Source: a virus
IMG/VR virus record: IMGVR_UViG_3300032316_001298
Span: 1 to 63,729 of that record
Direction: 5' to 3' (one strand)
Length of the DNA: 63,729 nucleotides
The position numbers were made by a program, and so were the translations under genes. Under the pieces are notes generated by a model. That model saw only the letters and a program-made list of their open reading frames with translations. It searched no databases and was not told where the DNA came from. Positions 1-63,729 of the stretch are shown in pieces. How positions within the stretch are numbered: the first letter of the stretch is position 1; each line of letters opens with the position of its first letter.

Positions 1-769
1 GGAGGCACAAAAAAGCCGCCCACCATTTGCGTTGGTGACGCGCAAATACGCTGAACAACTGGAACGCGAACTCAACGCCGCAAACGCAGAATTGGAACGT
101 GAACGCATGAGGTTAGCCGCCTGTGGCGTAGTAGCTGACGCTAATACTCCAGAATCCGCAAAGAAGTGGCGCAACATGCGCGACGAATATCGCAGCGCAT
201 CCTGTGACGGTGTAGCGAGGGCAGTCGATAGGGAAATGCGTTTGAGAAGGGCACTTCAAAAAATCGGAAACGATTGGTGCGTCCCGCCAATGATTGCAGA
301 TGAGGCGCTCACGGCGATTGAGGATGTGCGCGAGAACGCCGAAGCAGAGTGCGTTCAAATTGTGGACGGAATTGTCAGACCTGTTCCGTGGGACAATTGG
401 CGGAATTGCGCGAACCAACTTCTGGAGTCTTTGAAATACATCCACAGCATTTGCGAGGACAAGACCATCGAGCTTCCTGACGACGATTACGCGAAAGTAA
501 CCATCGACGAATGCATCATGGAAGCGGAGAGAGCTATGCAAAAATGCAAAAAGATGGAAGGAGAAGCGAATGTTCCGTTGGAAGAAAACGAAGGGCTTCA
601 CGAAGATATAATATTTTGGCTAACAAGGGCGGCAAATTGGACCGCCATTGCGGTGAGGATGGCGGAAGAGTTGCGTGGCTATGAGTCGTTGGCGCTCACG
701 CATCCGCATCTCTACCAAGGAAAAGGCGCGCTGCTGGAATTTGATAGGCTAAAGGAGAAGATGAAATGA
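1..769 (+). CDS. Coiled-coil protein of unknown function, 5' end outside the left edge
   Basis: The frame is open from base 2 and reads through the first candidate starts (TTG 32, GTG 35), so the N-terminus is probably missing here. It continues in frame with the truncated gene at the right end of the window (63593), giving about 301 residues if the genome is circular. The visible part has a long charged coiled coil (AEQLERELNAANAELERERM) and no catalytic motif I recognise. It starts a run of ATGA-overlapping genes. Role unknown. Confidence 0.7.
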   Translation, partial: EAQKSRPPFALVTRKYAEQLERELNAANAELERERMRLAACGVVADANTPESAKKWRNMRDEYRSASCDGVARAVDREMRLRRALQKIGNDWCVPPMIADEALTAIEDVRENAEAECVQIVDGIVRPVPWDNWRNCANQLLESLKYIHSICEDKTIELPDDDYAKVTIDECIMEAERAMQKCKKMEGEANVPLEENEGLHEDIIFWLTRAANWTAIAVRMAEELRGYESLALTHPHLYQGKGALLEFDRLKEKMK

Positions 770-1047
770 GCGACACACCGATAACAGACAAGGCATTCCG
801 CGCGTTTTCTGGGGCCAACTTAGAGCGTGTTTATACCATTCGCGGTCTCCGAGAGCTTGAGGAAACAGTCCGCCGTCTGGAGCGCAGGCTTAACGCAGCT
901 AAACAGCGATGCGCCGAGATCGCTACAAGCGATGGCGTGGCGTGGATAGAGTTAAACCTTGAAAGAGATTACTTCCAAAAACGAGCAAACGAACTTCAAC
1001 GCGAAGTCAACCAACTCAAGCATGAATCAAAAGGAGCAACAAAATGA
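766..1047 (+). CDS. Small coiled-coil protein with MSDTPITD N-terminus
   Basis: 93 residues, ATG overlapping the previous stop as ATGA. The N-terminus MSDTPITDKAFRAF is shared in pattern with the next gene and with the regulator at 60999 (minus). The rest is a heptad-like charged helix with no enzyme motif. Such small coiled-coil proteins are common in phage accessory blocks; no function can be given. Confidence 0.75.
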   Translation: MSDTPITDKAFRAFSGANLERVYTIRGLRELEETVRRLERRLNAAKQRCAEIATSDGVAWIELNLERDYFQKRANELQREVNQLKHESKGATK

Positions 1048-1706
1048 GCGACACCCCCGAAATCGACGCTGCAGAGCTTTACTACGATGAGCTGGCTGTT
1101 GATGTAATTAGACCAACTGGCTTCGTGCCGATTGAGGTTGCGCGGAAGGTTGAAAGTAAGCTCAACGATGCGTTGAAAGAAAATGCGCGGCTAAGACCAG
1201 CCCTCATGGGTTTCAGCCAAGCCGAGGAGCTAATGGAACTGCGGGAGGACTTGCGAAAGGAGCAACGATGCTCCCTTGATTTGGCGAGACAGAACAACAT
1301 CCTGCAGGACTATAACAAAATCCTCGGCCAAGAGCTGCAGGATACCAAGCGAGAGCGCGATGAGTTAGTTTGCCAGAAGGAATGCTACCGAAGCCTGCGG
1401 AACGCCAACGCTGGGCTTGCGGAGGATTTGCGAAAAGCAAAGCTCGAACGTGGCGAGGCTTTGGCAGCACTCAAACAAACCTGCGCGACCAACACCGAAA
1501 TCAGGAGGGAGCTTGAGGAGGCGCGCCGAGAGATCGCCAAGCTCAAGGCCAGTTCCAACGAGAACTATTGGGAGCTATCGCGCCAGCGGGGCAATATGCT
1601 CTATGCGCTGCATGAGATCAGCGCGGCGGTGAAGCGGGGGATGAGGCAGGGGGGGGTCAGTATCGGGGAGACTGAGGCGCTTGAGCGCATGGAGGGGGGC
1701 AAATGA
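1044..1706 (+). CDS. Coiled-coil protein with MSDTPEID N-terminus
   Basis: 220 residues, ATGA overlap with the upstream gene. After an N-terminal MSDTPEIDAAELYYDEL segment, nearly the whole protein (about residues 45-180) is a charged coiled coil. It looks like a larger paralogue of the gene before it. Function unknown; an oligomeric scaffold or adaptor is conceivable but not shown. Confidence 0.75.
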   Translation: MSDTPEIDAAELYYDELAVDVIRPTGFVPIEVARKVESKLNDALKENARLRPALMGFSQAEELMELREDLRKEQRCSLDLARQNNILQDYNKILGQELQDTKRERDELVCQKECYRSLRNANAGLAEDLRKAKLERGEALAALKQTCATNTEIRRELEEARREIAKLKASSNENYWELSRQRGNMLYALHEISAAVKRGMRQGGVSIGETEALERMEGGK

Positions 1707-1813
1707 GCGACGAATTTGAGCTTCTTCTCGGCTTTGGCGTGTTCGTGTTTCTGGCGCTGGCCGGGCTTGCGCTGTGCATTTGGGCGGTTGGCTACATGGA
1801 CGGGCGGAAATGA
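1703..1813 (+). CDS. 36-residue single-pass membrane peptide
   Basis: Tiny gene linked by ATGA overlaps on both sides (start 1703, stop 1811-1813). After MSDEFELL it has one hydrophobic helix (residues 7-29, rich in F, V, L, A) and ends YMDGRK, so the basic tail probably stays in the cytoplasm. Tight coupling to real genes on both sides supports translation. Function unknown. Confidence 0.6.
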   Translation: MSDEFELLLGFGVFVFLALAGLALCIWAVGYMDGRK

Positions 1814-1994
1814 TCTGTATGAGCCAAGCGAACCATGAGAAAGCGGTGTATCCGACTTTGGCGCAGGCCATTCACGCGCGCGGGGGTATGTGCGCCGTCA
1901 CCGGGGCAAACGGTTCCGGCACTTGCGGATCTACCGCGTCGAGACGGGCTGGTGCCTGACGGAGATGACAAAGGGACAGATGAAACAACCATGA
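1810..1994 (+). pseudogene. Small basic protein gene split by a frame change at a G5 run
   Basis: ATG 1810 overlaps the previous stop and opens MICMSQANHEKAVYPTLAQA, but this frame runs out at 1959 in low-complexity sequence. The -1 frame after GGGGG (1882-1886) reads YVRRHRGKRFRHLRIYRVET, a convincing basic protein, and ends with TGA 1992-1994, which overlaps the next ATG (1991) exactly like the other junctions. One extra G would fuse the two parts. Either a sequencing or real deletion in the homopolymer, or frameshifting; a short GTG 1890 start in the second frame is the alternative. Confidence 0.5.
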
Positions 1995-2266
1995 AATTTT
2001 TAGCGAAAAGACCCAAGCGGTTCGGGTGGAAATCGGTGAAGACACCCGCAACACCCGCAACTCCCGCAAGACGCACGGGATGGAAAGTGCCGATGATGCA
2101 CAGGCTGGAATTGGAGCCGTTGCGGGAGTTGCGGGTCAGAGATGGGGGCTATCTGTTGGCGCCTTGTCTGGTGCTGTGGGCGGCGGCGTGGGGAACGCGG
2201 GAGGCTTACGAGTATGCTATGGCCAATATGGCGGCGGCGCGGGCCTGTGATTTTAGGAGGGTATGA
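1991..2266 (+). CDS. Hypothetical basic protein, 91 residues
   Basis: Starts at ATG 1991 in an ATGA overlap and ends in another at 2263. Residues 1-45 are basic with a TPATPATPA stretch; residues 58-85 contain a moderately hydrophobic helix. The in-frame upstream extension to 1835 overlaps the preceding gene and is rejected. No family recognised. Confidence 0.55.
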   Translation: MKFLAKRPKRFGWKSVKTPATPATPARRTGWKVPMMHRLELEPLRELRVRDGGYLLAPCLVLWAAAWGTREAYEYAMANMAAARACDFRRV

Positions 2267-2835
2267 TAACACGCAACATAGACCACGAAATCGGCGACAT
2301 CGTAATTGGCGAGACGCATCGCTGGACGCCTGCACATGACACCATAAGGCTGATTCATTTGGTGAGAGAAGTTCCCGGAGACATCCTGGAGATTGGCTGC
2401 AACACAGGAATCACGATCAAGGAGTTGGCAGAAGCCTTTCCCGATCGGACAGTGTATGGCGTTGATTTTGTGCTGGCCAAAGAGTCCATGACGGAGAAGC
2501 AAAAGTGGGAAGCGCCTGCGGCAGTGGGCATCATCGCCCGGCACCTTCATAATGTGAGGATTTTTGAGGAATCCTCGTTTACGTTTGACTACCGGAAGGC
2601 AGGTTCACCGAAAATTATTTTTATCGACGGCGATCATTCGTATGAAGGCGTCCGGCGGGACACTGAGAAGGCGATGGATCATCTCAGAGCCACGGGTGGC
2701 GGCAGAATCATCTGGCATGATTACCATGACAGGGAATCCGAATGGTGCGCCGTGAAGAGATACCTCAATGACAGTGTGCCGGAACACACGTTTATAGAAA
2801 ATAGCTGGTTGGCAATGTTAGATATAGGAGGCTGA
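2263..2835 (+). CDS. Class I SAM-dependent methyltransferase
   Basis: 190 residues. Motif I is ILEIGCNTGI (41-50), the acidic end of strand 2 is VYGVDF (64-69), and IDGDHSYEGV (121-130) with WHDYHD (151-156) match the Methyltransf_24 type that acts on small molecules, sugars or glycans rather than DNA. The next gene encodes a GT9-like glycosyltransferase, so a glycan-modifying role is a reasonable inference. Target unknown. ATGA overlap with the gene before. Confidence 0.8.
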   Translation: MITRNIDHEIGDIVIGETHRWTPAHDTIRLIHLVREVPGDILEIGCNTGITIKELAEAFPDRTVYGVDFVLAKESMTEKQKWEAPAAVGIIARHLHNVRIFEESSFTFDYRKAGSPKIIFIDGDHSYEGVRRDTEKAMDHLRATGGGRIIWHDYHDRESEWCAVKRYLNDSVPEHTFIENSWLAMLDIGG

Positions 2836-2836
2836 T

Positions 2837-3598
2837 TTGGACTATTACTTCCACAACAAAAACAACCGGATAGGCGATGAAATCCAGATGACCGCCTTTC
2901 TGCAATACATCAAACAGATGTATCCAGAAAAAACGATCTTTTATCGGGACGAGAATCCGTATTTTTCCGCCCGCGAATACTTTCCGGAGGGTCTGGTCAC
3001 ATTTTGCGAAGACCAGCCATCCGGCACAGAATGGCTTCATACGGGAAACCTTTGGACGAGCAGGAACATATTCGTGCGCCGTGGTATTTACACGCGCGTG
3101 AACAGACAACACTGCCCAGCAGAGGAGGAGCGTGCAGTGTTTTTTCCGCTTCTGTCGCCAGATTACAATCTTTCACGGCGAATGGACATCGAGGTGGTCA
3201 AAATGGTGCTGGCCGAGTATGGCAACTTGACCGTCTATGTTGATCCGCACAAGCCGCAGGACAAGGAGTTGTTGGATGCTCATGGTGTCCCATATTCTTG
3301 CGTGAGTCTGGGAGAGGCGATTGAAGCAATTTGTTCCTCTACTTGCTACATAGGAGGGGACACGGGGTTCACGCATATTGCCGGAGCGGCGGGTCATGCC
3401 AACGTCGTGGCTATTTACGGGAACAGCGACCACGACAAGACTGCGTTTCGGCATGACCAACAATGGTTTAGCGACCACTACAAAGAAGAAGACTCACTGG
3501 CCGAGTGGAACTACTGGTGCTCGTTGCCATGTTGTCCCCCCAAGCATCTGAGGACGATGATTATGGAAAACAACCGCCTATGCCCCCTTCCGAATTGA
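2837..3598 (+). CDS. Glycosyltransferase family 9-like protein
   Basis: 253 residues, TTG start at 2837 with AGGAG eight bases before. The C-terminal donor-binding signature YIGGDTGFTHIAGAAG (171-186) followed by VAIYGNSD (191-198) is typical of ADP-heptose/LPS heptosyltransferases. The protein is shorter than usual GT9 enzymes (about 340 residues) and keeps a compact N-terminal lobe. With the methyltransferase before it and the second GT9 gene at 62215 it may alter host surface glycans or decorate virions; both are inference. Confidence 0.75.
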   Translation: MDYYFHNKNNRIGDEIQMTAFLQYIKQMYPEKTIFYRDENPYFSAREYFPEGLVTFCEDQPSGTEWLHTGNLWTSRNIFVRRGIYTRVNRQHCPAEEERAVFFPLLSPDYNLSRRMDIEVVKMVLAEYGNLTVYVDPHKPQDKELLDAHGVPYSCVSLGEAIEAICSSTCYIGGDTGFTHIAGAAGHANVVAIYGNSDHDKTAFRHDQQWFSDHYKEEDSLAEWNYWCSLPCCPPKHLRTMIMENNRLCPLPN

Positions 3599-3614
3599 CA
3601 GGCGCGGAGGGGGC

Positions 3615-3860
3615 ATGGCAGCGAGCGACTGGGTAGAAATCTATGCGACCTACAGCGCGGGGGAGTTGGCGGCCGAGATTGATGCTTTGAAGAAGCTGGC
3701 GACGCCGCTTTCGTCGCAACAGATCGGGAGCAAGAGCTATACCAAGGACTTGAGAGAGGTGCGGGACCGGCTGCAGGCGGCGAACCGGGTGCTGCGGACG
3801 CGGAATGCGAGCGCGGCGGATTACACGGCGGTGGCGGACTTTTCGAGGATTGAGTTCTGA
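3615..3860 (+). CDS. gpW-like head-tail connector protein
   Basis: 81 residues, directly before the portal and overlapping its start (TGATG), the same place as lambda gpW. The helix-strand-helix pattern with LKKLATPLSSQQIGSKSY and a long C-terminal helix fits the gpW fold, which plugs the DNA exit channel during head completion. A TTGACA element ends 14 nt before ATG 3615 and a GGAGG-like site lies between. The C-terminus reads FSRIEF, a motif seen again in later head genes. Confidence 0.7.
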   Translation: MAASDWVEIYATYSAGELAAEIDALKKLATPLSSQQIGSKSYTKDLREVRDRLQAANRVLRTRNASAADYTAVADFSRIEF

Positions 3861-5617
3861 TGGATCCCAAAATCACATTTCTGGACAAGGCGATTGCCGC
3901 CGTCTCGCCGGAGGCGGGGCTGCGGAGAATGGTGTCGAAACACTGGCTGCAAGAGTTTGAGCGGGGGGACTGGAACAAGGAGCAGCGCGGGTTTTCGGGC
4001 GGCAAGACGCGGCAGGGATCGCCGGAAACGCAGCGCAAGCAACGTCAGCGGATCAATCGGATCTGGGAAGCGCGGGACATGGAGGAGAAGTTCTGCTTCA
4101 TCCGTGGGGTGCTGGAGAAGCTGACGCAATACACGTGCGGGGCGATCACGTATCAGAGTCGCACGGGGGATTCGGACATCGACCAAGAATACCAGGACTA
4201 TTTCCATGATTGGTGCGGGCGGGCGGATTTGACGGGTCGATTCCGGCTGGCCGAGCTGGTGCAGTTGGGCTTTCGGGCCACGGCGCGGGATGGAGAATAC
4301 GGGTGGATCGTGATTCCCGATGGGGATGAGATCCGCTTGCAGCCGATCGAGGCCGACCGGATCGGCGGGCCGGATCAGGTGAGGGCGGAGGAGCGCAACG
4401 TAAACGGCATCCTCTTGGATGACTTGGGCCGCGTGGCGGGCTACGAGATTTACAAGCGGTCGCGCATGGCGCAATACACCAAAGAGACGTTCGATTTCGG
4501 GCTGGGCGCGGGCGTGGTGCCGCCGGAGATGTTTTTGCATTTGTTCCGGCCGACGCGGGCGGATCAATACCACGGGGATAGCTGGCTTTCGCCGCTGTTG
4601 CCGCACGCGCGGGACATTCATGAGTTGTTCGGCTTCGAGAAAATGGCCATGAAGTTTGCGGCGGCGTTTGCGGGCTTCATCCGGCGCAAAGATAGCGCCC
4701 CGACCGGCAGCGGGTTGGATTGGATGACCAAGACCGGCTCAACGAGCGGGCCGAATGCTTTCGAGGTGCAGGCGGGAATGGTCAAAAGGTTGCAAGAGGG
4801 CGAAGAAATCACCTTCCCCGGCAGCACGGGCCGCCCCTCCGGAAACCTGATTCAGTTTGTGGAAATCCTGATCCGCGAGATGGCCTTGGGGCTGAATTTG
4901 CCCTTTGGGTTTTGCTACAATATGGCGCTTTTGGGCGGGGTGACGGCCAGAATCGAGGTGATGCAGGCATGGCGGACGATCCAGCAATACCAGCATTTGC
5001 TCGTGGACAAGGTGTTGAACAAAGTGCGCGATCTGGTGCTGGAGCGGGCCATTGCCATGGGCAAGATCACGCCGCATCCGCTCTGGCAGGCGGGAGCATG
5101 GAATTTCGGCGCGCGGCTGACGGGCGACACCGGCAACTATGTGCAGGAGCAGATGCTTTTGCTGCAGAACGGCATTATTCCGCGCGGCAAGGTGATCGAG
5201 GAGATCGACGGATCGAGCAATATGGAGGTGGCGCGGACGCTGGCCCGCGAGGTCAAGCAGTTGCAGGAAGTCGCGGCGGAATCGGTCGTGCCGATCGAAC
5301 TAATCGTGCCGAGCATGGCCAACGCTACGCAAATGTTGGCGGCGATCAATATGCCTCCGGAAATGCCGCCGCCTCCGGTCAAGGGCTTGGTTGGCAAGGT
5401 CGGGGAAAAGACCGCCGCGCAACTGATCGACGTTTTGACGGCTTATGCCGAGGGCAAGTTGGAGCGGGAGAGCGCCATCGCAAGCCTTGTCTATGTCTAT
5501 GGGGTGCCACGGGCCAAGGCGGAGTCGCTGGTTCCGGAGAAGCGCCCGCAAGTGGAGCAAAGCAATGGAAGCGGAAATTCAAACAGCGGAAACGTCCGAG
5601 CAGACGGCGATGAATGA
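3860..5617 (+). CDS. Portal protein, lambda gpB family
   Basis: 585 residues, close to the lambda gpB size. Family landmarks include the basic N-terminus, the segment with RINRIWEARD, the WIVIPDGDEIRLQPIEADRI block (144-163 region) and the late helix with LNLPFGFCYN. The portal forms the dodecameric DNA entry vertex and binds terminase. The start ATG overlaps the gpW-like stop. The C-terminal tail is Ser/Asn rich and likely disordered. Confidence 0.9.
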   Translation: MDPKITFLDKAIAAVSPEAGLRRMVSKHWLQEFERGDWNKEQRGFSGGKTRQGSPETQRKQRQRINRIWEARDMEEKFCFIRGVLEKLTQYTCGAITYQSRTGDSDIDQEYQDYFHDWCGRADLTGRFRLAELVQLGFRATARDGEYGWIVIPDGDEIRLQPIEADRIGGPDQVRAEERNVNGILLDDLGRVAGYEIYKRSRMAQYTKETFDFGLGAGVVPPEMFLHLFRPTRADQYHGDSWLSPLLPHARDIHELFGFEKMAMKFAAAFAGFIRRKDSAPTGSGLDWMTKTGSTSGPNAFEVQAGMVKRLQEGEEITFPGSTGRPSGNLIQFVEILIREMALGLNLPFGFCYNMALLGGVTARIEVMQAWRTIQQYQHLLVDKVLNKVRDLVLERAIAMGKITPHPLWQAGAWNFGARLTGDTGNYVQEQMLLLQNGIIPRGKVIEEIDGSSNMEVARTLAREVKQLQEVAAESVVPIELIVPSMANATQMLAAINMPPEMPPPPVKGLVGKVGEKTAAQLIDVLTAYAEGKLERESAIASLVYVYGVPRAKAESLVPEKRPQVEQSNGSGNSNSGNVRADGDE

Positions 5618-5741
5618 GTTGCAGTCCCTTGTGGACCGCGCCGACCGCCTGACGATGGATCTGGCCATTGCGCGTCGTGATTTGCAGCAGCTTCGCAATG
5701 GGATGCAGATGTTTATTCACAGGTGGGGGCAAGCGGTATGA
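5565..5741 (+). CDS. Small coiled-coil protein between portal and large head protein
   Basis: 58 residues from ATG 5565 (GGAG eight bases upstream), overlapping the portal end by 53 bases; ATG 5610 would give 43 residues and is the alternative start. The body (SLVDRADRLTMDLAIARRDL) is one amphipathic helix. The stop overlaps the next ATG as ATGA. Probably a minor structural or assembly protein; not recognised. Confidence 0.6.
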   Translation: MEAEIQTAETSEQTAMNELQSLVDRADRLTMDLAIARRDLQQLRNGMQMFIHRWGQAV

Positions 5742-8700
5742 ACGAACTAACTCCATTAGCAAAATCGGTCTGGCGCCATTACTATGGGAAGCTGAAGAAG
5801 CAGACGCGGGGTGGGAAATTGGGCAACCAGTTAGACGGCTATCTTCCGGGAGACAAGAATGCGTCGAAGCTGGGGGTGCTGTATCGCGGGACGAACCATC
5901 AGGAGGTGGAGAAGTTGGCGCAGGGGCGGTTCAAGTCATCGTGGACGAGTCCTGGCATTTTTCGAGGATCGCCTGACCGCAAGGCAACATGGGTAGCATC
6001 TAGTCCGCAATATGCGGCAACTTATGCGGTGACGGCCGCCCAATCGCGCATTGTCGCGTTAACGCCCGCAGTCTTAAAGCGTCGGGACAAAGGCGTGAGT
6101 GCGAGGATGGGGGAAACAACCATGACCGCTCCGATTCGAGGCGGTATCGGCCAAAAAGAAGTGCGTGGGCTACTCAAGGGGGAGGCTTTTTCACCGCAAC
6201 GGTGGAATACGCGCGGCATCAAAAAATGGAAGCCAGTTCCCTTGGGCGAGATTCAGAAGAAGCAGTTTTCCATGCACGAGTTCGGCAGCACGGGAATCAA
6301 GCGGTTGTTGCGGCGGAAGTTGGGGATGTTGAAAAGAGGAATCTACATTGAAACGCCCAAAGGGTCGCCATCCCTTCGCTTAGATCCGGGATCAACGATG
6401 ATGATGGTCTCAAAAAATGACCGCGCTCCTTGGCGGGTTGCACGCCAAAAGATTGATTACAAGACTAATAGGGCGTCGGAACAGATTTTCAAAAAGAGCG
6501 GGCGGAAAGATGGCGATCCGTATTTTCGGCCGCAAGAAATCTTCGATGGCAAAGAGTATGCGATCGAAAAACGAATGAAAAGAGGGTTCAGCCGAATTGA
6601 CAGGTCGGTTGTGGCGATGAACCGCCGTGATGCGACTCCGATTGGCTATGAGGGAGGGATTCCACTGACAGGGCGGGTTCCGCGTGATCGGTATATCAAG
6701 AAGATCCGCGATGAGGACTTGGATCGGCGCGATGCAAATCTGTTTCGAGCGGGTGTGAGCGGTGCGGCAGCGGGGGCTCTGCTTGGTCGCGGCCGGATGC
6801 CGTTGAAGGCAAGGGTGGCAATCGGCGCCGGATCAGGCTTGGCGGGTGTTCTCGGAATCCGGCAAGTGACCAAGCAGCGGCGTGACCCTTACGGCGAACG
6901 TCAGCGCGGCGACAAGAAGGCGGAGAGCATTCCGGCGCTGGCCGGGTTGGGTGCTGCGGGTTATGGCGCCTACAAGATTTTGCGGAAGAAGTTCAAGATG
7001 TCGGATGGTCGGAAGGTGACGGAACTGGCCGAGATGTCGGCTGCCCAATGGAAAAAAGCTACTGCGCGTATGCCCGACGATCCGCGTCAAAAAGCGGCGG
7101 CGAAGTGGCTAAAAAAACAAGGTCACAACTCTTATGTGAATTGGGGCTGGACTGATGGAGTCCACAAAACTTACAGCAAAAACTATAAAACCGAAGGAGA
7201 TCGCCTGCTTATTCATGAGGAAGATGGCAAACTGAACGTGCGCCGTGCGGGGGACGACAAGCTGGTCGCTTCATTTTCGTCCATCGAGTTTGCCGAGAAG
7301 AAGCGGCAGATGAACCCTTACGTGATGGCGGGTTTGTCGGGTGCGGCATCCGGTGCGGCATTGGGAATTTTGCCTTTGCTCCGTCGCGGTGTCGGATTCA
7401 AGACGGCTTTGCGCACGGCGGCGGGAGGTGCGGCGGCGGGCGGAACGATTGTCGGCGGTGGGTCTTTGCTCGGCAGCGCGATTTTGGGCGATCCTGACAA
7501 GAAGGAAGGGGCGGCTTTTACCAAGCGCGCGGCCGTGGGCGGCGCGATTGTCGGCGGGACGCTGGGAGTGGCCGGTGGCCTTGTGGCGCGGCGGGTTCCG
7601 GTGGTTCGTAAACAGGTTGGCAAATTGGCTAAAGAATGGCGTCCGGCCCAGTGGATCAAGAATTCGGGGCCGGTCAAAGCCGCAGCTATCGGCGGTGTGG
7701 CGGGTGGTGCTTATGGAGCCGGGACCGGCGCGGATGAAGGCCAGCAGGTCGATAGTATCCGAAATATCCGCAAGGATCTGAAGCGGATGCATGGGCTTTC
7801 GAGCCGGATCAAAGATTTCACATTCGAGATGTCGAAGGATTGGCGGGACATGCGGCGGGAGTCGCGCAGTGAGGCGGCGAAAGATGTTCTTTCGGGATCG
7901 GGGGTTTTGGCGGCGGGAGCCGGAGTTGGCGCGGGGGTTGGCTATGCCGGTTGGCGCGCGGGCAAGGCGCTGAATCAGGTCGGTGCCGTGGCAGACGATG
8001 CGCGCAAGGCGACTCGCGGGGCGCGGGTGGCAAGTGCGCGAATTACACGCGCTTCGCGCTGGATCAAGCGGCAACTGACCACGTTCCCGACGTTCCGCAA
8101 ATTCCGGGCCTTCCATGCTTCTGGGCAGCTCGTGGAGTTGGAGAAACCATTTCACGGCTACAACAAGAAGCGACACGCCAAGAGCGGCGGTCTGAATGAC
8201 AGCTTTCGCGCGAAATACAACCGCGAGCACGGGAGCAATCTGAAAAGGCCAGTGACCAAAGATCCGAGCAAGCTCAAGCCGGGAAGCAAAGCGGCCAAGC
8301 GCCGTGCATCTTTCTGTGCGCGCATGAGCGGGATGCAGGGGCCGACGAGCAAGGATGGCAAGCTGACGCCGAAGGGCGCGGCGCTCAAGCGGTGGAATTG
8401 TTCGGCCAAACAGGAACTTATCGAGATGAACGACAAAACCTATCGACCTGGCTCCACGGCGGAGATGCGGAGTATGAAAATGACTCCGGCAATCAAAGAA
8501 GTTCTGAAGAAGGAAAACTCGCGTGGTGCGATGGCGCAGAAGTTGCGGACGCTGATGAAGGTGCTGCCTTTTGAGGCGCGGTATGAATTTCAGACCATGG
8601 CGCCGATGAATCCGGTTTATGATGAGCGCGAGCGGCTGAAGCAGCAGTTGCTTGTCACCGGCGCGGTGGCGACACCGGTGGCCGGTGTAGGCTATGCAGG

Positions 8701-9859
8701 CTGGCGGTCCTTGCGGAAGTCGGCCAAGGCGATGCAGACGGAAGAGGCGCGGATGAAGCTGGGCCAGCAGTTACGAGCCGAGCGCCGTGCTTCGATGTCG
8801 GTGGGCGGCAAGGTGAACAACGCGCGGTTTGGTCCGAAGGGGCCGATTGCGCGTGAGCCGTTGCCGATCCGTAAATCCATGCAGCCGGATACGCTGGAGA
8901 GGAATCAGGCGACGAACAAGGCGATGGCCATGGGCAAGCGGTATGAGTCGGAGATCAAGAGTCGCTACCGAGCGGGCAGTAAGATGAAGATGGTGCACAG
9001 TCGCGGCGAGCGTAAGGCGATGAGGGCAACCTTGGCCATGTTGCGGACGAAATACAAATTTGCCCGCAAGGGTGCGGTGCATCAGTTCGCCATCTATGCG
9101 CGCGATGAGGAGACGGGGCGCGCGGCGGGGTTCTATGATTACGTGCAGGGGCGTTCGCTGACGCGGAAGAATCCGGTAACGGGCCGCGTCGAGGCGGCAC
9201 CGATCACCACGGGGGCATTCATCAGTGCGGCTCGTCGCAAGGCGGAGGAATACAACCGGACGCGCAAGCGCGGCATGGGGTTGGTGCGCGATGTCTCGGA
9301 AGTGTCGCAAGGTAAGAAAACCAAGAAGCGCGAGTGGGAGAAGAGTTGGTTCCAGAACAAGCTGCAGACGGCAGCGGGCGCAGCGGCTTTACTGGGCGCG
9401 GGTGTGGTCTATCGCAAGGGCGGGCTGCGTTCGGCTCCGAATTGGGCCAAGTCGTTCCGGCGCGGGACGGACGCGACGATCTCCCGTGCGCAAAATCTAC
9501 GGGCCACGGCGGAGGACCGCTTGGGCAAGATCATGGGTCTATCGGCCCGACTGAAGAACTCGGTGCAGATGTTCGATATGTATCAGGATTACTACAGCGC
9601 GCCGGGTTGGGATTTGCGCGATGCGCGTGGCAACAGCGCGCGGGTGTTTTCACCGAAGGCGAGGAAGCGGATGCGGCGCTCGGCGGAGTGGTATGAGAAG
9701 AAGGAGGGTCAGCGGAACATTTTGGGCGGACTGGCTGTGGCCGGAACGGTGGCGGGCACGGCGGGCGGATTGCTGGTCGGGCGCCGAATCTGGAAGCCGA
9801 AGGCGAAAGTCAAAATTGCCGAAAACGTGCTGAAAGGGCCGTGGAAAAAGAGGGCGTAG
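5738..9859 (+). CDS. Giant multidomain head-associated protein with ART-like N-terminal domain
   Basis: 1373 residues from ATG 5738 (ATGA overlap; the GTG at 5723 is less likely). Residues about 45-100 (LYRGTNHQEVEKLAQGRF, SSWTSPGIF, ATWVASSPQYAATYA) resemble the Arg, Ser-Thr and aromatic strands of ADP-ribosyltransferase folds. Then come several Gly/Ala-rich membrane-like segments (about 340-390, 530-620, 715-740, 1325-1350). Residues about 807-887 (KRHAKSGGLN, RRASFCARMSGM, TSKDGKLTPKGAALKRW) match a domain seen beside phage head genes, DUF6321-like. The position after the portal is where MuF-type internal proteins with toxin domains sit. Likely ejected or internal virion protein; ART activity is unproven. 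Confidence 0.7.
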   Translation: MNELTPLAKSVWRHYYGKLKKQTRGGKLGNQLDGYLPGDKNASKLGVLYRGTNHQEVEKLAQGRFKSSWTSPGIFRGSPDRKATWVASSPQYAATYAVTAAQSRIVALTPAVLKRRDKGVSARMGETTMTAPIRGGIGQKEVRGLLKGEAFSPQRWNTRGIKKWKPVPLGEIQKKQFSMHEFGSTGIKRLLRRKLGMLKRGIYIETPKGSPSLRLDPGSTMMMVSKNDRAPWRVARQKIDYKTNRASEQIFKKSGRKDGDPYFRPQEIFDGKEYAIEKRMKRGFSRIDRSVVAMNRRDATPIGYEGGIPLTGRVPRDRYIKKIRDEDLDRRDANLFRAGVSGAAAGALLGRGRMPLKARVAIGAGSGLAGVLGIRQVTKQRRDPYGERQRGDKKAESIPALAGLGAAGYGAYKILRKKFKMSDGRKVTELAEMSAAQWKKATARMPDDPRQKAAAKWLKKQGHNSYVNWGWTDGVHKTYSKNYKTEGDRLLIHEEDGKLNVRRAGDDKLVASFSSIEFAEKKRQMNPYVMAGLSGAASGAALGILPLLRRGVGFKTALRTAAGGAAAGGTIVGGGSLLGSAILGDPDKKEGAAFTKRAAVGGAIVGGTLGVAGGLVARRVPVVRKQVGKLAKEWRPAQWIKNSGPVKAAAIGGVAGGAYGAGTGADEGQQVDSIRNIRKDLKRMHGLSSRIKDFTFEMSKDWRDMRRESRSEAAKDVLSGSGVLAAGAGVGAGVGYAGWRAGKALNQVGAVADDARKATRGARVASARITRASRWIKRQLTTFPTFRKFRAFHASGQLVELEKPFHGYNKKRHAKSGGLNDSFRAKYNREHGSNLKRPVTKDPSKLKPGSKAAKRRASFCARMSGMQGPTSKDGKLTPKGAALKRWNCSAKQELIEMNDKTYRPGSTAEMRSMKMTPAIKEVLKKENSRGAMAQKLRTLMKVLPFEARYEFQTMAPMNPVYDERERLKQQLLVTGAVATPVAGVGYAGWRSLRKSAKAMQTEEARMKLGQQLRAERRASMSVGGKVNNARFGPKGPIAREPLPIRKSMQPDTLERNQATNKAMAMGKRYESEIKSRYRAGSKMKMVHSRGERKAMRATLAMLRTKYKFARKGAVHQFAIYARDEETGRAAGFYDYVQGRSLTRKNPVTGRVEAAPITTGAFISAARRKAEEYNRTRKRGMGLVRDVSEVSQGKKTKKREWEKSWFQNKLQTAAGAAALLGAGVVYRKGGLRSAPNWAKSFRRGTDATISRAQNLRATAEDRLGKIMGLSARLKNSVQMFDMYQDYYSAPGWDLRDARGNSARVFSPKARKRMRRSAEWYEKKEGQRNILGGLAVAGTVAGTAGGLLVGRRIWKPKAKVKIAENVLKGPWKKRA

Positions 9860-9881
9860 AATTGACTGAACCAACACACTT

Positions 9882-10565
9882 ATGAACGAGATCAAGAAGA
9901 AGCTGGTGGCTTTGGAGGCCAAAGTGGATGCGAAACTTTTCAATGTGATGCGCGGTCCGGATGGCAAGTGGTATCGAGAAGATGGCACGGAGGCCAACTC
10001 GGTGGGTGACTTTAAGTCGGCGAAGGGCGCGGCCGTGGCAGTCGGTGCGGCTGGTGCTGGTTTGGGTGCTTTGGCGGGCGATCGCGCGCTCATGAACCGC
10101 TACGGCGGCGGCGGAAGCGGGATGCAAACTCGTATGGCCGCTTTGCGCAGCGCGGGTCGTGATGCGATGGAGACAGGCCGTTTTTACGGTGGCAAAGCGA
10201 TTGATGCCGGAAATGATGGGTTCCGTGCTGGTCAGCGTTCGTTTCGGGCGACCAAGCCGGGAGCAATCGGCAACAAGTCGGGCAGCATGGGGCTTTTTGG
10301 GCGTTTGCGTAAAGCCTTGGGAACCGGAGCGCGCATTGCGACCGGAGGTCGCTTGAGGTTCGGGGCGGAGATCAAGCAGCGGTTGGTGGAAATGTCCTCG
10401 CAGGTTCAAAAAGCCGACGCGCGCAAAATGAACGAGTACAAGGCTATGTATTTGAAGAATCAGAATGCGGAGAAAGCCGCCAAAGCAGGCAAAAAAGCGG
10501 CGAAGATTACTCCCGAATTTCAGAGGGCGGTCTTCCGTGCGGTCTTTGGCAAAGCAAGGCTATGA
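9882..10565 (+). CDS. Predicted internal or minor head protein
   Basis: 227 residues. Residues 45-70 are a Gly/Ala-rich membrane-like helix; the rest is basic and helical, in the style of the giant protein before it. The motif RLVEMSS near residue 168 resembles short phi-E-phi motifs in that protein. TTGACT ends 14 nt before ATG 9882 and no clear Shine-Dalgarno site is present. Ends in an ATGA overlap. Confidence 0.65.
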   Translation: MNEIKKKLVALEAKVDAKLFNVMRGPDGKWYREDGTEANSVGDFKSAKGAAVAVGAAGAGLGALAGDRALMNRYGGGGSGMQTRMAALRSAGRDAMETGRFYGGKAIDAGNDGFRAGQRSFRATKPGAIGNKSGSMGLFGRLRKALGTGARIATGGRLRFGAEIKQRLVEMSSQVQKADARKMNEYKAMYLKNQNAEKAAKAGKKAAKITPEFQRAVFRAVFGKARL

Positions 10566-11221
10566 AAAAGCGCAAAAAAGGCCGGTGCTGGCGGGGGTGT
10601 AAGCCGGTTCCCGGCAAGAAGGCTTACAGCGAGGGGAGCTGCACGTGCAATATGTCCGCGCTTCCCGGCACGGTTGAGCTTATGCGCGGGGACTTTGCCA
10701 TTCCGGCATTGAAGCGGGCGCTAAAGCGCGGGGTTGGCAATGCGGGAGAGCCAGTTTCGATCCACGAGATCGGCGTGTCGGGCACGATGATTCCTTCGCT
10801 GCGAAAGAATCCGGCCAATGTGCAGCGCGCGACCAAGAAGTATTGGGGCGAGGACGAGGGGCTGGGTCAAGCCACGGCGGCGATGCGCTACAATCGGGAC
10901 TGGGCGGCGAAGACAATCAGGGAGAGTCGAAAAAATGACCGCTATCGGCGTGATGTGAGAGATAACTTACCGGACTTGGAGTATTTGACCCGCGGACTGC
11001 GACTGGCGGCGCTGGCGCCAGGCATGATCGAGTTTGCCGATTCGCGGCCGCGTAATGATATGGGCCAGTATATGGCCAATGAGACGGGTGGGGCCGATCC
11101 GAATTCGATGGCGGCGGCCTATGGGAATGTGGAGCAGGAAAAAATCATTCGTCGCCGCAGTTTGGTGCAGCGGATGAAGGCGATGATGGGACGTAACGAT
11201 CAGCAGCCTGTGATGCAATGA
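10562..11221 (+). CDS. Phage protein with N-terminal Cys-rich KKGRCWRGCKPVPGKK motif
   Basis: 219 residues. The N-terminal 30 residues (KKGRCWRGCKPVPGKK, YSEGSCTC) form a small cysteine motif found in many phage proteins coded near portal and terminase genes. Further on are PGTVELMRGD (36-45 region) and GMIEFADSRPRNDMGQYM near the C-terminus, again phi-E-phi motifs followed by flexible Gly/Asn-rich sequence. Likely a virion or packaging-associated protein; exact role unknown. Confidence 0.65.
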   Translation: MKKRKKGRCWRGCKPVPGKKAYSEGSCTCNMSALPGTVELMRGDFAIPALKRALKRGVGNAGEPVSIHEIGVSGTMIPSLRKNPANVQRATKKYWGEDEGLGQATAAMRYNRDWAAKTIRESRKNDRYRRDVRDNLPDLEYLTRGLRLAALAPGMIEFADSRPRNDMGQYMANETGGADPNSMAAAYGNVEQEKIIRRRSLVQRMKAMMGRNDQQPVMQ

Positions 11222-11550
11222 ATGTGACGGATGATCAAGCTCACCAAATCGCGCATCATGTGGCCCATCACGACAAGGAGTTGGAGCGCCACAGTCAGTC
11301 TTTGCGGCGGATTGGGGATTCACTGGAAAGCCTGCAACGGGAGTGCCACGAGATACGTGTGACCTTGCGGGAGCGCGACCAGACGACGAAGTTCCTCAAG
11401 GCGACTTTCAATTCGATTCTTGTTGCGGTGGTCATTCAGTTGGCCGCAACGGTGTGGTGGGCAGCCAAGATGGATGCGGCGGTGCAGGCGATGACGCATA
11501 CGGTGTCGGACCATGAGGAGCGGTTGCGGTCGCAAGAGCGGGTGCCATAA
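11218..11550 (+). CDS. Coiled coil with one transmembrane helix
   Basis: 110 residues, ATGA overlap with the gene before. His-rich N-terminal coiled coil (about 8-58), a hydrophobic helix FNSILVAVVIQLAATVWWA (about 65-83), then a short second coil. The order resembles XhlA-like lysis accessory proteins only loosely, and the location in the head operon argues for a virion-associated membrane protein. Confidence 0.6.
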   Translation: MNVTDDQAHQIAHHVAHHDKELERHSQSLRRIGDSLESLQRECHEIRVTLRERDQTTKFLKATFNSILVAVVIQLAATVWWAAKMDAAVQAMTHTVSDHEERLRSQERVP

Positions 11551-11586
11551 GTAGCGCCCGCGCCTTTGACAAGGCCGCCGAGTTGT

Positions 11587-12873
11587 ATGAACAACTCGGT
11601 TTTTTCTTTTGCCACCCGCGGCCTTTCGGGGCGGGTGGATCGTGAGGCAGGCATTATTCGTGGCGCGGCGGTGATCACGGGCGGGGTGACGGCGCGCGGT
11701 CATGACCTGGAGGTGGATGACAAGACGCTCGAGCAGATTGTGACCTGTGGCAATGCCAAGGGGAGGGTGCAGGTAAAGCTCAATCACAAGGATCCGCAGG
11801 CGTTGCAGAGCATTTGCGGATACTTGGAGGGTTTTAGAAGGGAGGGCGACAAGGTGGTGGCGGATTGGCACCTCTTAAAGTCGCACGAGGAATACGACAA
11901 GTTGATGGAGAGAGCGGAGCGTATGCCGGATTGCTTCGGGCTATCGGCGGCTTTCGCCGGTCCTCCGCAGGGCGAGAAAGTGAAAGGCGGGAAGAAAGCG
12001 GCGCGGTGCGAAGAACTCCTAGCCGTCGACTGCGTGGCAATGCCCGCAGCGAACCCGCAGGGGCTTTTTGAGGACAAGCGAGTGGTTGACACACCGCACG
12101 AGGAAAATTCTATGGATAAGAACCAGCAGAACCAGCAGGAGCCGACGATCGCTGATGTGCTCGCCGCGCTGAATGAACTCAAGGAGACCGTTACCGATGT
12201 CTCCAATCGTCAGGCCGAGATCGACGCTTTGATCGAGGCTAACACCCCGATCACCGCCGAGGAGCTGCAAGAGCTGGCTTCGATGAGCGATGCAGAATTG
12301 GCTGATCAGGGCATCAGCCGCGACGAGGTCAACGAAGCCATCGAGGCTTACAATGCCGCGATCGAAGCCGAAGCCGGTGAAGGCGCCGTCGAAGGCGAAG
12401 GTCAAGAGGCTGGTGAAGGTGAGACTGCTGCTGCTCCGGCCGGTGCCGCGAGCGGCGAGGGCGCTTCTTTCAGCGAACTGCGCAAGCGCGTGGTCGAACT
12501 GGAAAGCCAACTCAGCCAGAAAGCGGAGGACACGGAGAAGGCCGAGGTCATGCACGCTTTCGACGTTCTCGAAGCGAAGATGACCGCGCTGACCGCGCAG
12601 AATGACGCTTTGCAGCGCACGATCCGCCTGCAGGGGATCAAGGCCGCAACTCCGGGGACCGAGAGCCTTCGCATGTTCAACGCGCCGGAAGGCGACGAGA
12701 AGGTGACTGAATTTGACCGGCTGGTCAGCACGAAAGCGACCGAGCTGGAGGGAAAGGGGCAGAGCAAGACGGTGGCCCGTGCCAACGCGATCCGTTTTGC
12801 GATGAAGGACAACCCGCGCGCTTACGCCGAGCACAACGCCGCTCGCGGAATCGTGAAACTCGCTGACGCCTAA
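11587..12873 (+). CDS. Prohead protease fused to scaffold
   Basis: 428 residues from ATG 11587; a TTGACA element ends 15 nt upstream. Residues 1-165 look like an S78/U35-type prohead protease: His67 in VKLNHKD, Ser120 in CFGLSAAF, and acidic residues 142-148 in EELLAVDCVAMPAANP. The remainder is an acidic, Ala/Glu-rich helical scaffold ending NAARGIVKLADA. In lambda and HK97 relatives the protease processes the scaffold and itself during maturation. An internal start at 12112 can release the scaffold alone. Confidence 0.8.
   Translation: MNNSVFSFATRGLSGRVDREAGIIRGAAVITGGVTARGHDLEVDDKTLEQIVTCGNAKGRVQVKLNHKDPQALQSICGYLEGFRREGDKVVADWHLLKSHEEYDKLMERAERMPDCFGLSAAFAGPPQGEKVKGGKKAARCEELLAVDCVAMPAANPQGLFEDKRVVDTPHEENSMDKNQQNQQEPTIADVLAALNELKETVTDVSNRQAEIDALIEANTPITAEELQELASMSDAELADQGISRDEVNEAIEAYNAAIEAEAGEGAVEGEGQEAGEGETAAAPAGAASGEGASFSELRKRVVELESQLSQKAEDTEKAEVMHAFDVLEAKMTALTAQNDALQRTIRLQGIKAATPGTESLRMFNAPEGDEKVTEFDRLVSTKATELEGKGQSKTVARANAIRFAMKDNPRAYAEHNAARGIVKLADA
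12112..12873 (+). other. Nested scaffold protein start within the protease gene
   Basis: In-frame ATG 12112 (Met176 of the fused protein) has GAGGA seven bases upstream and follows the end of the protease domain exactly. Product: 253 residues (MDKNQQNQQEPTIADVLAAL onward), acidic and coiled. This repeats the lambda C/Nu3 arrangement, where scaffold is made from an internal start. Inference from position, RBS and domain boundary. Confidence 0.6.
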
Positions 12874-12893
12874 ACCCAAGGAGGAACAAGATT

Positions 12894-13250
12894 ATGGCAA
12901 ACATCAGAGACAATTCAGACAGCTTCGTGGCGGCGAGTTCGTCTGGGATCGCGGGTGACATCCGCGTGAAACTCAACAGCAGCCGCAAACTGGAAGTGGC
13001 CGGTGCCTCCGACATCGAAATCGGTGTGACCGACTACGCAACAAAGGATGCAACCACCCCGGTCAAAGTCAATCTGACCAACGGTGGCGGCAGCTTCGAT
13101 GTGGTGGCGGGTGATGCGGTGGCCATCGGTGCCATCGTGAAGCGCGCCGCCAACGGCAAAGTCACAACCGGCGGAGCCGGTGCGAACTTCGGCATTGCGC
13201 TGGGTTCGGCCGCAGCAGACGGCGATGTGATCGAGGTTTACCCGCTCTAA
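12894..13250 (+). CDS. Capsid decoration protein
   Basis: 118 residues between scaffold and major capsid protein, lambda gpD position. Beta-rich, Gly/Ala/Val composition (GGGSFDVVAGDAVAIGAIV, ANFGIALGSAAADGDVIEVY) fits DUF2190-like head decoration proteins that bind the expanded capsid. Strong AAGGAGG site ten bases before ATG 12894, as expected for a highly made protein. Confidence 0.75.
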   Translation: MANIRDNSDSFVAASSSGIAGDIRVKLNSSRKLEVAGASDIEIGVTDYATKDATTPVKVNLTNGGGSFDVVAGDAVAIGAIVKRAANGKVTTGGAGANFGIALGSAAADGDVIEVYPL

Positions 13251-13268
13251 TTCAAGGAGGAGACTACT

Positions 13269-14249
13269 ATGTATACAAACACAGACGCAGTAATTCGCCC
13301 CGAACTCCAAACGGTGGTGCAAGAGGCTTTGGAAGCTGAAAAGTTTTTCATCGCTGACAAAATTTTCACGCCCTTCGGCGTGTCGACCAACACGGGCGAG
13401 TATCGCAAGATCCTCAAGGGGACCGGCAATATCCTTGCCACGACCTCGAGCGACATCACGCTGCGCGCTCCGCGCACGGCTTACAAAGAAGTCGATCGCA
13501 CCTACTCCAAGGCTTCGTTTGCCTGCCAAGACCGCGGCTTGACCGAAGTTGTCGATGACAGCACTCAGGCCGATCTGCAGCGTTTCTTCGACGCGGAAAG
13601 CGTCTCGACCCGCTTGTTGCTGGCCAACATCCTCCGCGCGCAAGAAAAGCGTGTGGCGGCCAAGGTGATGAACGAGTCGATCTGGGGCAAAGCTGACGCT
13701 GCGGTGGCCTACACCGACGCGAACTTGGCCACGATCGACGTTGCCACCGACGTTGAGGAAGCCATCGCCCGCGTTCACAAGCGCCAGGAATCGGTCAACA
13801 CCATCGTGATGAGCCGTAACATTTGGAAGCGTGTTCGTCGCAGCACCAAGCTCCGCGAATACATCTTCGGTGGAGACAGCGGCGGCAAGATCGTGACGAA
13901 GGACATCTTCCTGTCGATCTTCCAAGACAGCGCTCCGATCACTCAGCTTTTCATCGCGGAAGCGACGGAGAGCACAGCGGCAAAGAACACGACAGTGGCG
14001 GACAACAAGTTGTCCTACCTCTGGGGCGACGATTACATCTGGCTGGGCAACGTGCAAGCGGGTGCCCCAGAGATGGGCGGCGCCGGCCGTATCTTCTACT
14101 GGCAAGAGGACGCCGAGTTCATGTATGTCGTCGAAAGCTATCGTGACGAACCCCGCCGCAGCAATGTGGTCCGTGTTCGCCAGAACAACGACGAGCATGT
14201 GGTTAACGAGTGCGCAGGCACTTTGATCAAGACGGGCTACACGGCCTAA
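13269..14249 (+). CDS. Major capsid protein, HK97 fold
   Basis: 326 residues with AAGGAGG ten bases before ATG 13269. Features of HK97-fold capsid proteins without a cleaved delta domain: N-terminal arm to about residue 50, E-loop region, spine helix with VEEAIARVHKRQESVNTIVM, and the C-terminal ESYRDEPRRSNVVRVRQNN strand block that places subunits in the A-domain. Followed by an intrinsic terminator hairpin, so this transcript is probably the most abundant of the head genes. Confidence 0.85.
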   Translation: MYTNTDAVIRPELQTVVQEALEAEKFFIADKIFTPFGVSTNTGEYRKILKGTGNILATTSSDITLRAPRTAYKEVDRTYSKASFACQDRGLTEVVDDSTQADLQRFFDAESVSTRLLLANILRAQEKRVAAKVMNESIWGKADAAVAYTDANLATIDVATDVEEAIARVHKRQESVNTIVMSRNIWKRVRRSTKLREYIFGGDSGGKIVTKDIFLSIFQDSAPITQLFIAEATESTAAKNTTVADNKLSYLWGDDYIWLGNVQAGAPEMGGAGRIFYWQEDAEFMYVVESYRDEPRRSNVVRVRQNNDEHVVNECAGTLIKTGYTA

Positions 14250-14273
14250 GAAGTTTCACCATCCTGCAACAGA

Positions 14274-14299
14274 CCCCCGGCAGCGCAAGTTGCCGGGGG
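14274..14299 (+). terminator. Hairpin terminator after the major capsid gene
   Basis: Perfect 9-bp stem CCCCCGGCA / TGCCGGGGG with an 8-base loop, followed by the T-rich TTTCTGTTTG. Lies 24 bases after the capsid stop and before the TTGACG element of the next gene. Confidence 0.75.
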
Positions 14300-14333
14300 T
14301 TTCTGTTTGTGGGGTTGACGGCGGGGCGGCGGT

Positions 14334-14705
14334 ATGTTGTTCGACGATGCGATGGCGGCGGCGGATGAGGCGGCGTTTGCAATGCTGAGTTCGGCGCGTG
14401 CGTCCGTGTGGAAATCGGGGCAAGAGTCGCGGACGCGTGAGGTGCGGGCGATCGAGATGCCGCGTGATTTGGGCGGAGATTACCGTCCTGGTGGACGCGT
14501 GGAGGAAGTAAACTTCGCGCTGGAGTGCGAGGCGGCGCCTTTGCGGGAGGAAACGACCGGACTGGTGTTTGGCAGTCCGGAAGTGAAGGACGGGTGGCTA
14601 GTAAAGTGGAAGAATGTGACTTATCGGATTTCCAGTGTGACGTGGCAGGGGGCGACGGTGACGCTGAATCTGGCGTCGAGGAATGACAGTAGTGGCGGTT
14701 GGTAA
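14334..14705 (+). CDS. Head-tail joining protein candidate
   Basis: 123 residues, beta-rich C-terminal half (LVFGSPEVKDGWLVKWKNV). Position directly after the capsid gene and size match lambda gpFII-type head completion proteins. TTGACG ends 13 nt before ATG 14334. No specific catalytic signature; call rests mainly on synteny. Confidence 0.55.
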   Translation: MLFDDAMAAADEAAFAMLSSARASVWKSGQESRTREVRAIEMPRDLGGDYRPGGRVEEVNFALECEAAPLREETTGLVFGSPEVKDGWLVKWKNVTYRISSVTWQGATVTLNLASRNDSSGGW

Positions 14706-14706
14706 G

Positions 14707-15129
14707 ATGAGCGCGCGTTACGAGATCGAGGCGATGGTGGTGGGGGCTTTGAAACCCTTGGAGCACGAGCTGGGGGTGCCGGTGCTGGCGGGTCGGACCA
14801 CGGGTGAGCGACCGGGATCGTTCATTGTGGTGCGAGCGGAAGAGGAAAAGTTTGTGATTCCGAATGCACGGGCAGGTTTTGTCGAGGTCGATGTGGTGAG
14901 TGTGTCGCAGTTGGATGATGCGGGTGAGTTAGCGGCGAGCAAGGCCAGGATTGAGCGGATCGGGTTGTATTTTGGCACGGCAGAGGTGATGGAGGATATG
15001 CGGGAGGCCGGGACGGCGGAGATGACAACGTGGCCGAGTTTTGCGCTGATGCGCGGAACGAGCACGTTGCGCAAGGATCGTTCAGTGGGGGATGTGCTGC
15101 GCGTATCGTTCGGTGTGCAGCGTATGTGA
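14707..15129 (+). CDS. Tail completion/terminator-like protein
   Basis: 140 residues from ATG 14707, one base after the upstream stop; ATG 14683 gives eight more residues and is possible. Mixed alpha/beta with GLYFGTAEVMEDMREAG near the middle and a TSTLRKDRSVGDVLRVSF end. Size and place resemble lambda gpZ/gpU tail completion proteins; synteny-based. Confidence 0.5.
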   Translation: MSARYEIEAMVVGALKPLEHELGVPVLAGRTTGERPGSFIVVRAEEEKFVIPNARAGFVEVDVVSVSQLDDAGELAASKARIERIGLYFGTAEVMEDMREAGTAEMTTWPSFALMRGTSTLRKDRSVGDVLRVSFGVQRM

Positions 15130-15227
15130 GGCTGTCGCCGTGCGTTTCAGATTGGAAATTGCAAAGCGCAGCGCGCTTTATCTGGGACTTCTTTATGTCA
15201 GGGGGGCGTGGGGGGTTGACACTGTAA
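15126..15227 (+). CDS. Possible 33-residue peptide
   Basis: GTG 15126 overlaps the upstream TGA as GTGA, as at several other junctions here, and the frame ends at TAA 15225-15227 inside the next TTGACA element. The peptide (MRLSPCVSDWKLQSAARFIW start) has no recognisable feature. This stretch may instead be a leader with no gene. Confidence 0.25.
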   Translation: MRLSPCVSDWKLQSAARFIWDFFMSGGRGGLTL

Positions 15228-15234
15228 GTGGGTC

Positions 15235-16239
15235 ATGCCCAAAGAGAACTGGGGAGCGATTGCGCGGGAGAGCGCAGAGCACGCACATCGTAGCGTGGTG
15301 TCGGATTACAAGCGGCAAATCACGGCCGGGTTGGAACGGATCAAAGAACTGGAGGAGCAGCTAGGGGTGGTAGACGCGCTGAATGCGGCCAAGCCCTCGC
15401 AGAAGCCGTTGGCGGTTAAAAAGACGGCGAAGTGTCAGGCGGTGGCGGTGGCTTTGGCGAGTGACTGGCACGTGGAGGAGCCGGTGACGGCGGATTCGAC
15501 CAATGGACTGAATCATTTTGACCTGCGCGTGGCGGAGGCCCGGATCGAGAAGTTTTTTAACAGTGTGGTGCGGCTCACGGAGATCGAGCGCAACGGTGCG
15601 GAGATCGACACGTGCCTGTTGTTTTTGGGCGGCGACCTGATGAGTGGATATATCCATGAAGAGCTGGCGGAGACGAATGCGCTGAGTCCGACGGAGACGA
15701 TTTTGTGGGTGATGGAGCGGGTCTCGCGGGGGATCGCCTTGTTGCGGCAGAATTTTTCGCGGGTCTTGATTCCGTGTTGCTACGGCAACCATGGGCGGAC
15801 CACGAAGAAGCCGAGGCATGCCACGGGGTTTCGCAACAGCTACGAATGGTTGCTCTACAAGGTGATGTCGCAGCGGGTGCAGGACGGGGTGGAGTGGCAG
15901 GTGGCGGATTCGTATTTCAATTACGTGGATCTGTTTGGCAAGACGTTGCGGTTTCACCACGGGGACGGGTTGAAGTATCAGGGCGGCATCGGCGGGCTGA
16001 CCATCCCGACGGAGAAGGCGATTGCCTCGTGGAACAAGGCACGCGTGGCGGATCTGGATTGTTTCGGGCACTGGCACACGCAACAGCAGAATCCGAAGTG
16101 GGTGAGCAATGGCTCGCTGATCGGCTACAATGCTTACGCGATCAGCATCAAGGCGTCCTATGAGCCGCCGCAGCAGACATATTTTCTCTTCGACTCGAAG
16201 AGAGGGCGCACGATCACAGCGCCGATTGTTTTAGCATGA
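15235..16239 (+). CDS. Calcineurin-like metallophosphoesterase
   Basis: 334 residues. Metal-binding motifs in order: DWHV (77-80), LGGDL (131-135), YGNHG (183-187), HHGD (241-244) and GHWH (278-281), the two-metal phosphoesterase set. The N-terminal 60 residues are a coiled coil. Phages use such enzymes on nucleic acids or nucleotides; substrate unknown here. TTGACA ends 13 nt before ATG 15235. It begins an unusual three-gene insertion between head and tail genes. Confidence 0.85.
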   Translation: MPKENWGAIARESAEHAHRSVVSDYKRQITAGLERIKELEEQLGVVDALNAAKPSQKPLAVKKTAKCQAVAVALASDWHVEEPVTADSTNGLNHFDLRVAEARIEKFFNSVVRLTEIERNGAEIDTCLLFLGGDLMSGYIHEELAETNALSPTETILWVMERVSRGIALLRQNFSRVLIPCCYGNHGRTTKKPRHATGFRNSYEWLLYKVMSQRVQDGVEWQVADSYFNYVDLFGKTLRFHHGDGLKYQGGIGGLTIPTEKAIASWNKARVADLDCFGHWHTQQQNPKWVSNGSLIGYNAYAISIKASYEPPQQTYFLFDSKRGRTITAPIVLA

Positions 16240-16658
16240 ACTGGAAAGCCGAAGTAAACCGGATGAATGTTTCGGCTTATGCCTGGCCGAAGGGTTGGAG
16301 CACGCGAGACGAGATCGCGGAGCAGGTGGAATGCTCGCCGGAGCGGGTGCGCGAGGTGCTCAATCCTGGCATCAAGGCGGGAACCATCGAGTTCCGGGAT
16401 TTCAAGGTTTGGGAAGATGGTCGCTTTGTTCGCCGCACGGGCTACCGGAAGGTGAGCCAAGCAGCGGCCAGCGCACCGAAGGTGGCGCCGCAGGCAATGG
16501 AGCCTAAAGCGGGAATGCCGGTGGTGTCGCGCAAGCGGGGGACCAAAGGCAAGATCGTGTCGGTCAAGGGCGATCGGATGGTGATTGAGTGGGAGACAAC
16601 GGGGCGGAAGGAGTGCAGCATGTCGGCGTTTCGCAAGAAGGACATCCGGCTGGCTTGA
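16236..16658 (+). CDS. HTH protein with C-terminal KOW/SH3-like segment
   Basis: 140 residues, ATGA overlap with the phosphoesterase. Residues 22-50 (TRDEIAEQVECSPERVREVL) form a winged-helix-like recognition unit; residues 98-140 (GTKGKIVSVKGDRMVIEWET) have the turn and strands of a KOW/SH3-like barrel. A DNA- or RNA-binding regulator is likely; partner unknown. Confidence 0.6.
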   Translation: MNWKAEVNRMNVSAYAWPKGWSTRDEIAEQVECSPERVREVLNPGIKAGTIEFRDFKVWEDGRFVRRTGYRKVSQAAASAPKVAPQAMEPKAGMPVVSRKRGTKGKIVSVKGDRMVIEWETTGRKECSMSAFRKKDIRLA

Positions 16659-16673
16659 CATCGGTGGGCAGGC

Positions 16674-17117
16674 ATGGCCCTTCGAATGGTAGCGCGACCG
16701 GAGAAATGCCCGCCTTGGGTGGCGGATCTCATTGTTGATCTGGATACGAGGTGTTTTCCGGAGGATTACCGCGTGAAGCCGGAGGGGGCTTACTGGTGGA
16801 TCGAAGAGGAGCGGGGCGAGCCGGTGGCGTTTGCCGGAATGAAGGTGTGCGCTGCGGAATACAATCGCGGGCTAGGCTATCTATCGCGGGCGGGGGTGCT
16901 GCCGAAGTATCGGGGGCAGGGACGGCAGCGGCGGCTGATCCGCGCGCGGATAGCTTTGGCGCGACGGCTGAACTTACTGGAGGTCGTGACGTATGTGGTG
17001 GCGGCGAATCTGGCGAGTGCGAACAGTCTGATCGGCGTGGGCTTTCGGCTTTACAGTCCGGCAGAGCGCTGGGGCGGGAAGGATGCGTTGTATTTCCGGC
17101 GGCGGCTGGGAGGTTGA
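16674..17117 (+). CDS. GNAT family N-acetyltransferase
   Basis: 147 residues. Strand LGYLSRAGVLP (67-77) followed by the acetyl-CoA loop KYRGQGRQRRLIRARIAL (78-95) is motif A of GNAT enzymes; VAANLASANSLIGVGFRLY (109-127) is the C-terminal motif B. Substrate not evident. TTGACA, whose TGA is the previous stop, ends 13 nt before ATG 16674. Confidence 0.8.
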   Translation: MALRMVARPEKCPPWVADLIVDLDTRCFPEDYRVKPEGAYWWIEEERGEPVAFAGMKVCAAEYNRGLGYLSRAGVLPKYRGQGRQRRLIRARIALARRLNLLEVVTYVVAANLASANSLIGVGFRLYSPAERWGGKDALYFRRRLGG

Positions 17118-17135
17118 CATGGCGCTGTTGGCATT

Positions 17136-17495
17136 ATGCCTCTTTCGACAGCCGGACTAAACAGCGCGGGGATCACATTGTCCACAGCCATTCCTGCCGG
17201 AACGGTGATCACGAACATCAACGAGATCATTTCGATCACGGTTCGCCGGATCAATTCGACTCAGATCGAAGCCAAAAAGAGCAACGGAGACATCGCGGCG
17301 ATTGCCTATGGCGGGGAGAAATACGAGATGGAGGCCGAGGGTTACACAACCCAGAGTCAAGTTCCGGCCCTGACCAACGCGAATTGGACTGCCTTCGGAC
17401 TGTCGGGGCGCGTGATGAGCTATGAAATCCTCGGATCGAACGAGGACTTCGTGAAGCTGCGCGTGAGCGGCATAGGATTTGCCGGAGCCTCCTAA
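17136..17495 (+). CDS. Tail tube-like or minor tail protein
   Basis: 119 residues, beta-rich, located between the connector block and the tape measure where the tail tube gene is expected. TTGACA ends 16 nt before ATG 17136; the sequence ATTATGCC at the start is identical to that of the isolated gene at 48966. No clear homology recognised; the tube assignment is positional and the protein is shorter than most tube proteins. Confidence 0.45.
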   Translation: MPLSTAGLNSAGITLSTAIPAGTVITNINEIISITVRRINSTQIEAKKSNGDIAAIAYGGEKYEMEAEGYTTQSQVPALTNANWTAFGLSGRVMSYEILGSNEDFVKLRVSGIGFAGAS

Positions 17496-18064
17496 TGGAT
17501 GAAGTCCGCTTTGTCTTTGACGAGCGGTTCATCGAAGCGTTTGTCAGCAAGCCTGGATTGCATCGGGTGATGGGACGGCGTTTGCGGCCGTTCAGCACAT
17601 GGCACTTGTTGCAGTTGCAATATGTGCAGAATCCTTTGGTGACAGGTGGCGCGGTTGCGGCGGGAGATATGGATTTGGCGACGAGGATTTGCCAGACGCA
17701 GTTTCCGGAAGCGGTGCGACCGAAGCGGCGGTGGTGGACGTGGCGGGCAATACGTGTGCAATCGGCGGTGGCGGCGTTTGAGGCATACGTGGCAGATTAT
17801 GCCAGCGGTCCGGACATCCAAGCCGAGCAGACTAAGACGCAATCGGCACGGTTGCCCGATATGGACAGTCTACTGCAGGAGTTGGCGCTTTACCGCAAGA
17901 TGAGTGGCTGTTCGCGTGAGGAGGCGTGGAACGTGCCGATCGGGGAGATGGCGTGGATGAATGCGGCGTGGGCGCGGATGGAGGGGGCTAAGTTTTCTAT
18001 TATGACGGAGTTGGAGCGGTCGGCGCTACGGAGAGCGAAAGCAAAATTGACAGAGGCGAAATGA
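17495..18064 (+). CDS. Tail assembly chaperone candidate
   Basis: 189 residues, start ATG 17495 overlapping the stop before (TAATG), directly before the tape measure as for lambda gpG/T. Helical, with HLLQLQYVQNPLV early and PIGEMAWMNAAWARMEGAKF late, a pattern seen in phage proteins that escort the tape measure. No clear slippery site for a frameshifted longer form was found. Confidence 0.5.
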   Translation: MDEVRFVFDERFIEAFVSKPGLHRVMGRRLRPFSTWHLLQLQYVQNPLVTGGAVAAGDMDLATRICQTQFPEAVRPKRRWWTWRAIRVQSAVAAFEAYVADYASGPDIQAEQTKTQSARLPDMDSLLQELALYRKMSGCSREEAWNVPIGEMAWMNAAWARMEGAKFSIMTELERSALRRAKAKLTEAK

Positions 18065-18065
18065 A

Positions 18066-20363
18066 ATGCCTCCGCTTCTGCAAAATCTCGGGGCCGGGGC
18101 GCGCAATTTGGCCAATGCGGCGGTGGGCGCCCAGAATGTGAACAAGGCGCTGGGGGCGGCGGCAAAGGCAGGGACGGCGCTGAAGGTGGCGTTTGCCGAT
18201 ATGCTGAGTCCTCTGGGGTTGGCGGCGGGGTTTGCCCTCACCTTCAGCGTGGGTCTTTACAAAGCGGTGATGAACTCCCGCTTGCTGCAGGCGGCTTTGG
18301 AGCGGGTCGCGCAAGTGCAGGTATATTCGGTGCAGTTCGAGAAGTTGCTCGGCGGGCTGCGTCAGGCAAAGCAGCGGCTCAATGAGCTGGCTTCGATGGC
18401 GGCGAGCGGGCCGTTCAAGTTTGATGATTTGGTGCAAGCGAACGAGCGTTTACAAAGGCTGTCGCGCGGCGGGTTTGCTGGGAAGAAGGCCATGGAGATG
18501 GTCGCGGATGCGGCAGCGGCGACAGGGGTAAGCACGGCGCAGATGGCTGGTATGGTAGGCGGTGCGTTTGACGATGCTTTCAGCGGCCGCTCGATCGAGG
18601 GAGCGGTGAATCAGTTGCGAGATGTGGGAGCGATCAGCATGTCGGCGGCGGACAAGCTGATAAATCTCGAGCGAGCGGGAGTGCGCGGCAAAAAGCTTTT
18701 CGATGAACTGACACGTTCTTTAGCGGCAAACAAGGGGGCGGCGGCCGCGTTGCGCAACACGATTGCGGGGTTGAACAATGAGCTGGAGCAGGCAAAAGGG
18801 CAGCAGTTGGGGTCTATCGGGGAGATGTTTGCCCAGGGGCAGATGGATGGGTTGCGGGCTTCGATCAAGTTGGTAAAGGAATTCGGGCCGGTGCTCAAGG
18901 AGTTGCTGATGCCGTTTGCGGTGGTGGCCAATGCGATCGGCAAGATTACGCTGGGTGTAAGCAAGTTGGTATCGAACATTCCGGGGCTCAAAAGCGCGCT
19001 GGTCGGCGTGGCGCAAGCAGCGGGGACGGCAGCGGTGGCATTGGCGGCCTTGGGATTGTTTCAGTTGGCGGTGGCGATCCGGGCTTTGGTCTTGCCGTTG
19101 CTGGCGAAGTTGGTGACAGGATTGGTAGCTTCTGCAGCGGCGGGTGGTATTGTTGGTCGTGCATTAGGTTTTGTGGCGGGTGGCTTATTGCGTTTTTTGG
19201 GTCCGATTGGGCTGGTCTTGGCGGCATTGGATTTGATGGGTGTAAAATTTGAGAATGTGGCAAGGTCGGCAGGTTTGTTGCCGGATTCTGTGACGGAAGC
19301 GGCGGAGGCTTCGCGCAAGGCGAGCCAAGATATTCGGGAAGCGTTGGATGGGTTGCGCGCGGGGGGAGGCGGAACGGCAGGCGAGGGGATAGAAATTTTG
19401 GGCGCGGCGGAGGAGAATTTCCGTCGCGCGGAGAAGGCCCGCAAGGAGGCTGCGGGACAAAGGCCGTCGGAGACTCGAGAGGCGGTAGGAGGCATGGCGG
19501 CGACGGTGCTGGGCGCGCCAGTGGATGCTCTGGCGGGCATCGTGAATGCGGGAGCGCAAATGATGGGGATGGCTTCGCCCTTCAAGACTTCGGTGGATCA
19601 AAGCGGAACGATAGATCCGATTGGAGGATCGGAAATGTTGCGGGAGTTTTTTACTGGAAGCCAGGGTCAGGCGCAGCGCGAGCAGGAGGCGGCGGCAGCA
19701 GCCGAAGAGGCCAAGAGGTTGCGGGATGAAGCGCGTGCTCAACTGGATCAGACTCCGGCACAGTTTTTGAATGATCCGGATTTTGCGGCGGCGAAGTCGG
19801 AGGCATTGGAGATTATGGATCGGGCCAACGCGGCGCAGGACAGGCTCAATGAGGCGGAGATGCCCGATGAGCAGAGGGCTCAAGAACAAGAGAAGATCGA
19901 CGCGATGCGTTCTGAGGCGGAAGCCAAGATGGCACCGGAGGCCATGGAGGAGCGGTTCAACCGGCGGATGGCGCGGGACGATGTGAAGGCGTCAATCACG
20001 CGGGCAATGGCCGATGGCACAGGCAACGAGCAGCTGCGCGTCCAAGCCAACGAGTTAGAAGATCGAGTGAAAACGGAGCGCCGGGCCAAGGAATTTCAGT
20101 CCATGGGGATAGAAAGACCGGAGGCGATGGAGATGGCCCGCGCGCAAACGGTGAGCGAAAGGCTGCAGAGCGAGCAAGAGCGGGCCCAAGCCATGACGTT
20201 TTCCTCGGGTTTGGCCAAGGTGGGTGGAGCAGCGGGTGAAATGGGCGGTGGCAAAAGCGAGGAGGCCCGACTGTTGACTGAAATCCGCAATTTGATGGAG
20301 CGTGACACGAACGGCAAGCCGCCGCCGCCAATGCCGGAAACCATGAAGAAGATGCAGCGCTAA
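18066..20363 (+). CDS. Tape measure protein
   Basis: 765 residues. N-terminal amphipathic part with the segment AASGPFKFDDLVQANERLQRL typical of tape-measure N-domains, a central stretch of hydrophobic helices (about 310-400, ALVGVAQAAGTAAVALAALG and following), then a long charged coiled coil (about 520-720). TTGACA ends 13 nt before ATG 18066. At about 1.5 Angstrom per residue the tail would be roughly 115 nm. It sets tail length and is ejected with the DNA. Confidence 0.85.
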   Translation: MPPLLQNLGAGARNLANAAVGAQNVNKALGAAAKAGTALKVAFADMLSPLGLAAGFALTFSVGLYKAVMNSRLLQAALERVAQVQVYSVQFEKLLGGLRQAKQRLNELASMAASGPFKFDDLVQANERLQRLSRGGFAGKKAMEMVADAAAATGVSTAQMAGMVGGAFDDAFSGRSIEGAVNQLRDVGAISMSAADKLINLERAGVRGKKLFDELTRSLAANKGAAAALRNTIAGLNNELEQAKGQQLGSIGEMFAQGQMDGLRASIKLVKEFGPVLKELLMPFAVVANAIGKITLGVSKLVSNIPGLKSALVGVAQAAGTAAVALAALGLFQLAVAIRALVLPLLAKLVTGLVASAAAGGIVGRALGFVAGGLLRFLGPIGLVLAALDLMGVKFENVARSAGLLPDSVTEAAEASRKASQDIREALDGLRAGGGGTAGEGIEILGAAEENFRRAEKARKEAAGQRPSETREAVGGMAATVLGAPVDALAGIVNAGAQMMGMASPFKTSVDQSGTIDPIGGSEMLREFFTGSQGQAQREQEAAAAAEEAKRLRDEARAQLDQTPAQFLNDPDFAAAKSEALEIMDRANAAQDRLNEAEMPDEQRAQEQEKIDAMRSEAEAKMAPEAMEERFNRRMARDDVKASITRAMADGTGNEQLRVQANELEDRVKTERRAKEFQSMGIERPEAMEMARAQTVSERLQSEQERAQAMTFSSGLAKVGGAAGEMGGGKSEEARLLTEIRNLMERDTNGKPPPPMPETMKKMQR

Positions 20364-20367
20364 AGAT

Positions 20368-21174
20368 ATGCCAATCCAAGTCACAGGATTATTCAACCCG
20401 CAGTTTGAAAAAGAGCGGCAAACAGTAGACCGCGTCGGCTTTATGCAAACGGTTTGGGTAAGACGCATGAAGACGGAGGACTTGCTTACCAGCAAAATCG
20501 AAAAGCTGCTTTACAGGGAGGATATACGCTTCATGCGCGAGGAAGTGGAGTTGGTTGATGGTGTGTCGGTCATCCGACATTTTTATGATGGCCTGCCCGC
20601 TGGCGCAGCGGATTCCAGTGGTAGGGCGGGCATCAATACGCTGTATGAATTTGATCCGTCCTTTGATGAAGTGCCGATACAAGCGCACCACAACTTCGGT
20701 GGGCCCGATGGTTCGGATGACAGCCTTTTCAAGAAATATGGGGGATACTATGACGGCAATGGCAATTTAAGATGGCGACCAGCGGAGAGCAAATCAGGTA
20801 AGAGTTCATCAAGGGGCTTCGCTAAACTTGGGAGCCCTGCCGTGTCGGTCGGAGGACCGGGTGATGTGAAAAGTCTGCAGGGTGTAGAGTCTTACCTTCG
20901 GATGGGCGGAGTGTTTCGTATCGTTTACGCGCATCGAGGCGAAGCGATGCCGCCAAATTTGTTTTTCGGGGTAGGAACAATCCAAACACCGCCAGACTCG
21001 AAGTATTTGCCAACTTTGCCCTCGACGCGCAACTGGCTGAAGGGGCCGCCTAGTGCGCGATGGCGTGGCAATGCGTGGGAGATCACGGAGGAATACATAC
21101 TTTCCGGAGTGGGTGGATGGATCAAGGACATCTACGATGGAAAGACCGAGAGCAAAGCAGGGCAAAGCACGTGA
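20368..21174 (+). CDS. Tail tip protein of unknown fold
   Basis: 268 residues, four bases after the tape measure. Mixed charged and aromatic sequence with a Gly/Ser-rich middle (KSGKSSSRGFAKLGSPAVSV) and WEITEEYILSGVGGWIKDI near the end. Its place matches distal tail proteins. Not recognised beyond synteny. Confidence 0.5.
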   Translation: MPIQVTGLFNPQFEKERQTVDRVGFMQTVWVRRMKTEDLLTSKIEKLLYREDIRFMREEVELVDGVSVIRHFYDGLPAGAADSSGRAGINTLYEFDPSFDEVPIQAHHNFGGPDGSDDSLFKKYGGYYDGNGNLRWRPAESKSGKSSSRGFAKLGSPAVSVGGPGDVKSLQGVESYLRMGGVFRIVYAHRGEAMPPNLFFGVGTIQTPPDSKYLPTLPSTRNWLKGPPSARWRGNAWEITEEYILSGVGGWIKDIYDGKTESKAGQST

Positions 21175-21674
21175 TTTATCCTGGTCACAATATTCGCACG
21201 AGGAGCTTTGGCCAAGACGGACGCCACGTGATCGTGTCGCGCGGATCGAATCCTTCGATCTGGTCGGGGGCGTTTTCGTTGGCTTTGGGCGCGGATTATG
21301 TGACGGTGAATTTCGGGCTCGTCAACGACGTTGAGCCGGAAATCAACGGAGTGCCGATCAGCGGCGTGACCGCGAAAGGGGATCGGGTGCAACAACCGCA
21401 GTTGATCTTGGAAGACGGTTTTGATGCGGAGGGGCGGCAGTGGGTGGCGTTGCAGGTGGAGGTGGACGACGAGGGGCGGTTTGCAAAAAAACCGACAGTT
21501 GTCGTGACCAAGGACATACGATCATCGGGAGAAAAGATCGGCCTGCATCCTCTGGGGGTGTTCACCATTACTCGGGAGCTGCATCAAGTAACGCATTTCC
21601 ATCTAAAACACGCTTGGATCAAAAGCATACGGCGCGATAGCGGGCCTGCGCGTCATTTTTTTTGGAGTGCATGA
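21171..21674 (+). CDS. Tail tip protein
   Basis: 167 residues from GTG 21171 (GTGA overlap); the frame is open upstream to 21060 but that part overlaps the previous gene. Beta-rich (IWSGAFSLALGADYVTVNFG, QWVALQVEVDDEGRF) and ends in an aromatic FHLKHAWIKSIRR segment. Likely baseplate/tail-tip subunit; no named family. Confidence 0.5.
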   Translation: MIYPGHNIRTRSFGQDGRHVIVSRGSNPSIWSGAFSLALGADYVTVNFGLVNDVEPEINGVPISGVTAKGDRVQQPQLILEDGFDAEGRQWVALQVEVDDEGRFAKKPTVVVTKDIRSSGEKIGLHPLGVFTITRELHQVTHFHLKHAWIKSIRRDSGPARHFFWSA

Positions 21675-22918
21675 AAAGGCTGTCGCAAGTGGTGGCGCAA
21701 AATTCACCGACGGACTCGTCACCGGCAAAGCCGGTGGTAAGCAGCGGGGTGGGCATTTTGCAATCGCAGGTCGGAGAGGCCACGACTCTCTCGGCGCTGC
21801 CGACGGCAACCTTCATGCATCCTTGGGAGGTGCATGCGATCAACTACATAGAGTGGCAGCAGGAGGGTGATCCTCGTCAGGGTTGGACGTTTCGGATGGT
21901 GCCGGGTTTTGTCAACGGGATTGATCCGTTATGTTTTGGGGTATTTGCCACGGGCGAGACGGCGAGTGCACGAGACATTTCTCGGGGTAGGGGCAGCGGG
22001 TTAAACCGGGTGGGCGGCGCGGCGCGCGAGTTTGGCGGCGGGTCGCGGGGATATGGTGACACCAAGTTGGGCGGTGGGGGAGAGCCAGCGTATTATCCGT
22101 TGCTGCAGGGTCCAGTGATTCCGGTGACGAGCTATCTGAAATCGTTCACCAGGATACCGCCGTTTTTCAAGGAGCAGGGAGTCAAGGAAGTGGCGCAGGA
22201 TTTTGCTGCGGCGGGTTTATCGGTCAATGCGGCTGGAGGGATCACGATGAACCTGACGCCGAGCGCTGAAGAGGCGCAAAATCAGATTCCGTCGAGATTG
22301 CTGATCGGGCAGGATTTTTGGATTTCGATTGCCCGGGCCGCTTACAAATCGGATGTGACGCTGGTGGGCAACCTGATCACGGGGCAGATCATGGATTATT
22401 CGGTGGGTTTTGACGGGTCAGAGGTGGAGCGCGTAGGCGTGCGCCCTAGACTGAATCAGGGTGATTTTCAGCGAATGGCCTTTGAGCGGGAGTCGCGCCG
22501 CGCTGAGGTGCGGCTGCGCCTGCAGACGGGCGGACCGGTGGATGATCCGTATGACTACCAATTTCTTTTCACCTTTTGGCTGTTGAGTCCGGAGATAATA
22601 CCGCAGTTGGATGCCGGTCAGCCGGGAGCACCCGCCACGACCTCTCCGCCGCTGTCGCAGTGGGAGCCTTATGTCGAGTATGGCATTGGGCCTAATACCA
22701 CGGGAAACTCGGGCGGCGGGTGGTGGAATTTTTACCATGCGGCCAAGAACGAGCCGCCGTTCAACGCCAAGCAGCTCAGTTTATCGTCAATCGGCGCGTT
22801 GGTGGGGCGCTATACGTTTGTGCCGCAGGCCACGCAGGGATTGCTGGAGGCCGAGCAGCAGAGAATTTTGAACGCAATGCTCAACAGCACCTCAAACGAG
22901 GGTCAATTCTGGAACTAA
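21671..22918 (+). CDS. Tail tip or hub protein
   Basis: 415 residues from ATG 21671 (ATGA overlap). Contains a Gly-rich loop region (about 95-135) and an aromatic C-terminal half (SQWEPYVEYGIGPN, GGWWNFYHAAKN). Located among tail-tip genes; no catalytic motif. Unrecognised. Confidence 0.5.
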   Translation: MKRLSQVVAQNSPTDSSPAKPVVSSGVGILQSQVGEATTLSALPTATFMHPWEVHAINYIEWQQEGDPRQGWTFRMVPGFVNGIDPLCFGVFATGETASARDISRGRGSGLNRVGGAAREFGGGSRGYGDTKLGGGGEPAYYPLLQGPVIPVTSYLKSFTRIPPFFKEQGVKEVAQDFAAAGLSVNAAGGITMNLTPSAEEAQNQIPSRLLIGQDFWISIARAAYKSDVTLVGNLITGQIMDYSVGFDGSEVERVGVRPRLNQGDFQRMAFERESRRAEVRLRLQTGGPVDDPYDYQFLFTFWLLSPEIIPQLDAGQPGAPATTSPPLSQWEPYVEYGIGPNTTGNSGGGWWNFYHAAKNEPPFNAKQLSLSSIGALVGRYTFVPQATQGLLEAEQQRILNAMLNSTSNEGQFWN

Positions 22919-22919
22919 T

Positions 22920-23102
22920 ATGGGAGACGAATTCGGATTGGACAAGGCGGCGCGGAGGACGGCGGCGAATGATTTGCAGCAGCAAGAACGTCGATTGCCT
23001 GTGAATCTGAACTGGGCGTTGCCCGGGGCGTTGACTCCCTTTAACTGGAAGTTTTTCGGGGTTCGTCCTCCGGAATCGGGGATGCCGAAGAAATCATCAT
23101 GA
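22920..23102 (+). CDS. Small tail-region protein, 60 residues
   Basis: ATG 22920 follows the previous TAA at one base and the stop overlaps the next ATG. Sequence NLNWALPGALTPFNWKFFGV suggests an extended segment binding a larger partner. Function unknown. Confidence 0.5.
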   Translation: MGDEFGLDKAARRTAANDLQQQERRLPVNLNWALPGALTPFNWKFFGVRPPESGMPKKSS

Positions 23103-23419
23103 TTACGGTGGAGTTTGATTTGGTGGATGATGGGCAGGAGGACGAGCGGCGGCGTCTGGTAGGGGAAATTGCGCGGCTTCAAGCCCAGCTGGAGGCTTTG
23201 CCGCTTGACGATCCCGGAATGGTGCGGGCGAGCCTGCAGGCGACCATCAATGGGCTGCAGGAGCAACTGATCGCCATGTCCGCCTTTAATGAGGATGAGG
23301 GCGATGATCTAGCATTCGGCTCATCTAACGCCTCCTCCTTATCTATCTTCAAAACAAACATTCTCAGAGCTGGTGTCGGCGTTAGAACCTTTTTCCCCGC
23401 ACGAAATGGTCGGAATTGA
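23099..23419 (+). CDS. Small coiled-coil tail-region protein
   Basis: 106 residues. A beta-like N-terminus (MITVEFDLVDDG) is followed by a coiled coil (EDERRRLVGEIARLQAQLEA and on to about residue 60) and an acidic linker. The stop TGA is part of the TTGACA element of the next gene. Function unknown. Confidence 0.55.
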   Translation: MITVEFDLVDDGQEDERRRLVGEIARLQAQLEALPLDDPGMVRASLQATINGLQEQLIAMSAFNEDEGDDLAFGSSNASSLSIFKTNILRAGVGVRTFFPARNGRN

Positions 23420-23435
23420 CAGGTGTGGGCGGTAA

Positions 23436-26174
23436 GTGCGCTCCTTGTATTATGCCAATTTGCAGACCCGGCGCCCGGCCAGCAGTATAGGGGGTGGCGA
23501 AGTCACCATTCCTAGTCTGCTGGCCGGACAACAGTGGCAGATTGCGCTTCGCTTTACCGATGCTGCGGATGGGCAGTTCGGAGAGATCCGTCCCCCGGTG
23601 CGAAGTTTGCGGGCCTCGCTTGGACCGCTGGATGCGCGCCCGGCAGCGGGTAGTTTTCGGTTGCAGGTAGGTTTGGGGAATTCGACAAGTGCTAATACGA
23701 CAGCAGCCTTGGCTGCCAATGCCACGGCAGTGCAGGTGGCGGCGGCGCTGAATGGTTTGGCGGGCGCGGGCGGAGACTATTCCGTGGATTTCGATGCTGG
23801 ATCTTACCTGATCCGGCGCGCTGGCGGGCAGATGGTGACTTTGACCTCGAGGCAGAATGTCTTGAGTCCGATCAGCGCGGTGCGAGTGAGGCCTTATCAA
23901 GTGGATGGCGCCTGGGTGCACGAGGTGCGCTTAATCCAAGCGCCTTATGCTTTTGCCGACAATGCGGCGCAAGCATTACCGACACCACCTTTCGTGCAGA
24001 CGCTGGTGGATGGCTACACTTCGCCGGACAATACGTGGAAGATCAACGAGGTGCAGCAGTTGATCTTACCAGCGGAGTTCCGGTCTACTTACCGGCTGAC
24101 TTTCAATTATGCAGGCGGCGTGGCCAACACGGGGTTGCCGCGCAAAACGCGGGTGCTGGGGATCGAGGATGGCGCCGCGGAGTTGCAGGCGGCGATCAAT
24201 GACATTCTCAAGGATTTGGGGGGCTACGACGGCGAGGTGGCGGTGGCCAACCCAACCAGCAATGTGGCGCGCATCACTTTTGGCGGCAGAGCTTTGGACG
24301 GTGTCGATGTGCCGCCTTTGGGGGTGGAGGCGTTTCCGTTGCCGGGCGACGAGGGGGATTGGGTATTCACGTTAGACTTAAATCGCTCCGAGATGTGGGT
24401 GGCGCTGCGCGGGGCAGAATCGGTGACTGTGCCTTTCGAGGTGGAGGCGGATGTCTATATCGACCGGAACGATTTGAGTCAGGGGTGGACGACGATCAAG
24501 CTCTGGAGCGTGCCTGTGACAGTGACGCGGCCGTTGCTTTATGAGGGCCTAGCGGCGGCCCAGTCCATTGATTGGCTAAGGCCGATTTCGCCTCGCTCGT
24601 ATGTGCCGTTCAACCCCGACCAGATCATAACCGGTCAGCAGCATTGGGTGGGGACGATCGGGTTTGGCACGGCCAACAGTCCGGCTTATGGCACTGCGGT
24701 GAGCGTTGGTTTTGGCACGGCAGGTGGGGAGCAGATTTTCACGATCGACCATGATCTCAATACCGAGGCAGTGCATGTGACGGTGCGAGAAAATGAAGCG
24801 CCTGGAGACATCGTTTCGCCGAAACGGGTGAGCGTGGATGGACCGAATAGTGTCTCTGTGGCCTTCGGCAGCGCCTTATCGAGCGGTGATGTTTACGGGG
24901 TGGTGATCACGAGCGCGGGCCCGCGGAGTGTGTTCTTGGGGCACACGCACACGACGGCGCAAGTGACGGGGTTGGAGGAAATCATCGGGGCATTGGCCGA
25001 GCGCGTGCTGGCACTGGAGCGGCTGTTGCCGAGGAGTGGTGCAACGGAGAGCGGGATAAGTGATAAACCGGCTGAGACGTTGCTTCCGTGCGTTGGGGAA
25101 GTGTTGCCCGATTTAAGCGCGTTGGATTTCCGATTGCCCACCGTGGCAAGCCAAACCTTTGCCAGTCCAAATCAGGGAAGCCCGGCATCGGAACAGCTAA
25201 ACCTAATTCCCAAAGCGCCGGAGGGAACGTCCGCGGCGCAACAGGAGAAGCAGGCGGAGGACGAAAAGGCCAAGCAAAAGGAGGATCCGGATGCGATGCC
25301 GCCGAATTTGTTGCTGCGCGCGTTGATTCCGGGCGTGGGAAGCACTGGCAAGCCCGCTCGCCCAGGGGGCAAAAACAATGAGGGAGAGGTTGTTCCAGAG
25401 GTGCCCGAAGCGCCCGCCACCCCGGCGCTTTTCCCGCCCCGCCGTGGATCAAAAATGCCGGTCTTGCTGCAAGCAGTGCAGAGTTCGGCGCCGGTCAATA
25501 CGTCAGTGTTGCCCACGGGCACGGCGTTGGTCGATGGCAGGGTGTATCGCTACACGGGCAGCGAGGAGTTTTTCGTGCCGGGCGATCTGGGGAGGCCGAC
25601 TCTGAAGCTGCCGTCGCAGGGCGTGTTCGCCTACAAGCAGGGGCAGTTTTACCGAGTGCGAAGTGAGGGTGGCAGTGTGTATTATCCGGTGGAGTTCGAG
25701 CGCGAGCTGTGGCGCGTGCATCTTTCGGCACAGCAGATGCCAGAGGGGGCAACGCTGACGATCGGGGGGGAACTGAGGTATCGCCTCTTGGGAGAGTTTT
25801 TCGATGCGGTGCTGTCCAAGCAAGCGCCGCTGGATTTGGCCGCGCAATACATGCTCTACGTCGAGGCGTTGGAGTTGGAGGAGGGTGGGGCGCTAGGTGC
25901 GGTGAAGCGCACAACTACTCTGGCGGCAACACAGGTGATCGTTTCGCCCGTGCTGGAATCCTTCCGCTGGAGGCTGGCGGTAACACGGGACGCGTCGGGG
26001 CTGGCTTCGAGTTTCACGGCCTTTTCGACGACCACTTCGGCAAGTGGATTCTCCGCGCCGTTCATTTTGCGGATGCGTTTGGGCGGCTTTGACATCGACG
26101 ACATGGCGTCGGATGTGGTGAGGGGCCAAGTGGCTCTGATTATGCCCCCGACCCGGGCAGAGGTAGCACTATGA
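23436..26174 (+). CDS. Large tail fibre/tip protein
   Basis: 912 residues from GTG 23436; TTGACA ends 14 nt upstream, which supports this start. Multi-domain beta-rich protein: N-terminal repeats with Ala-rich helices, a region around 410-440 with repeated GFGTA units, a HTHTTAQVTGLEEIIG trimerisation-like segment near 505, a long Pro/Glu/Lys-rich linker (about 590-680), and a C-terminal domain of about 160 residues that recurs in the next gene. Likely structural adhesin or central fibre. Confidence 0.65.
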   Translation: MRSLYYANLQTRRPASSIGGGEVTIPSLLAGQQWQIALRFTDAADGQFGEIRPPVRSLRASLGPLDARPAAGSFRLQVGLGNSTSANTTAALAANATAVQVAAALNGLAGAGGDYSVDFDAGSYLIRRAGGQMVTLTSRQNVLSPISAVRVRPYQVDGAWVHEVRLIQAPYAFADNAAQALPTPPFVQTLVDGYTSPDNTWKINEVQQLILPAEFRSTYRLTFNYAGGVANTGLPRKTRVLGIEDGAAELQAAINDILKDLGGYDGEVAVANPTSNVARITFGGRALDGVDVPPLGVEAFPLPGDEGDWVFTLDLNRSEMWVALRGAESVTVPFEVEADVYIDRNDLSQGWTTIKLWSVPVTVTRPLLYEGLAAAQSIDWLRPISPRSYVPFNPDQIITGQQHWVGTIGFGTANSPAYGTAVSVGFGTAGGEQIFTIDHDLNTEAVHVTVRENEAPGDIVSPKRVSVDGPNSVSVAFGSALSSGDVYGVVITSAGPRSVFLGHTHTTAQVTGLEEIIGALAERVLALERLLPRSGATESGISDKPAETLLPCVGEVLPDLSALDFRLPTVASQTFASPNQGSPASEQLNLIPKAPEGTSAAQQEKQAEDEKAKQKEDPDAMPPNLLLRALIPGVGSTGKPARPGGKNNEGEVVPEVPEAPATPALFPPRRGSKMPVLLQAVQSSAPVNTSVLPTGTALVDGRVYRYTGSEEFFVPGDLGRPTLKLPSQGVFAYKQGQFYRVRSEGGSVYYPVEFERELWRVHLSAQQMPEGATLTIGGELRYRLLGEFFDAVLSKQAPLDLAAQYMLYVEALELEEGGALGAVKRTTTLAATQVIVSPVLESFRWRLAVTRDASGLASSFTAFSTTTSASGFSAPFILRMRLGGFDIDDMASDVVRGQVALIMPPTRAEVAL

Positions 26175-26971
26175 TTATTTCAGCGATCGAGAAGATTGAA
26201 GCATTGCCGGTGCCGCCGCTGGGCTTGCTCCCGGCATTGCACGATGCGACGTTGACGACGTTTGTCGGAACCACGCTGGTCACAGGAACAGCCGTTGCCT
26301 CCACATTGCCCAGCGCGGACCAGCATGCCAATCAAGTGTTTTTAGTCACGGTCGCGGACATTACGGCGCCGAGTTATGAGTCTTGGCCAGCGCAGACGAT
26401 TGCCAAGACCACGCATGTGGGGTCGGACGGAAGATTTTGGTATCCGGTGGTGCCTTACGGAACGACAAACACTTATTACCCGAAGGCCTTCGAGCGGACT
26501 CTTTACACGATTGCTTTTACTCCGGCGTCTTTGCCTTTGAGGCTACAATGGGAGCTACTGCGGGAATACAGCTTCCGACTTTTCAACAACAACACGGATG
26601 TGGTGTGGAATATCGTGTGGGAGTTTGGTGACAGGATTGCGGAGACATCCCCAGCCCCGGTTGGCCCGAACATCAAGGCTTACTCGTGGCGGCGGCCTCT
26701 CTTGGACGAGCAAATTCCGATCACCGATGTGCTAACCAAGAATATTTTCGGCATCAGCTTGCGTAAGATCGAATACACGCAAGCGGGAGCACCGGTGTAT
26801 GAGTCGACTATCGAGCGGTATGGGAGGCGATTGGCAGCGTCGAGCGCGCAGTTGCCTTTGACGGAAAACTTTGTCCTGCGGCTGCGCTTATCGTCGTTCG
26901 ACACCCTGGACTATGTGACGAGTCCGCGGGGTTACGTGGCCTATTTGGTCGATGCCGTTAAAGCAAAATAA
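26171..26971 (+). CDS. Tail fibre-associated protein sharing the C-terminal domain of the gene before
   Basis: 266 residues, ATGA overlap. Residues about 105-255 align by eye with the last 160 residues of the 912-residue protein: FERTLYTIAF vs FERELWRVHL, and FVLRLRLSSFDTLDY vs FILRMRLGGFDIDDM. So it looks like a duplicated, stand-alone copy of that domain. Probably an accessory fibre subunit. Confidence 0.6.
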   Translation: MIISAIEKIEALPVPPLGLLPALHDATLTTFVGTTLVTGTAVASTLPSADQHANQVFLVTVADITAPSYESWPAQTIAKTTHVGSDGRFWYPVVPYGTTNTYYPKAFERTLYTIAFTPASLPLRLQWELLREYSFRLFNNNTDVVWNIVWEFGDRIAETSPAPVGPNIKAYSWRRPLLDEQIPITDVLTKNIFGISLRKIEYTQAGAPVYESTIERYGRRLAASSAQLPLTENFVLRLRLSSFDTLDYVTSPRGYVAYLVDAVKAK

Positions 26972-26977
26972 TAAGTT

Positions 26978-28960
26978 ATGCCACTTGCCGCACCAACTAA
27001 TCTAACGCTTGTAAACCTGATGCGGGGGCTGGGGCAGCGGGCGAGTATGAACAATGTGTATAATCAGCGGATTGATGCGGCTGGCCCCTCTCAAATTACT
27101 TTGATGGGCATTCTGCGATGGAACAACACGGAGACTCAGGCGCATACAGTTGAGGTAGTCGTAAATGGTAAGACGGCTTATGCTGCCAGAGGATCGAGGA
27201 GTATGTTGGTCGAGCTTGGCCTCCGTAACGCGCCGGATTTAAGTGATATTGCGGTGAATGCGAGCGTTAAGTTGAAAGGCGTCACGGAGTCATCTTCACC
27301 CGCACTCCTGACAACGAGCTTGGATATCAAGCAGCCCGTGGCTAACTTTATCACTCCATTGGCTATTGCGGACAATGGGGACAATCGGTTGAAGCTCCCA
27401 GATTGGTCGGGATGGATCAATGGGTTTTGGGACTATTATTCTTACTCCCGCTCTGTCCCTCTCCGCCGCTTTGGCCGTCTGTCATATTCGGCAGACGCGC
27501 TGCAGATTTCTAATCGAGAGATCGCGGTGTTATACAACAACACTTTTAGCAGCTTGATGGGGTATCAGCAGGTATTGTCGAATTCAGCCGTTACTCCTGA
27601 TGCGCGGCAAACCGTGCTGGGCGACTCTCAATATGTCGATACGTCGCTTGACCTGCCCTCCGCGCTGCAGCAAGGCGTTATTCACCGCGCCGCCTTTTCT
27701 GTCAGTGGAGGGACTCTCAGCATAGGCGCGACTCCGGTCTTAATAAGGGAGGCGACGGTGGTTACAGATCCCATCGCTTACTTGGGGCAATCATTCAAAC
27801 AGCGCAATGTCCCCGCACAGTATATTCAGTTGAGCCACTACGTTGTTCCAGACGAGTCGATCGCGGCGAGCGCGCGCACAGAAACGCTGTTTTTCGCGGC
27901 TCCTGCGCCGGTGGGGCCATTTGAAGCGGAGAATGTGGTTGCGAAGGTTCTGAGAAATGCCGCAGTCCGTTTTGAACTGAAGGCTTCTTACCGAGCTACG
28001 TGGTCGTTGTCGGGGACAACAGCTTTAGGGATCGAATATGACCCCCCGGTGTTTGGAACGGCTGGCCCTGATCGGGCGTATCTGGCTGGGACTCTGCCGA
28101 CCGCTGGCACCTTTGTAATATCCCTGACGGCGACCAAAGTGGGCTCTACGCTAACCGCAACGTCGAAGGCCACAATTACAGTGGTGGACAGTTTGCCCCG
28201 CACGACGATTGCGACCAACTCGACGATCGCGCGGGAAGGGATTGATGCCCGGGTGGGGGAGTCGGTGAATCTTTCCTTGGCGGCAACGCCCTCGGTGGCC
28301 ACGTGGCGCTCGGAGGGATTGCCGCCGGGAGTGACGATAGACGCATTTGGAATGATTGGGGGCATCCCGACCCGTGCCGGGGTGTATTTTGCCTCAATCA
28401 CCGCACAAGCGGACGAGTATGATGTGTCGTTGCCATTGACGATCAGATTTGTGGTGGGAGTAGGAACGATGCCGCTCGGCTCGGCGGCGTCGCAACGGAT
28501 ACCATGGCTGCTCACGGAATGGAAATTGACGGATCTGCAGGTGTTGGCGCGGTCTCGGGAGGTGGAGAGCACGTTTCTGGAAGGGGCGGGCGGGCTGCGG
28601 ATCAAGCTGGGGGATGACGTGAGTTTTGTGGTGTTTTTCGTGGGGCCGAATGATGATGTCTTCGCCATGTCGCCGGAGACGTTGCGGTTGACCGTCCGGA
28701 CGGAGAAGAATCTGGATGATGTGCTGGTGTTTAAGTCGGCAACTCCTCCGGTGGCAGTCGTAAGGGAGGGAATGACGTATTACGAGATGAACGTGCGGAC
28801 GGGCAATCGAGAGCGTGAGTTGGCCCTGGAGTGGGTGGAGGAGAAGGATGCCAATACGGCTTTGCCGTGCGTGGCGGATCTGGATTGGACGAAGGATGGC
28901 AAGGTGTATAGCTCGCGTAGCTTTCCGATGCTACTCGAGTTGGACGTGACGCGCCCCTAA
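26978..28960 (+). CDS. Fibre protein with putative Ig domain
   Basis: 660 residues. Residues about 430-485 (LSLAATPSVATWRSEGLPPG, IGGIPTRAGVYFASITAQ) match He_PIG-type bacterial Ig domains found in surface and phage adhesion proteins. Residues about 510-658 form a domain repeated in the next gene (ending DGKVYSSRSFPMLLEL). Presumably part of the tail adhesion apparatus. Confidence 0.65.
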   Translation: MPLAAPTNLTLVNLMRGLGQRASMNNVYNQRIDAAGPSQITLMGILRWNNTETQAHTVEVVVNGKTAYAARGSRSMLVELGLRNAPDLSDIAVNASVKLKGVTESSSPALLTTSLDIKQPVANFITPLAIADNGDNRLKLPDWSGWINGFWDYYSYSRSVPLRRFGRLSYSADALQISNREIAVLYNNTFSSLMGYQQVLSNSAVTPDARQTVLGDSQYVDTSLDLPSALQQGVIHRAAFSVSGGTLSIGATPVLIREATVVTDPIAYLGQSFKQRNVPAQYIQLSHYVVPDESIAASARTETLFFAAPAPVGPFEAENVVAKVLRNAAVRFELKASYRATWSLSGTTALGIEYDPPVFGTAGPDRAYLAGTLPTAGTFVISLTATKVGSTLTATSKATITVVDSLPRTTIATNSTIAREGIDARVGESVNLSLAATPSVATWRSEGLPPGVTIDAFGMIGGIPTRAGVYFASITAQADEYDVSLPLTIRFVVGVGTMPLGSAASQRIPWLLTEWKLTDLQVLARSREVESTFLEGAGGLRIKLGDDVSFVVFFVGPNDDVFAMSPETLRLTVRTEKNLDDVLVFKSATPPVAVVREGMTYYEMNVRTGNRERELALEWVEEKDANTALPCVADLDWTKDGKVYSSRSFPMLLELDVTRP

Positions 28961-28966
28961 AAGCCT

Positions 28967-29758
28967 ATGGACTTGACTGCGCTCAGTCGCGTGCCATGGG
29001 TGGCGGACCAGTGGGATCTGGTCGATCTGCAGATTGATCTGCGAGGCGGCGGGGTCTCGGGCTCTTTGCTGGAAAACGGGACGCTGCCGCTGCGGGTCAA
29101 CGATCACTTCCGCGTGGCGGTGGTGTTTTTCGATCCGGTGGGCGTGGCGGTGGATCCGTTGGCCACGCGGTTGCGTTGGAGCGTGCGCGATGAGAAGAAC
29201 GATGAGCCGCTGATGGCGATAACACTGGAACCGGCGGTGGCGGCGACGGATGAGAGCACACCGTATTTTTTGTTGGAACCGGACGCGCGGCGGTTCTCGG
29301 CTCTGGCCACGGAACGGGGTGAGGCGGGCTCGGTGCTGAGATGTGTGGCCGATGTAGATTGGCTGGTAGGGGGCAAGCTGTATTCGAGCCGGACTTTTAC
29401 GGTGGTCATTGAATTGGAGGGCGGAAGTTTCTCAGGAGCGGGAGGTGGTTCACCCCAGCCCGCGCCGACGACACCAACGCCAACGCCGCCGACGACACCA
29501 ACGCCAACGCCACCGACGACACCAACGCCAACGCCGCCGCCGACGACACCAACGCCGCCTACCACGCCGACGCCGCCTACGCCACCGAGTCTTGATGAGA
29601 CGGCAATCCGTGCGCTTTTCGACGTTTGGCTGCTGGGCAAGCTGCCGAGTGAGGCGGGGCTTTTATGGATCCGAAATAGTGGGGAAATTATCGCGGCTAA
29701 CCCTACTCCAGCCCAAAACTTCCGTGAGATGTATGACTTGCTGGCCGCTGGGTCGTGA
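28967..29758 (+). CDS. Fibre protein with TPTPP hinge
   Basis: 263 residues. Residues 1-150 repeat the C-terminal domain of the previous gene (CVADVDWLVGGKLYSSRTF vs CVADLDWTKDGKVYSSRSF). A Pro/Thr hinge (about 165-210) made of TPTPPT units follows, then a 50-residue helical C-terminus. The layout suggests a duplicated domain placed on a stiff spacer. Confidence 0.6.
   Translation: MDLTALSRVPWVADQWDLVDLQIDLRGGGVSGSLLENGTLPLRVNDHFRVAVVFFDPVGVAVDPLATRLRWSVRDEKNDEPLMAITLEPAVAATDESTPYFLLEPDARRFSALATERGEAGSVLRCVADVDWLVGGKLYSSRTFTVVIELEGGSFSGAGGGSPQPAPTTPTPTPPTTPTPTPPTTPTPTPPPTTPTPPTTPTPPTPPSLDETAIRALFDVWLLGKLPSEAGLLWIRNSGEIIAANPTPAQNFREMYDLLAAGS
29468..29587 (+). repeat. 24-bp tandem repeat coding for TTPTPTPP
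   Basis: Units at 29468-29491 and 29492-29515 differ at one base; a 27-bp copy (29516-29542) and degenerate units to 29587 follow. Each unit keeps the frame. Such repeats can expand or contract and so change hinge length. Confidence 0.85.
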
Positions 29759-29808
29759 CGCTGGGGCTGCGGACCCGCTGATTGACAGATCGCTTCAGAT
29801 TAGAGGCC

Positions 29809-30141
29809 ATGATTATCCGCGATTTAAGCATAGCGCGCCGAAGTGACTTTCTTTTGGAGGCGCACTTCTCCCGGGGAACTACGCCAGTGAACATCTCTGG
29901 CTGGAAATTTTGGTTCACGGCGAAGCGGGATCTCAATGACCCGGATATTGGCGCGGTGTTTCAAAAAGTCCTCTCCCCGACTTTTGGCACTTCGGTCAGT
30001 TTTCAGCTCAACGAAAACGACACGGCGGTAGCAGGCGAGTTGTTTTACGACATCAAGGCGTTGAGTCCGGCTGGCTTTGGTGCGCCGATCATGGGCGGCG
30101 CGCTGGCGATCACGCCGGTTGCGACCCTTGCTGCAAGCTGA
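29809..30141 (+). CDS. Beta-sandwich baseplate/fibre protein
   Basis: 110 residues from ATG 29809 with GAGG four bases before; a TTG at 29782 would add nine residues. Pattern of NISGWKFWFTAKRDLNDPDI and FQLNENDTAVAGELFYDIKA resembles BppU-like N-terminal domains of tail receptor complexes. Probably anchors fibres; low-to-moderate certainty. Confidence 0.55.
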   Translation: MIIRDLSIARRSDFLLEAHFSRGTTPVNISGWKFWFTAKRDLNDPDIGAVFQKVLSPTFGTSVSFQLNENDTAVAGELFYDIKALSPAGFGAPIMGGALAITPVATLAAS

Positions 30142-30142
30142 C

Positions 30143-30838
30143 ATGACGCATCTACGTATTGATTTTGACTTCGGGGCCGATGCCACGGTGGAGTCGGTGC
30201 AGTTGCTCGGGGCGACTTTGACCGCAGAGTTCGGCGTGCCTGTTGCTGGTCCTCCCGGAACGACGGACTATACGCAACTCATCAACAAGCCCGACATCCC
30301 TCAAGCGACTTCTCAGACGCCCGTGGCACTTGGCGGCTTTTTGGCACTCGTCGGAACCTCCAGCGAGTATGCTAGAGCAGACCATAAGCATTCCATCGAC
30401 GCTACGGAGCTTAGGTCGCACCTAAACGTGGCGGACGGCGCGGAGCGCAACGTCAACGCTGATTGGACAGCTACAAGTGGCGACGCGCAGATCCTAAACA
30501 AGCCCAGCATCCCCATTGCCTCCTCGACCACCCCCGCCGCGCTAGGAACAGCGGCTGTCGGAACCGGAACTACCTTTGCCAGAGCGGATCACGTTCATGC
30601 GCTGCCTACAGCCTCGGCCATTGGAGCTGCCGCGACATCTCACACCCAAGAGGCATCAACGATTAGTGACTCGACTCCAGTGGGTCGCTCCGTGTTGACC
30701 GCCGCCACCCAAGCAGCGGCTCGCGCGGCGATAGGGGCCGCAAGCGACGCGTCTGCTGGGTTCGTTCAACTTACACAGGCCCAGTTCAATGCGTTGACGG
30801 CCCCCAACGCATCAACGCTTTACGTCATTATCGGCTGA
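30143..30838 (+). CDS. Tail fibre protein with ALG-ARADHxH repeats
   Basis: 231 residues from ATG 30143. Contains two fibre repeats: INKPDIPQATSQTPVALGG with YARADHKH, and LNKPSIPIASSTTPAALGT with FARADHVHALPT. These units occur in phage fibre shafts and chaperone-free trimers. The C-terminus (QLTQAQFNALTAPNASTLYV) is a common phage tail-fibre end motif. Ends overlapping the next start (TGATG). Confidence 0.7.
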   Translation: MTHLRIDFDFGADATVESVQLLGATLTAEFGVPVAGPPGTTDYTQLINKPDIPQATSQTPVALGGFLALVGTSSEYARADHKHSIDATELRSHLNVADGAERNVNADWTATSGDAQILNKPSIPIASSTTPAALGTAAVGTGTTFARADHVHALPTASAIGAAATSHTQEASTISDSTPVGRSVLTAATQAAARAAIGAASDASAGFVQLTQAQFNALTAPNASTLYVIIG

Positions 30839-33225
30839 TGTCTCTTCTCGGCGCAGCATCTCGTTTGGTGGTTACGGCCCCTCCGGCGGGTCCGGGCTAT
30901 CCCGGCTACGTGGGTGATTACGATAACGGCGCGGACTATGGGATCGGCGACGTGGTGAGCACTCCGGCAGGAAGTCCCTACGGAAGCGCAGGTCAACTTT
31001 TCATCCGTGTTTCTAACCCAAACAACCCAGGCTATCCTCCCGGCACTTCGTCGTGGTCGAGCGTCCCCGGGCCCAATGTTTTTGTTTCTGGCGCGGGGGT
31101 GAGTGGAGCCAACGGTCTTTACGTTGAGGCTGGAGTCTTAAATAGTAAAAAGTTTTATAATTTGCAATCCGGTGGTTATGTCATTGCTTGGGAAAGTCCA
31201 AATTGGGTAATCCGAACCATAAGCAGCGTAACACTTTATACATCAAATAATAATGTTGAGTTTCCTTGGCAGGTGACGACCTGGAGTAGAGCCAGTGGCA
31301 TCGCACCAGTTCCTGCGGCGGTATCGAGCGTCACCCCGACAGTGGATGCAACGGCCATGTATCGCGGCTCGACCAAAATCTGGCCCGTTGTCGATTTGGA
31401 CGCACAGGATTACATCAACCGAGTCGAAGCTGCGGATTCGGCTGCCCTCGGGGGAACGCAGACCCTTGAACAAGGAGTAAAGGACGCGATCAACGCCTTT
31501 GTCATTGGCTGCAAAAGGGACGGTATCTGGGGAAAAATTTCTAATGCCGCTATCCTGTGTGGGGCAAGGTCTTTGCAAGGAGCGCTTTGTAAGTTGACGG
31601 GATATTCACCATCTGCGCCCGTGTCCTATGGCTTTGTTCAGTCAGACTACAGCCGAACTCTTGGTTTGCTTGGAGCGAGTAGTTCAACTGCTGGCAAATA
31701 TATCGACACCCGAGAGCCTGTTAGCTTCACAAATTATGAGCAGTTTCCCGATAGTTCGGTCCATGCTGCTGCTTTTGTAGGGAATACTCATAACGGGGTA
31801 ATCATGGGCAGCGCGGACGCGCCCACCATCGCTCAAATCGGACTACGACCTTTTTCAACGAGTTTTGCGTTTTTCAGAGCCCGTGACAGCCGAGCCGTTT
31901 TTGCCGCATCTGGAACATTTAGCGCGGGATTCGTCATGGCCGAAAGACAGTTTGCCAACGATGCCGTTTGGTCACACCACAGTGGTGCGACAACTCTGAC
32001 CGAGAGCACTGCCGTTAATCTGGCTCCCTACTCAACAACCATTCCGAATAACACTGTTTGGTTGTTTCGACGGAATCAAGGTGGCCAAACTACGACGGCT
32101 GCACAATTTTCCGGACGCATCCTTTACTACAGCCTTGGAAGAAGTATTACGGACGTTCCCTCAACACCAGCTTACTATTTTGGCGGCTCGGGAAGATCGG
32201 ACATGGACGGCTTTGCCTTCACAGGCGTTTACAAACAAAACGGACCAAATTCGTTTATTCTTCAAGATCCCGATGCCCCTGACATAACTCTCGCACTTCG
32301 GGAATATGACGATTTAACAAACCGCCAGAGGTATGTGTTGACTGCCCTCATGGAGGCGGGGGCCGAATTTCCTTGGCCGAAGACAGAGGTATATGTGGGC
32401 ATGGCTAGCGAACCTCCCCAGAGTGCCGTTGATCCATTTCTAAATAGCGTGTCACTGCTTCTTCCAATGAACGCTTCTTTTGCGGATTTTTCCAGTAATA
32501 ATGTTGCATTAACAGTTAATGGAAACGCCGCAATTAGAACAGACCAAACGCGATTTGGTGGCGGTGCTGGCTATTTCGGTTTTAGTAACAGTTATCTTAC
32601 AGCCTCTAGCAGTTCATTATTTGGTTTTGGCACTGGCGACTTTACGATTGAGATGTGGATTTATCCACAAGGAACAACCTCATTTCAAGGAGCTTTCAAT
32701 GTCGGTACTTATGCTAACGGTATTTTAATCAGATGGCACGCAAATAGTGTTGTAGATTCGTTATATATTAACGGCACTTATTATGATTGGCAACCAGCCA
32801 CATATGCACCAAGAAATACATGGTCACATATTGCCCTCGTTAGATATGGCGGCACTGTAAAAATGTTTGTCAATGGCGTAAATAGAATTGGTAGCGTAAC
32901 GAATACTGCAAATATTGGAGCGAGCGGAGTTCCAGTTATCGGAGCTAGTGCGCACGATTTGGGCCAAGGTTTCAATGGATATATTGACGATTTAAGAGTC
33001 ACAAAAGGGGTCGCTAGATATACCGCCGATTTTACACCAAACAGTGTATCTGGAAGTAGCTTCGTGGACCCTAGCGGCCCTTATCAGCGTATTGCGGGAG
33101 CCGTTTCGGCCACTGAGAGCGTTTACGTCACGAACGATCAGCGGACCCTACTCGGTAGCACCGAGTCCATCTACAAGGCCCGTGTGGACGCACTCATTGC
33201 GGGCATCCAAGGATCAATCGTATGA
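30838..33225 (+). CDS. Receptor-binding protein candidate with LamG/ConA-like lectin domain
   Basis: 795 residues. The N-terminal 50 residues carry GPGYPGYVGDYDNGADYGIG, a fibre-joining type segment. Residues about 535-720 form a laminin-G-3/concanavalin-like domain: FGTGDFTIEMWIYPQG, RNTWSHIALVRYGGTVKMFV and FNGYIDDLRVTKGVARY are its hallmark strands. The DNA for this domain (about 32440-33060) is much more AT-rich than its surroundings, suggesting recent acquisition. Probably binds host glycans. Confidence 0.75.
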   Translation: MSLLGAASRLVVTAPPAGPGYPGYVGDYDNGADYGIGDVVSTPAGSPYGSAGQLFIRVSNPNNPGYPPGTSSWSSVPGPNVFVSGAGVSGANGLYVEAGVLNSKKFYNLQSGGYVIAWESPNWVIRTISSVTLYTSNNNVEFPWQVTTWSRASGIAPVPAAVSSVTPTVDATAMYRGSTKIWPVVDLDAQDYINRVEAADSAALGGTQTLEQGVKDAINAFVIGCKRDGIWGKISNAAILCGARSLQGALCKLTGYSPSAPVSYGFVQSDYSRTLGLLGASSSTAGKYIDTREPVSFTNYEQFPDSSVHAAAFVGNTHNGVIMGSADAPTIAQIGLRPFSTSFAFFRARDSRAVFAASGTFSAGFVMAERQFANDAVWSHHSGATTLTESTAVNLAPYSTTIPNNTVWLFRRNQGGQTTTAAQFSGRILYYSLGRSITDVPSTPAYYFGGSGRSDMDGFAFTGVYKQNGPNSFILQDPDAPDITLALREYDDLTNRQRYVLTALMEAGAEFPWPKTEVYVGMASEPPQSAVDPFLNSVSLLLPMNASFADFSSNNVALTVNGNAAIRTDQTRFGGGAGYFGFSNSYLTASSSSLFGFGTGDFTIEMWIYPQGTTSFQGAFNVGTYANGILIRWHANSVVDSLYINGTYYDWQPATYAPRNTWSHIALVRYGGTVKMFVNGVNRIGSVTNTANIGASGVPVIGASAHDLGQGFNGYIDDLRVTKGVARYTADFTPNSVSGSSFVDPSGPYQRIAGAVSATESVYVTNDQRTLLGSTESIYKARVDALIAGIQGSIV

Positions 33226-33530
33226 CCCTCGCCGAACATTTTATAGACCCGCAGCCGCTTGAAGGGCGGGTCTTGGTTTTTTCCGAGGAGCTGAAGAATA
33301 CCCTCTTATCAATCCAAGAGGCGAACCCTCTGCCGTATCGAGTTTCGCCGCAGCCGATCACGGATGGCCGCTATGTGTTGTCCGCAGACGTTCTTTCGGA
33401 GATCGGTGAGCGCGGGATGTTTCGAGAGAATTTCCAGCGCCTGCCGCAAGAGTTGTTTGCACAGGTGGAGATGGTGCTCATGAGCGAGATCGAAGCTCTG
33501 CTGCCCGAAGACCATGAGGGCGGCGGCTGA
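33222..33530 (+). CDS. Small protein after the receptor-binding gene
   Basis: 102 residues, ATGA overlap. Acidic, helical C-terminal half (ELFAQVEMVLMSEIEALLPE). Placed where fibre chaperones or assembly proteins often are; that role is only inference. Confidence 0.5.
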   Translation: MTLAEHFIDPQPLEGRVLVFSEELKNTLLSIQEANPLPYRVSPQPITDGRYVLSADVLSEIGERGMFRENFQRLPQELFAQVEMVLMSEIEALLPEDHEGGG

Positions 33531-33550
33531 ATTGACACTCGGCGGGAGGT

Positions 33551-33712
33551 ATGAACTACCTACTCGACCGGTTGCGTGAGGATTCGACATGGCGGGGCAT
33601 TCTCATGCTCCTGACCGCCGCTGGAGTGAGTTTGGATCCCTCGCAGGCCAATGCCATCATTGCGGTGGGGTTGTCTCTCGTCGGCCTGATCAATGTGCTG
33701 CGCAAAGGTTGA
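33551..33712 (+). CDS. Holin
   Basis: 53 residues: a charged start MNYLLDRLREDSTWRG, then two hydrophobic helices (about 16-28 and 35-50) around a SLDPSQAN turn and an RKG end. This matches a widespread small phage holin type that makes membrane lesions for endolysin release. GGGAGG lies just before ATG 33551 and TTGACA ends 13 nt before it. Lipoprotein and endolysin genes follow at once. Confidence 0.75.
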   Translation: MNYLLDRLREDSTWRGILMLLTAAGVSLDPSQANAIIAVGLSLVGLINVLRKG

Positions 33713-33718
33713 GCTGCC

Positions 33719-33859
33719 ATGCGTCTCGCCGTGGCGGTTTTGTTTTTGTTCCCTCTCGCGGGCTGCGAGGGGGTGAAGGTTGGCACGGGCTATAAGTTCG
33801 ATTCGCGGGAGTTCTTCCTGCAAATCGAGCGGCCCTTGGAGCCGGGACTTAAAAAGTGA
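33719..33859 (+). CDS. Small lipoprotein, possible outer-membrane spanin
   Basis: 46 residues. The signal peptide MRLAVAVLFLFPLAGC ends in a lipobox with Cys16, and the mature part is 30 residues. Between holin and endolysin genes, this is the size and place of Rz1-like o-spanins, though no partner i-spanin is visible. Stop overlaps the endolysin GTG as GTGA. Confidence 0.6.
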   Translation: MRLAVAVLFLFPLAGCEGVKVGTGYKFDSREFFLQIERPLEPGLKK

Positions 33860-34461
33860 ACGTGCTCTCATGGTTGAGGAACTTATTCGCGGGCTACGCG
33901 GCTGGCCCGAATCCGACCGCCGCGCTGTCGCTCTCGCCCTCGTCGAGCGTCTTAACCTCGGCGATCTCGCGGAAGTCTTTGCCGCTGCACACCAGCGGAT
34001 CCGGGCGGAAGCCGAGCGGCGAAGAATGGCGGGCGGACGAGAGGAGTGAGCGGAATATCGCAACCTTGGAGCCGGTGACGGCGAAGCTGGCGCGGGAGCA
34101 TTTGCGGCGTCTGGCGGATAAGGGGTTAAATTTCAAAGTGACGAGCGCCCGCCGGACATTCCAGGAGCAGGCGCGGCTATATGCAAAGGGGCGCACGGCG
34201 CCAGGACCGCGGGTGACGAATGCCCGCGCGGGGTATTCTTGGCACAATTTTGGGACGGCCTATGATTTGACGCTTTTCAGCGGTAAAAATCCTGTGTGGG
34301 ATTCCAAACACTACGATACGGCGGGGCGGATCGGGGAGGAGCTGGGCTTGGAGTGGGGGGGGCGCTGGACGAAGCTGGTGGATCGGCCCCATTTCCAGCG
34401 CAGGCTGGGGCTGACGCTGGCTGCGGCGCGCGCTAGGTATCCGCAGGGACAGGTGGGTTGA
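33856..34461 (+). CDS. Endolysin, M15-type L-Ala-D-Glu peptidase
   Basis: 201 residues from GTG 33856. The catalytic part (about residue 60 on) has TSARRTFQEQARLYAKGRT, the zinc motifs SWHNFGTAYDL and DRPHFQ, as in CwlK/VanY-type phage endolysins that cut peptidoglycan stem peptides. The first 55 residues are Ser-rich and poorly conserved-looking, and overlap a different-frame ORF (33870-34049). The motif DERSERNIATL, common near the start of such enzymes, needs this frame from at least about 34020. Confidence 0.85.
   Translation: MNVLSWLRNLFAGYAAGPNPTAALSLSPSSSVLTSAISRKSLPLHTSGSGRKPSGEEWRADERSERNIATLEPVTAKLAREHLRRLADKGLNFKVTSARRTFQEQARLYAKGRTAPGPRVTNARAGYSWHNFGTAYDLTLFSGKNPVWDSKHYDTAGRIGEELGLEWGGRWTKLVDRPHFQRRLGLTLAAARARYPQGQVG
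33870..34049 (+). CDS. Nested 59-residue ORF inside the endolysin gene
   Basis: ATG 33870, in the +2 frame relative to the endolysin. The product (MVEELIRGLRGWPESDRRAV to AGGREE) is a plausible amphipathic helical protein and looks more protein-like than the Ser-rich endolysin N-terminus over the same bases. Overlapping lysis genes are common in phages. May be real, or chance in GC-rich DNA. Confidence 0.4.
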   Translation: MVEELIRGLRGWPESDRRAVALALVERLNLGDLAEVFAAAHQRIRAEAERRRMAGGREE

Positions 34462-34660
34462 GGTTTGGAAGTTGAAAACTCTCGAGGCCGTAAGTGATTT
34501 TAAGGCGATTCTCGGCTGCTATTCTCAGAATATCGCGGATGTATTCGGAACGCTTCAGTCCGTTGGCACCGGCCAGGGCCTCGATGCGCTGCAGGGTGCG
34601 CTGGTCGATGCGGATGGTCAGGGTCTCCGTGCAGAGGTCTTCACTGGTGTGATTTCTCAT
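34433..34660 (-). CDS. Ribbon-helix-helix transcriptional regulator
   Basis: 75 residues. ETLTIRIDQRTLQRIEALAG (beta strand plus helix 1) and LKRSEYIRDILRIAAENRL (helix 2) are a CopG/Arc-like RHH unit. The gene reads away from the plus-strand gene at 34772 and its start is six bases from a perfect inverted repeat (34666-34682), so autoregulation and control of the divergent xis-side operon are likely. Its 3' end overlaps the endolysin end by 29 bases. Confidence 0.8.
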   Translation of the reverse strand: MRNHTSEDLCTETLTIRIDQRTLQRIEALAGANGLKRSEYIRDILRIAAENRLKITYGLESFQLPNLNPPVPADT

Positions 34661-34771
34661 TACAAGAACTGTCGCTCAGTTCTGTCGGCGGGTCAAAGTT
34701 TTTTTGCATTTTTCCGCTTGCGTTGGCACGAATGCGGATTTATCACAAAACTATCACGAAACAACGATGCT
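34661..34771. promoter_or_regulatory. Divergent operator/promoter region
   Basis: 111 bp between two divergent regulators. It has a palindrome GAACTG-N5-CAGTTC (34666-34682) next to the minus-strand start and a tandem 11-bp repeat TATCACAAAAC / TATCACGAAAC (34741-34762) nine bases before the plus-strand ATG. AT-rich compared with its surroundings. Suits RHH dimers binding side by side. Confidence 0.65.
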
Positions 34772-34927
34772 ATGAATAGCGATCTAGCAACAATAGTCAT
34801 TGGGGACTTTCCCTCAGATGCCGCAGATTTTCTGCGGGCGGAGGCGGAAGCGGCCGGAACAAGTCTCTCGGATGTGTGTGAAGGAATTTTGCTGGCGCAT
34901 GTGGAGCGGAAGGAGCAGGAATCATGA
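34772..34927 (+). CDS. Small RHH-like protein
   Basis: 51 residues from ATG 34772. ATIVIGDFPSDAADFLRAEA followed by GTSLSDVCEGILLAHV has the strand-helix-helix pattern of FitA/Arc-like antitoxin or repressor proteins. Divergent to the RHH gene at 34660 and overlapping the next start (ATGA). Either a second lysogeny regulator or partner of the next gene. Confidence 0.55.
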   Translation: MNSDLATIVIGDFPSDAADFLRAEAEAAGTSLSDVCEGILLAHVERKEQES

Positions 34928-35307
34928 GCAAGCTGTGCAAAAAATTAGCACCGCAAGATGCGGTGCAGGCGATTTCGCGGTGGGGAGAAAACAAGCCGGT
35001 GCGATTAGCGGGATTTGCCGCGGCAATAGGTTTGTCTTACGACGCGGCGCGGACGATCACGCTGCAGCCGGGGTTCCCGAAAGTCGGGCAGTGGATCTTC
35101 CGCGAGGATTTCGAGGCTTGGCGGCGCGAGCAGGTGAAGGCGGCGGCGCGGATCGCGGCGGCTGATGTGCCGCATCCATCTGCGAAGACCAGACGCGCAA
35201 GTCGTCCACGTTCACGCGCTGGTAAATCCTATGAATCGTCAGGCTCGCATGATTCACCAGACGCATGGCCACCGAGAGCGGCACGTTTGCTCGAGCGAGC
35301 CGGGTGA
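34924..35307 (+). CDS. Excisionase-like DNA-binding protein candidate
   Basis: 127 residues. The first 75 residues contain a helix-turn-helix-like part (AGFAAAIGLSYDAARTITLQ) and WIFREDFEAWRREQ, a wing seen in small MerR/AlpA-type excisionases. It faces the integrase and overlaps its 3' end by 251 bases; the last 40 residues are basic and low-complexity and may simply run through antisense sequence. Xis role is inferred from position. Confidence 0.5.
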   Translation: MSKLCKKLAPQDAVQAISRWGENKPVRLAGFAAAIGLSYDAARTITLQPGFPKVGQWIFREDFEAWRREQVKAAARIAAADVPHPSAKTRRASRPRSRAGKSYESSGSHDSPDAWPPRAARLLERAG

Positions 35308-36196
35308 TAAAGGTGACGCGGCAACAATGAAAACAATGATGCGGCAAATCCAAGGAATTGAAAAAGAATCGCCAGTCTTTCGAGGGACACTCGGGGAAGT
35401 CGACTGTGTAGCGCGTGCCCGCTTGCAGAAGCTCCTCGAAGAGCGCGCGCAGGCTTTGAGGCAGAGGGATGCTGTAGGCGCGGCGGCGCCCGCCTTTGGG
35501 CGCAGGAAAGTGGAGAGTAGCACGCTCCAAGTCGACTTGGGTGCGGAGGTCAATGCGGGTCTCCCGCAGGCGGCAGCCCGTGGCCATACTTATGCGGAAG
35601 GCGCGGCGCATCCAAACGGGCTGAGTGAGGAGCGCGGTTTCAATAAGGCGTTGCTCGGCCTCGTTGATCTCGGGTTTCTCAGCGATGGCGTCGTAGCATG
35701 CTCGGAAGGAATCGAAGACGTTGCGATCAACCAAGCTTCGGACTTTGGCCTCGTTGAGCAAGGTCTTGAGCATTTTGACCTCGCCAGTGGCGGTGTTGTG
35801 GGCGATGTGCTTGCCAGCGGGCCTTTTGTGCGCCGTGCGCCAACGGAGATACGCCTGAGCATGCTCATGGCGAAGGGCGCGCGGATGCGCGAGCTTTTGC
35901 TCGCGGAGATAGAGCGAAAGGTTCCGCCAGCGCAACTCGTAGGCCTCAAGCGTTCGTGGAGCGCGCGCGATGGATTCCAGGAAGGAGGGGACCCAATCCC
36001 ATCCGCTGGCGAGAGCGTGGCGTCCGGCAGGGGCAGACTTTTCGGCGTAGGTGTATTTGGCGAGCAGGGCGGAGGCTCGGCGGCGGTCGTCGGGGTCGTC
36101 AGCGCGCAAGCCGGTGCTGATGTGCCGCCGCTGACCGGACTCGAAAAACGAGAGGTAGTAATAGGGCGAGCGAGGTCGTCGGTAGAGCGAGGCCAT
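35057..36196 (-). CDS. Tyrosine recombinase (phage integrase)
   Basis: 379 residues. N-terminal arm-binding part (MASLYRRPRSPYYYLSFF), SAM-like core-binding domain (about 60-165) and catalytic domain with the complete set: Arg209 (GCRLRE), Lys234 (APKGGRR), His290 and Arg293 (HCCR), His316 (VNHAS) and nucleophile Tyr325 (IYQRV). Residues after about 340 are Pro/Arg-rich and antisense to the xis-like gene. The candidate attP lies 130 bases upstream of its start. This makes the phage temperate. Confidence 0.9.
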   Translation of the reverse strand: MASLYRRPRSPYYYLSFFESGQRRHISTGLRADDPDDRRRASALLAKYTYAEKSAPAGRHALASGWDWVPSFLESIARAPRTLEAYELRWRNLSLYLREQKLAHPRALRHEHAQAYLRWRTAHKRPAGKHIAHNTATGEVKMLKTLLNEAKVRSLVDRNVFDSFRACYDAIAEKPEINEAEQRLIETALLTQPVWMRRAFRISMATGCRLRETRIDLRTQVDLERATLHFPAPKGGRRRAYSIPLPQSLRALFEELLQAGTRYTVDFPECPSKDWRFFFNSLDLPHHCFHCCRVTFITRLARANVPLSVAMRLVNHASLTIHRIYQRVNVDDLRVWSSQMDAAHQPPRSAPPPSPARAAKPRNPRGRSTARLSGTPAAA

Positions 36197-36220
36197 GGGG
36201 AGTCTAAAACTGCGTTAGCA

Positions 36221-36389
36221 GTGCAGCGCTGTGCAGCAAACATAGACTCAGATACCCCCGCAAACAACTAAATCCACAGAGAAAAATGCAAATGTTATCT
36301 CGTATAAAAATGATGCCCCCCGTTGCGTCGGTTCGATTCCGTCCCCCGCCTTCTTCTGTTAGTGCAGCGCAAAAAAGGAAAAGTGCAGC
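36221..36389. other. Candidate attP with arm-type sites
   Basis: Four copies of GTGCAGC in direct orientation (36221, 36231, 36362, 36383) flank a core at about 36328-36351 that looks like the 3' end of a tRNA gene: a T-loop GGTTCGATTCC followed by an acceptor-like CCCCCGCC. No cloverleaf can be made upstream, so it is a tRNA fragment as expected of attP cores that rebuild a host tRNA on integration. It sits directly upstream of the integrase. Confidence 0.65.
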
Positions 36390-36437
36390 ACTTCGGCCCT
36401 TCGGACCTCTAAACCGAATTCCTCGGAGGAGGCGGCC

Positions 36438-36599
36438 GTGAGCGAGTATTTCGCGGTTGTTTTGATCGCCTTGGCCATCGGCGCGGCAGGGGCATTGTGC
36501 ATTTTTTCGGCTTATGACATAGGCGTTCATCGAGGTCGCCATCAGGGCATTGAGCAGGAGCGGCGGCGGCGCTGGTTTTCTCCGGAGGATCGGCCATGA
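36438..36599 (+). CDS. Small membrane protein
   Basis: 53 residues from GTG 36438, with GGAGGAGG 6-13 bases before. One hydrophobic helix (about 4-26) then a basic tail (IEQERRRRWFSPEDRP). First gene of the early plus-strand operon after attP; stop overlaps the next ATG. Function unknown. Confidence 0.6.
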   Translation: MSEYFAVVLIALAIGAAGALCIFSAYDIGVHRGRHQGIEQERRRRWFSPEDRP

Positions 36600-36772
36600 G
36601 GGATGTGCGCAGGCATTGGCTGTCGGCGGTGCAGGAGATGATGCGGCAAACGCGTCTGCCTTTCCGTGAGTGTTGTAAGCGTATCGGATCCCGTGGTGGG
36701 CAGGCGGCGGCGGCGCAACAACGGGGGATGGCCAAGCGCCGGATGCGTGAGGAGGCGCAGGGCTTGCGATGA
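36596..36772 (+). CDS. Small basic protein, 58 residues
   Basis: ATGA overlaps on both sides. Arg-rich helical sequence (MRDVRRHWLSAVQEMMRQTR, MAKRRMREEAQGLR) compatible with nucleic-acid or membrane-surface binding. Not recognised. Confidence 0.6.
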   Translation: MRDVRRHWLSAVQEMMRQTRLPFRECCKRIGSRGGQAAAAQQRGMAKRRMREEAQGLR

Positions 36773-37518
36773 ATATGGTGTCATCGGATTTGCCTTATGA
36801 GGCTCGAGCGGAGGGGATGCGGCGTATCGCGGAGGCGCGGATGCTGGAGTGGCTGGATGAGTTGCCCCGCGAGGAGCGGGATCTTGTCTTGCTCAGTCCT
36901 GCTTATGGCAAGGTGGCGGATCGGTGGTATGAGCTGACGGCGGCGGAGAAGTTGGCTTTGGTGCATGGGGAATTGGCGTCGCGGTCGGATGCGGGCCTGG
37001 ATGAGGATGTCGCGAATTCATCGAGGGCTTCTTACGTGGTGGATATGGCAGCTGCGCTGGATTCGCTGGCCGATGAGTTGCAGGAACAGTTCGGCTTTGA
37101 TCGGGAGACGGCAGTGGCGCTCGCGAAATGGGATGAGCAGGAGGCTCGCCCTCGTGGATTGGCCTACTCGGATTGGCTTCTTAACAAGGTGCTGCAGCGG
37201 CTTGCGGCAGCAACGAATGCCAAGGTGGCGTCGGTGGCGGTGGCCTTTGCGCTGTCGGTGCCTGAGGTCTGGATCATGCGGCATGTCACGGACGAGAATG
37301 GTTCTCGGCGGATGCGTCGGGTGCCTTGTCGAACGCAGATGTCGGCGGCGCAGGCGCTTGCGACGACGCGGCAAAATCTCTCCAAGGAGGTGCGTAAGGC
37401 GGCAGAGTTTTTAGGAATCAGTGAGGGTCTGCACATGAAGACGCCGGGGGCGGTGGAGTCGTTCCGGCGCGCGCAGACAGGCAATCATTGGCGGCATCGA
37501 GTGTTTGGGTGGAACTGA
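36769..37518 (+). CDS. Predicted helical regulator, paralogue of the next gene
   Basis: 249 residues, all helical. Residues about 105-230 (EQFGFDRETAVALAKWDEQE, SDWLLNKVLQRLAAATNAKV, TRQNLSKEVRKAAEFLGI) align by eye with the following gene, and the last part has an HTH-like look. Early operon position suggests regulation or replication; no known family identified. Confidence 0.55.
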   Translation: MNMVSSDLPYEARAEGMRRIAEARMLEWLDELPREERDLVLLSPAYGKVADRWYELTAAEKLALVHGELASRSDAGLDEDVANSSRASYVVDMAAALDSLADELQEQFGFDRETAVALAKWDEQEARPRGLAYSDWLLNKVLQRLAAATNAKVASVAVAFALSVPEVWIMRHVTDENGSRRMRRVPCRTQMSAAQALATTRQNLSKEVRKAAEFLGISEGLHMKTPGAVESFRRAQTGNHWRHRVFGWN

Positions 37519-37519
37519 T

Positions 37520-37876
37520 ATGGATATCATCGACCCACAGGATCATCAACGGAAGGTCGCGGATTTGCGCGAGCGATTCGGTTTCCGGCAGGACTTGGCG
37601 GAGCGCGTGGTCGAGATGCATGAGCGTCGGCTGCGCGCGGAGGCGCGCAATTACAACGCGTGGCTGATGAATAAGCTGATCGTGCGGTTGTCGGGCGCGC
37701 GGGAGCCGCGGCTGGCGGCTTTCTCGGTAGCTCTGGCGCTGCGTGTGTGGGTCTTTATGCGGAGGTCGCTGCTGAAAACGACACAACAGACAGCGGAGTA
37801 TCTGGGCGTGGATGAGCATTTGTTGGCCGAGGAAGTGCGCCGCTCAACGGATTGGATGGAAATGCGCCGGGACTAA
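37520..37876 (+). CDS. Paralogue of the preceding gene, short form
   Basis: 118 residues from ATG 37520. RFGFRQDLAERVVEMHERRL, NAWLMNKLIVRLSGAREPRL and TTQQTAEYLGVDEHLLAEEV match the C-terminal half of the gene before it, so the pair arose by duplication and one lost or gained an N-terminal domain. Possible HTH in the last 35 residues. Confidence 0.6.
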   Translation: MDIIDPQDHQRKVADLRERFGFRQDLAERVVEMHERRLRAEARNYNAWLMNKLIVRLSGAREPRLAAFSVALALRVWVFMRRSLLKTTQQTAEYLGVDEHLLAEEVRRSTDWMEMRRD

Positions 37877-37881
37877 TTTTT

Positions 37882-38574
37882 ATGGATACCAAACAAAACA
37901 ATGCAGGCGGATTGGAGCTGTTGCTTCCTAGTCCGGATGGTCAAAGGAAATTTGAATTGACGCCGCGTGGGTTGCGTTTTTTTGAGCCGATGGGCACGGA
38001 GGAGTGCGCTCAGTTGTTGCGCTCGTTGAAGATGCTGGGGGATCATTTTGAGCTGTGTTTCGGCAGCGCGGTAAAGGCGACGATGGCGTGGCATGGTGAG
38101 GCGAGCACGAAGGAGATCCTGGCTCAGTTGGAGTTGCCTCTGGCGGAGGCGCGGCGGGCGTTGGCGTTGGCGCAGGCGGAGTTGCCGTTCGATACGTGGA
38201 CGGGGCTGACGGCGGAGCATTTGGTGATTTTGTCAGTGGAATTTAAGGGTCATGAGTTGCAGGAGAGATGGGCGCAGCGTGTCGTGGATCATGAACTGTC
38301 TCCGCGGGCGTTGAAGCGTTCGATCGAGCGTGGGGAGGTGGTGACGGATTCCGAGATGGATGAGGATTCGGGCAAGAAAAGTGGCGGTTTGGGCTTCCTC
38401 GATGAGTTGGATTGGGCTTTCGAGTCATGGGCGCGCCGGATCGGGGGACGGACTGCTGTGCTGGATCTTCCGGTGGAGGATCAGGAGCATTGGATGAGGG
38501 GTGTTAAGAAGATCGTGGATCTCTATCATGAAGTGGAGACGCGAGTGGCATCGGTGAAAGGAGTGGACGTATGA
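37882..38574 (+). CDS. Hypothetical early protein, 230 residues
   Basis: Start at ATG 37882; an upstream in-frame extension overlaps the gene before. Helical; residues about 110-160 (LTAEHLVILSVEFKGHELQE, WAQRVVDHELSPRALKRSIE) resemble the helical repeats of ParB-type partition or DUF3102-like proteins. ATGA overlap with the next gene. Role unknown. Confidence 0.5.
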   Translation: MDTKQNNAGGLELLLPSPDGQRKFELTPRGLRFFEPMGTEECAQLLRSLKMLGDHFELCFGSAVKATMAWHGEASTKEILAQLELPLAEARRALALAQAELPFDTWTGLTAEHLVILSVEFKGHELQERWAQRVVDHELSPRALKRSIERGEVVTDSEMDEDSGKKSGGLGFLDELDWAFESWARRIGGRTAVLDLPVEDQEHWMRGVKKIVDLYHEVETRVASVKGVDV

Positions 38575-38789
38575 GCGAGCAGGAGATCGTGCGAGTGTCG
38601 AAGCGTTTGGACGCCGTTCGGCGCGTGCGGCAGGCATTTGCTGAGATGGGCGCATTGCTCGTGGAGGAGTTGAGCGCAGATGATGCCGAACGCGTGGTGC
38701 AAGCAGGCAGGACGGCAGCTGCCAATGAACTTTCGCGGGTCTTCGATGAGGCGCGCGCTGACATGGATGGGGTGCTCAATGCCCGCTGA
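38571..38789 (+). CDS. Small helical early protein
   Basis: 72 residues, ATGA overlap upstream and 11-base overlap downstream. One long helix or coiled coil (SKRLDAVRRVRQAFAEMGAL and on). No family recognised. Confidence 0.55.
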   Translation: MSEQEIVRVSKRLDAVRRVRQAFAEMGALLVEELSADDAERVVQAGRTAAANELSRVFDEARADMDGVLNAR

Positions 38790-39390
38790 ACTCACGGCCA
38801 TAAATTACAAGGTGGATGGCGTGGCGGAATTTACGCTGCGCGGACGTTGCGTGATGGTGGGGCGGGTGGATGCGGCTGATGCAGAGTTGGTCGCGGCGCG
38901 GCGTTGGTATTGGAACATCGCCCGGGGAATTTATTGCGCTTCCGAGAAGGTCATGCTGACCAAGCTCTTGTGCCCCAAGGCTTGCGGGAGAGTGGTCTTT
39001 GCGAACGGGGACAAAACCGATTGCCGCCGCCGTAATCTGGTGGAGGGTTGCTATTCACGTAGCGGCATCTGGTTTGACTCATCGCGCGGCAAATACAATG
39101 TGCGGGTGGCGAAGGGGAAAATGCGGTGGCGCGTGCGCTGTGGATCCTTTGAGGAGGCGCAGGCCATCAGGTCGCAACTGGCTGCCATGACAATGCGGGA
39201 ATTGGTGTGCTGGAGGGCGCGGCAGGACGAGGCGTTGCCCGAGGAGTTGTCGTGGTTGGGAGATGACATAGTTCCCATGATCGCGACGCGTTGCGCACAT
39301 GATGCGGCGCTGGCGGCGCGCAAGGGTTACGAGGCCGGTCTGATGGCCTCAAGAATCGTGCAAACAAGAAACATGGAAGTGTTCCACTAA
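38779..39390 (+). CDS. HNH/AP2-like DNA-binding protein, probably inactive as nuclease
   Basis: 203 residues from ATG 38779. The order of segments (LTKLLCPKACGRVVFANGDK, TDCRRRNLVEGCYSRSGIWF, then YNVRVAKGKMRWRVRCGSF with EEAQAIRSQ) is that of phage HNH homing endonucleases with an AP2 domain, but the catalytic VDH of the HNH motif is replaced by VFANGDK. It may act as a DNA-binding protein only. Confidence 0.6.
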   Translation: MPAELTAINYKVDGVAEFTLRGRCVMVGRVDAADAELVAARRWYWNIARGIYCASEKVMLTKLLCPKACGRVVFANGDKTDCRRRNLVEGCYSRSGIWFDSSRGKYNVRVAKGKMRWRVRCGSFEEAQAIRSQLAAMTMRELVCWRARQDEALPEELSWLGDDIVPMIATRCAHDAALAARKGYEAGLMASRIVQTRNMEVFH

Positions 39391-39411
39391 CCACAGTCTA
39401 TCCCCACAAGA

Positions 39412-40476
39412 ATGGAATTATCCGAGCTTAAGCGCAGGGTCTCGCTGCGAGACATTTTAACCCGTGATGGCGTCAAGATCCGTCGATCCGGGGGATCAAG
39501 GTTTGCGGCTTTGTGCCCATTCCACAGCGAGCGAACGCCCTCATTCTATATCACAGCAAGCCACGCTGGTGATCGTTTCAAGTGCTTTGGGTGCGATGCA
39601 GCGGGGGATGTTTTTGACTACTGGATGAGGACGCGGAATGTGACGCTGGCGGAGGCGAAAAAGTCGCTTTGCTCATCCGAGGGCATTGTCTGGCTTGAGC
39701 CGGAGAAGCGTCCGCTTCCGCAACCGGAAACCGAAGTCACGCCACTCAGCGGAGGGGGACTGGCGATATGGGAGGACGGTGTGAAGCGTTTGCTTAATTC
39801 CGAGGCGGAGCAAAAGAGAATTGCCGAATGGCGTGGTTTTGAATCTGCCACTATTCGTGACATGGCCGAGCGCGGATTGATGGGCCTGCCGGTTTATCAT
39901 GGCAAGCGCTGCGAGGCTTTCGCCGTAGAAATACCAGATAGCGGAACCACGGGCCGTTTTCTTGCGGGTTATCATGTCCATACTCCAAAGCTCAAGGGGC
40001 GCTATCGTTTCGAGCCGCAGGGGATTGGTTCGTGGCCATTCGTCATCGGTGACATCATTCACTGTCACGCATTGGTTGTTTTGGAGGGGCAATGGGACGC
40101 TATTGCATTTTATGATGCTGTCGCTGCCTACAAGACGCCGCTTAAAGGTGTGGCGATTGTTGGCATACGAGGGGCAACCGCTTGGCGCCGTATTTTGGAC
40201 TATGAGTGGTCCCCTGAGACGCAGGCATTCATTTTTGCCGATGCAGATGAGGCCGGATTGGCGTGGCAGCGTTCGGATTCGTTGAGTGGAGCATTGGCGC
40301 TGCGTTGCCGAGCGATCCACTTCTTCTGTTTCAAGGTGGGCTCAGACGCAGTGAAAGATTTCAACGATTGGATGAAACACGACTGGGGGATCACCTCGGC
40401 GGATTTGCGTGAATTTTTGCGGCACCATTATCTCAATGGCCAAAAAGCAAGGAGGCGAAAATGGCAAACAAAATAA
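39412..40476 (+). CDS. DnaG-type primase (CHC2 zinc finger plus Toprim)
   Basis: 354 residues. The zinc ribbon is Cys35, His38, Cys58, Cys61 (CPFHSERTPSF, FKCFGCDAAGDVF). The Toprim domain has Glu225 (LVVLEGQWDA) and the DxD pair in IFADADEAG (275-283). Makes RNA primers on the lagging strand; followed by the helicase gene with a 16-base overlap, so a two-component primosome is likely. Confidence 0.9.
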   Translation: MELSELKRRVSLRDILTRDGVKIRRSGGSRFAALCPFHSERTPSFYITASHAGDRFKCFGCDAAGDVFDYWMRTRNVTLAEAKKSLCSSEGIVWLEPEKRPLPQPETEVTPLSGGGLAIWEDGVKRLLNSEAEQKRIAEWRGFESATIRDMAERGLMGLPVYHGKRCEAFAVEIPDSGTTGRFLAGYHVHTPKLKGRYRFEPQGIGSWPFVIGDIIHCHALVVLEGQWDAIAFYDAVAAYKTPLKGVAIVGIRGATAWRRILDYEWSPETQAFIFADADEAGLAWQRSDSLSGALALRCRAIHFFCFKVGSDAVKDFNDWMKHDWGITSADLREFLRHHYLNGQKARRRKWQTK

Positions 40477-41810
40477 AGCCGCGCGGCGAGAATCCGCTAA
40501 TCCAGATCACGGGGGCAGGTAAGGACCGATTTGATGAGCATCAGATTTATCAGAGTCTCATGCTCAAGATCCCACCGATCATGGTGTATGAGGACGATTG
40601 GTTTGAGTATGACGGTAAGGCTTGGCGCCCCTCTCGCCGCAAGCAGTATGTCAGCACGGTCTACGATATTTTGCCACTCGCACATCGAAGTGCGAGGTTG
40701 GCCTCCAATGTGCTGAATGCCGTTGAAGCAGCCCGGCAGGTGAAGAATGAAAAGTTGCGTGGAGCGATCATCTTTGACGACGACGGCAGGGTTCTTGTGA
40801 ATGTGAATAATGGGGTGCTGCGTGTTTCCCCCGAGGGGGTCGAGTTGCTTCCTCATGATCCCAGCTATCTATTTACGGGTTGTCTGCCCTCGAATTATCA
40901 CTCAAGTGCGGAATCACCAATTTTTGAGGACGCCCTCAATGCGACTCTTCATAACGTGAAGGATAAATCGCTTTTGCAGTGGTTTGCAGGCTATTGTCTC
41001 TTCCCAGACTGCAAGCAGCATGAGGTGTTCCTCATTTGCTACGGGCCGGGTGGCACGGGTAAAAGCACTCTGGCAGAGGCGATAGTCTCTGCATTCGACG
41101 ACGATGTGCTTGTGCGAAAGCTCTCTTTGTCGCAGATATGCAGCTCCGGCCCTGGCTCTTATTCACTTCCGACTCTGGAAAGGGCCATGGTTAATCTCGG
41201 GACTGAACTGGACACCGTAGAAGTCGATGAGTCTGGGACTTTCAAACAGCTTATCTCAGGCGAAAGCATTGTGGCGCGCAGCATCTACGGCAAGCCGTTC
41301 ACGATGAATAGCACGTGCAAGCATCTGTTCCTCTCAAATGTCATGCCTCGATTCAAGCACGGCACAGACGCAGAACTGCGCCGCGCGCGGTTCTTGGCCT
41401 TTGGCAAGAAGCCGGAGGCAATAGATCGAACCCTCAAGGATAAGCTGGTTGCCCAGAAGGACTACATCCTCTATTGGGCTGTTGAGGGCCTTCGCGCCAT
41501 TCTGGAGGGTGTTTCAGCACCTTATGGGGGGGAAGAAAGTAACAACGCTATTCGCAGATTCCAGCTATCCAATGATCCAGTTCAGTGTTTTGTGAGTGAA
41601 AATCTGGACTTAGATCCTGACGCTGAGACGAGCAAAGACGATGTCATGGAGGCATTTAGCCAATTTCTTGATGCACATCAATTTGCTCACAGAACTCGGG
41701 AGTATTTCTTCCGCGCCTTGTATGAACGCAACCCTCAAATCAGGGTGGTGAAATACTACAACAAGGCGCCTATGTATTGGCTGCGCGGCGTGCGTCTTCG
41801 CCAGAGCTAA
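40461..41810 (+). CDS. Superfamily 3 / D5-like helicase
   Basis: 449 residues. Walker A YGPGGTGKST (194-203), Walker B-like AMVNLGTELD (242-251) and motif C KHLFLSNVMP are the SF3 set, with a D5_N-like region before the ATPase. No primase module is fused; the primase is the gene before. Likely the replicative helicase, forming hexamers at the origin. Confidence 0.9.
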   Translation: MANKIKPRGENPLIQITGAGKDRFDEHQIYQSLMLKIPPIMVYEDDWFEYDGKAWRPSRRKQYVSTVYDILPLAHRSARLASNVLNAVEAARQVKNEKLRGAIIFDDDGRVLVNVNNGVLRVSPEGVELLPHDPSYLFTGCLPSNYHSSAESPIFEDALNATLHNVKDKSLLQWFAGYCLFPDCKQHEVFLICYGPGGTGKSTLAEAIVSAFDDDVLVRKLSLSQICSSGPGSYSLPTLERAMVNLGTELDTVEVDESGTFKQLISGESIVARSIYGKPFTMNSTCKHLFLSNVMPRFKHGTDAELRRARFLAFGKKPEAIDRTLKDKLVAQKDYILYWAVEGLRAILEGVSAPYGGEESNNAIRRFQLSNDPVQCFVSENLDLDPDAETSKDDVMEAFSQFLDAHQFAHRTREYFFRALYERNPQIRVVKYYNKAPMYWLRGVRLRQS

Positions 41811-42104
41811 CTGGCTCTAGCTCGCTCTCCAGCTCTCCTTGTGATCCTCTGAAGCTATTTGCTTCAAGAATACGATCTAGTATTGTCATGTTACGACAAC
41901 CTTTACAACCTTTTCCTGTATGTTTTCTGAAAAAGACGAGTGAAATAGTATATAGAGGGACTTGTTGGTTTGGCTTGTAAAGGTTGTCCACCACCATGGT
42001 AAAGGAATCTATTAACCTGCAAAACGGTCAGGTTTGAGCGAAGCGACCCTTACATTAACCTGTGACCAGTGAACTGGTTGACAAGTTAAGTTGAGGAGCG
42101 AGGT
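41811..42104. other. AT-rich repeat region, replication origin candidate
   Basis: 294 bp without a supported gene, AT-rich against a GC-rich genome. A 14-bp inverted repeat GACAACCTTTACAA (41895-41908) / TTGTAAAGGTTGTC (41975-41988), a tandem ACAACCTTT pair (41896-41913), an inverted AACCTG-N9-CAGGTT, and CCAGTGAACTGG lie here, right after primase and helicase genes. The last part also contains the upstream region of the small terminase gene with a TTGACA at 42078. Confidence 0.5.
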
Positions 42105-42764
42105 GTGGCGGTTATGGAGAAGGAGTCTACAGAAGGGGGAAGGGTCACTTTGGCAGAGATTGCGGCCGATTGGGGGACCAGTGTGGCTTACGTTTCGAGG
42201 ATGAAGAATCAAAAAGGTTGTCCGGTGGACAGCTTGGATGCGGCCCGGGATTGGAGGTTGGCGAACGCGAGGGGTGGCGTGGGTTTTCGAAGCAAACAGT
42301 CTGAAGGGGAAGCAAGCGTTCCTTCTGAGGCTGTGCACACGCCTCACCCGCCTCGGAGGCCACGGCGGCGGAGCCTGACGCAGATGGAGGCTTCGTTGAA
42401 GGCGTCCATCGAGATCGAGGAGCAGGCCAAGTATCTTGTGGAAAGCGCGATTGCGGCTGATGCGGTGGAGAAGCTGCCACTTTTGATCCAGACCTACAAC
42501 AAAGCCAAAGAAGGCCGCATGGCTTCGGAGAAGATGGTCTTGGAGATTAAGGAGAAGGCGCGGGTGCTGATTCCCTTTGATGTGGCCCGTGAGATGTTTG
42601 GGAAGGGCTGGGGGGCGCTGCTGGCGCGTTTGCGTGGTCTACCGGCGGTGATCGCGCCCAAGGTTGCTCCGGCCGATGATGTGACGGCGGCGGAGATCAT
42701 CAGGCAGGACATCGAGCGGGCGATTAGTGACGGGCAGAAGGTTTATGAGCAGGTCCTGGCATAA
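42105..42764 (+). CDS. Terminase small subunit
   Basis: 219 residues from GTG 42105 with GAGGAG upstream; ATG 42114 is a possible alternative. N-terminal HTH VTLAEIAADWGTSVAYVSRM (Nu1-like DNA recognition), a basic Pro/Arg linker (HPPRRPRRRSLTQ), and a C-terminal helical part ending in the large-subunit contact region. Binds the packaging site and recruits the next gene's product. Confidence 0.8.
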   Translation: MAVMEKESTEGGRVTLAEIAADWGTSVAYVSRMKNQKGCPVDSLDAARDWRLANARGGVGFRSKQSEGEASVPSEAVHTPHPPRRPRRRSLTQMEASLKASIEIEEQAKYLVESAIAADAVEKLPLLIQTYNKAKEGRMASEKMVLEIKEKARVLIPFDVAREMFGKGWGALLARLRGLPAVIAPKVAPADDVTAAEIIRQDIERAISDGQKVYEQVLA

Positions 42765-44556
42765 CGAGTCGATTGACCGGCTGGAGCAGTTTTGCCGTGA
42801 CACGCTGGCTCCGGCGCCGGATGAGCCGGTATGGAAGTGGGCGGAGCGGAATTGCTATGTGCGGGGAGACAATGAAGGGGCTTACTCGACAACGCTGACG
42901 CCCTATGCGCGCGAGCCTTTGGAGGGGTTCAGGGACAAGCAGATTGAGGATTTGACTCTGTGCTTTGCGGCACAGGTGGCCAAGACAACCATTGTCATGG
43001 CGGGGACGAGTTGGTTGTTGGTCAACGATCCGCGAGACACGCTTTGGGTGATGCCAGACAAGGAGCTGGGAGGCAGCTTTTCGAGGAATCGGTGGATGCC
43101 GTGGGTGGATGATTGCCGTCCTTTGGCGGATCTGAAGCCGAGCAACCGGATTCTGTGGACAACGCGTGAGCAGAGATTTGCCCGCTCGGCCTTATTTTTC
43201 GTGGGTTCGAACTCGGCCAGCCAGATTTCTTCCCGTCCTTGCGGCTGCGTTCTGATGGACGAGTGCGATAAATTTGGTCTGCGCAACGACAGGGAGGCCG
43301 GTGCCCTCAAAAACGCCGAGGAGCGCACGAAGTCGTTTACGTTTCCCAAAAGGGTCAAGACCTCGACCCCGACGATTTTCTACGGGGAAATTTGGCAGGA
43401 GTTTATCAAGGGGGATGCGAGGTATTACTGGGTGCCGTGCCCGCACTGCAAAGCCATGATCCGGTTGCAGTGGAATCAGGTGAGATGGTGGGACAAAGAG
43501 CCGGAGGAGGCCAAAACTGGCGGTGATTGGGATATGGAGAAAGTGCGCCGCAACACGCACTACGTGTGCCAAGAGTGCGAGCAGAAGATCACTGATGTCT
43601 ATAAGCCAGGAATGCTTTTAGGAGGTGAGTGGCGCGCGAGTAATCCGCAGGCCGAGAAAAGTCGCCGCAGTTACCATTTGAGCGCGCTTTACGCGCCGTG
43701 GAAGCAGACAAGGTGGGGGAATTTGGCGGTGCGGTGGCTGCAGAGCAAGGCGACCTTGGATGGTCGCCAGAACTTTGTGAACTCGACGCTGGCCGAACCT
43801 TGGGATGGCGAGAATGCCTACGATGAAGATCCGGTGCCAACGGAGGCTTACGTGCCCGCCGACATGCAGCGGGACCGGGTGGCCCTGATGACCATCGACG
43901 TGCAGCGTCCGGGTTTTTGGGTGGTTGTCCGTTCGTGGAGCAAGACCGGCGAGAGCTGGCTCTTGTATGCGGGCTACGTGGAAACCATTGAGGAGTGCGA
44001 CCAGGTGCAGACGAAGTATGAGGTGAATCCGAATCTGGTCATGATCGACTGTGCGGATCAGACGAATCTCGTGTGCAAATGGATTACGGATCGCGATTGG
44101 CGTGGGGCGTGGGGCAGCAGCAAGCAGGGATTTGTCCACAGTTTACCCAATGGGAACCGGGTGCAGCGGTTGGTTTCGCCGGTCCAGTGGCGCGATCCAT
44201 TTCTCGGCACGGTCCAGCAGAGCGAGCGCAACAATCGCGCGCGGTATGTCTATTGGGCTAATGACCCCGTGAAGGACATTCTGGCGGTCATGCGTCATGC
44301 CGAGCCGCGGAGGTGGCATGTGCACGGCGACATCCCCCAGGAATACACGAAGCATCTGAATGCAGAGATTAAGATCATGAAGCAGAATCCGCGCACCGGC
44401 CGGTATCAGGTGATTTGGAAGCAGGTGCGGAAAGACAACCACTTGCTCGACTGTGAGGCGATGCAGGTGGTGGATGCGTTGTGCGCAGGGGTGATCGTAG
44501 AAGATCACGAGAAGTATGCCAACGCACAGGGCGCGCTGAAGCTGCAGGCCGTGTGA
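42745..44556 (+). CDS. Terminase large subunit, GpA family
   Basis: 603 residues from ATG 42745 (AAGG five bases before). ATPase: adapted Walker A CFAAQVAKTTIVM (73-85) and Walker B CVLMDECDK (168-176). A zinc pair Cys232/Cys235 (CPHC) and Cys275/Cys278 (CQEC) lies between ATPase and nuclease, as in many GpA proteins. Nuclease acidic residues are in ALMTIDVQRPGFW and LVMIDCADQ. Packages DNA into the portal. Last gene of the plus block; cos or pac use not determined. Confidence 0.9.
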   Translation: MSRSWHNESIDRLEQFCRDTLAPAPDEPVWKWAERNCYVRGDNEGAYSTTLTPYAREPLEGFRDKQIEDLTLCFAAQVAKTTIVMAGTSWLLVNDPRDTLWVMPDKELGGSFSRNRWMPWVDDCRPLADLKPSNRILWTTREQRFARSALFFVGSNSASQISSRPCGCVLMDECDKFGLRNDREAGALKNAEERTKSFTFPKRVKTSTPTIFYGEIWQEFIKGDARYYWVPCPHCKAMIRLQWNQVRWWDKEPEEAKTGGDWDMEKVRRNTHYVCQECEQKITDVYKPGMLLGGEWRASNPQAEKSRRSYHLSALYAPWKQTRWGNLAVRWLQSKATLDGRQNFVNSTLAEPWDGENAYDEDPVPTEAYVPADMQRDRVALMTIDVQRPGFWVVVRSWSKTGESWLLYAGYVETIEECDQVQTKYEVNPNLVMIDCADQTNLVCKWITDRDWRGAWGSSKQGFVHSLPNGNRVQRLVSPVQWRDPFLGTVQQSERNNRARYVYWANDPVKDILAVMRHAEPRRWHVHGDIPQEYTKHLNAEIKIMKQNPRTGRYQVIWKQVRKDNHLLDCEAMQVVDALCAGVIVEDHEKYANAQGALKLQAV

Positions 44557-44623
44557 GGTAGCGGATAACCGAGAGCAGTGTAAAAAAAGCGGATAACCAG
44601 CAAAATGGCATAAAAGCAAAAAA

Positions 44624-44647
44624 CCCCCGACCCTTTCGGATCGGGGG
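44624..44647 (-). terminator. Intrinsic terminator for the minus-strand block
   Basis: Hairpin CCCCCGA / TCGGGGG plus two inner GC pairs; read on the minus strand it is followed by TTTTTTGC. It ends transcripts coming from the clamp side and sits between two convergent blocks. The plus-strand side lacks a T run. Confidence 0.8.
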
Positions 44648-44682
44648 CTGCTATGGCAACAGCACGTGCACTCGCGCGCGTG

Positions 44683-44901
44683 TTAGCCAAAGTTTGGCGG
44701 TGGCAATTTGTCTATTTGTTGGGCCTCCCATCGGTCAAGCTCGCCGTGCATATACAGAGCCATGGACACGATGAGTTCGGTATCCGAAGGCCGCGCGGCA
44801 CGGTTTTGGACGATGCGGAGTAGAGCATCGCGGTGCTTGGAGAAGCCTCGCATGAAGTTGTCGGTCAGCTCTTGGTAGCGTTGTTGTTGTCTGTCAGTCA
44901 T
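44683..44901 (-). CDS. Small helical protein after the clamp gene
   Basis: 72 residues, start one base after the clamp stop. Charged helices (RQQQRYQELTDNFMRGFSKH, TELIVSMALYMHGELDRWEA). Last gene before the minus-strand terminator. Possibly a clamp- or replication-associated factor by position only. Confidence 0.55.
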   Translation of the reverse strand: MTDRQQQRYQELTDNFMRGFSKHRDALLRIVQNRAARPSDTELIVSMALYMHGELDRWEAQQIDKLPPPNFG

Positions 44902-44902
44902 A

Positions 44903-45637
44903 TTATGCGCCTGGCTTGAGCGGCATTTGAACATACTTTGTCTCAGCCTTGACGAGCAAGATGGGACTTTCGGCGTCTTTGAGGTAGGCGGTGTCGAACC
45001 CCTGCTTGACGGCTGCGGTGAACCACTCCCGGTTGAGCAGGATGGTGAGTTCGCCGTTGGAGCGAGCGAAGAACGACTCGGTGTAGGTTTTGGCCTTACC
45101 CTTTTCGTTCGGCGACACGGCAGAAACGCCGCTTAGTCCATTACGGACAGTCAGCGTCACGGAGGCGCCTTTGGGTGTTTTGGGCAATGCCTTGAGCGCA
45201 CGGAGTAGTGCTTCGGCCTCGTAGGACAGGTAGACGCACGTGTTTATGTCGGGCATCACCTGTTTGTAGTTCGGGAAGTTCCCCTCGATGGCTTTGACGA
45301 CTTTCTCACCGATGGTATTGGTTAGGCGGAAGTGCCGCTTGTCTTTGCTGGTTTCGATGCGCACGTAATCGTGGGCGCGGAGGAAGCCGCGAACGTCTTG
45401 TTCGGCAGGCAGGATGCTATCGGCCACCGGCTCCAGCTTGAGGCCGGTGCGGTGGTAGAGTTTGCGTCCGTCGGTCGCGACAATACTGTCTTTGTCGAAG
45501 TAGACGCCTTGGAGGACGTAGCGGGTTTGATCCTTGGAGCTAAACGTCATGGCTTCGAGGATGGGACCAGACGGCACGGTGACGCTCTTGCGCCACTCCA
45601 ACGCGTCGCTGGTTGGTAGTATGGTTATGGGTTTCAT
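44903..45637 (-). CDS. DNA sliding clamp (DnaN/beta-like), short form
   Basis: 244 residues from ATG 45637. RYVLQGVYFDKDSIVATDGR, EGNFPNYKQVMP and the end SPILLVKAETKYVQMPLKPG match bacterial beta-clamp strands, the last being the usual C-terminal MPL/MPM motif. Beta clamps have about 366 residues in three domains; this has room for two, so it may assemble as a trimer like T4 gp45/PCNA. No phage polymerase gene is present. Confidence 0.8.
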   Translation of the reverse strand: MKPITILPTSDALEWRKSVTVPSGPILEAMTFSSKDQTRYVLQGVYFDKDSIVATDGRKLYHRTGLKLEPVADSILPAEQDVRGFLRAHDYVRIETSKDKRHFRLTNTIGEKVVKAIEGNFPNYKQVMPDINTCVYLSYEAEALLRALKALPKTPKGASVTLTVRNGLSGVSAVSPNEKGKAKTYTESFFARSNGELTILLNREWFTAAVKQGFDTAYLKDAESPILLVKAETKYVQMPLKPGA

Positions 45638-45664
45638 GAGAAAAATTGACACTGGTAAAGCGGT

Positions 45665-46423
45665 GTGAGTTTGAACGAGTTAGTAAAGCGAAGGCTTGCG
45701 GTTTTGGAGTTTGCCATTGCCCGCTACATGGGCAATTTCGGCAGCGAGCGCGCGCCGAACACGAAGCTACAGGGCGATAGCTCTGGCCCAAAAGCGGAGC
45801 GGTATCGGAGATTGATCGGAAAAATGCGCGATCGTGATGCCCGCTTGCGCGCTACGGGAAGTTCATCCTCGCAGTTGCAAGATAGCTGGATCGTTGGCAA
45901 AGGTGATCGGGTCAGCCCCGCTTCACCCAGCGTTTCAACGCGCACTGTTAATCCTGCACCGAAAGGATTTCAAATGATACCCCGCCCATCGTCGCGGGAC
46001 GCAAACTACACGAGAATTTACAGGGGCGTCATGTCACCTCAGTCCAAGTTGTATCGCAGTCGAACCGCAGACACGGATGGAACCGCTTATGCAAATCCGC
46101 GCCGGATTGAAGTGGTCGGGCGTGGAGGGCAGACAAGTGCGATTGTTACCAAATACGGTCCGCGTAATGCGGTGTGGGACTTGCTAGATTCCGACAATGA
46201 CATGATCGGTAAACCCAAAGGCGCCAGAAACATCAGATCGTTGATGAAGCACTTCAAGAAGAACAAGGTGTCGGTGGATTTCCATCCTCATGCCATGGCC
46301 GATAGCGGCAACAAGGGTGCTGTGACGCAGACCGGAAAATTGCTCAAGAGCTACACGCGCATCGCCAAGAAGATGGGATTTAAGCGCGGCGGCACGGCAC
46401 TACTTCCGAGATTTGTGCCTTGA
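45665..46423 (+). CDS. Isolated plus-strand gene, unknown virion or late protein
   Basis: 252 residues from GTG 45665, supported by a TTGACA ending 13 nt upstream, the same spacing as structural genes. Basic and Ser-rich N-terminal half, then NYTRIYRGVMSPQSKLYR and a C-terminal KKMGFKRGGTALLPRFVP. Lies alone between minus-strand genes; its 3' end overlaps the convergent gene by 24 bases. Late expression is inferred from the TTGACA element. Confidence 0.55.
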   Translation: MSLNELVKRRLAVLEFAIARYMGNFGSERAPNTKLQGDSSGPKAERYRRLIGKMRDRDARLRATGSSSSQLQDSWIVGKGDRVSPASPSVSTRTVNPAPKGFQMIPRPSSRDANYTRIYRGVMSPQSKLYRSRTADTDGTAYANPRRIEVVGRGGQTSAIVTKYGPRNAVWDLLDSDNDMIGKPKGARNIRSLMKHFKKNKVSVDFHPHAMADSGNKGAVTQTGKLLKSYTRIAKKMGFKRGGTALLPRFVP

Positions 46424-46819
46424 GTGTCGCCTGACGATGGCGGCGTGAATGCGCTTTGGTGCTTTGTCGAAGTATTTCAACAAGGCCGGGCATAGCCACA
46501 TATTGTCCGCCATGAAGTGCACTGCGCCATCGTGGCTGACTTCAGCGGAATAAGTGGATCCGGTGGCATCAGTTTCGATGAGCTTGGCTTCGACGGACAC
46601 GCTATCATAGTGCTGATGCACGGGATCAACACCCATGTCGGATCGGAAAAACACGACGAGCTTACCTTTTCCGCCCAGTTGCTCGTCGGCGTAGTCGAGT
46701 AACTGATTTGCTTCGCCGATAAACGGCTCGCGCACGAGGTCGCGCGCTTCATCGTCGAACACCCAGATGTCGGGTGAATCAGGGTGCCGATACGGCATGA
46801 TGATGTTCATGATGTTCAT
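46400..46819 (-). CDS. DUF6717-like protein
   Basis: 139 residues; three in-frame ATGs near the start make the exact start unsure (46819 or MPYRH). IMPYRHPDSPDIWVFDDEAR with LVREPFIG, and MWLCPALLKYFDKAPKRI near the end, match the family of small proteins named DUF6717. No known activity. Confidence 0.6.
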   Translation of the reverse strand: MNIMNIIMPYRHPDSPDIWVFDDEARDLVREPFIGEANQLLDYADEQLGGKGKLVVFFRSDMGVDPVHQHYDSVSVEAKLIETDATGSTYSAEVSHDGAVHFMADNMWLCPALLKYFDKAPKRIHAAIVRRHSRHKSRK

Positions 46820-46828
46820 GGTTGTAAG

Positions 46829-47140
46829 TTAGGCGCGGCCTACGGCTCTGCAATACTTTGCGCCGAGGATGGCGTGGAGGTCATTGATGGCGTCGGCGAC
46901 TTCTTCGGCATCGTCTGCCTGTCCGTTGGGATCTTGGCTGGCCAGAATGCCGCAAGAGATCTTGTCCGAGATTTCGTAGCAGTGGTCGGCGAGCACAGCG
47001 AAGTCGTTGACGAGGAAATGGAAATCGGAATGTTTGTCCGAGATCCAAGCGAGGAATCCCACGAGGAAGTCGAGTTGATCGACATTCTCGCAGCGTTTTT
47101 CCAGATTGTCGGCGAGCGAGGAGAGGTCAGCGGGTGTCAT
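46829..47140 (-). CDS. Hypothetical acidic helical protein
   Basis: 103 residues; acidic helices (LSSLADNLEKRCENVDQLDF, ADDAEEVADAINDLHAILGA). Lies ten bases before the next gene in the operon. No family recognised. Confidence 0.55.
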   Translation of the reverse strand: MTPADLSSLADNLEKRCENVDQLDFLVGFLAWISDKHSDFHFLVNDFAVLADHCYEISDKISCGILASQDPNGQADDAEEVADAINDLHAILGAKYCRAVGRA

Positions 47141-47150
47141 TTGGAATCAG

Positions 47151-47756
47151 TTAGAATGCCCAGCGGTGCTTGACCCAGAAGGTGGTTTCTTCGGAGGACG
47201 AGCGTTGCTGGACGGGGTAGGGTGAGTTGGTGCGCTTGGCGACGAGTCCTTCGTAGAGGTCGGCGTCAAGGGCTTGGTTTTCGGATTTGAGGTTGAGGTA
47301 GAGTTCGTCGATGACTTCTGGGATGTAGCCTTCGATTGTGTAGATGGCGCATTGCACCGGAGGGCCGAATTGCCATGGGTGCCAGTTGGGCACGGTTTTC
47401 ATGGCGGCTTCCAGTTTGGCCTTGCGCTTGTCGTAGGGGGTGATCCGATCCGTCCCGGACGGGATGTAGTCGAACACTACGAGGCTGCCGCGCCCGAGGT
47501 TGAGGCGCCGTTCCAAGGCTTCGCAGTCGAGCCATTCGGGAACGTCGGCTGTGGCGAGCGTGTCCAGCACCGGCTTGAAGCAGTCTTCGATAGACAGCCT
47601 CTCGCCGTGCCGGTTCCACATACGCCCGGTCGGGGCATGGACTAACGCGCGCCAGCCGTTCAGCTTGGGTTCGTAAGTCCAATGCCCCGATTTGGGGCGC
47701 GCCCGCTCCAACGGCCCGCCATTGATCGGGCGGGCCGGATAGGAGGGGAGGGTCAT
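47151..47756 (-). CDS. ATP-dependent DNA ligase, minimal nucleotidyltransferase
   Basis: 201 residues. Motif I YEPKLNGWRAL with Lys31 (KLNG in place of the usual KxDG), motif Ia-like WNRHGERLS (47-55), motif III WLDCEALERR (76-85, Glu79), motif IV YEGLVAKR (168-175) and motif V WVKHRW (194-199). Only the adenylation domain is present, without an OB-fold. Seals nicks during replication or repair. Confidence 0.75.
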   Translation of the reverse strand: MTLPSYPARPINGGPLERARPKSGHWTYEPKLNGWRALVHAPTGRMWNRHGERLSIEDCFKPVLDTLATADVPEWLDCEALERRLNLGRGSLVVFDYIPSGTDRITPYDKRKAKLEAAMKTVPNWHPWQFGPPVQCAIYTIEGYIPEVIDELYLNLKSENQALDADLYEGLVAKRTNSPYPVQQRSSSEETTFWVKHRWAF

Positions 47757-47759
47757 GGA

Positions 47760-48425
47760 TCAGTCTTTCTTGCGACCCTTGGTTTTGACCGAGGCGATGA
47801 TCGGGCAGATCAGATCCACGGCGCGGTTTTCGTCCACGGACAGCGCGGTGTGGCGCGCGGTGTGGAATTCCGCCGTAGGCTTGATCACCGATTTGGCGGT
47901 CAGGGCATCACCGGCATTGAATCGGGCGAACAGGGCGCTCAACTCTTCGATGAGGGTTTCCGCCTCGCTTTCGGGGATCTTGTCGCCGTCCACCTTGAGT
48001 TCGAACGACTGCCGGAAGAAGCGCGCGGTGCGATCTTCTCCGATGGTGTCGATGAGCGATTCCTCGCTGGCGATGGTTTTGTAGCGACTGGTGAACGACA
48101 CGAGCACGGATTCACCGCTCGGATCGTAGGCCTCGACGGACGAGGCGATGTCGTGTTTGCCGGAGTAGTGGTCGAAGTAATACTCCTGCGCGGTGCCCCG
48201 CAGCTCGGCTTTCTTGATGTCCAGGCTGCCTTCGAGGGCTTCCATTTCGGCGGTTTCGCGGCGGATGTCGGCCACGAGTTTGGCGACATCTCCGTTGGGG
48301 TCAGGGAGGACGGGGTAAGCCGTCTTGGTTTTGCTGGCCGTCTTGGTGGCGATGCCGCCGAGGTTCACTTTTTTCAAGCCTGCGGCTTTGGCCGGGGCTT
48401 TGCGTTCTGCTGTTGTTGTTGGCAT
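47760..48425 (-). CDS. Hypothetical protein, 221 residues
   Basis: Start ATG 48425 (MPTTTAERKAPAKA), overlapping the gene before in another frame. Basic Ala/Lys N-tail followed by a mixed helical protein with EEYYFDHYSG-like and TARFFRQSFELKVDGDKI segments. Next to the ligase; a DNA-metabolism role is only positional. Confidence 0.55.
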   Translation of the reverse strand: MPTTTAERKAPAKAAGLKKVNLGGIATKTASKTKTAYPVLPDPNGDVAKLVADIRRETAEMEALEGSLDIKKAELRGTAQEYYFDHYSGKHDIASSVEAYDPSGESVLVSFTSRYKTIASEESLIDTIGEDRTARFFRQSFELKVDGDKIPESEAETLIEELSALFARFNAGDALTAKSVIKPTAEFHTARHTALSVDENRAVDLICPIIASVKTKGRKKD

Positions 48426-48731
48426 AGTTGGTTCCACCAGAAAATGAAGGCTGCCACTCGGCAGTCTTCAAGGTGGCGAAAAGCGTAGAAATTGCCGTGG
48501 ATCACTCTGGTTCCATCGGGCAAGTAGGCATACCAAGGGCGGAGAGCGGTGGGATGCCCGCAATGCAGGACTTCGATGCCGGTGCAGTGCTTGTATTTGC
48601 AGAAAAGAGTCGGGTAGAGCGGATGCCCTTTTTCCCGTCGCCACTGACTTTTCCAGCGTTTGCGAAAACGCGCGTTGGTTTCTAACTCGTCGCGGAACTC
48701 GCTGAAGGTCAGCGCCCCATGGCGGCGGCAT
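48374..48731 (-). pseudogene. Gene with a frame change at a C4/G4 run
   Basis: ATG 48731 overlaps the upstream stop (TGATG) and gives MPPPW, but its own frame then becomes low-complexity. The other frame reads LTFSEFRDELETNARFRKRW and on to IFWWNQLC with CKYKHCTG and LHCGHPTALRPWYAYLPDG, clearly a protein, ending at TGA 48374-48376. Removing one C from CCCC (48715-48718) joins them. Either an indel, a +1 frameshift or an unusual start codon. His/Cys pairs suggest metal binding. Confidence 0.55.
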
Positions 48732-48940
48732 CAGAGAGTAGTTCCGCTGGAGGGTTGATCACCGACATGGCGGCGGCAGGCTTGCCGGATCACGGATTCC
48801 AGCTTGTCGAGGGTGGCCGCGCTGACGCGGGTGAACTTGTGGTGGCGGGACTTCTTGGCGTGATCCAAGAGGTAGGCTTTCACCTTGGAGCGGCAAAGCA
48901 GGCTACTGTTGATTTTGGCGGCGGTTTGGGTGGTTTCCAT
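48731..48940 (-). CDS. Possible histone-fold protein
   Basis: 69 residues. SSLLCRSKVKAYLLDHAKK, FTRVSAATLDKLESVIRQAC and DQPSSGTTL follow the helix 1, long helix 2 and final loop pattern of the minimal histone fold (compare the RVSxxxLxxLExxVR pattern of archaeal- and phage-type histones). Basic overall. If right, a DNA-compaction protein beside ligase and clamp genes. Assigned by eye. Confidence 0.5.
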   Translation of the reverse strand: METTQTAAKINSSLLCRSKVKAYLLDHAKKSRHHKFTRVSAATLDKLESVIRQACRRHVGDQPSSGTTL

Positions 48941-48965
48941 AGGTTGACAAAAGGGATGAGATATT

Positions 48966-49286
48966 ATGCCTTGGTCTTCTACTCCTTCACTGATGCTGGG
49001 AACGGCTTACGCCGCGAGTTCTACAAATGTCACTTTGGCTATTGCCGACTTCTCGGAATTGACCAGCGGGGAAGCCAACGCGACAACGGGAGACAGCCGT
49101 AAAATCCTCTTCGCTTTGCTGGAAGGCGTATACAACCGTTACAGGGCTTTGGCTGATACCGACGAATCCAACAAGATGAAGGTGAATCGCAGCCGGAATC
49201 TGAATGCAGACGACACGATTACTTCGACCTACACATTCACATTCACACTGTCGGCGACAGGCTTGGATGTAGTGACCCCCGACTAA
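48966..49286 (+). CDS. Isolated plus-strand gene, beta-rich protein
   Basis: 106 residues. TTGACA ends 16 nt before ATG 48966 and the sequence ATTATGCC is the same as at 17136. Thr/Ser/Asn-rich beta pattern with TSTYTFTFTLSATGLDVV at the end, like small virion surface or head-trim proteins. Surrounded by minus-strand genes and followed by its own terminator. Virion role inferred. Confidence 0.6.
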   Translation: MPWSSTPSLMLGTAYAASSTNVTLAIADFSELTSGEANATTGDSRKILFALLEGVYNRYRALADTDESNKMKVNRSRNLNADDTITSTYTFTFTLSATGLDVVTPD

Positions 49287-49312
49287 CGACTCTTGTGGGG
49301 ACGAGAGGTGCG

Positions 49313-49332
49313 GCGGGCGCTTCGGCGCCCGC
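49313..49332. terminator. UUCG-loop hairpin terminator
   Basis: Perfect 8-bp stem GCGGGCGC / GCGCCCGC closed by TTCG, then TTCACTTTT on the plus strand. Sits between the convergent genes ending at 49286 and 49334, so it may serve both. Confidence 0.75.
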
Positions 49333-49333
49333 T

Positions 49334-49600
49334 TCACTTTTGGAAGTTGGACTTGAGGAGCGCTGCGGCGTAGCCGCTCAAGCCGATACGTGTGGATCGC
49401 AAATAGGTGCGCCCTTGAACCGGACGAAAGTAGATTTGTCTTTTTGCAATGCTTACGGCATCTGCTTCGTCACGAGCTAACACGTTGGCTACGAATTCGT
49501 GCATTGTTTTGCCGATGCGATATACGGCAAAGTAATCGCGATCCTCATACAAGCGCCGCCGCCGTTCGGCAGCAAGCCATGCAAAATCAAGCTGATTCAC
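49334..49600 (-). CDS. Hypothetical protein, 88 residues
   Basis: GTG 49600 overlaps the stop region of the gene before by 14 bases. Sequence VNQLDFAWLAAERRRRLYED then VANVLARDEADAVSIAKRQI, a fold like small single-domain RNA/DNA-binding proteins, unproven. ATG 49645 is an alternative start. Confidence 0.5.
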   Translation of the reverse strand: MNQLDFAWLAAERRRRLYEDRDYFAVYRIGKTMHEFVANVLARDEADAVSIAKRQIYFRPVQGRTYLRSTRIGLSGYAAALLKSNFQK

Positions 49601-49775
49601 GGCGTTTGCGTTTGGGTTTGGTGGCCGGTGTTGCTTCGACGGCATCGGCGAAGGGGTTGATGGCGAGCAGGCCGCGGACGACGCGGAGGGAGAGCACGGC
49701 ATCCATGGCAAGAGTCAGGGTTTGCCAGATGAGGCGGTCGGAATCTTCGGGATCCCAAGGGTTTTCGAATTTCAT
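49587..49775 (-). CDS. Hypothetical protein, 62 residues
   Basis: Start ATG 49775 in an ATGA overlap. MKFENPWDPEDSDRLIWQTL, one helix, and a basic tail ATKPKRKRRESA. Unknown. Confidence 0.55.
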   Translation of the reverse strand: MKFENPWDPEDSDRLIWQTLTLAMDAVLSLRVVRGLLAINPFADAVEATPATKPKRKRRESA

Positions 49776-50287
49776 GCGGAGAATTCCATGTTGAAGGCCC
49801 GGTAGATTTGTCCGGTGCGTTCGTAGATGGCGAATTCGCGCTTGGCGGGGTCGGGGTAGGCCAGCGCAAAAAGACAATTCATGAACGGCCAGTGCCGGTG
49901 AATCCAGTGGACGAGTTCCGGCCGGTTGTAGTCGATCATGGTCGCCATGGAGCCGGGGCGTTTGTAGGAGTTGAGGTTGTTGTGGCAGCACCAAGCGACC
50001 ATCTGCGGCATCTCGGCCAGCACGCTGCCGAAGAAGAAAATGTAGGGCCAGCGCCGGTCGAGTTCCTGCCAGTAGGCGCGGATCTCGGGGATGGTGTAGA
50101 TTTCATCGTCTACGTCGTTATAGCCGTCGATAAGCACGGCAAAGGTGTCCACGAGGTCGGGTTCGGGATTGAGCACGTAGGGGGTCATCCGTTCGATGAA
50201 GGGTTGCACGTTGCAGTCGAGGACTTCTTGCTTCGGCACGTTGTAGAGGCGCAGGGTTCGCCCATGCGGGAGAGGTGGTGTGGTCAT
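49772..50287 (-). CDS. Hypothetical protein, 171 residues
   Basis: ATG 50287 overlaps the upstream stop. Aromatic-rich globular protein (EIRAYWQELDRRWPYIFFFG, MPQMVAWCCHNNLNSYKRPG, ELVHWIHRHWPFMNCLF). Probably an enzyme-sized fold, but no motif recognised. Second-largest unknown in this operon. Confidence 0.6.
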   Translation of the reverse strand: MTTPPLPHGRTLRLYNVPKQEVLDCNVQPFIERMTPYVLNPEPDLVDTFAVLIDGYNDVDDEIYTIPEIRAYWQELDRRWPYIFFFGSVLAEMPQMVAWCCHNNLNSYKRPGSMATMIDYNRPELVHWIHRHWPFMNCLFALAYPDPAKREFAIYERTGQIYRAFNMEFSA

Positions 50288-50517
50288 GGATTGGTCAAAG
50301 ATGGTGCCGATGGACGGGAGAAGATGGTCTGCCACCTGATTCGCTTGCCTTGGTAGATGTGCCGTTCTTCGGCATAGCGAAGATCGTAGATATACTTGTA
50401 GTTGTTGGGCCAAGCATTGCGGATGCCGCTTTCCACGATTTCGCGCACTTTGGCATCGGAATGCTTGGCATCCACGGTCACGGAAACGTCAAGTTGGACG
50501 CGGATTTCTTGTTGCAT
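50284..50517 (-). CDS. Hypothetical protein, 77 residues
   Basis: ATG 50517. Beta strand start MQQEIRVQLDVSVTVDAKHS, a helix, then basic end. Overlaps its neighbours on both sides. Unknown. Confidence 0.55.
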   Translation of the reverse strand: MQQEIRVQLDVSVTVDAKHSDAKVREIVESGIRNAWPNNYKYIYDLRYAEERHIYQGKRIRWQTIFSRPSAPSLTNP

Positions 50518-50845
50518 AGAGGTAGTTGGAGTTGTGTGGAATGGGAAAGCTGATGTTGCCGTTCGAGCCATTGCCGAAGATGCATGGCTCGCCAATGGGC
50601 ATCGCAAGAGCGCCGTTCTCGGCGTAGAATCCGATGTCCACATCCTCATTCCCTTCCGGTGCGGAGGGATCTTCCGATTGCGTCATCATGATGTAGGCAT
50701 CGGGGCAGTCCTCAAAGACACACAGAGGGTCGCAGCCAGCGTTTTTGTCGTTGAACATCCGGATAAACGCATCGCATCCGCCGCCTGTGCCGGTGCGGTG
50801 AAAGCCGCATTCGTTGAGGGCGATGTGAAGTTCGGTGGTGGTCAT
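50489..50845 (-). CDS. Hypothetical acidic protein, 118 residues
   Basis: Acidic, Cys/Asp-rich (GGGCDAFIRMFNDKNAGCDP, EDCPDAYIMMTQSEDPSAPE). ATGA overlap with the gene upstream and 29-base overlap downstream. Acidic phage proteins can mimic DNA, but nothing here proves that. Confidence 0.5.
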   Translation of the reverse strand: MTTTELHIALNECGFHRTGTGGGCDAFIRMFNDKNAGCDPLCVFEDCPDAYIMMTQSEDPSAPEGNEDVDIGFYAENGALAMPIGEPCIFGNGSNGNISFPIPHNSNYLYATRNPRPT

Positions 50846-51216
50846 TTGTCAAGCACCACTTCGGGATATTTGCTCATGTCGAGCTTTTGCAGTGTTCCCC
50901 ATGCGACCACTTGGCACCAACTGCCGATGAACGGCGGAATGTAGTCGCCGTCCTCGTAGCCATTGAGTGTGATGTGAGCGCGCTTGGCGTCTTCGGCAAT
51001 GTGCTGGTATTGGCAGTCTTCGGTCTGGTGGTTGATCCAGCCCGAGACGATGAGGGGCTTGTCATACATGGTTTTCTTGAGCCTGCGACCTTTGTAGGTG
51101 CTGGCTCTTGCGTTGCTGGCCGCTTCCATAAGGTCGGCGCCGTGCCCGTAGTAACCGGCACTGGTGGCGACAAGATAGAATATGCGGGTGATTGGTTTGT
51201 TGGTTGGTTTTTTCAT
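50842..51216 (-). CDS. Hypothetical protein, 124 residues
   Basis: ATG 51216 in an ATGA overlap; an in-frame GTG/other start up to 51249 is less likely. Globular with RIFYLVATSAGYYGHGADLM and YKGRRLKKTMYDKPLIVSGW. Unrecognised. Confidence 0.55.
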   Translation of the reverse strand: MKKPTNKPITRIFYLVATSAGYYGHGADLMEAASNARASTYKGRRLKKTMYDKPLIVSGWINHQTEDCQYQHIAEDAKRAHITLNGYEDGDYIPPFIGSWCQVVAWGTLQKLDMSKYPEVVLDK

Positions 51217-51482
51217 CGTGAAAGTAATGCGCTTTGACGTTGCATCCATCCATCCGGCGCGGGATCAATCCAAGTGATGATTGTTTGCCCTTTAACTCGC
51301 CGCATGATGCCACGTCTACCATCGCTTTCGTGGTTCCACCTAATCCGCTTGGGCTTCGGCCGGTGTGCCATTTGCAGCTTTACGTAGTCAGCGTTGGTAA
51401 GAATCCCCGCCGAGACGTATGCGCTGGCTCGGTAGAGATTCGGGTTGGACTTGAAGTGCTCAAGTGCTTCTTTTCTGTTCAT
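51213..51482 (-). CDS. Hypothetical basic protein, 89 residues
   Basis: ATG 51482. MNRKEALEHFKSNPNLYRAS helix then basic RPKPKRIRWNHESDGRRGIM. Probably nucleic-acid binding by charge only. Confidence 0.5.
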   Translation of the reverse strand: MNRKEALEHFKSNPNLYRASAYVSAGILTNADYVKLQMAHRPKPKRIRWNHESDGRRGIMRRVKGQTIITWIDPAPDGWMQRQSALLSR

Positions 51483-51492
51483 TAAAGAGGGG

Positions 51493-51681
51493 TCATTCCT
51501 CCGGCTCAATAGGCTCGTCGCAGTAGTAGCCGGGATCGGTCAGGACATCGCTGCGGTAGCGCGACAGTTTTTCTTTGCGACATTTGGGGCAGACGTAGGC
51601 GAGAAAGATGCCTCTAGCGTCAAACTCGGCATCGGCTTCTTGTCCGCTGCCGCATGGACAATCTTCGAGGTAGGTCTTCAT
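51493..51681 (-). CDS. Zinc-ribbon-like protein
   Basis: 62 residues. Two Cys pairs CPCGSG (8-13) and CPKC (31-34) with AYV between, as in a small zinc ribbon. Overlaps the upstream gene by ATGA. May bind DNA or protein. Confidence 0.6.
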   Translation of the reverse strand: MKTYLEDCPCGSGQEADAEFDARGIFLAYVCPKCRKEKLSRYRSDVLTDPGYYCDEPIEPEE

Positions 51682-51932
51682 GGGTGAGTGTCGAGTGTCT
51701 GGACCAAGTATTTGATCGCGTAGGTAAACTCGTCGTAGTCGAGATACAGTTGGTGCAGGAATGCGTTCGGCGGAGACTCCAGCGCATCCAGATGATGCGC
51801 GTATCGCTCGGACGCCTTTAAGTGCAGTTCCTCGATGCGATCAAGGATTGCTTGTCTTGTGTAGTGGCGGTGTGTTCCCCGCTCCTTGTGCTGTTGGATA
51901 ATCGTCGGGATGTCTTTGTAGGTGTCGGTCAT
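51678..51932 (-). CDS. Hypothetical helical protein, 84 residues
   Basis: ATG 51932. Helices QAILDRIEELHLKASERYAH and LHQLYLDYDEFTYAIKYLVQ. ATGA overlaps on both sides. Unknown. Confidence 0.55.
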   Translation of the reverse strand: MTDTYKDIPTIIQQHKERGTHRHYTRQAILDRIEELHLKASERYAHHLDALESPPNAFLHQLYLDYDEFTYAIKYLVQTLDTHP

Positions 51933-52174
51933 GATGGCAAAGTTACGTCGATGTGAATCCACTCGTCGCAAGCATCCAACGAGCACTTGGCGTTGGGCCA
52001 GCGTTCGCGGATCTCTTTGCGGATTTCTTTGGCGGCGGCGACCACGGCGGGATCGGGTATGCAGTCGGTTCCGTTGCCGCACCCGCGTTCGCTGACGCTT
52101 ACGCTGGTTGCGGTGGAGTCGTCTGTGGACCAGCCCTTGCGGTTGAGGTAGGTTTCGATTTCTTGGATGTTCAT
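51929..52174 (-). CDS. Hypothetical protein, 81 residues
   Basis: MNIQEIETYLNRKGWS, a Cys-containing middle (SERGCGNGTDCIPD) and WIHIDVTLPS end, alpha/beta. ATGA overlaps. Unknown. Confidence 0.55.
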   Translation of the reverse strand: MNIQEIETYLNRKGWSTDDSTATSVSVSERGCGNGTDCIPDPAVVAAAKEIRKEIRERWPNAKCSLDACDEWIHIDVTLPS

Positions 52175-52341
52175 GCGCGGGCCAGTTCGTTGTTGATGGC
52201 GTCGAGGATGACTTGTTCAATAGCCTCATCCGAAAGGCTGTCATGCGAGCCATCGGTGAGTTGTGCAACGCGCTGGGCGTTGTAGCGGCGGAGGATCAAA
52301 AGCAATCCTTCGAACGCGCTGCGGTCTTTTATTGGGATCAT
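52171..52341 (-). CDS. Hypothetical helical protein, 56 residues
   Basis: ATG 52341, both ends in ATGA overlaps. FEGLLLILRRYNAQRVAQLT and DEAIEQVILDAINNELARA helices. Tight coupling supports it as real. Unknown. Confidence 0.55.
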   Translation of the reverse strand: MIPIKDRSAFEGLLLILRRYNAQRVAQLTDGSHDSLSDEAIEQVILDAINNELARA

Positions 52342-52538
52342 GGTGTGACGAGTTCGGTGTGGTTGGGGTAGCGTTTCTGGTGGAGATCAACGAGGTGGTT
52401 GATCATCGAGCTGGTGACTTGACCGCGGCCTTCGTAGTTGCCGAGGTCTTCCAGCACCATTTCGAATTCCTCTTTGGCGCGTTGGTGCAGCGCGCCGATG
52501 AGTGACAGCGTGAGCGGGTCGAGTTGGGTTTTTGGCAT
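52338..52538 (-). CDS. Hypothetical helical protein, 66 residues
   Basis: MPKTQLDPLTLSLIGALHQR then EEFEMVLEDLGNYEGRGQ. Placed four bases before the AAA+ gene's end. Unknown. Confidence 0.55.
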   Translation of the reverse strand: MPKTQLDPLTLSLIGALHQRAKEEFEMVLEDLGNYEGRGQVTSSMINHLVDLHQKRYPNHTELVTP

Positions 52539-52542
52539 AAAG

Positions 52543-54165
52543 CTATGCGGCGAGTTTGCGGATGTTGTTGGTTTTGGTGTTGACGGTGGGGGTGGAGGCG
52601 TTAGTCGCTTTACCGGCGAGGCGGCGGCGGCGCGCTTCGATCTGTTCGATCATGGTGACGCTGGTCGGGGTGAAGCCGGAGAGCGCGTCAACGCAATCCA
52701 CCATGCCGGGGGCGCGGCCTGCGTTGAAGGCGAGTTCGATGGCTTTGCGCCATGCGTCCTCGATTTGGCGACCGGAGAATCCCTCGGTGGCAGCGGCGAG
52801 CGTGGGCAGATCGAACTTGTTGATGTCCCACGGCTCGGTTTGCTCCTCGCGCAGCTTGGGAATGTGGATGCGCCAGATGGCTTCGCGTTCGGCGGCGTTG
52901 GGAAGTTCGACAGACCAGACTTTGAGTCGGTCGATCAGCGGGTCGGGGATGGCGTCGATGTCGTTCGCGGTAAAGACGAAGAAGATCCCGTGCGAGTTGT
53001 ATTGCATATCCTGCAGGATGGATTTGAAGACGCGGTTGGTCGTGCCGCCGTCTGTCTTGCCGCTGGAAGCGGCACCGGAGGTGAGGCCGTCAACCTCGTC
53101 GATCCAGAACACGCAGGGAGCGATGGCTTTGGCGGTGGCGAAGGCGGTGCGCCAGTTGCGTTCGGATTCGCCGACGAGGGAGGCGAAGATGTTACCGGCA
53201 TCGAGGCGCAAGGTCGGGATGCCGAAGTTGCTGCCGCAGACTTGGCTGGTGAGGGATTTGCCGGTGCCCGCTTGGCCGACGAATAGAAAGCCGCGCGGCG
53301 GTTCCACACCGGCACGCCGCGCTTCCGGCGTGAAGAGTTTGCGTTTGGAGAGGAGGTCGGCTTTGAGGACATCGAGGCCGCCGACATCATCAAGGGTCAG
53401 CTTGGGTTCGATGATTTCGAGGAGGCCATTCTTCTTCACGGCGGCAGCTTTCTCGCGGGTGATGATCTTGGTGTCGAAGGTTCCGGTTTCGATGATGGTG
53501 AGGGCGAGGGCATCCTCGGCTTCGTTGGTGGTGAGGCCGGAGAGTGCATCGAGCACCTTGCCCAGCGTTTGCTCATCGGGCATCGGGATCACGCGCGTCA
53601 CATTCCCCTCGGCATCCTTGCGGTCGTTCGACTTACATAAGGTGTCGATCACGCTGGTCAGCTCGTCCCTGGTGGGTAGCTCGAAGTCGAGCAACACGAT
53701 GAGTTTTTCGAGGTCGGGCGGCAGCTTGATGGTCGGACCGAGCAGGATAATACACTTTTGCGATGCTTTGGCGTGCCACAAGACTTCCTTGAACTTCCGG
53801 TAGATGACCGGATTTGGCTGGTCGAGGAAGTGGTGGTAGTCGTTGAGCAGCACAATGGTTTTGTCTGGTGCGGCAATGATGCCATCGAAGACTTCGATGG
53901 GATTGCCGTCCTCGCCGAATCCGGCGCCGGTGTTCACATCGGTGCGTCCGGTCGTGATGCTCCATGAATGGAGATTGTATAGTTGGACGGCAATTTCCGG
54001 TGCGTCGGGAGTCAGTGCGCGCTGTGCTTCTGCTTTCGCCACTTCTTGGTCGTTGAGGTCGGTGATGGCGTGGCGGATCATGGCTTGGCAGCGGTGCTCT
54101 TCGTGCGATTGCAAGGCAAGGCCGGGGTATCCGGCTTTGAGGTAGTTAATAATGCGGGATTTCAT
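52543..54165 (-). CDS. Ycf46-like AAA+ ATPase
   Basis: 540 residues from ATG 54165. Walker A GQAGTGKS (297-304), Walker B VFWIDE (352-357), sensor-1 asparagine in FTANDID (399-404), and an arginine-finger segment DPLIDR (408-413). A 250-residue N-terminal domain and the spacing match plastid/cyanobacterial Ycf46 proteins. In cyanobacteria Ycf46 is linked to stress and carbon regulation, but its biochemical role is not settled. DUF2997 and DUF1257 genes lie close by in the same operon. Confidence 0.8.
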   Translation of the reverse strand: MKSRIINYLKAGYPGLALQSHEEHRCQAMIRHAITDLNDQEVAKAEAQRALTPDAPEIAVQLYNLHSWSITTGRTDVNTGAGFGEDGNPIEVFDGIIAAPDKTIVLLNDYHHFLDQPNPVIYRKFKEVLWHAKASQKCIILLGPTIKLPPDLEKLIVLLDFELPTRDELTSVIDTLCKSNDRKDAEGNVTRVIPMPDEQTLGKVLDALSGLTTNEAEDALALTIIETGTFDTKIITREKAAAVKKNGLLEIIEPKLTLDDVGGLDVLKADLLSKRKLFTPEARRAGVEPPRGFLFVGQAGTGKSLTSQVCGSNFGIPTLRLDAGNIFASLVGESERNWRTAFATAKAIAPCVFWIDEVDGLTSGAASSGKTDGGTTNRVFKSILQDMQYNSHGIFFVFTANDIDAIPDPLIDRLKVWSVELPNAAEREAIWRIHIPKLREEQTEPWDINKFDLPTLAAATEGFSGRQIEDAWRKAIELAFNAGRAPGMVDCVDALSGFTPTSVTMIEQIEARRRRLAGKATNASTPTVNTKTNNIRKLAA

Positions 54166-54349
54166 CGTTGGTTGGTTTGGGAATGTGGCCAAGTTCGCGG
54201 TATTCGACTTCGGCAATTTCTGCGGCTTCAAACTCGTAGCATTGGTATTTGTGCATGAGTTCGTAGATGCGCTGGCGGTAGCGATGGGGGGATCGCACTG
54301 CCGGATGGTTGGGATCGGGCGGATACGGAGCAACAGCGTTGAGCGTCAT
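54146..54349 (-). CDS. Hypothetical protein, 67 residues
   Basis: Overlaps the AAA+ start by 20 bases, so co-translation is likely. HRYRQRIYELMHKYQCYEFE helix and acidic middle. Possibly an AAA+ adaptor by position; unproven. Confidence 0.55.
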   Translation of the reverse strand: MTLNAVAPYPPDPNHPAVRSPHRYRQRIYELMHKYQCYEFEAAEIAEVEYRELGHIPKPTNDEIPHY

Positions 54350-54579
54350 AGTCTTTCAGTGAAATACTCACGTTCCCATGCAAGGCAGGTGGCGCGGTCG
54401 GGGTGGGTGAAGAGGGCTTCGCCCGTGTGGTCCGGCAGGGAGACTTCCCACTCTTGCGATGCGGCGTTGAACTCCACGTGGGAAGCGCGCCGCATGGTCA
54501 TGCGACCGAGATTCAACTTATGTAAGCGGTCATCGTAGAGAGTTACGATGTCCCCTTCGGTGGTGATGGTGAGGGTCAT
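54346..54579 (-). CDS. Hypothetical protein, 77 residues
   Basis: Beta-rich start MTLTITTEGDIVTLYDDRLH, then VEFNAASQEWEVSLPDHTGE, and a CLAWEREYF end. ATGA overlaps on both sides. Unknown. Confidence 0.55.
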   Translation of the reverse strand: MTLTITTEGDIVTLYDDRLHKLNLGRMTMRRASHVEFNAASQEWEVSLPDHTGEALFTHPDRATCLAWEREYFTERL

Positions 54580-54821
54580 GCTGGATGGATTGGAGATTTG
54601 AAATTGGAGATTTCAGAGAAGAAGCGACTAACGTGCTGGCTCCCGATCCACTCGGCGGCGTGGGAGTAGGAATCAAAGGTAGCGACCTGATCAGCAATCC
54701 GGTCGTGGACAACGTAGCGCCGTCGAGAAATGGAATACGGATTAAGCAGGACCAGTTCAAATTCAGCCGATTTGCTGGACGGCTTTGGCTTGCTGGTAGT
54801 ATTCGGGTTTTTTGATGTCAT
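54576..54821 (-). CDS. Hypothetical protein, 81 residues
   Basis: ATG 54821, inside the end of the DUF2997 gene in another frame. Ser/Lys-rich start, then EFELVLLNPYSISRRRYVVH and DQVATFDSYSHAAEWIGS. Unknown. Confidence 0.5.
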   Translation of the reverse strand: MTSKNPNTTSKPKPSSKSAEFELVLLNPYSISRRRYVVHDRIADQVATFDSYSHAAEWIGSQHVSRFFSEISNFKSPIHPA

Positions 54822-54945
54822 GGGAGACGGCTCCGAGGGCTTGCTCGATGGCTTTGGTGGCATCGGTGCAGGACGATCCGGTGAAGCCGTTGGCTTCCAC
54901 GGTGGTCTTGCCCGATTCGTCGATGGTGATTTCGATGGTTTTCAT
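54763..54945 (-). CDS. DUF2997 protein
   Basis: 60 residues from ATG 54945. The N-terminus MKTIEITIDESGKTTVEANG and GSSCTDATKAIEQALG match DUF2997, small proteins found with DUF1257 (Ycf35) and Ycf46-type ATPases in cyanobacteria and phages. Conserved Cys in GSSC. Function unknown. Confidence 0.75.
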   Translation of the reverse strand: MKTIEITIDESGKTTVEANGFTGSSCTDATKAIEQALGAVSHDIKKPEYYQQAKAVQQIG

Positions 54946-55274
54946 GGTTTTCTCCAAGGGAAGATCAGTTTCCAGCCGCCGGAATTGCGGAACCGGCGCA
55001 TAAAGTATTGGATCTGGTTGGCTTCGTGGTGTGGGAGATGCATGAACGGCTTCTCGTCCAGCATGTAGAGGGCGTTGTAGACGGCTTGCCCGCAATTCAG
55101 CGGCGCTGCGGACGGCGAGGGCAGCGGATCGTCCAAGGCGTGAAGATCGGCGGCGATCTCTTGGAGGAGATCGTCGCATAACGTAATCGGTCCGTTTGAG
55201 CTGTAGTCCGCCTCGTGCTTGAGAAACACATCAGCAACTTCGCGGATGGTGATGGCTTGGTCGCTATGGGACAT
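54942..55274 (-). CDS. Hypothetical protein between DUF2997 and DUF1257
   Basis: 110 residues, ATGA overlap with DUF2997 downstream. Residues 1-50 acidic helical; CGQAVYNALYMLDEKPFMHL and FMRRFRNSGGWKL later. Embedded in the Ycf46 module, so possibly part of it. Confidence 0.55.
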   Translation of the reverse strand: MSHSDQAITIREVADVFLKHEADYSSNGPITLCDDLLQEIAADLHALDDPLPSPSAAPLNCGQAVYNALYMLDEKPFMHLPHHEANQIQYFMRRFRNSGGWKLIFPWRKP

Positions 55275-55701
55275 TGATGGTGAGTTTGGTTTTGCCGTTG
55301 AGGTCGCGGCGGGTGTAGGTCCAGCCTTGCTTCTTGGCTTGTTGGATGGCGGCGTGGGTGGCGTAGGCTCGTTTCAGCTTGGTGCCTTCGTTGCCGCCGA
55401 TGGCGTTGCTGATCGGTCGGCCTTGGGCGCCGTAGAAGTCGAAGAGCAGGGTGTAGTGGCTGTGACCACGGGCACGGGCCACGCCGATTTCCCAGGTGGT
55501 GCCGGGGACTTTGATGGCGTGTTGGCAATGGCCGAGGTCGTGCTGGGTGAAACCTTGCGGCAACGGGTAGTCGCCTACATGGGTGCCGAACCAGTTGTAG
55601 GATTTCTGGTCGCGGACGAGGGTGAGGCCGAGTTCGCGGCAAGCCGCGTCGAGGGCGTCAAGGTCGGTGATTTGCAGTTGGATTTTGGCAACGTGTGACA
55701 T
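55264..55701 (-). CDS. DUF1257 (Ycf35-like) protein
   Basis: 145 residues from ATG 55701. MSHVAKIQLQITDLDALDAA, CRELGLTLVRDQKSYNWFG and the C-terminal KLKRAYATHAAIQQAKKQGW fit DUF1257/Ycf35. This family occurs with DUF2997 and often a ferredoxin gene in cyanobacteria. Here it is associated with a Ycf46-type ATPase. Role unknown. Confidence 0.8.
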   Translation of the reverse strand: MSHVAKIQLQITDLDALDAACRELGLTLVRDQKSYNWFGTHVGDYPLPQGFTQHDLGHCQHAIKVPGTTWEIGVARARGHSHYTLLFDFYGAQGRPISNAIGGNEGTKLKRAYATHAAIQQAKKQGWTYTRRDLNGKTKLTINVP

Positions 55702-55852
55702 AAGCGGTTTGGTGAAGAAGGGCGCGCACTTGCGAGGCCCAGAGGTAAGTAGAATCGTCCTCCCCCCACTGGACGGCGAGAGAGTCAAGGCTCTCGCCGT
55801 CGGTGAGGAGAAGGTCGGCTTCCTGCAAGAGATGCCGGATGATGAAGTTCAC
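55658..55852 (-). CDS. Hypothetical protein, 64 residues
   Basis: MNFIIRHLLQEADLLLTDGE then STYLWASQVRALLHQTAYVT. Overlaps DUF1257 start by 44 bases and the gene upstream by ATGA. Unknown. Confidence 0.5.
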   Translation of the reverse strand: MNFIIRHLLQEADLLLTDGESLDSLAVQWGEDDSTYLWASQVRALLHQTAYVTRCQNPTANHRP

Positions 55853-56724
55853 GCGGCGAGCTTGCGGTTGCCGAGGCCGCCGAAGGTGTCGGCGATGATT
55901 TTGCCTTTGTTGGCGATGATGCTGCGGTTGACGGCGCTCTCGCGGAGGATGTCGGGTGCAACGAGCAGGTCGGATTGGCAGCGTTGGACGAGGCTGGCAA
56001 GGGTCGGATCGTTAGTGAGGTTGAAGGCCGGAACGAGCTTGAGCAGTTCCGCGAGGTTCTCGATGAGGCTGTCGTAGATTTTCGTGCTGGGACGAGTCAG
56101 GACATCGGTGATGTGGGCGACCTGTGTAAGCACGCGCTCCATGGCTTGTTTGACGCCGTTTTGGGCGGCGATTTCGACCTGACGGGCGAGGTTAGCCTGG
56201 ACGGCGGCGGTTTGCTCTTGGCCGAGGTATTTGACCAGCATGTCCGAGCTTCGGGGCAGCGGCGCGGTGGCCAAGGAGAAGCTAAAGCGTGAGCGGACGT
56301 TGTGCTCGCTTGGGTAGTTGCCGCGGTCGAAGGTGCCGTTGAGCACTCCGGCGCAGTCGGCGAGGATCTGCGGGAAGCGGACGGCAAAGTAGTCGGCTTC
56401 GTCGTCGAACTTGCGGCGGTAGTCCTCCATGCGGGAGTTGTAGTCGGAGTAGGCCACGGAGGGCAGCAAGTCGCCAAAGGAGGAGCGCAATGTCTGCATC
56501 CCGTGGAACTTGCGGGCTTGGGTGACGATACTTTGGATGGCGGCGAGGGGCGAAGGCTTGCCGTCTTTGGACGGGTAGAGCTTCTTTACCCAAGCGCCGC
56601 CGTCGCGTCCGATGCTGTGCTCGGACTGCACTTCGGTGGTGATATTCTCGTCAGTTACGGACTTGCCAACCATGGAAATGGTCGGCTTAACGACGAGCAC
56701 CTTTGAGGCGATGGTGTCGATCAT
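55849..56724 (-). CDS. DUF3150-like protein
   Basis: 291 residues from ATG 56724; a TTG start at 56754 is possible. Long helical protein (SRMEDYRRKFDDEADYFAVR, VQANLARQVEIAAQNGVKQA, YDSLIENLAELLKLVPAFNL) resembling DUF3150-type phage proteins often coded near AAA+ ATPases. First gene of this operon, behind the hairpin at 56780. Possible partner of the Ycf46-like ATPase. Confidence 0.5.
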   Translation of the reverse strand: MIDTIASKVLVVKPTISMVGKSVTDENITTEVQSEHSIGRDGGAWVKKLYPSKDGKPSPLAAIQSIVTQARKFHGMQTLRSSFGDLLPSVAYSDYNSRMEDYRRKFDDEADYFAVRFPQILADCAGVLNGTFDRGNYPSEHNVRSRFSFSLATAPLPRSSDMLVKYLGQEQTAAVQANLARQVEIAAQNGVKQAMERVLTQVAHITDVLTRPSTKIYDSLIENLAELLKLVPAFNLTNDPTLASLVQRCQSDLLVAPDILRESAVNRSIIANKGKIIADTFGGLGNRKLAA

Positions 56725-56754
56725 GTGTTTGTGGAAAGCGCGTTCGGAAAACAA

Positions 56755-56816
56755 CGGGGTAAGTCCGCGAACGCGAGCGGACTTACAAAAGTCGGGGCTG
56801 GATCTGGAGGCGCTGT
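56755..56816 (-). promoter_or_regulatory. Leader with conserved TTGT-loop hairpin, copy 1
   Basis: Read on the minus strand, GACTT-TTGT-AAGTC (56780-56793) lies about 55 bases before the DUF3150-like start. Flanking bases CCAGATCC and CGCGGACTTAC are shared with the copy at 58226. A leader RNA element or protein-binding site. Confidence 0.6.
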
Positions 56817-57038
56817 CTACTTACCGAAAATCCGCTCTTCCAAGCGCCAGCCAAGAAAGTGGCCGGAGGAGGAGCGGTTTGGGTAATAGCGGTAGCGGCA
56901 ACCGGCGTAATAACCTTGGTAGTCCAAGGCGAATTGCAGGCGCTTGATGGTGAAAAAGCGGGACGGCGCTCTGAGGGCGATCGGCTGATCGTCCACGATG
57001 GCGAGCAGGCTGTCGCGGATGGCGCGGGTGACTTTCAT
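56817..57038 (-). CDS. Hypothetical protein, 73 residues
   Basis: ATG 57038. Alpha/beta: TRAIRDSLLAIVDDQPIALR and YQGYYAGCRYRYYPNRSSSG, Tyr/Arg-rich. ATGA overlap upstream. Unknown. Confidence 0.55.
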   Translation of the reverse strand: MKVTRAIRDSLLAIVDDQPIALRAPSRFFTIKRLQFALDYQGYYAGCRYRYYPNRSSSGHFLGWRLEERIFGK

Positions 57039-57286
57039 AAGGCCCGTCCGGCGGCGACCAGCACGTTGCGCAGGACGCTGGATTGTCCTTTTCGGTTGGT
57101 GAGCTTTTTGTAGCGGGAAAATTCGTCGGGCGACATGAGGCAGACGGCACCGGCAGTCTTGTGCCCGTAGATCATGGCGCCGCGATAGCGGGTGACGGGG
57201 CGCGTTTGGGCGCAGGAGAGGCACAGGGCCAAGCCGAGGTCGGCGCGGCCTTGCTCCATGCGGCGAGAGCAGGAAGGGCAGGTCAT
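57035..57286 (-). CDS. Zinc-ribbon protein
   Basis: 83 residues. CPSC (3-6) and CLSC (22-25) form a zinc ribbon, with a basic C-terminal half (RYKKLTNRKGQSSVLRNVLV). Possible DNA-binding or transcription-factor role. Confidence 0.6.
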   Translation of the reverse strand: MTCPSCSRRMEQGRADLGLALCLSCAQTRPVTRYRGAMIYGHKTAGAVCLMSPDEFSRYKKLTNRKGQSSVLRNVLVAAGRAL

Positions 57287-57465
57287 TGCAAGAGGGTCTG
57301 GACGGACTTTTTGGCGATGCGTCGAGCGCGCAGCCAGCGTTGCAGAATGCTGAGGCGTTGCGGGTTGCTGGGCTGCCAGAGCCTCATGTAAAGGTCGGCA
57401 GGCCAGATGTTGTCGCCGTAGGATTCGCGGACGGGTGGCGCTGGCGGGAGGGCGCGAGACTTCAT
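57283..57465 (-). CDS. Hypothetical basic protein, 60 residues
   Basis: ATG 57465 in ATGA overlaps. MKSRALPPAPPVRESYGDNI then WLRARRIAKKSVQTLLQ. Unknown. Confidence 0.5.
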   Translation of the reverse strand: MKSRALPPAPPVRESYGDNIWPADLYMRLWQPSNPQRLSILQRWLRARRIAKKSVQTLLQ

Positions 57466-57602
57466 ATTCCGACCAGCAGGATGCGGAACGGCTGCCACGT
57501 GAGAGGGGTATAAGGGCGGCGCTTGGGATGGCGGTTCACGAGGTTGATGAAGGGACGGCGTGGTTTGGAGGCGCGGGACGCGGTGTAGGGACGGAATTTC
57601 AT
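57462..57602 (-). CDS. Hypothetical very basic peptide, 46 residues
   Basis: MKFRPYTASRASKPRRPFIN then NRHPKRRPYTPLTWQPFRIL. Arg/Pro-rich; stop overlaps the next ATG. A nucleic-acid-binding peptide is plausible. Confidence 0.45.
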   Translation of the reverse strand: MKFRPYTASRASKPRRPFINLVNRHPKRRPYTPLTWQPFRILLVGI

Positions 57603-57637
57603 AGTTAGCGGGTGATTTTAGGTTGTTTGCGGATGAA

Positions 57638-57811
57638 TCAGGACAGTTGGCGGATGATTCCGACAAACTGGCGGATGGTTTCCCGGGCATAGTCGCGCTT
57701 GTTGCGGTCGCGGCTATGGCGCACGGGCCAGAGGTGGCAGATCCGCTCGTTCAACACGCGGCGAAGCGTGAAGACCGAGGGTGAGGGAATCCGGACGGGT
57801 ATGGCCGTCAC
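57638..57811 (-). CDS. Hypothetical protein, 57 residues
   Basis: GTG 57811 overlaps the upstream TGA (GTGA). TLRRVLNERICHLWPVRHSR then YARETIRQFVGIIRQLS. The 35 bases to the next gene hold no clear signal. Unknown. Confidence 0.45.
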   Translation of the reverse strand: MTAIPVRIPSPSVFTLRRVLNERICHLWPVRHSRDRNKRDYARETIRQFVGIIRQLS

Positions 57812-57909
57812 GGGTGGAACTCGCGGTAAATGCCCGCGAGCTGGAATTTCCACGTGGACGGCTTGATCAGCAAGACGGCCACGTGCATGGCGATACGGAT
57901 GGGTTTCAT
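57808..57909 (-). CDS. 33-residue peptide
   Basis: ATG 57909. MKPIRIAMHVAVLLIKPSTW, partly hydrophobic. Directly after a minus-strand terminator, so it may start a new transcript or be read through. Coupled to the gene after it. Confidence 0.4.
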   Translation of the reverse strand: MKPIRIAMHVAVLLIKPSTWKFQLAGIYREFHP

Positions 57910-57919
57910 AAAAAGGGAG

Positions 57920-57967
57920 GGGACGGGGCGTTGGTATTATTCGCGCTTCAGCGCGCCGCCCCGTCCC
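57920..57967 (-). terminator. Intrinsic terminator after the gene at 57974
   Basis: 11-bp stem GGGACGGGGCG / CGCCCCGTCCC around a 26-base loop with its own small stem; on the minus strand it is followed by CTCCCTTTTT. Read-through may supply the genes below. Confidence 0.65.
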
Positions 57968-57973
57968 GCAAGA

Positions 57974-58174
57974 TCAGGCCGACCAATCCTTGCTGCCGAT
58001 GACAACGGCATTGCCGGAGACTTGCAGCCGGATGCCGTTGGGCAGAGTGATTTTGCCGTTGAGGTTGTAGCCGACAGAACCCGTGGAATACTGCATGGCT
58101 TTGGCCGACACGGGCTGGCCTTCGACAAGCACTTGGGGAGTGAGTGACGAAGTGAGGAACGAGTGTTTGCTCAT
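57974..58174 (-). CDS. Beta-rich hypothetical protein, 66 residues
   Basis: MSKHSFLTSSLTPQVLVEGQ then STGSVGYNLNGKITLPNGIR and LQVSGNAVVIGSKDW. A single small beta domain; monocistronic, with a hairpin leader and its own terminator, so likely separately regulated and perhaps abundant. Function unknown. Confidence 0.6.
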   Translation of the reverse strand: MSKHSFLTSSLTPQVLVEGQPVSAKAMQYSTGSVGYNLNGKITLPNGIRLQVSGNAVVIGSKDWSA

Positions 58175-58225
58175 AGTGTTGGATGGTTGCGTTCTCTACG
58201 TGGAGATAAGCCCGCGAGAACAACG

Positions 58226-58239
58226 GACTTACAAAAGTC
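58226..58239 (-). promoter_or_regulatory. TTGT-loop hairpin, copy 2
   Basis: GACTT-TTGT-AAGTC on the minus strand, 52 bases before the start at 58174. CCAGACCC before and TCGCGGGCTTATC after match copy 1 at 56780. The rest of the 341-bp gap holds a second strong hairpin (58273-58302, GGGCCATCC/GGATGGCCC) and the terminator below; no gene seen. Confidence 0.6.
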
Positions 58240-58456
58240 GGGAAAGGGTCTGGTCAGCGTGACCAGAAAGGTGGGCCATCCCCCCCCACCGGAGGATGGC
58301 CCTGTGCAACGCGCCGATTGGCGCGGCCCATGCACATTTGTTCTGCGTAGATGGTGGAACGCAGGAATGTGGCCGGGGTTACGGCAAACCACGGCAGTCC
58401 TTTGACCCAGACCACGGGGATCTAAAAAATCACGGACGGCCCGTGAAAAAAAGTGG

Positions 58457-58488
58457 GAGGCACGGGGGTGGCGTTCCCCCCGTGCCTC
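58457..58488 (-). terminator. Strong intrinsic terminator after the gene at 58516
   Basis: Perfect 12-bp stem GAGGCACGGGGG / CCCCCGTGCCTC; on the minus strand followed by CCACTTTTTTTCAC. Classic shape. Confidence 0.85.
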
Positions 58489-58515
58489 GGGTCGCGGCGT
58501 AGTGGACGGCGCGGT

Positions 58516-59274
58516 TTAGGCAGCCTTTTTGGCCTTTTTGGAGCCGGTGCCTTCGACCATGGAGCGCAGGGCATCCATGACGGGCTTGGCATCCTGGAGT
58601 CGCGGCAGGATCTCTTGCAAGCCCTTGATGTGCGCCATCGCGGCGGAAACAAGGTCGGCTTGGGAGATTCCCTCGGCGGCGGGCATTTTGACCACGTTCG
58701 CGGGAACAGTGGCCTCGGCCTTGCTGGCTTTCTTGCCAGACTTTTTGCCGGACTCGGTTGGAGTCTCGGCGGTCGCGGTCTCGGTGGTCGACTCGGCGGA
58801 GTTGGCCTTGTCGATGAGCGCGGCCTTGTCGGCTTCGCGCTGCTTGTGCTCGGCGATCGTGCAACCATTGTCGGCCACGCACTCCAATTCCTCGCGGTAG
58901 TTTTTGGCCTTGAGGATTTGGCGGAGCGAGTCCGGCTTGAGTTTGCGGATGGCGCGGCACTCGGTGAACGTCAGCGTGTCGTAGCGCGCTTCCGAGATGG
59001 TTCCGTCTTCGACGAAGGCGAAAGCATCGGCGGCGAACCTCGCGTTGCTGATCGTGGAGCGGTGGACTCCGGCGGCGGACAAGACCTTTTCGACAGTCTC
59101 GCCTTTGGCAACGTGCCGGGCGATGAATGTCATGAGCTTGCCGAGTTCGGAGAACGCGCGGCGGACGATGTTGTCACGTTGGACAAAGAGTTCGACGCGC
59201 TGCTCCTGCTGCATGGATTGAATCTCCGAAGCCTGCAGAACGGCGGTCGGAGAGGTCTTGGTGGCTTTAGCCAT
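58516..59274 (-). CDS. KorB/ParB-like HTH DNA-binding protein candidate
   Basis: 252 residues, AGGAGG seven bases before ATG 59274. Residues 60-90 (GETVEKVLSAAGVHRSTISN) look like an HTH; a Ser/Thr/Glu linker (about 155-175) and Lys-rich AKKAA end follow. Monocistronic with a long structured leader and strong terminator. Perhaps a nucleoid-binding or partition-like protein; assignment tentative. Confidence 0.55.
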   Translation of the reverse strand: MAKATKTSPTAVLQASEIQSMQQEQRVELFVQRDNIVRRAFSELGKLMTFIARHVAKGETVEKVLSAAGVHRSTISNARFAADAFAFVEDGTISEARYDTLTFTECRAIRKLKPDSLRQILKAKNYREELECVADNGCTIAEHKQREADKAALIDKANSAESTTETATAETPTESGKKSGKKASKAEATVPANVVKMPAAEGISQADLVSAAMAHIKGLQEILPRLQDAKPVMDALRSMVEGTGSKKAKKAA

Positions 59275-59516
59275 TGTGTTACCTCCTATTGCGCGCCGTG
59301 CTTACAAAAGCACGGGCGGCGCGGTTTTCGCGTGACCCCGCAACCCACATGGGTTGCGGACAGAACGCGGGAAAGGCGGGAACCAAGACCGCGACAGAGA
59401 CAAGGGAGCCATTACGCCGGAGACGATCCGGCGGACGGCTTTTGCCTCACCGGACGGCCCCACAGGGCAGTCCGGTGAAACAAAAAACCTCGGACGGTGA
59501 AAATTATTAAGCAAAA
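59275..59516 (-). promoter_or_regulatory. Long structured 5' leader with hairpin copy 3
   Basis: 242 bases upstream of ATG 59274. Nearest is CCGTGCTT-TTGT-AAGCACGG (59296-59315), an 8-bp version of the TTGT-loop hairpin in which base pairs differ from copies 1 and 2 but pairing is kept. Then CCGCAACCCA-CA-TGGGTTGCGG (59338-59359) and CACCGGAC...GTCCGGTG (59448-59477). Looks like a regulated leader; no ORF supported. Confidence 0.55.
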
Positions 59517-59543
59517 GGGCGCGCGGGAAAATCCCGCGCGCCC
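59517..59543 (-). terminator. Intrinsic terminator after the gene at 59552
   Basis: 11-bp stem GGGCGCGCGGG / CCCGCGCGCCC with a 5-base loop; minus-strand flank TTTTGCTTAATAATTTT. Confidence 0.8.
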
Positions 59544-59551
59544 TCTGTGAG

Positions 59552-60541
59552 TTAGGCGCGGAGCAAATCTGCCGCGACCAGTTCGGGAAGACTCAAGCGC
59601 ACCGCCGTAGCGCGGTAGTCGCGGAGCATGTTAGACCATGCGGCGCGCGCGCGGCGCGGCGCGCCTTTTCCGCCCTTGTCGCGGAGGCTCCAATCGCCAC
59701 GCACCTTCGCGCCGCTACCTTCCGGCGAAACGCCAGAGGCGATGCGAAGCGTGAACGCGATTCGGCCAGTAGGCGCGCCGGAGGTGATTACCGCGCGCTT
59801 GTAGGCGAAGGCACGGCGGACAAATCGCAAATCGCGGCGAAGCGCCGCGCGTTCTTTGCGAAGCGCGCCGCCTATCGCGCGCCCCTTGCGCGTCTCTTGA
59901 ATCGTGCGAACGTGACAGCCATGCACTAGGAACGCGCGCCGAATAAGCGCGCGTGCCTTGTCATAAGCGCCGCGAAGCGCGAACGCGCGCGCCGCTTCCG
60001 GCAGGTCGTCGCGGGATTCCGCGCCGTGCGCGTAATCTTCCGGCAGGGTGTCGCCATGCGACATTTTCCGCCCCATGCGATCCACGGCGCGCGCGGCCCC
60101 AAGGAATGCGGCGCCATGCGGCGCGGCCTCCGGCGAGACTTTGAAGCGCGCGAGCGTTTCGCGCGCCGCCTCCGTGACCTTTTCGTCACCTTCCGGCGCG
60201 CAAAGCGCCGCGACGATTTCCGCTGCCGCGCCGCGCGCCTCTTCTTTCGCCTCCGCAAAGGGAAGCGTGATGCGATTCGCCTCCGCGCGCGTTGTCGCGC
60301 GATGCGCGACCTTTCCGGCTATGTCATCCAAACCGATAAGGTGCGGCACCGCGCCGCCGTGCGTGAAATCGCGCGCGGCGCGCGGGGCGTTGTTGAGTTT
60401 TACTTTCCGCATGGCTCCGCGAATAAATGCGGCACGGTCGCGCGCGGATTCGCGCGTGATCAATTCCCATGCGTTGCCGGATTTACGTCCGGCACGTGCG
60501 CCATTAGCGGCGCGCTTCGTTGTCGTTTGCTTTGTTACCAT
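59552..60541 (-). CDS. Ala/Arg-rich protein of unusual base composition
   Basis: 329 residues from ATG 60541; a TTG at 60586 would add 15 residues. Very rich in Ala, Arg and Gly, and the DNA is packed with GCGCGC words unlike neighbouring genes, suggesting separate origin. Basic, helical (ALRKERAALRRDLRFVRRAF). A CTACCGAAA site (60555-60563), shared with the 24-bp repeats at 61048 and 61299, lies just before the start. Function unknown. Confidence 0.5.
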   Translation of the reverse strand: MVTKQTTTKRAANGARAGRKSGNAWELITRESARDRAAFIRGAMRKVKLNNAPRAARDFTHGGAVPHLIGLDDIAGKVAHRATTRAEANRITLPFAEAKEEARGAAAEIVAALCAPEGDEKVTEAARETLARFKVSPEAAPHGAAFLGAARAVDRMGRKMSHGDTLPEDYAHGAESRDDLPEAARAFALRGAYDKARALIRRAFLVHGCHVRTIQETRKGRAIGGALRKERAALRRDLRFVRRAFAYKRAVITSGAPTGRIAFTLRIASGVSPEGSGAKVRGDWSLRDKGGKGAPRRARAAWSNMLRDYRATAVRLSLPELVAADLLRA

Positions 60542-60600
60542 AGCAAAGGAGAGACTACCGAAAAGCGTAGCAACGTGCAAGCGCAAATCCGCGCGCGCGT

Positions 60601-60646
60601 TGCTTCACCCTCTAGGGGATGCGCGCATCCCAAGCAACGCGCGCGC
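60601..60646 (+). repeat. 46-bp direct repeat, copy 1
   Basis: Identical to 60677-60722, 76 bases apart. Starts TGCTTCACCCTCTAGGGGAT and includes the central palindrome at 60616-60631. Confidence 0.9.
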
Positions 60647-60676
60647 GCTTATGTAAGCGCGCTCACGCTCTGGTGA

Positions 60677-60722
60677 TGCTTCACCCTCTAGGGGATGCGC
60701 GCATCCCAAGCAACGCGCGCGC
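60677..60722 (+). repeat. 46-bp direct repeat, copy 2
   Basis: Exact copy of 60601-60646. Both lie upstream of the minus-strand gene starting at 60541. Confidence 0.9.
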
Positions 60723-60780
60723 AGGAATCTTACTTATGAATAAGTAAAAATAACTCCGTCCAACCAAAAAAAAACGGGGG

Positions 60781-60999
60781 TCAGGAGCGCCGTCCGTCCA
60801 TCCATTCGACGATGGCCAGGAGGGTTTCGCCGTTCGGGGTTTTGCGCCGTCCGACGTATTCGCAGATGCGAATGATGGCGGATCGGGGGTTGTCGGGCCG
60901 GAGGTAGCGGGCCAGTTGGGTGGTGAGGCCGCGTTCGGTCTTGAGGAGCCGGTCGAGCTTGCGCATGAGGGCGTCCGTCCGGGGGGTGGGTTTGGTCAT
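60781..60999 (-). CDS. XRE-like HTH regulator
   Basis: 72 residues. After MTKPTPRTDALMRKLDRLLK, the part GLTTQLARYLRPDNPRSAII followed by PNGETLLAIVEWM has the layout of small XRE/Cro repressors common in PVC-group phages. Divergent to two plus-strand genes behind 24-bp repeats, so it is the best candidate to bind those repeats. N-terminus shares the TPxTDxA pattern with genes at 766 and 1044. Confidence 0.65.
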   Translation of the reverse strand: MTKPTPRTDALMRKLDRLLKTERGLTTQLARYLRPDNPRSAIIRICEYVGRRKTPNGETLLAIVEWMDGRRS

Positions 61000-61047
61000 G
61001 TGGCAAATCTAACGCGCAAAGGTAGCAAGTCAAGGCGCCGTCCGGTA

Positions 61048-61071
61048 AAAAAGTCTACCGAAATGGCCCCA
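61048..61071 (+). repeat. 24-bp operator-like direct repeat, copy 1
   Basis: AAAAAGTCTACCGAAATGGC plus CCCA, ending 10 bases before ATG 61082. Exact match at 61299-61322 before ATG 61334. The 3' side carries AAGG, likely Shine-Dalgarno. Confidence 0.85.
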
Positions 61072-61081
61072 GCGCAAGGGT

Positions 61082-61300
61082 ATGACGGTTCATAATTACG
61101 TGCAGGGGGTGTTGCGGGAAGTGCTGGCGGCGGTGGGTCAAACGGAGTCTGCGGTGGCGTGCCTGAGTATTCCCGAAGCGGTCACTCTCTCTGTAAGTCT
61201 GGATCAGGAAGGAGTGGTCTGCGCCCCGTCCAAGGAATCGGGGCGGATCTGTTTCACCGTGATGGTGGTTCCGAAAATCGAGTGCTGCGGGGTGAACTAA
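61082..61300 (+). CDS. Hypothetical protein, 72 residues
   Basis: MTVHNYVQGVLREVLAAVGQ then GRICFTVMVVPKIECCGVN. First gene behind the 24-bp repeat; divergent to the XRE-like regulator, so possibly early and repressed in lysogeny. Function unknown. Confidence 0.6.
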   Translation: MTVHNYVQGVLREVLAAVGQTESAVACLSIPEAVTLSVSLDQEGVVCAPSKESGRICFTVMVVPKIECCGVN

Positions 61301-61322
61301 AAAGTCTACCGAAATGGCCCCA
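61299..61322 (+). repeat. 24-bp operator-like direct repeat, copy 2
   Basis: Same 24 bases as 61048-61071, ending 11 bases before ATG 61334. Equal spacing to both starts points to one shared control protein. Confidence 0.85.
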
Positions 61323-61333
61323 TTCCAAGGACG

Positions 61334-61591
61334 ATGACCACAAGAAAAAAGACAACCAAACGGGCCGCGCAAGCGGCAAGCGAGATTCCAGCGTCAGCGA
61401 ATTACCGTCCGTGGTGGCAAGGCCAGCGGCGTTCGCGGCGTCGAGCCACGGCGTTTGACACGTTTGCGGCGGCGGCTTTGACCGGGCTGTTGGTGCGGGA
61501 GAGCGCGGAGACAACGCTCTCGGAGTTGGTCGAGGGGGCGCTGCATCTGGCGACTTTGATGGAGGCGGCGAAGGAGGAGCGCGGCAAATGA
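61334..61591 (+). CDS. Hypothetical protein, 85 residues
   Basis: Basic N-terminus MTTRKKTTKRAAQAASEIPA, then helical LLVRESAETTLSELVEGALH. Behind the second repeat; stop overlaps the next ATG. Unknown. Confidence 0.6.
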   Translation: MTTRKKTTKRAAQAASEIPASANYRPWWQGQRRSRRRATAFDTFAAAALTGLLVRESAETTLSELVEGALHLATLMEAAKEERGK

Positions 61592-61701
61592 CACGGGCAT
61601 GGCAGAAACGGCTGATTCTGCTGGGCGCGCTGGCCTATCTGCTGGCGTTTTGGGGTGTGGTGGCGGCGATTGTTATGCTGGTGAGGGGGTGCGGATCGTG
61701 A
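61588..61701 (+). CDS. 37-residue membrane peptide
   Basis: M-TRAWQKR then a hydrophobic helix (residues 8-31, LILLGALAYLLAFWGVVAAI) and RGCGS. ATGA and GTGA overlaps on either side support translation. Function unknown. Confidence 0.6.
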   Translation: MTRAWQKRLILLGALAYLLAFWGVVAAIVMLVRGCGS

Positions 61702-61982
61702 CCTACGGAGGCTATCCGCCGTTTGTCGCGGGAAGCGATACGAGTGCCGAAGCGGCTTTGCAGATCGCGCCCGACACCAACCGGCTCCGCCGTTTGGTGC
61801 TGGAGGCGATTGATGCGGGACGCGGCATGACTTGTTGCGAGGTGGAACGGAACTTGGGCTTGCGGCATCAGACGGCGAGTGCGCGCATTCGTGAGTTGGC
61901 ACTGAAAGGCAGCGTAGTGGACAGCGGTGAACGGAGACTCACGGCATCCGGACGAAAGGCCGTGGTGTGGAGAAAGATATGA
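61698..61982 (+). CDS. Winged-helix protein
   Basis: 94 residues from GTG 61698 (GTGA overlap). CCEVERNLGLRHQTASARIR followed by GSVVDSGERRLTASGRKAVV is a winged-helix unit as in MarR-like and phage DNA-binding proteins. Probably a regulator. Confidence 0.65.
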   Translation: MTYGGYPPFVAGSDTSAEAALQIAPDTNRLRRLVLEAIDAGRGMTCCEVERNLGLRHQTASARIRELALKGSVVDSGERRLTASGRKAVVWRKI

Positions 61983-62218
61983 CAACAAAAGAGCTATCAT
62001 TGCCGTCCGCCGACAAGCTGTGGACGCATTTGCGGGTGCAGGATCCGAAGGAACTGCGGCGGCAGGGTTACAGGATGCTGGCGGGGCCGTATGCCGAGCG
62101 AGAGGCGGAATTGTTGCGTTCGGTAGTCGGAGATGCCGACCGGAGTGGGCGGTATCTGGGTTATTCGGAGAACGCGGAGCGCCAGATTCATGTATGGCAG
62201 AGGAGCAAGCGTCTATGA
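61979..62218 (+). CDS. Hypothetical protein, 79 residues
   Basis: ATGA overlaps on both sides. MTTKELSLPSADKLWTHLRV then YAEREAELLRSVVGDADRSG. Sits between winged-helix and GT9 genes. Unknown. Confidence 0.55.
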   Translation: MTTKELSLPSADKLWTHLRVQDPKELRRQGYRMLAGPYAEREAELLRSVVGDADRSGRYLGYSENAERQIHVWQRSKRL

Positions 62219-63252
62219 ATGGTCGGATTGTTACAGTGCTGCGGGACTACGAGGGGCACGGGCTGAAGTTTCGGGGCGGGGATTCCTATGTGGTGGAGGA
62301 TCCGACCCTTGGGCATTTGCTCATGATGGGGTTGGTCGGGAGGGTGCGAGACAGAGATTTGGAATTTGAGAGGAACTTGAAAGAGGCGAAAACGGTCTTG
62401 GTGACTCGCAGTGGGGGGTTTGGAGATATTTTGTTTTTGACCCCGCTTTTGCGGACCTTGGTGGCGGCGGGAAAGAACGTGACGGTGTGCTGTCATGCGA
62501 AATACCGTGAGGCACTTTCGGGGGTGCCGGTGGAGTGGCGCGAGTATCCTATGCGGGTGGTGGAGGTCATGCCGTATGATCGGGAAATCTGGTTGGAGGC
62601 GGTCATCGAGTTTGCCGAGAGGCCGGAAATTCATGCGGTGGATTTGTTTGCCGAGGCGGCGAAGGTGGAATTGACGGAGGGCAAGGAGGTCAGCTTTGCC
62701 GTGCGGGACGAAGATCAGGCGTGGGCCGAGTTTCATTTCCCGAAGAAAGGCAAGCGTGTCGGCGTGCAGTTGATGGCGTCGAGTCCGACGCGGACGTATC
62801 CGAAGGATTTGATGGTGCAGGTGATCCGGCTATTGCTGGAGAAGGGAGATACGGAGATTGCGTTGTTCGGGGCGCCGGGGACGGTGCAGTTGGAGGCGAA
62901 CCATCCGTTGATTTTGAATGTGGCGTCGAAGGCCGATCTGTTCGGTCAATCGGCGGCGGTCTTGGAGCAGTGCGAGGTGGTGCTGGCGCCGGATAGCGCC
63001 ATCGCGCATCTGGCGGGGGCGTTGCGGTTGCCGACCATCGCTCTCTACGGGCCGTTCCCGTGGCAGGCGCGCACGGCGTATGCGCCGACAGTGCGGGCTT
63101 TGACGGGAGCGTTGCGTTGCGCGCCGTGCTACTGGCACGGGCGGGGCGGCCCGTATCCGCCGGATGGTCCGTGTTCGATCACCGGCAGGTGCGAGGCGTT
63201 GGGGCAGATCGAACCGGAGCGGATTGTGAGGGAGGTGCGGAAGTATCTATGA
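62215..63252 (+). CDS. Glycosyltransferase family 9 protein
   Basis: 345 residues from ATG 62215 (ATGA overlap). N-lobe motif RSGGFGDILFLTPLLRTL (near 70-88) and C-lobe donor site LAPDSAIAHLAGALRLPT with ALYGPFPW are the heptosyltransferase/GT9 set; a CAPCYW and CSITGRC pair near the end may bind metal. Full family length, unlike the gene at 2837. May change host surface sugars after infection (inference). Confidence 0.8.
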   Translation: MNGRIVTVLRDYEGHGLKFRGGDSYVVEDPTLGHLLMMGLVGRVRDRDLEFERNLKEAKTVLVTRSGGFGDILFLTPLLRTLVAAGKNVTVCCHAKYREALSGVPVEWREYPMRVVEVMPYDREIWLEAVIEFAERPEIHAVDLFAEAAKVELTEGKEVSFAVRDEDQAWAEFHFPKKGKRVGVQLMASSPTRTYPKDLMVQVIRLLLEKGDTEIALFGAPGTVQLEANHPLILNVASKADLFGQSAAVLEQCEVVLAPDSAIAHLAGALRLPTIALYGPFPWQARTAYAPTVRALTGALRCAPCYWHGRGGPYPPDGPCSITGRCEALGQIEPERIVREVRKYL

Positions 63253-63596
63253 GCAAGCAGGCCACGTGTCCGGAGTGCGATGGGATGGGCGTGATTCACG
63301 CCTCGTGGGGATTCTGGGACGGAGAGAATGACGAGAGCGGGGTTTATGTGCGCCCAGAGGAGGACTGCAAGCGTTGTGCGACGAAAGGAAGCGTCTTTGG
63401 CGAGGAGGCCGAGCGGGTATTGGCGGGACGCGAGGTGGAGCGTCTGCGGAAGGGGAAACATATCCCGGCGCGCAAGATCGCGCTGGCCAGCGGGCTGATG
63501 AAGCCGAGCGAGTGGTGCGACATGGAGAAGGGGCTGGCGCCGATCGAGATGATCGCCAAGGCCAAGGCGGCGGTGGAGGCGCAATCTGCCGAATGA
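63249..63596 (+). CDS. DnaJ-type zinc motif protein
   Basis: 115 residues from ATG 63249. CPECDGMGVI (8-17) and CKRC (40-43) are two Cys pairs as in DnaJ zinc centres; the rest is helical (KIALASGLMKPSEWCDME) with a possible HTH. ATGA overlap with the next gene. Role unknown. Confidence 0.6.
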   Translation: MSKQATCPECDGMGVIHASWGFWDGENDESGVYVRPEEDCKRCATKGSVFGEEAERVLAGREVERLRKGKHIPARKIALASGLMKPSEWCDMEKGLAPIEMIAKAKAAVEAQSAE

Positions 63597-63729
63597 GCGC
63601 AGTTAATGACCAACTGGAATCGGAAGGAGGCCGCGTGAGCAGATTTATGAAGACCACAAAATACCTACTGCGATTCAAAGAGAACGCATCGCCAGATCAC
63701 ATCACTGAATATCTGACGAGCGATCTGCA
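63593..63729 (+). CDS. Truncated gene continuing into the left end of the window
   Basis: ATG 63593 overlaps the previous stop; GTG 63635 has GGAGG six bases before and is the stronger start. The frame reaches the last base with no stop and the joined sequence (last CA plus first G) keeps the frame of the 1-769 gene: 906 bases in total. Product begins MSAVNDQLESEGGRVSRF. Same gene as the first feature if the genome is circular. Confidence 0.65.
   Translation, partial: MSAVNDQLESEGGRVSRFMKTTKYLLRFKENASPDHITEYLTSDL

Follow-up and report, generated by a model that had tools for sequence, protein, structure and literature searches.

The operon and its genes

The 63,729-nucleotide window analysed here is the whole stretch of IMG/VR record IMGVR_UViG_3300032316_001298 from position 1 to 63,729. 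It derives from a tailed phage and carries nine overlapping genes on the minus strand, on the strand opposite the structural genes (Table 1). These encode a DUF3150-family protein, a DUF1257 (Ycf35-like) protein, a DUF2997 protein, an AAA ATPase that is putatively of the Ycf46 type, and five small proteins. An inverted repeat lies upstream of the first gene. The initial annotation had described this region, from the sequence alone, as a phage-borne module of three families known from cyanobacteria and plastids, together with several small overlapping genes, a DUF3150-like protein and a hairpin leader. This observation was confirmed, with both the coordinates and the strand correct. Literature searches, restricted to open-access papers, found no publication on the phage module.

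Table 1. Positions of the operon genes and associated features in the window.
Position	Strand	Feature	Length	Basis
52543..54165	-	AAA ATPase: degenerate D1 (about residues 1-245), predicted active D2 (about 246-520), predicted disordered C-tail ending NNIRKLAA	540 aa	Pfam and PHROG profiles; AlphaFold2 model; conserved residues in relatives
52546..52560	-	Codons of the ATPase C-terminal tail RKLAA
54146..54349	-	Small protein, found only in the two nearest relatives	67 aa	tblastn
54346..54579	-	Small protein s77; homologue of the ~85-140 aa "e" protein that accompanies the module in many other phages	77 aa	Alignment; profile hits at 15 of 70 viral loci; phrog_38408, 3e-4
54576..54821	-	Small protein, variable; not kept in relatives beyond the first ~20 residues	81 aa (start uncertain)	tblastn
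54763..54945	-	DUF2997 protein with the family's invariant Cys (GFTGSSC) and KPEYY motif	60 aa	Pfam PF11211; alignment
54942..55274	-	Small protein, found in locus L003 only	110 aa	tblastn
55264..55701	-	DUF1257 (Ycf35-like) protein	145 aa	Sub-threshold Pfam PF06868; alignment with above-threshold phage members
55658..55852	-	Small protein, conserved only in the two nearest relatives	64 aa	tblastn
55849..56724	-	DUF3150-family protein; predicted alpha/beta N part, helical C part and disordered tail ending LGNRKLAA	291 aa	Profile hits of relatives; AlphaFold2 model; fold match
55852..55866	-	Codons of the DUF3150 C-terminal tail RKLAA
56759..56786	-	Inverted repeat with a 10-bp stem, terminator-like; a 15-nt part recurs at 58225-58239

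Assignment of the protein families

The initial annotation had named profile searches and co-occurrence elsewhere as the tests of its proposal. The DUF2997 protein is clear by Pfam, scoring 64.4 bits against PF11211 where the gathering cut-off is 24.1 bits (8.7e-18). The DUF1257 protein of the window does not reach the cut-off by itself, with 17.2 bits against the 22.2 bits required for PF06868. However, it aligns with phage proteins that pass, including a member at 37.1 bits that lies next to the same ATPase and DUF2997, and the assignment is secure through these relatives. The DUF3150 protein gave no Pfam hit alone, but 19 of 29 aligned relatives hit PF11348 (best 1e-24). Its predicted structure (pLDDT 90.4, with residues 286-291 under 50) matches a DUF3150 protein with a TM-score of 0.82 and an E-value of 1.7e-16, and the assignment is secure through the relatives and this fold. 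Matches of this fold in the PDB were helical-bundle background, and PDB sequence searches for DUF3150 and for DUF1257-DUF2997 found no credible relative. A tblastn search of the phage collection with a viral DUF3150 found nothing.

The ATPase was assigned by PF00004 (1.3e-21) and phrog_8638 (1.8e-86). Its model (pLDDT 91.9) aligns over residues 1-520 to residues 212-763 of p97, covering both the D1 and D2 rings, with a Z-score of 27.2. The two domains differ in their condition. In D2, the Walker A (GQAGTGKS), Walker B (DE), sensor 1 (TAN) and Arg finger (R413) are conserved in 51 relatives, whereas the D1 Walker A position reads TxEExR, and D1 is considered nucleotide-dead. The ATPase of the window has Leu at the main pore-loop position and Asp at the first of the two usual Arg-finger positions. 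The N-terminal (D1) profile of the viral family hits cyanobacterial plasmid ATPases that sit next to DUF1257 and DUF2997 (E about 1e-52), a comparison that included no curated or chromosomal Ycf46 sequence.

Recurrence of the module in viruses and plasmids

The module recurs widely. Among 70 non-redundant viral loci with this ATPase, DUF1257 and DUF2997 are both present in 27, DUF3150 in 31 and a Corndog-type partner in 19, and 61 carry at least one partner family nearby. Reversed decoys gave no hits for DUF1257, DUF2997 or s77 and one for DUF3150. Iterated profiles for DUF1257 and DUF2997 merged into each other because of fusions, and the counts are based on the un-iterated profiles. A set of gene calls with a 60-aa floor lost DUF2997 and undercounted. 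DUF1257 and DUF2997 are naturally fused into one polypeptide in loci L070 and L086/L090, and probably in L026. In Rhizobium-type phages, the DUF3150 slot is filled by a partner, X, with no detectable homology to DUF3150.

The module is not specific to phages. It was also found in an archaeal virus and on cyanobacterial, Bacillus, Paenibacillus, Rhodococcus and Candidatus Manganitrophus plasmids. This bears on the possibility that the machine is a host-takeover or counter-defence device that dismantles a host complex during infection. The early-type operon, the several small fast-changing proteins and the wide spread on mobile elements are in keeping with such a role. However, the same core is carried on plasmids, and related ycf genes occur in cyanobacteria and plastids. 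PADLOC hits to IetA were generic AAA matches. The NCBIfam IteA model scored 63 bits against a cut-off of 510, and no operon protein hit a protease family such as would be expected of IetS, so the operon does not qualify as an IetAS anti-phage system. The host-takeover reading is considered unlikely.

A shared C-terminal tail

The new observation at this locus is that the ATPase and the DUF3150 protein both end in RKLAA, the only two of 936 ORFs in the window to do so. The tail match between them scored 38, against 17 for the next ORF. Both tails are predicted to be disordered. Across the loci, the motif was present in 37 of 82 ATPases, 17 of 33 DUF3150 proteins and 38 of 1325 other ORFs (2.9%), and in 0 of 50 DUF1257/DUF2997 proteins. 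A first percentile test of tail similarity against other loci used an unsuitable null, since other loci carry similar DUF3150 tails, and was replaced by a within-locus rank test and a cluster-level test. In the rank test, DUF3150 was uniquely the best tail match to the ATPase in 19 of 31 loci, where 2.9 were expected (P 5e-13). By cluster at 50% identity, this was the case in about 9 of 14, with 1.6 expected (P about 1e-5 with tails of 8 or 10 residues).

It is possible that the shared tail is incidental, reflecting generic basic, disordered C-termini or lineage effects, although this too appears unlikely. The motif is short and basic, basic C-termini are common in phage proteins, about a third of DUF3150 loci show no clear tail match, and the significance drops to P 0.002 at the cluster level with 12-residue tails. 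Against this, the motif is rare in other ORFs of the same loci, and the tails vary between lineages but match within a genome, as in L016, where both proteins carry RKIAKAA. The partner X, despite its lack of detectable homology to DUF3150, carries similar tails. The match is not plainly a DNA duplication, as the codons differ in L047 and L068, although only two of five codons differ in the window.

As the window tail ends in LAA, it could also be postulated that RKLAA is a host protease degron, resembling the ssrA tag of ClpXP, that limits the amounts of ATPase and DUF3150. This is very improbable, as relatives end in KVTLN, KRKVIL, RTLDL and others, which are not ssrA-like, yet the in-genome match persists.

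Comparison with related systems

The p97/Cdc48-type AAA unfoldases, which have C-terminal-tail-binding cofactors, share with the phage ATPase the two AAA domains in tandem and a disordered C-tail after D2. In the phage protein, D1 is nucleotide-dead and no p97-type N domain precedes it, and the partners are DUF1257, DUF2997 and DUF3150, not Ufd1/Npl4 or PUB-domain proteins.

The small families are the same as those found with Ycf46 in cyanobacteria and plastids, and the degenerate D1 is shared with the cyanobacterial plasmid ATPases next to DUF1257/DUF2997. In Synechocystis, ycf46 (slr0374) is located in a separate stress operon (PMC7496141) and duf2997-ycf35 lie beside the ferredoxin gene fed7 (PMC4284462), whereas here the putative Ycf46-type ATPase and the small families form one operon with DUF3150.

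DUF3150 also occurs with an AAA+ ATPase in the MoxR-DUF3150-VWA (cobS/cobT-like) operons of IncC and other plasmids. There the ATPase is of the MoxR type, VWA takes the place of DUF1257-DUF2997, and DUF3150 and its operon mates appear to share C-tails that are mostly aromatic or acidic rather than basic. These tails were picked out by eye, except for one Fisher test on a single plasmid region (P 8e-4), for which the groups were chosen after looking. The phage operon is not itself a MoxR-VWA system, as its ATPase is of the classic AAA type and no operon protein has a VWA hit.

In the mycobacteriophage Corndog-group AAA locus (Dylan genes 95-92), the ATPase is a relative over most of its length. 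The DUF3150-like partner there is weak (hhalign E 0.001 but probability 20%; Foldseek E 0.013), the small protein is of a diverged MPCDT type, and no DUF2997 is recognisable.

Another possibility is cofactor or metal-centre maturation, in which the ATPase with DUF1257 and DUF2997 would work like MoxR-VWA chelatases or activases (CobS/CobT, BchI/BchD type) and insert or repair a metal or radical centre in a client enzyme. Plasmid versions of the module lie beside NrdG/PflA-like radical SAM proteins, and the fed7 neighbourhood, the invariant Cys of DUF2997 and the pairing of DUF3150 with MoxR-VWA are consistent with this. However, no ferredoxin or radical SAM gene was recognised in the window operon or named in the annotated phage modules, the ATPase is a Cdc48-type double ring and not MoxR, and the invariant Cys is single. 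This alternative is regarded as unlikely.

A proposed remodelling machine

The current proposal is that the operon encodes a small Cdc48/p97-like protein-remodelling machine, to which a probability of roughly 0.4 is attached. Sequence and structural models establish the dead first ring and intact second ring of the ATPase, the recurrent pairing of DUF1257 with DUF2997, the conservation of DUF3150 as a partner, and the same disordered C-terminal tag on the ATPase and DUF3150 (RKLAA here, other versions elsewhere). The remainder is inferred, including ATP hydrolysis, binding and unfolding, as well as the substrate and any function in infection. In this view, the DUF1257-DUF2997 pair would be the adaptor that reads the tag, although the identity of the reader is a guess, and would deliver DUF3150, and whatever DUF3150 holds, to the ATPase pore for unfolding or disassembly. 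The tail of the ATPase would compete for the same reader and so keep the machine assembled or restrained until a client displaces it. The likely client is a complex of early phage DNA metabolism, because the module lies beside replication genes in several phages and, in the MoxR-DUF3150-VWA operons of plasmids, the tag-like ends are shared with Bet and Exo recombination proteins.

The interpretation in the initial annotation, of a self-contained machine that remodels something during infection, is partly supported. The intact Cdc48-like ATPase with its recurrent partners, the natural DUF1257-DUF2997 fusions and the single overlapping operon support a self-contained remodelling machine, while its action during infection remains conjecture.

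A broader and more doubtful reading is that mobile elements use a transferable C-terminal address code. Each operon would give the partner proteins of its AAA+ machine a matching, lineage-specific C-terminal tag, and two unrelated AAA+ machines, the Cdc48-like ATPase with DUF1257-DUF2997 and MoxR with VWA, would both act on tagged DUF3150 and, in plasmids, on tagged recombination proteins. If real, such a code would be a compact addressing system for AAA+ machines that could be read from sequence alone, linking phage modules with the recombination operons of conjugative plasmids. Ycf46, Ycf35 and DUF2997 have long been unexplained in cyanobacteria and plastids. The occurrence of the latter two with a putative Ycf46-type ATPase in fast-evolving viruses, with a Cdc48-like architecture, natural fusions and a tagged partner provides a concrete, testable model of adaptor pair, tag and client.

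The upstream inverted repeat

The hairpin noted in the initial annotation as a leader of the operon lies 34 nt upstream of the first ATG and is terminator-like by pattern alone. It looks more like an upstream terminator or a small repeat than a leader that matters for the machine. The repeat is kept in locus L002 and is present in L003 with one base lost.

Organization of the operon

The 63.7-kb virus record carries terminase, portal, baseplate wedge and primase genes, and so most likely represents a contractile-tailed phage. The operon consists of nine overlapping genes which encode, in order, a DUF3150-like protein (291 aa), a 64-aa protein, DUF1257 (145 aa), a 110-aa protein, DUF2997 (60 aa), proteins of 81 aa, 77 aa and 67 aa, and the ATPase (540 aa). 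DUF2997 and the AAA domain are direct Pfam hits. In contrast, DUF1257 falls under its Pfam cut-off, while DUF3150 and the small proteins have no significant Pfam hit on their own. Alignment with relatives settles two of these: DUF1257 members in Rhizobium phage pass Pfam, and 19 of 29 relatives of the first protein are DUF3150 by Pfam, an assignment that is supported by the predicted fold. The 77-aa protein is a homolog of a small protein that accompanies the module in other phages, the “e” protein; this unnamed family of 77–140 aa is widely associated with the module. The 15-nt element GACTTTTGTAAGTCC, which forms part of an inverted repeat, occurs twice in the region and is also present in the related loci L002 and L003.

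Positions of the features described in the phage record and in the viral and plasmid loci used for comparison
Record	Position	Strand	Feature
Phage record	56724 to 52543	-	Nine-gene operon, DUF3150-like protein to ATPase
Phage record	54349-54579	-	77-aa protein, homolog of the “e” proteins
Phage record	56779-56793		15-nt element, upstream of the operon
Phage record	58225-58239		15-nt element, upstream of a small ORF
Phage record	57974-58174	-	Small ORF downstream of the second 15-nt element
Phage record	44903-45652	-	ORF that looks by eye like a DNA sliding clamp
L012 (Acidianus tailed spindle virus)	2446-4673		AAA ATPase gene followed by DUF1257-like and DUF2997-like genes
L097 (Pseudanabaena plasmid)	1134-6533		Module interleaved with GrpE and Hsp70-like genes and an ATP-binding protein
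L115 (IncC plasmid pAR060302)	24660-29793		302-aa protein, Bet, Exo and DUF3150, all ending in two aromatic residues
L115 (IncC plasmid pAR060302)	35612		Fifth protein with such an end

Recurrence in viruses and plasmids

The initial annotation reported that three protein families of cyanobacteria and plastids lie together with several small overlapping genes and a DUF3150-like protein, and this observation is confirmed and extended here. Two close relatives keep the core operon. In cultured phages of Rhizobium, Rhodobacter, Pseudomonas (Samunavirus) and Aeromonas, the gene order is ATPase, a partner termed X, DUF1257, DUF2997 and the small “e” protein, with an extra gene here and there. Agrobacterium phage JP1 is similar, but its “e” homolog lies further on. 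Of 70 non-redundant viral loci found with the ATPase family, 30 carry DUF1257, 30 carry DUF2997, 27 carry both, 31 carry DUF3150, 19 a Corndog-type partner, 15 the 77-aa family, and 61 carry at least one of these. Searches with reversed decoys gave no hits for DUF1257, DUF2997 and the 77-aa family, and one for DUF3150.

The module extends to an archaeal virus, as the AAA gene of the Acidianus tailed spindle virus is followed by DUF1257 (E 1.6e-4) and DUF2997 (E 1.7e-8), although the profile of the first AAA domain (D1) did not hit its ATPase. Plasmids of cyanobacteria, Bacillus, Paenibacillus, Rhodococcus and Candidatus Manganitrophus also carry the core, that of Manganitrophus with DUF3150. 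DUF1257 and DUF2997 are fused in the loci L070 and L086/L090, and probably in L026, a sign that they work as a pair.

On Gram-positive and Treponema plasmids (loci L101, L103, L102 and L100), NrdG/PflA-like radical SAM proteins lie close to the ATPase module. These neighbors, along with fed7 in Synechocystis (PMC4284462), suggest the main alternative to protein remodeling, namely that the module is involved in cofactor maturation.

The ATPase

The AlphaFold2 model of the ATPase (pLDDT 91.9) aligns from residue 1 to 520 onto both AAA rings of p97/Cdc48 (residues 212-763, Z 27.2, rmsd 8.7, 449 residues), with the second-ring (D2) part alone giving about Z 26 and rmsd 2.4-2.8. In the first ring, the Walker A position reads TxEExR. 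The second ring has the catalytic residues, with one of the two Arg-finger positions being Asp in this phage. Thus, by the model, this is a double-ring remodeler with one dead ring. The D1 profile also hits the cyanobacterial plasmid ATPases that lie next to DUF1257 and DUF2997; this fits the Ycf46 label, although the comparison included no curated Ycf46 sequence.

Shared C-terminal tails

The ATPase ends in NNIRKLAA and the DUF3150 protein in LGNRKLAA. No other of the 936 ORFs in the window comes near this match (score of 38 against 17), and both tails are predicted to be disordered. Over the viral loci, the motif R-x-[ILV]-x-hydrophobic in the last 14 residues is found in 37/82 ATPases and 17/33 DUF3150 proteins, but in only 38/1325 other ORFs and 0/50 DUF1257/2997 proteins. 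Within a locus, DUF3150 is the unique best tail match to the ATPase in 19 of 31 cases, where 2.9 are expected (10-residue tails). When loci are clustered at 50% identity, this holds for about 9 of 14 clusters against 1.6 expected (P about 1e-5), the significance falling to P 0.002 with 12-residue tails.

The letters of the tail change between lineages but match within a genome, e.g., RKIAKAA occurs twice in the locus L016, and RKVTLS is found with RKVIL in L068. In Rhizobium-type phages, the partner X shows no detectable homology to DUF3150 and yet ends in similar tails. A 573-aa protein near the ATPase of satellite phage Javan368 ends in NRKIKI where the ATPase ends in TRKVLV, and a Rhodococcus plasmid has GRRLEF with GGRTFEF. 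There is also a group of ATPase relatives (loci L040, L041, L042, L049, L050 and L069) with basic VRKL/VRVL-type tails and none of the known partner families nearby.

Proposed mechanism

The double-ring architecture (by model), the recurrent partners, the pairing of DUF1257 with DUF2997 and the shared tails, disordered by prediction, are what the analysis has established. It is inferred from these alone that DUF1257-DUF2997 may read the tail, that DUF3150 may be the client or the holder of a client, and that the tail of the ATPase would compete for the same reader. The interpretation given in the initial annotation, a self-contained machine that remodels something during infection, is partly supported. 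The searched open-access papers contain no description of the phage module, and the idea of a shared tag is, as far as could be searched, new; it has statistical backing in viruses, while its mechanism remains a hypothesis. Published work on Synechocystis Ycf46 has reported stress induction and an effect on carbonic anhydrase activity, but no mechanism (PMC7496141, citing Jiang 2015).

A parallel arrangement on plasmids

DUF3150 also lies between a MoxR-type ATPase and a VWA protein on plasmids, with relatives of one such DUF3150 present on more than a thousand plasmid records. In these operons, DUF3150 again appears to share its end with its neighbors, although these cases were noticed by eye rather than through an unbiased survey. 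The examples include SNWF/VNWF with a WGR protein, AFCV/EFCL and GLRMTI/GLTMTM. On the IncC plasmid pAR060302, an aromatic end is shared by the 302-aa protein, Bet, Exo and DUF3150. Such an end is found in 4 of 7 operon genes against 1 of 42 others (P 8e-4, with the groups chosen after looking).
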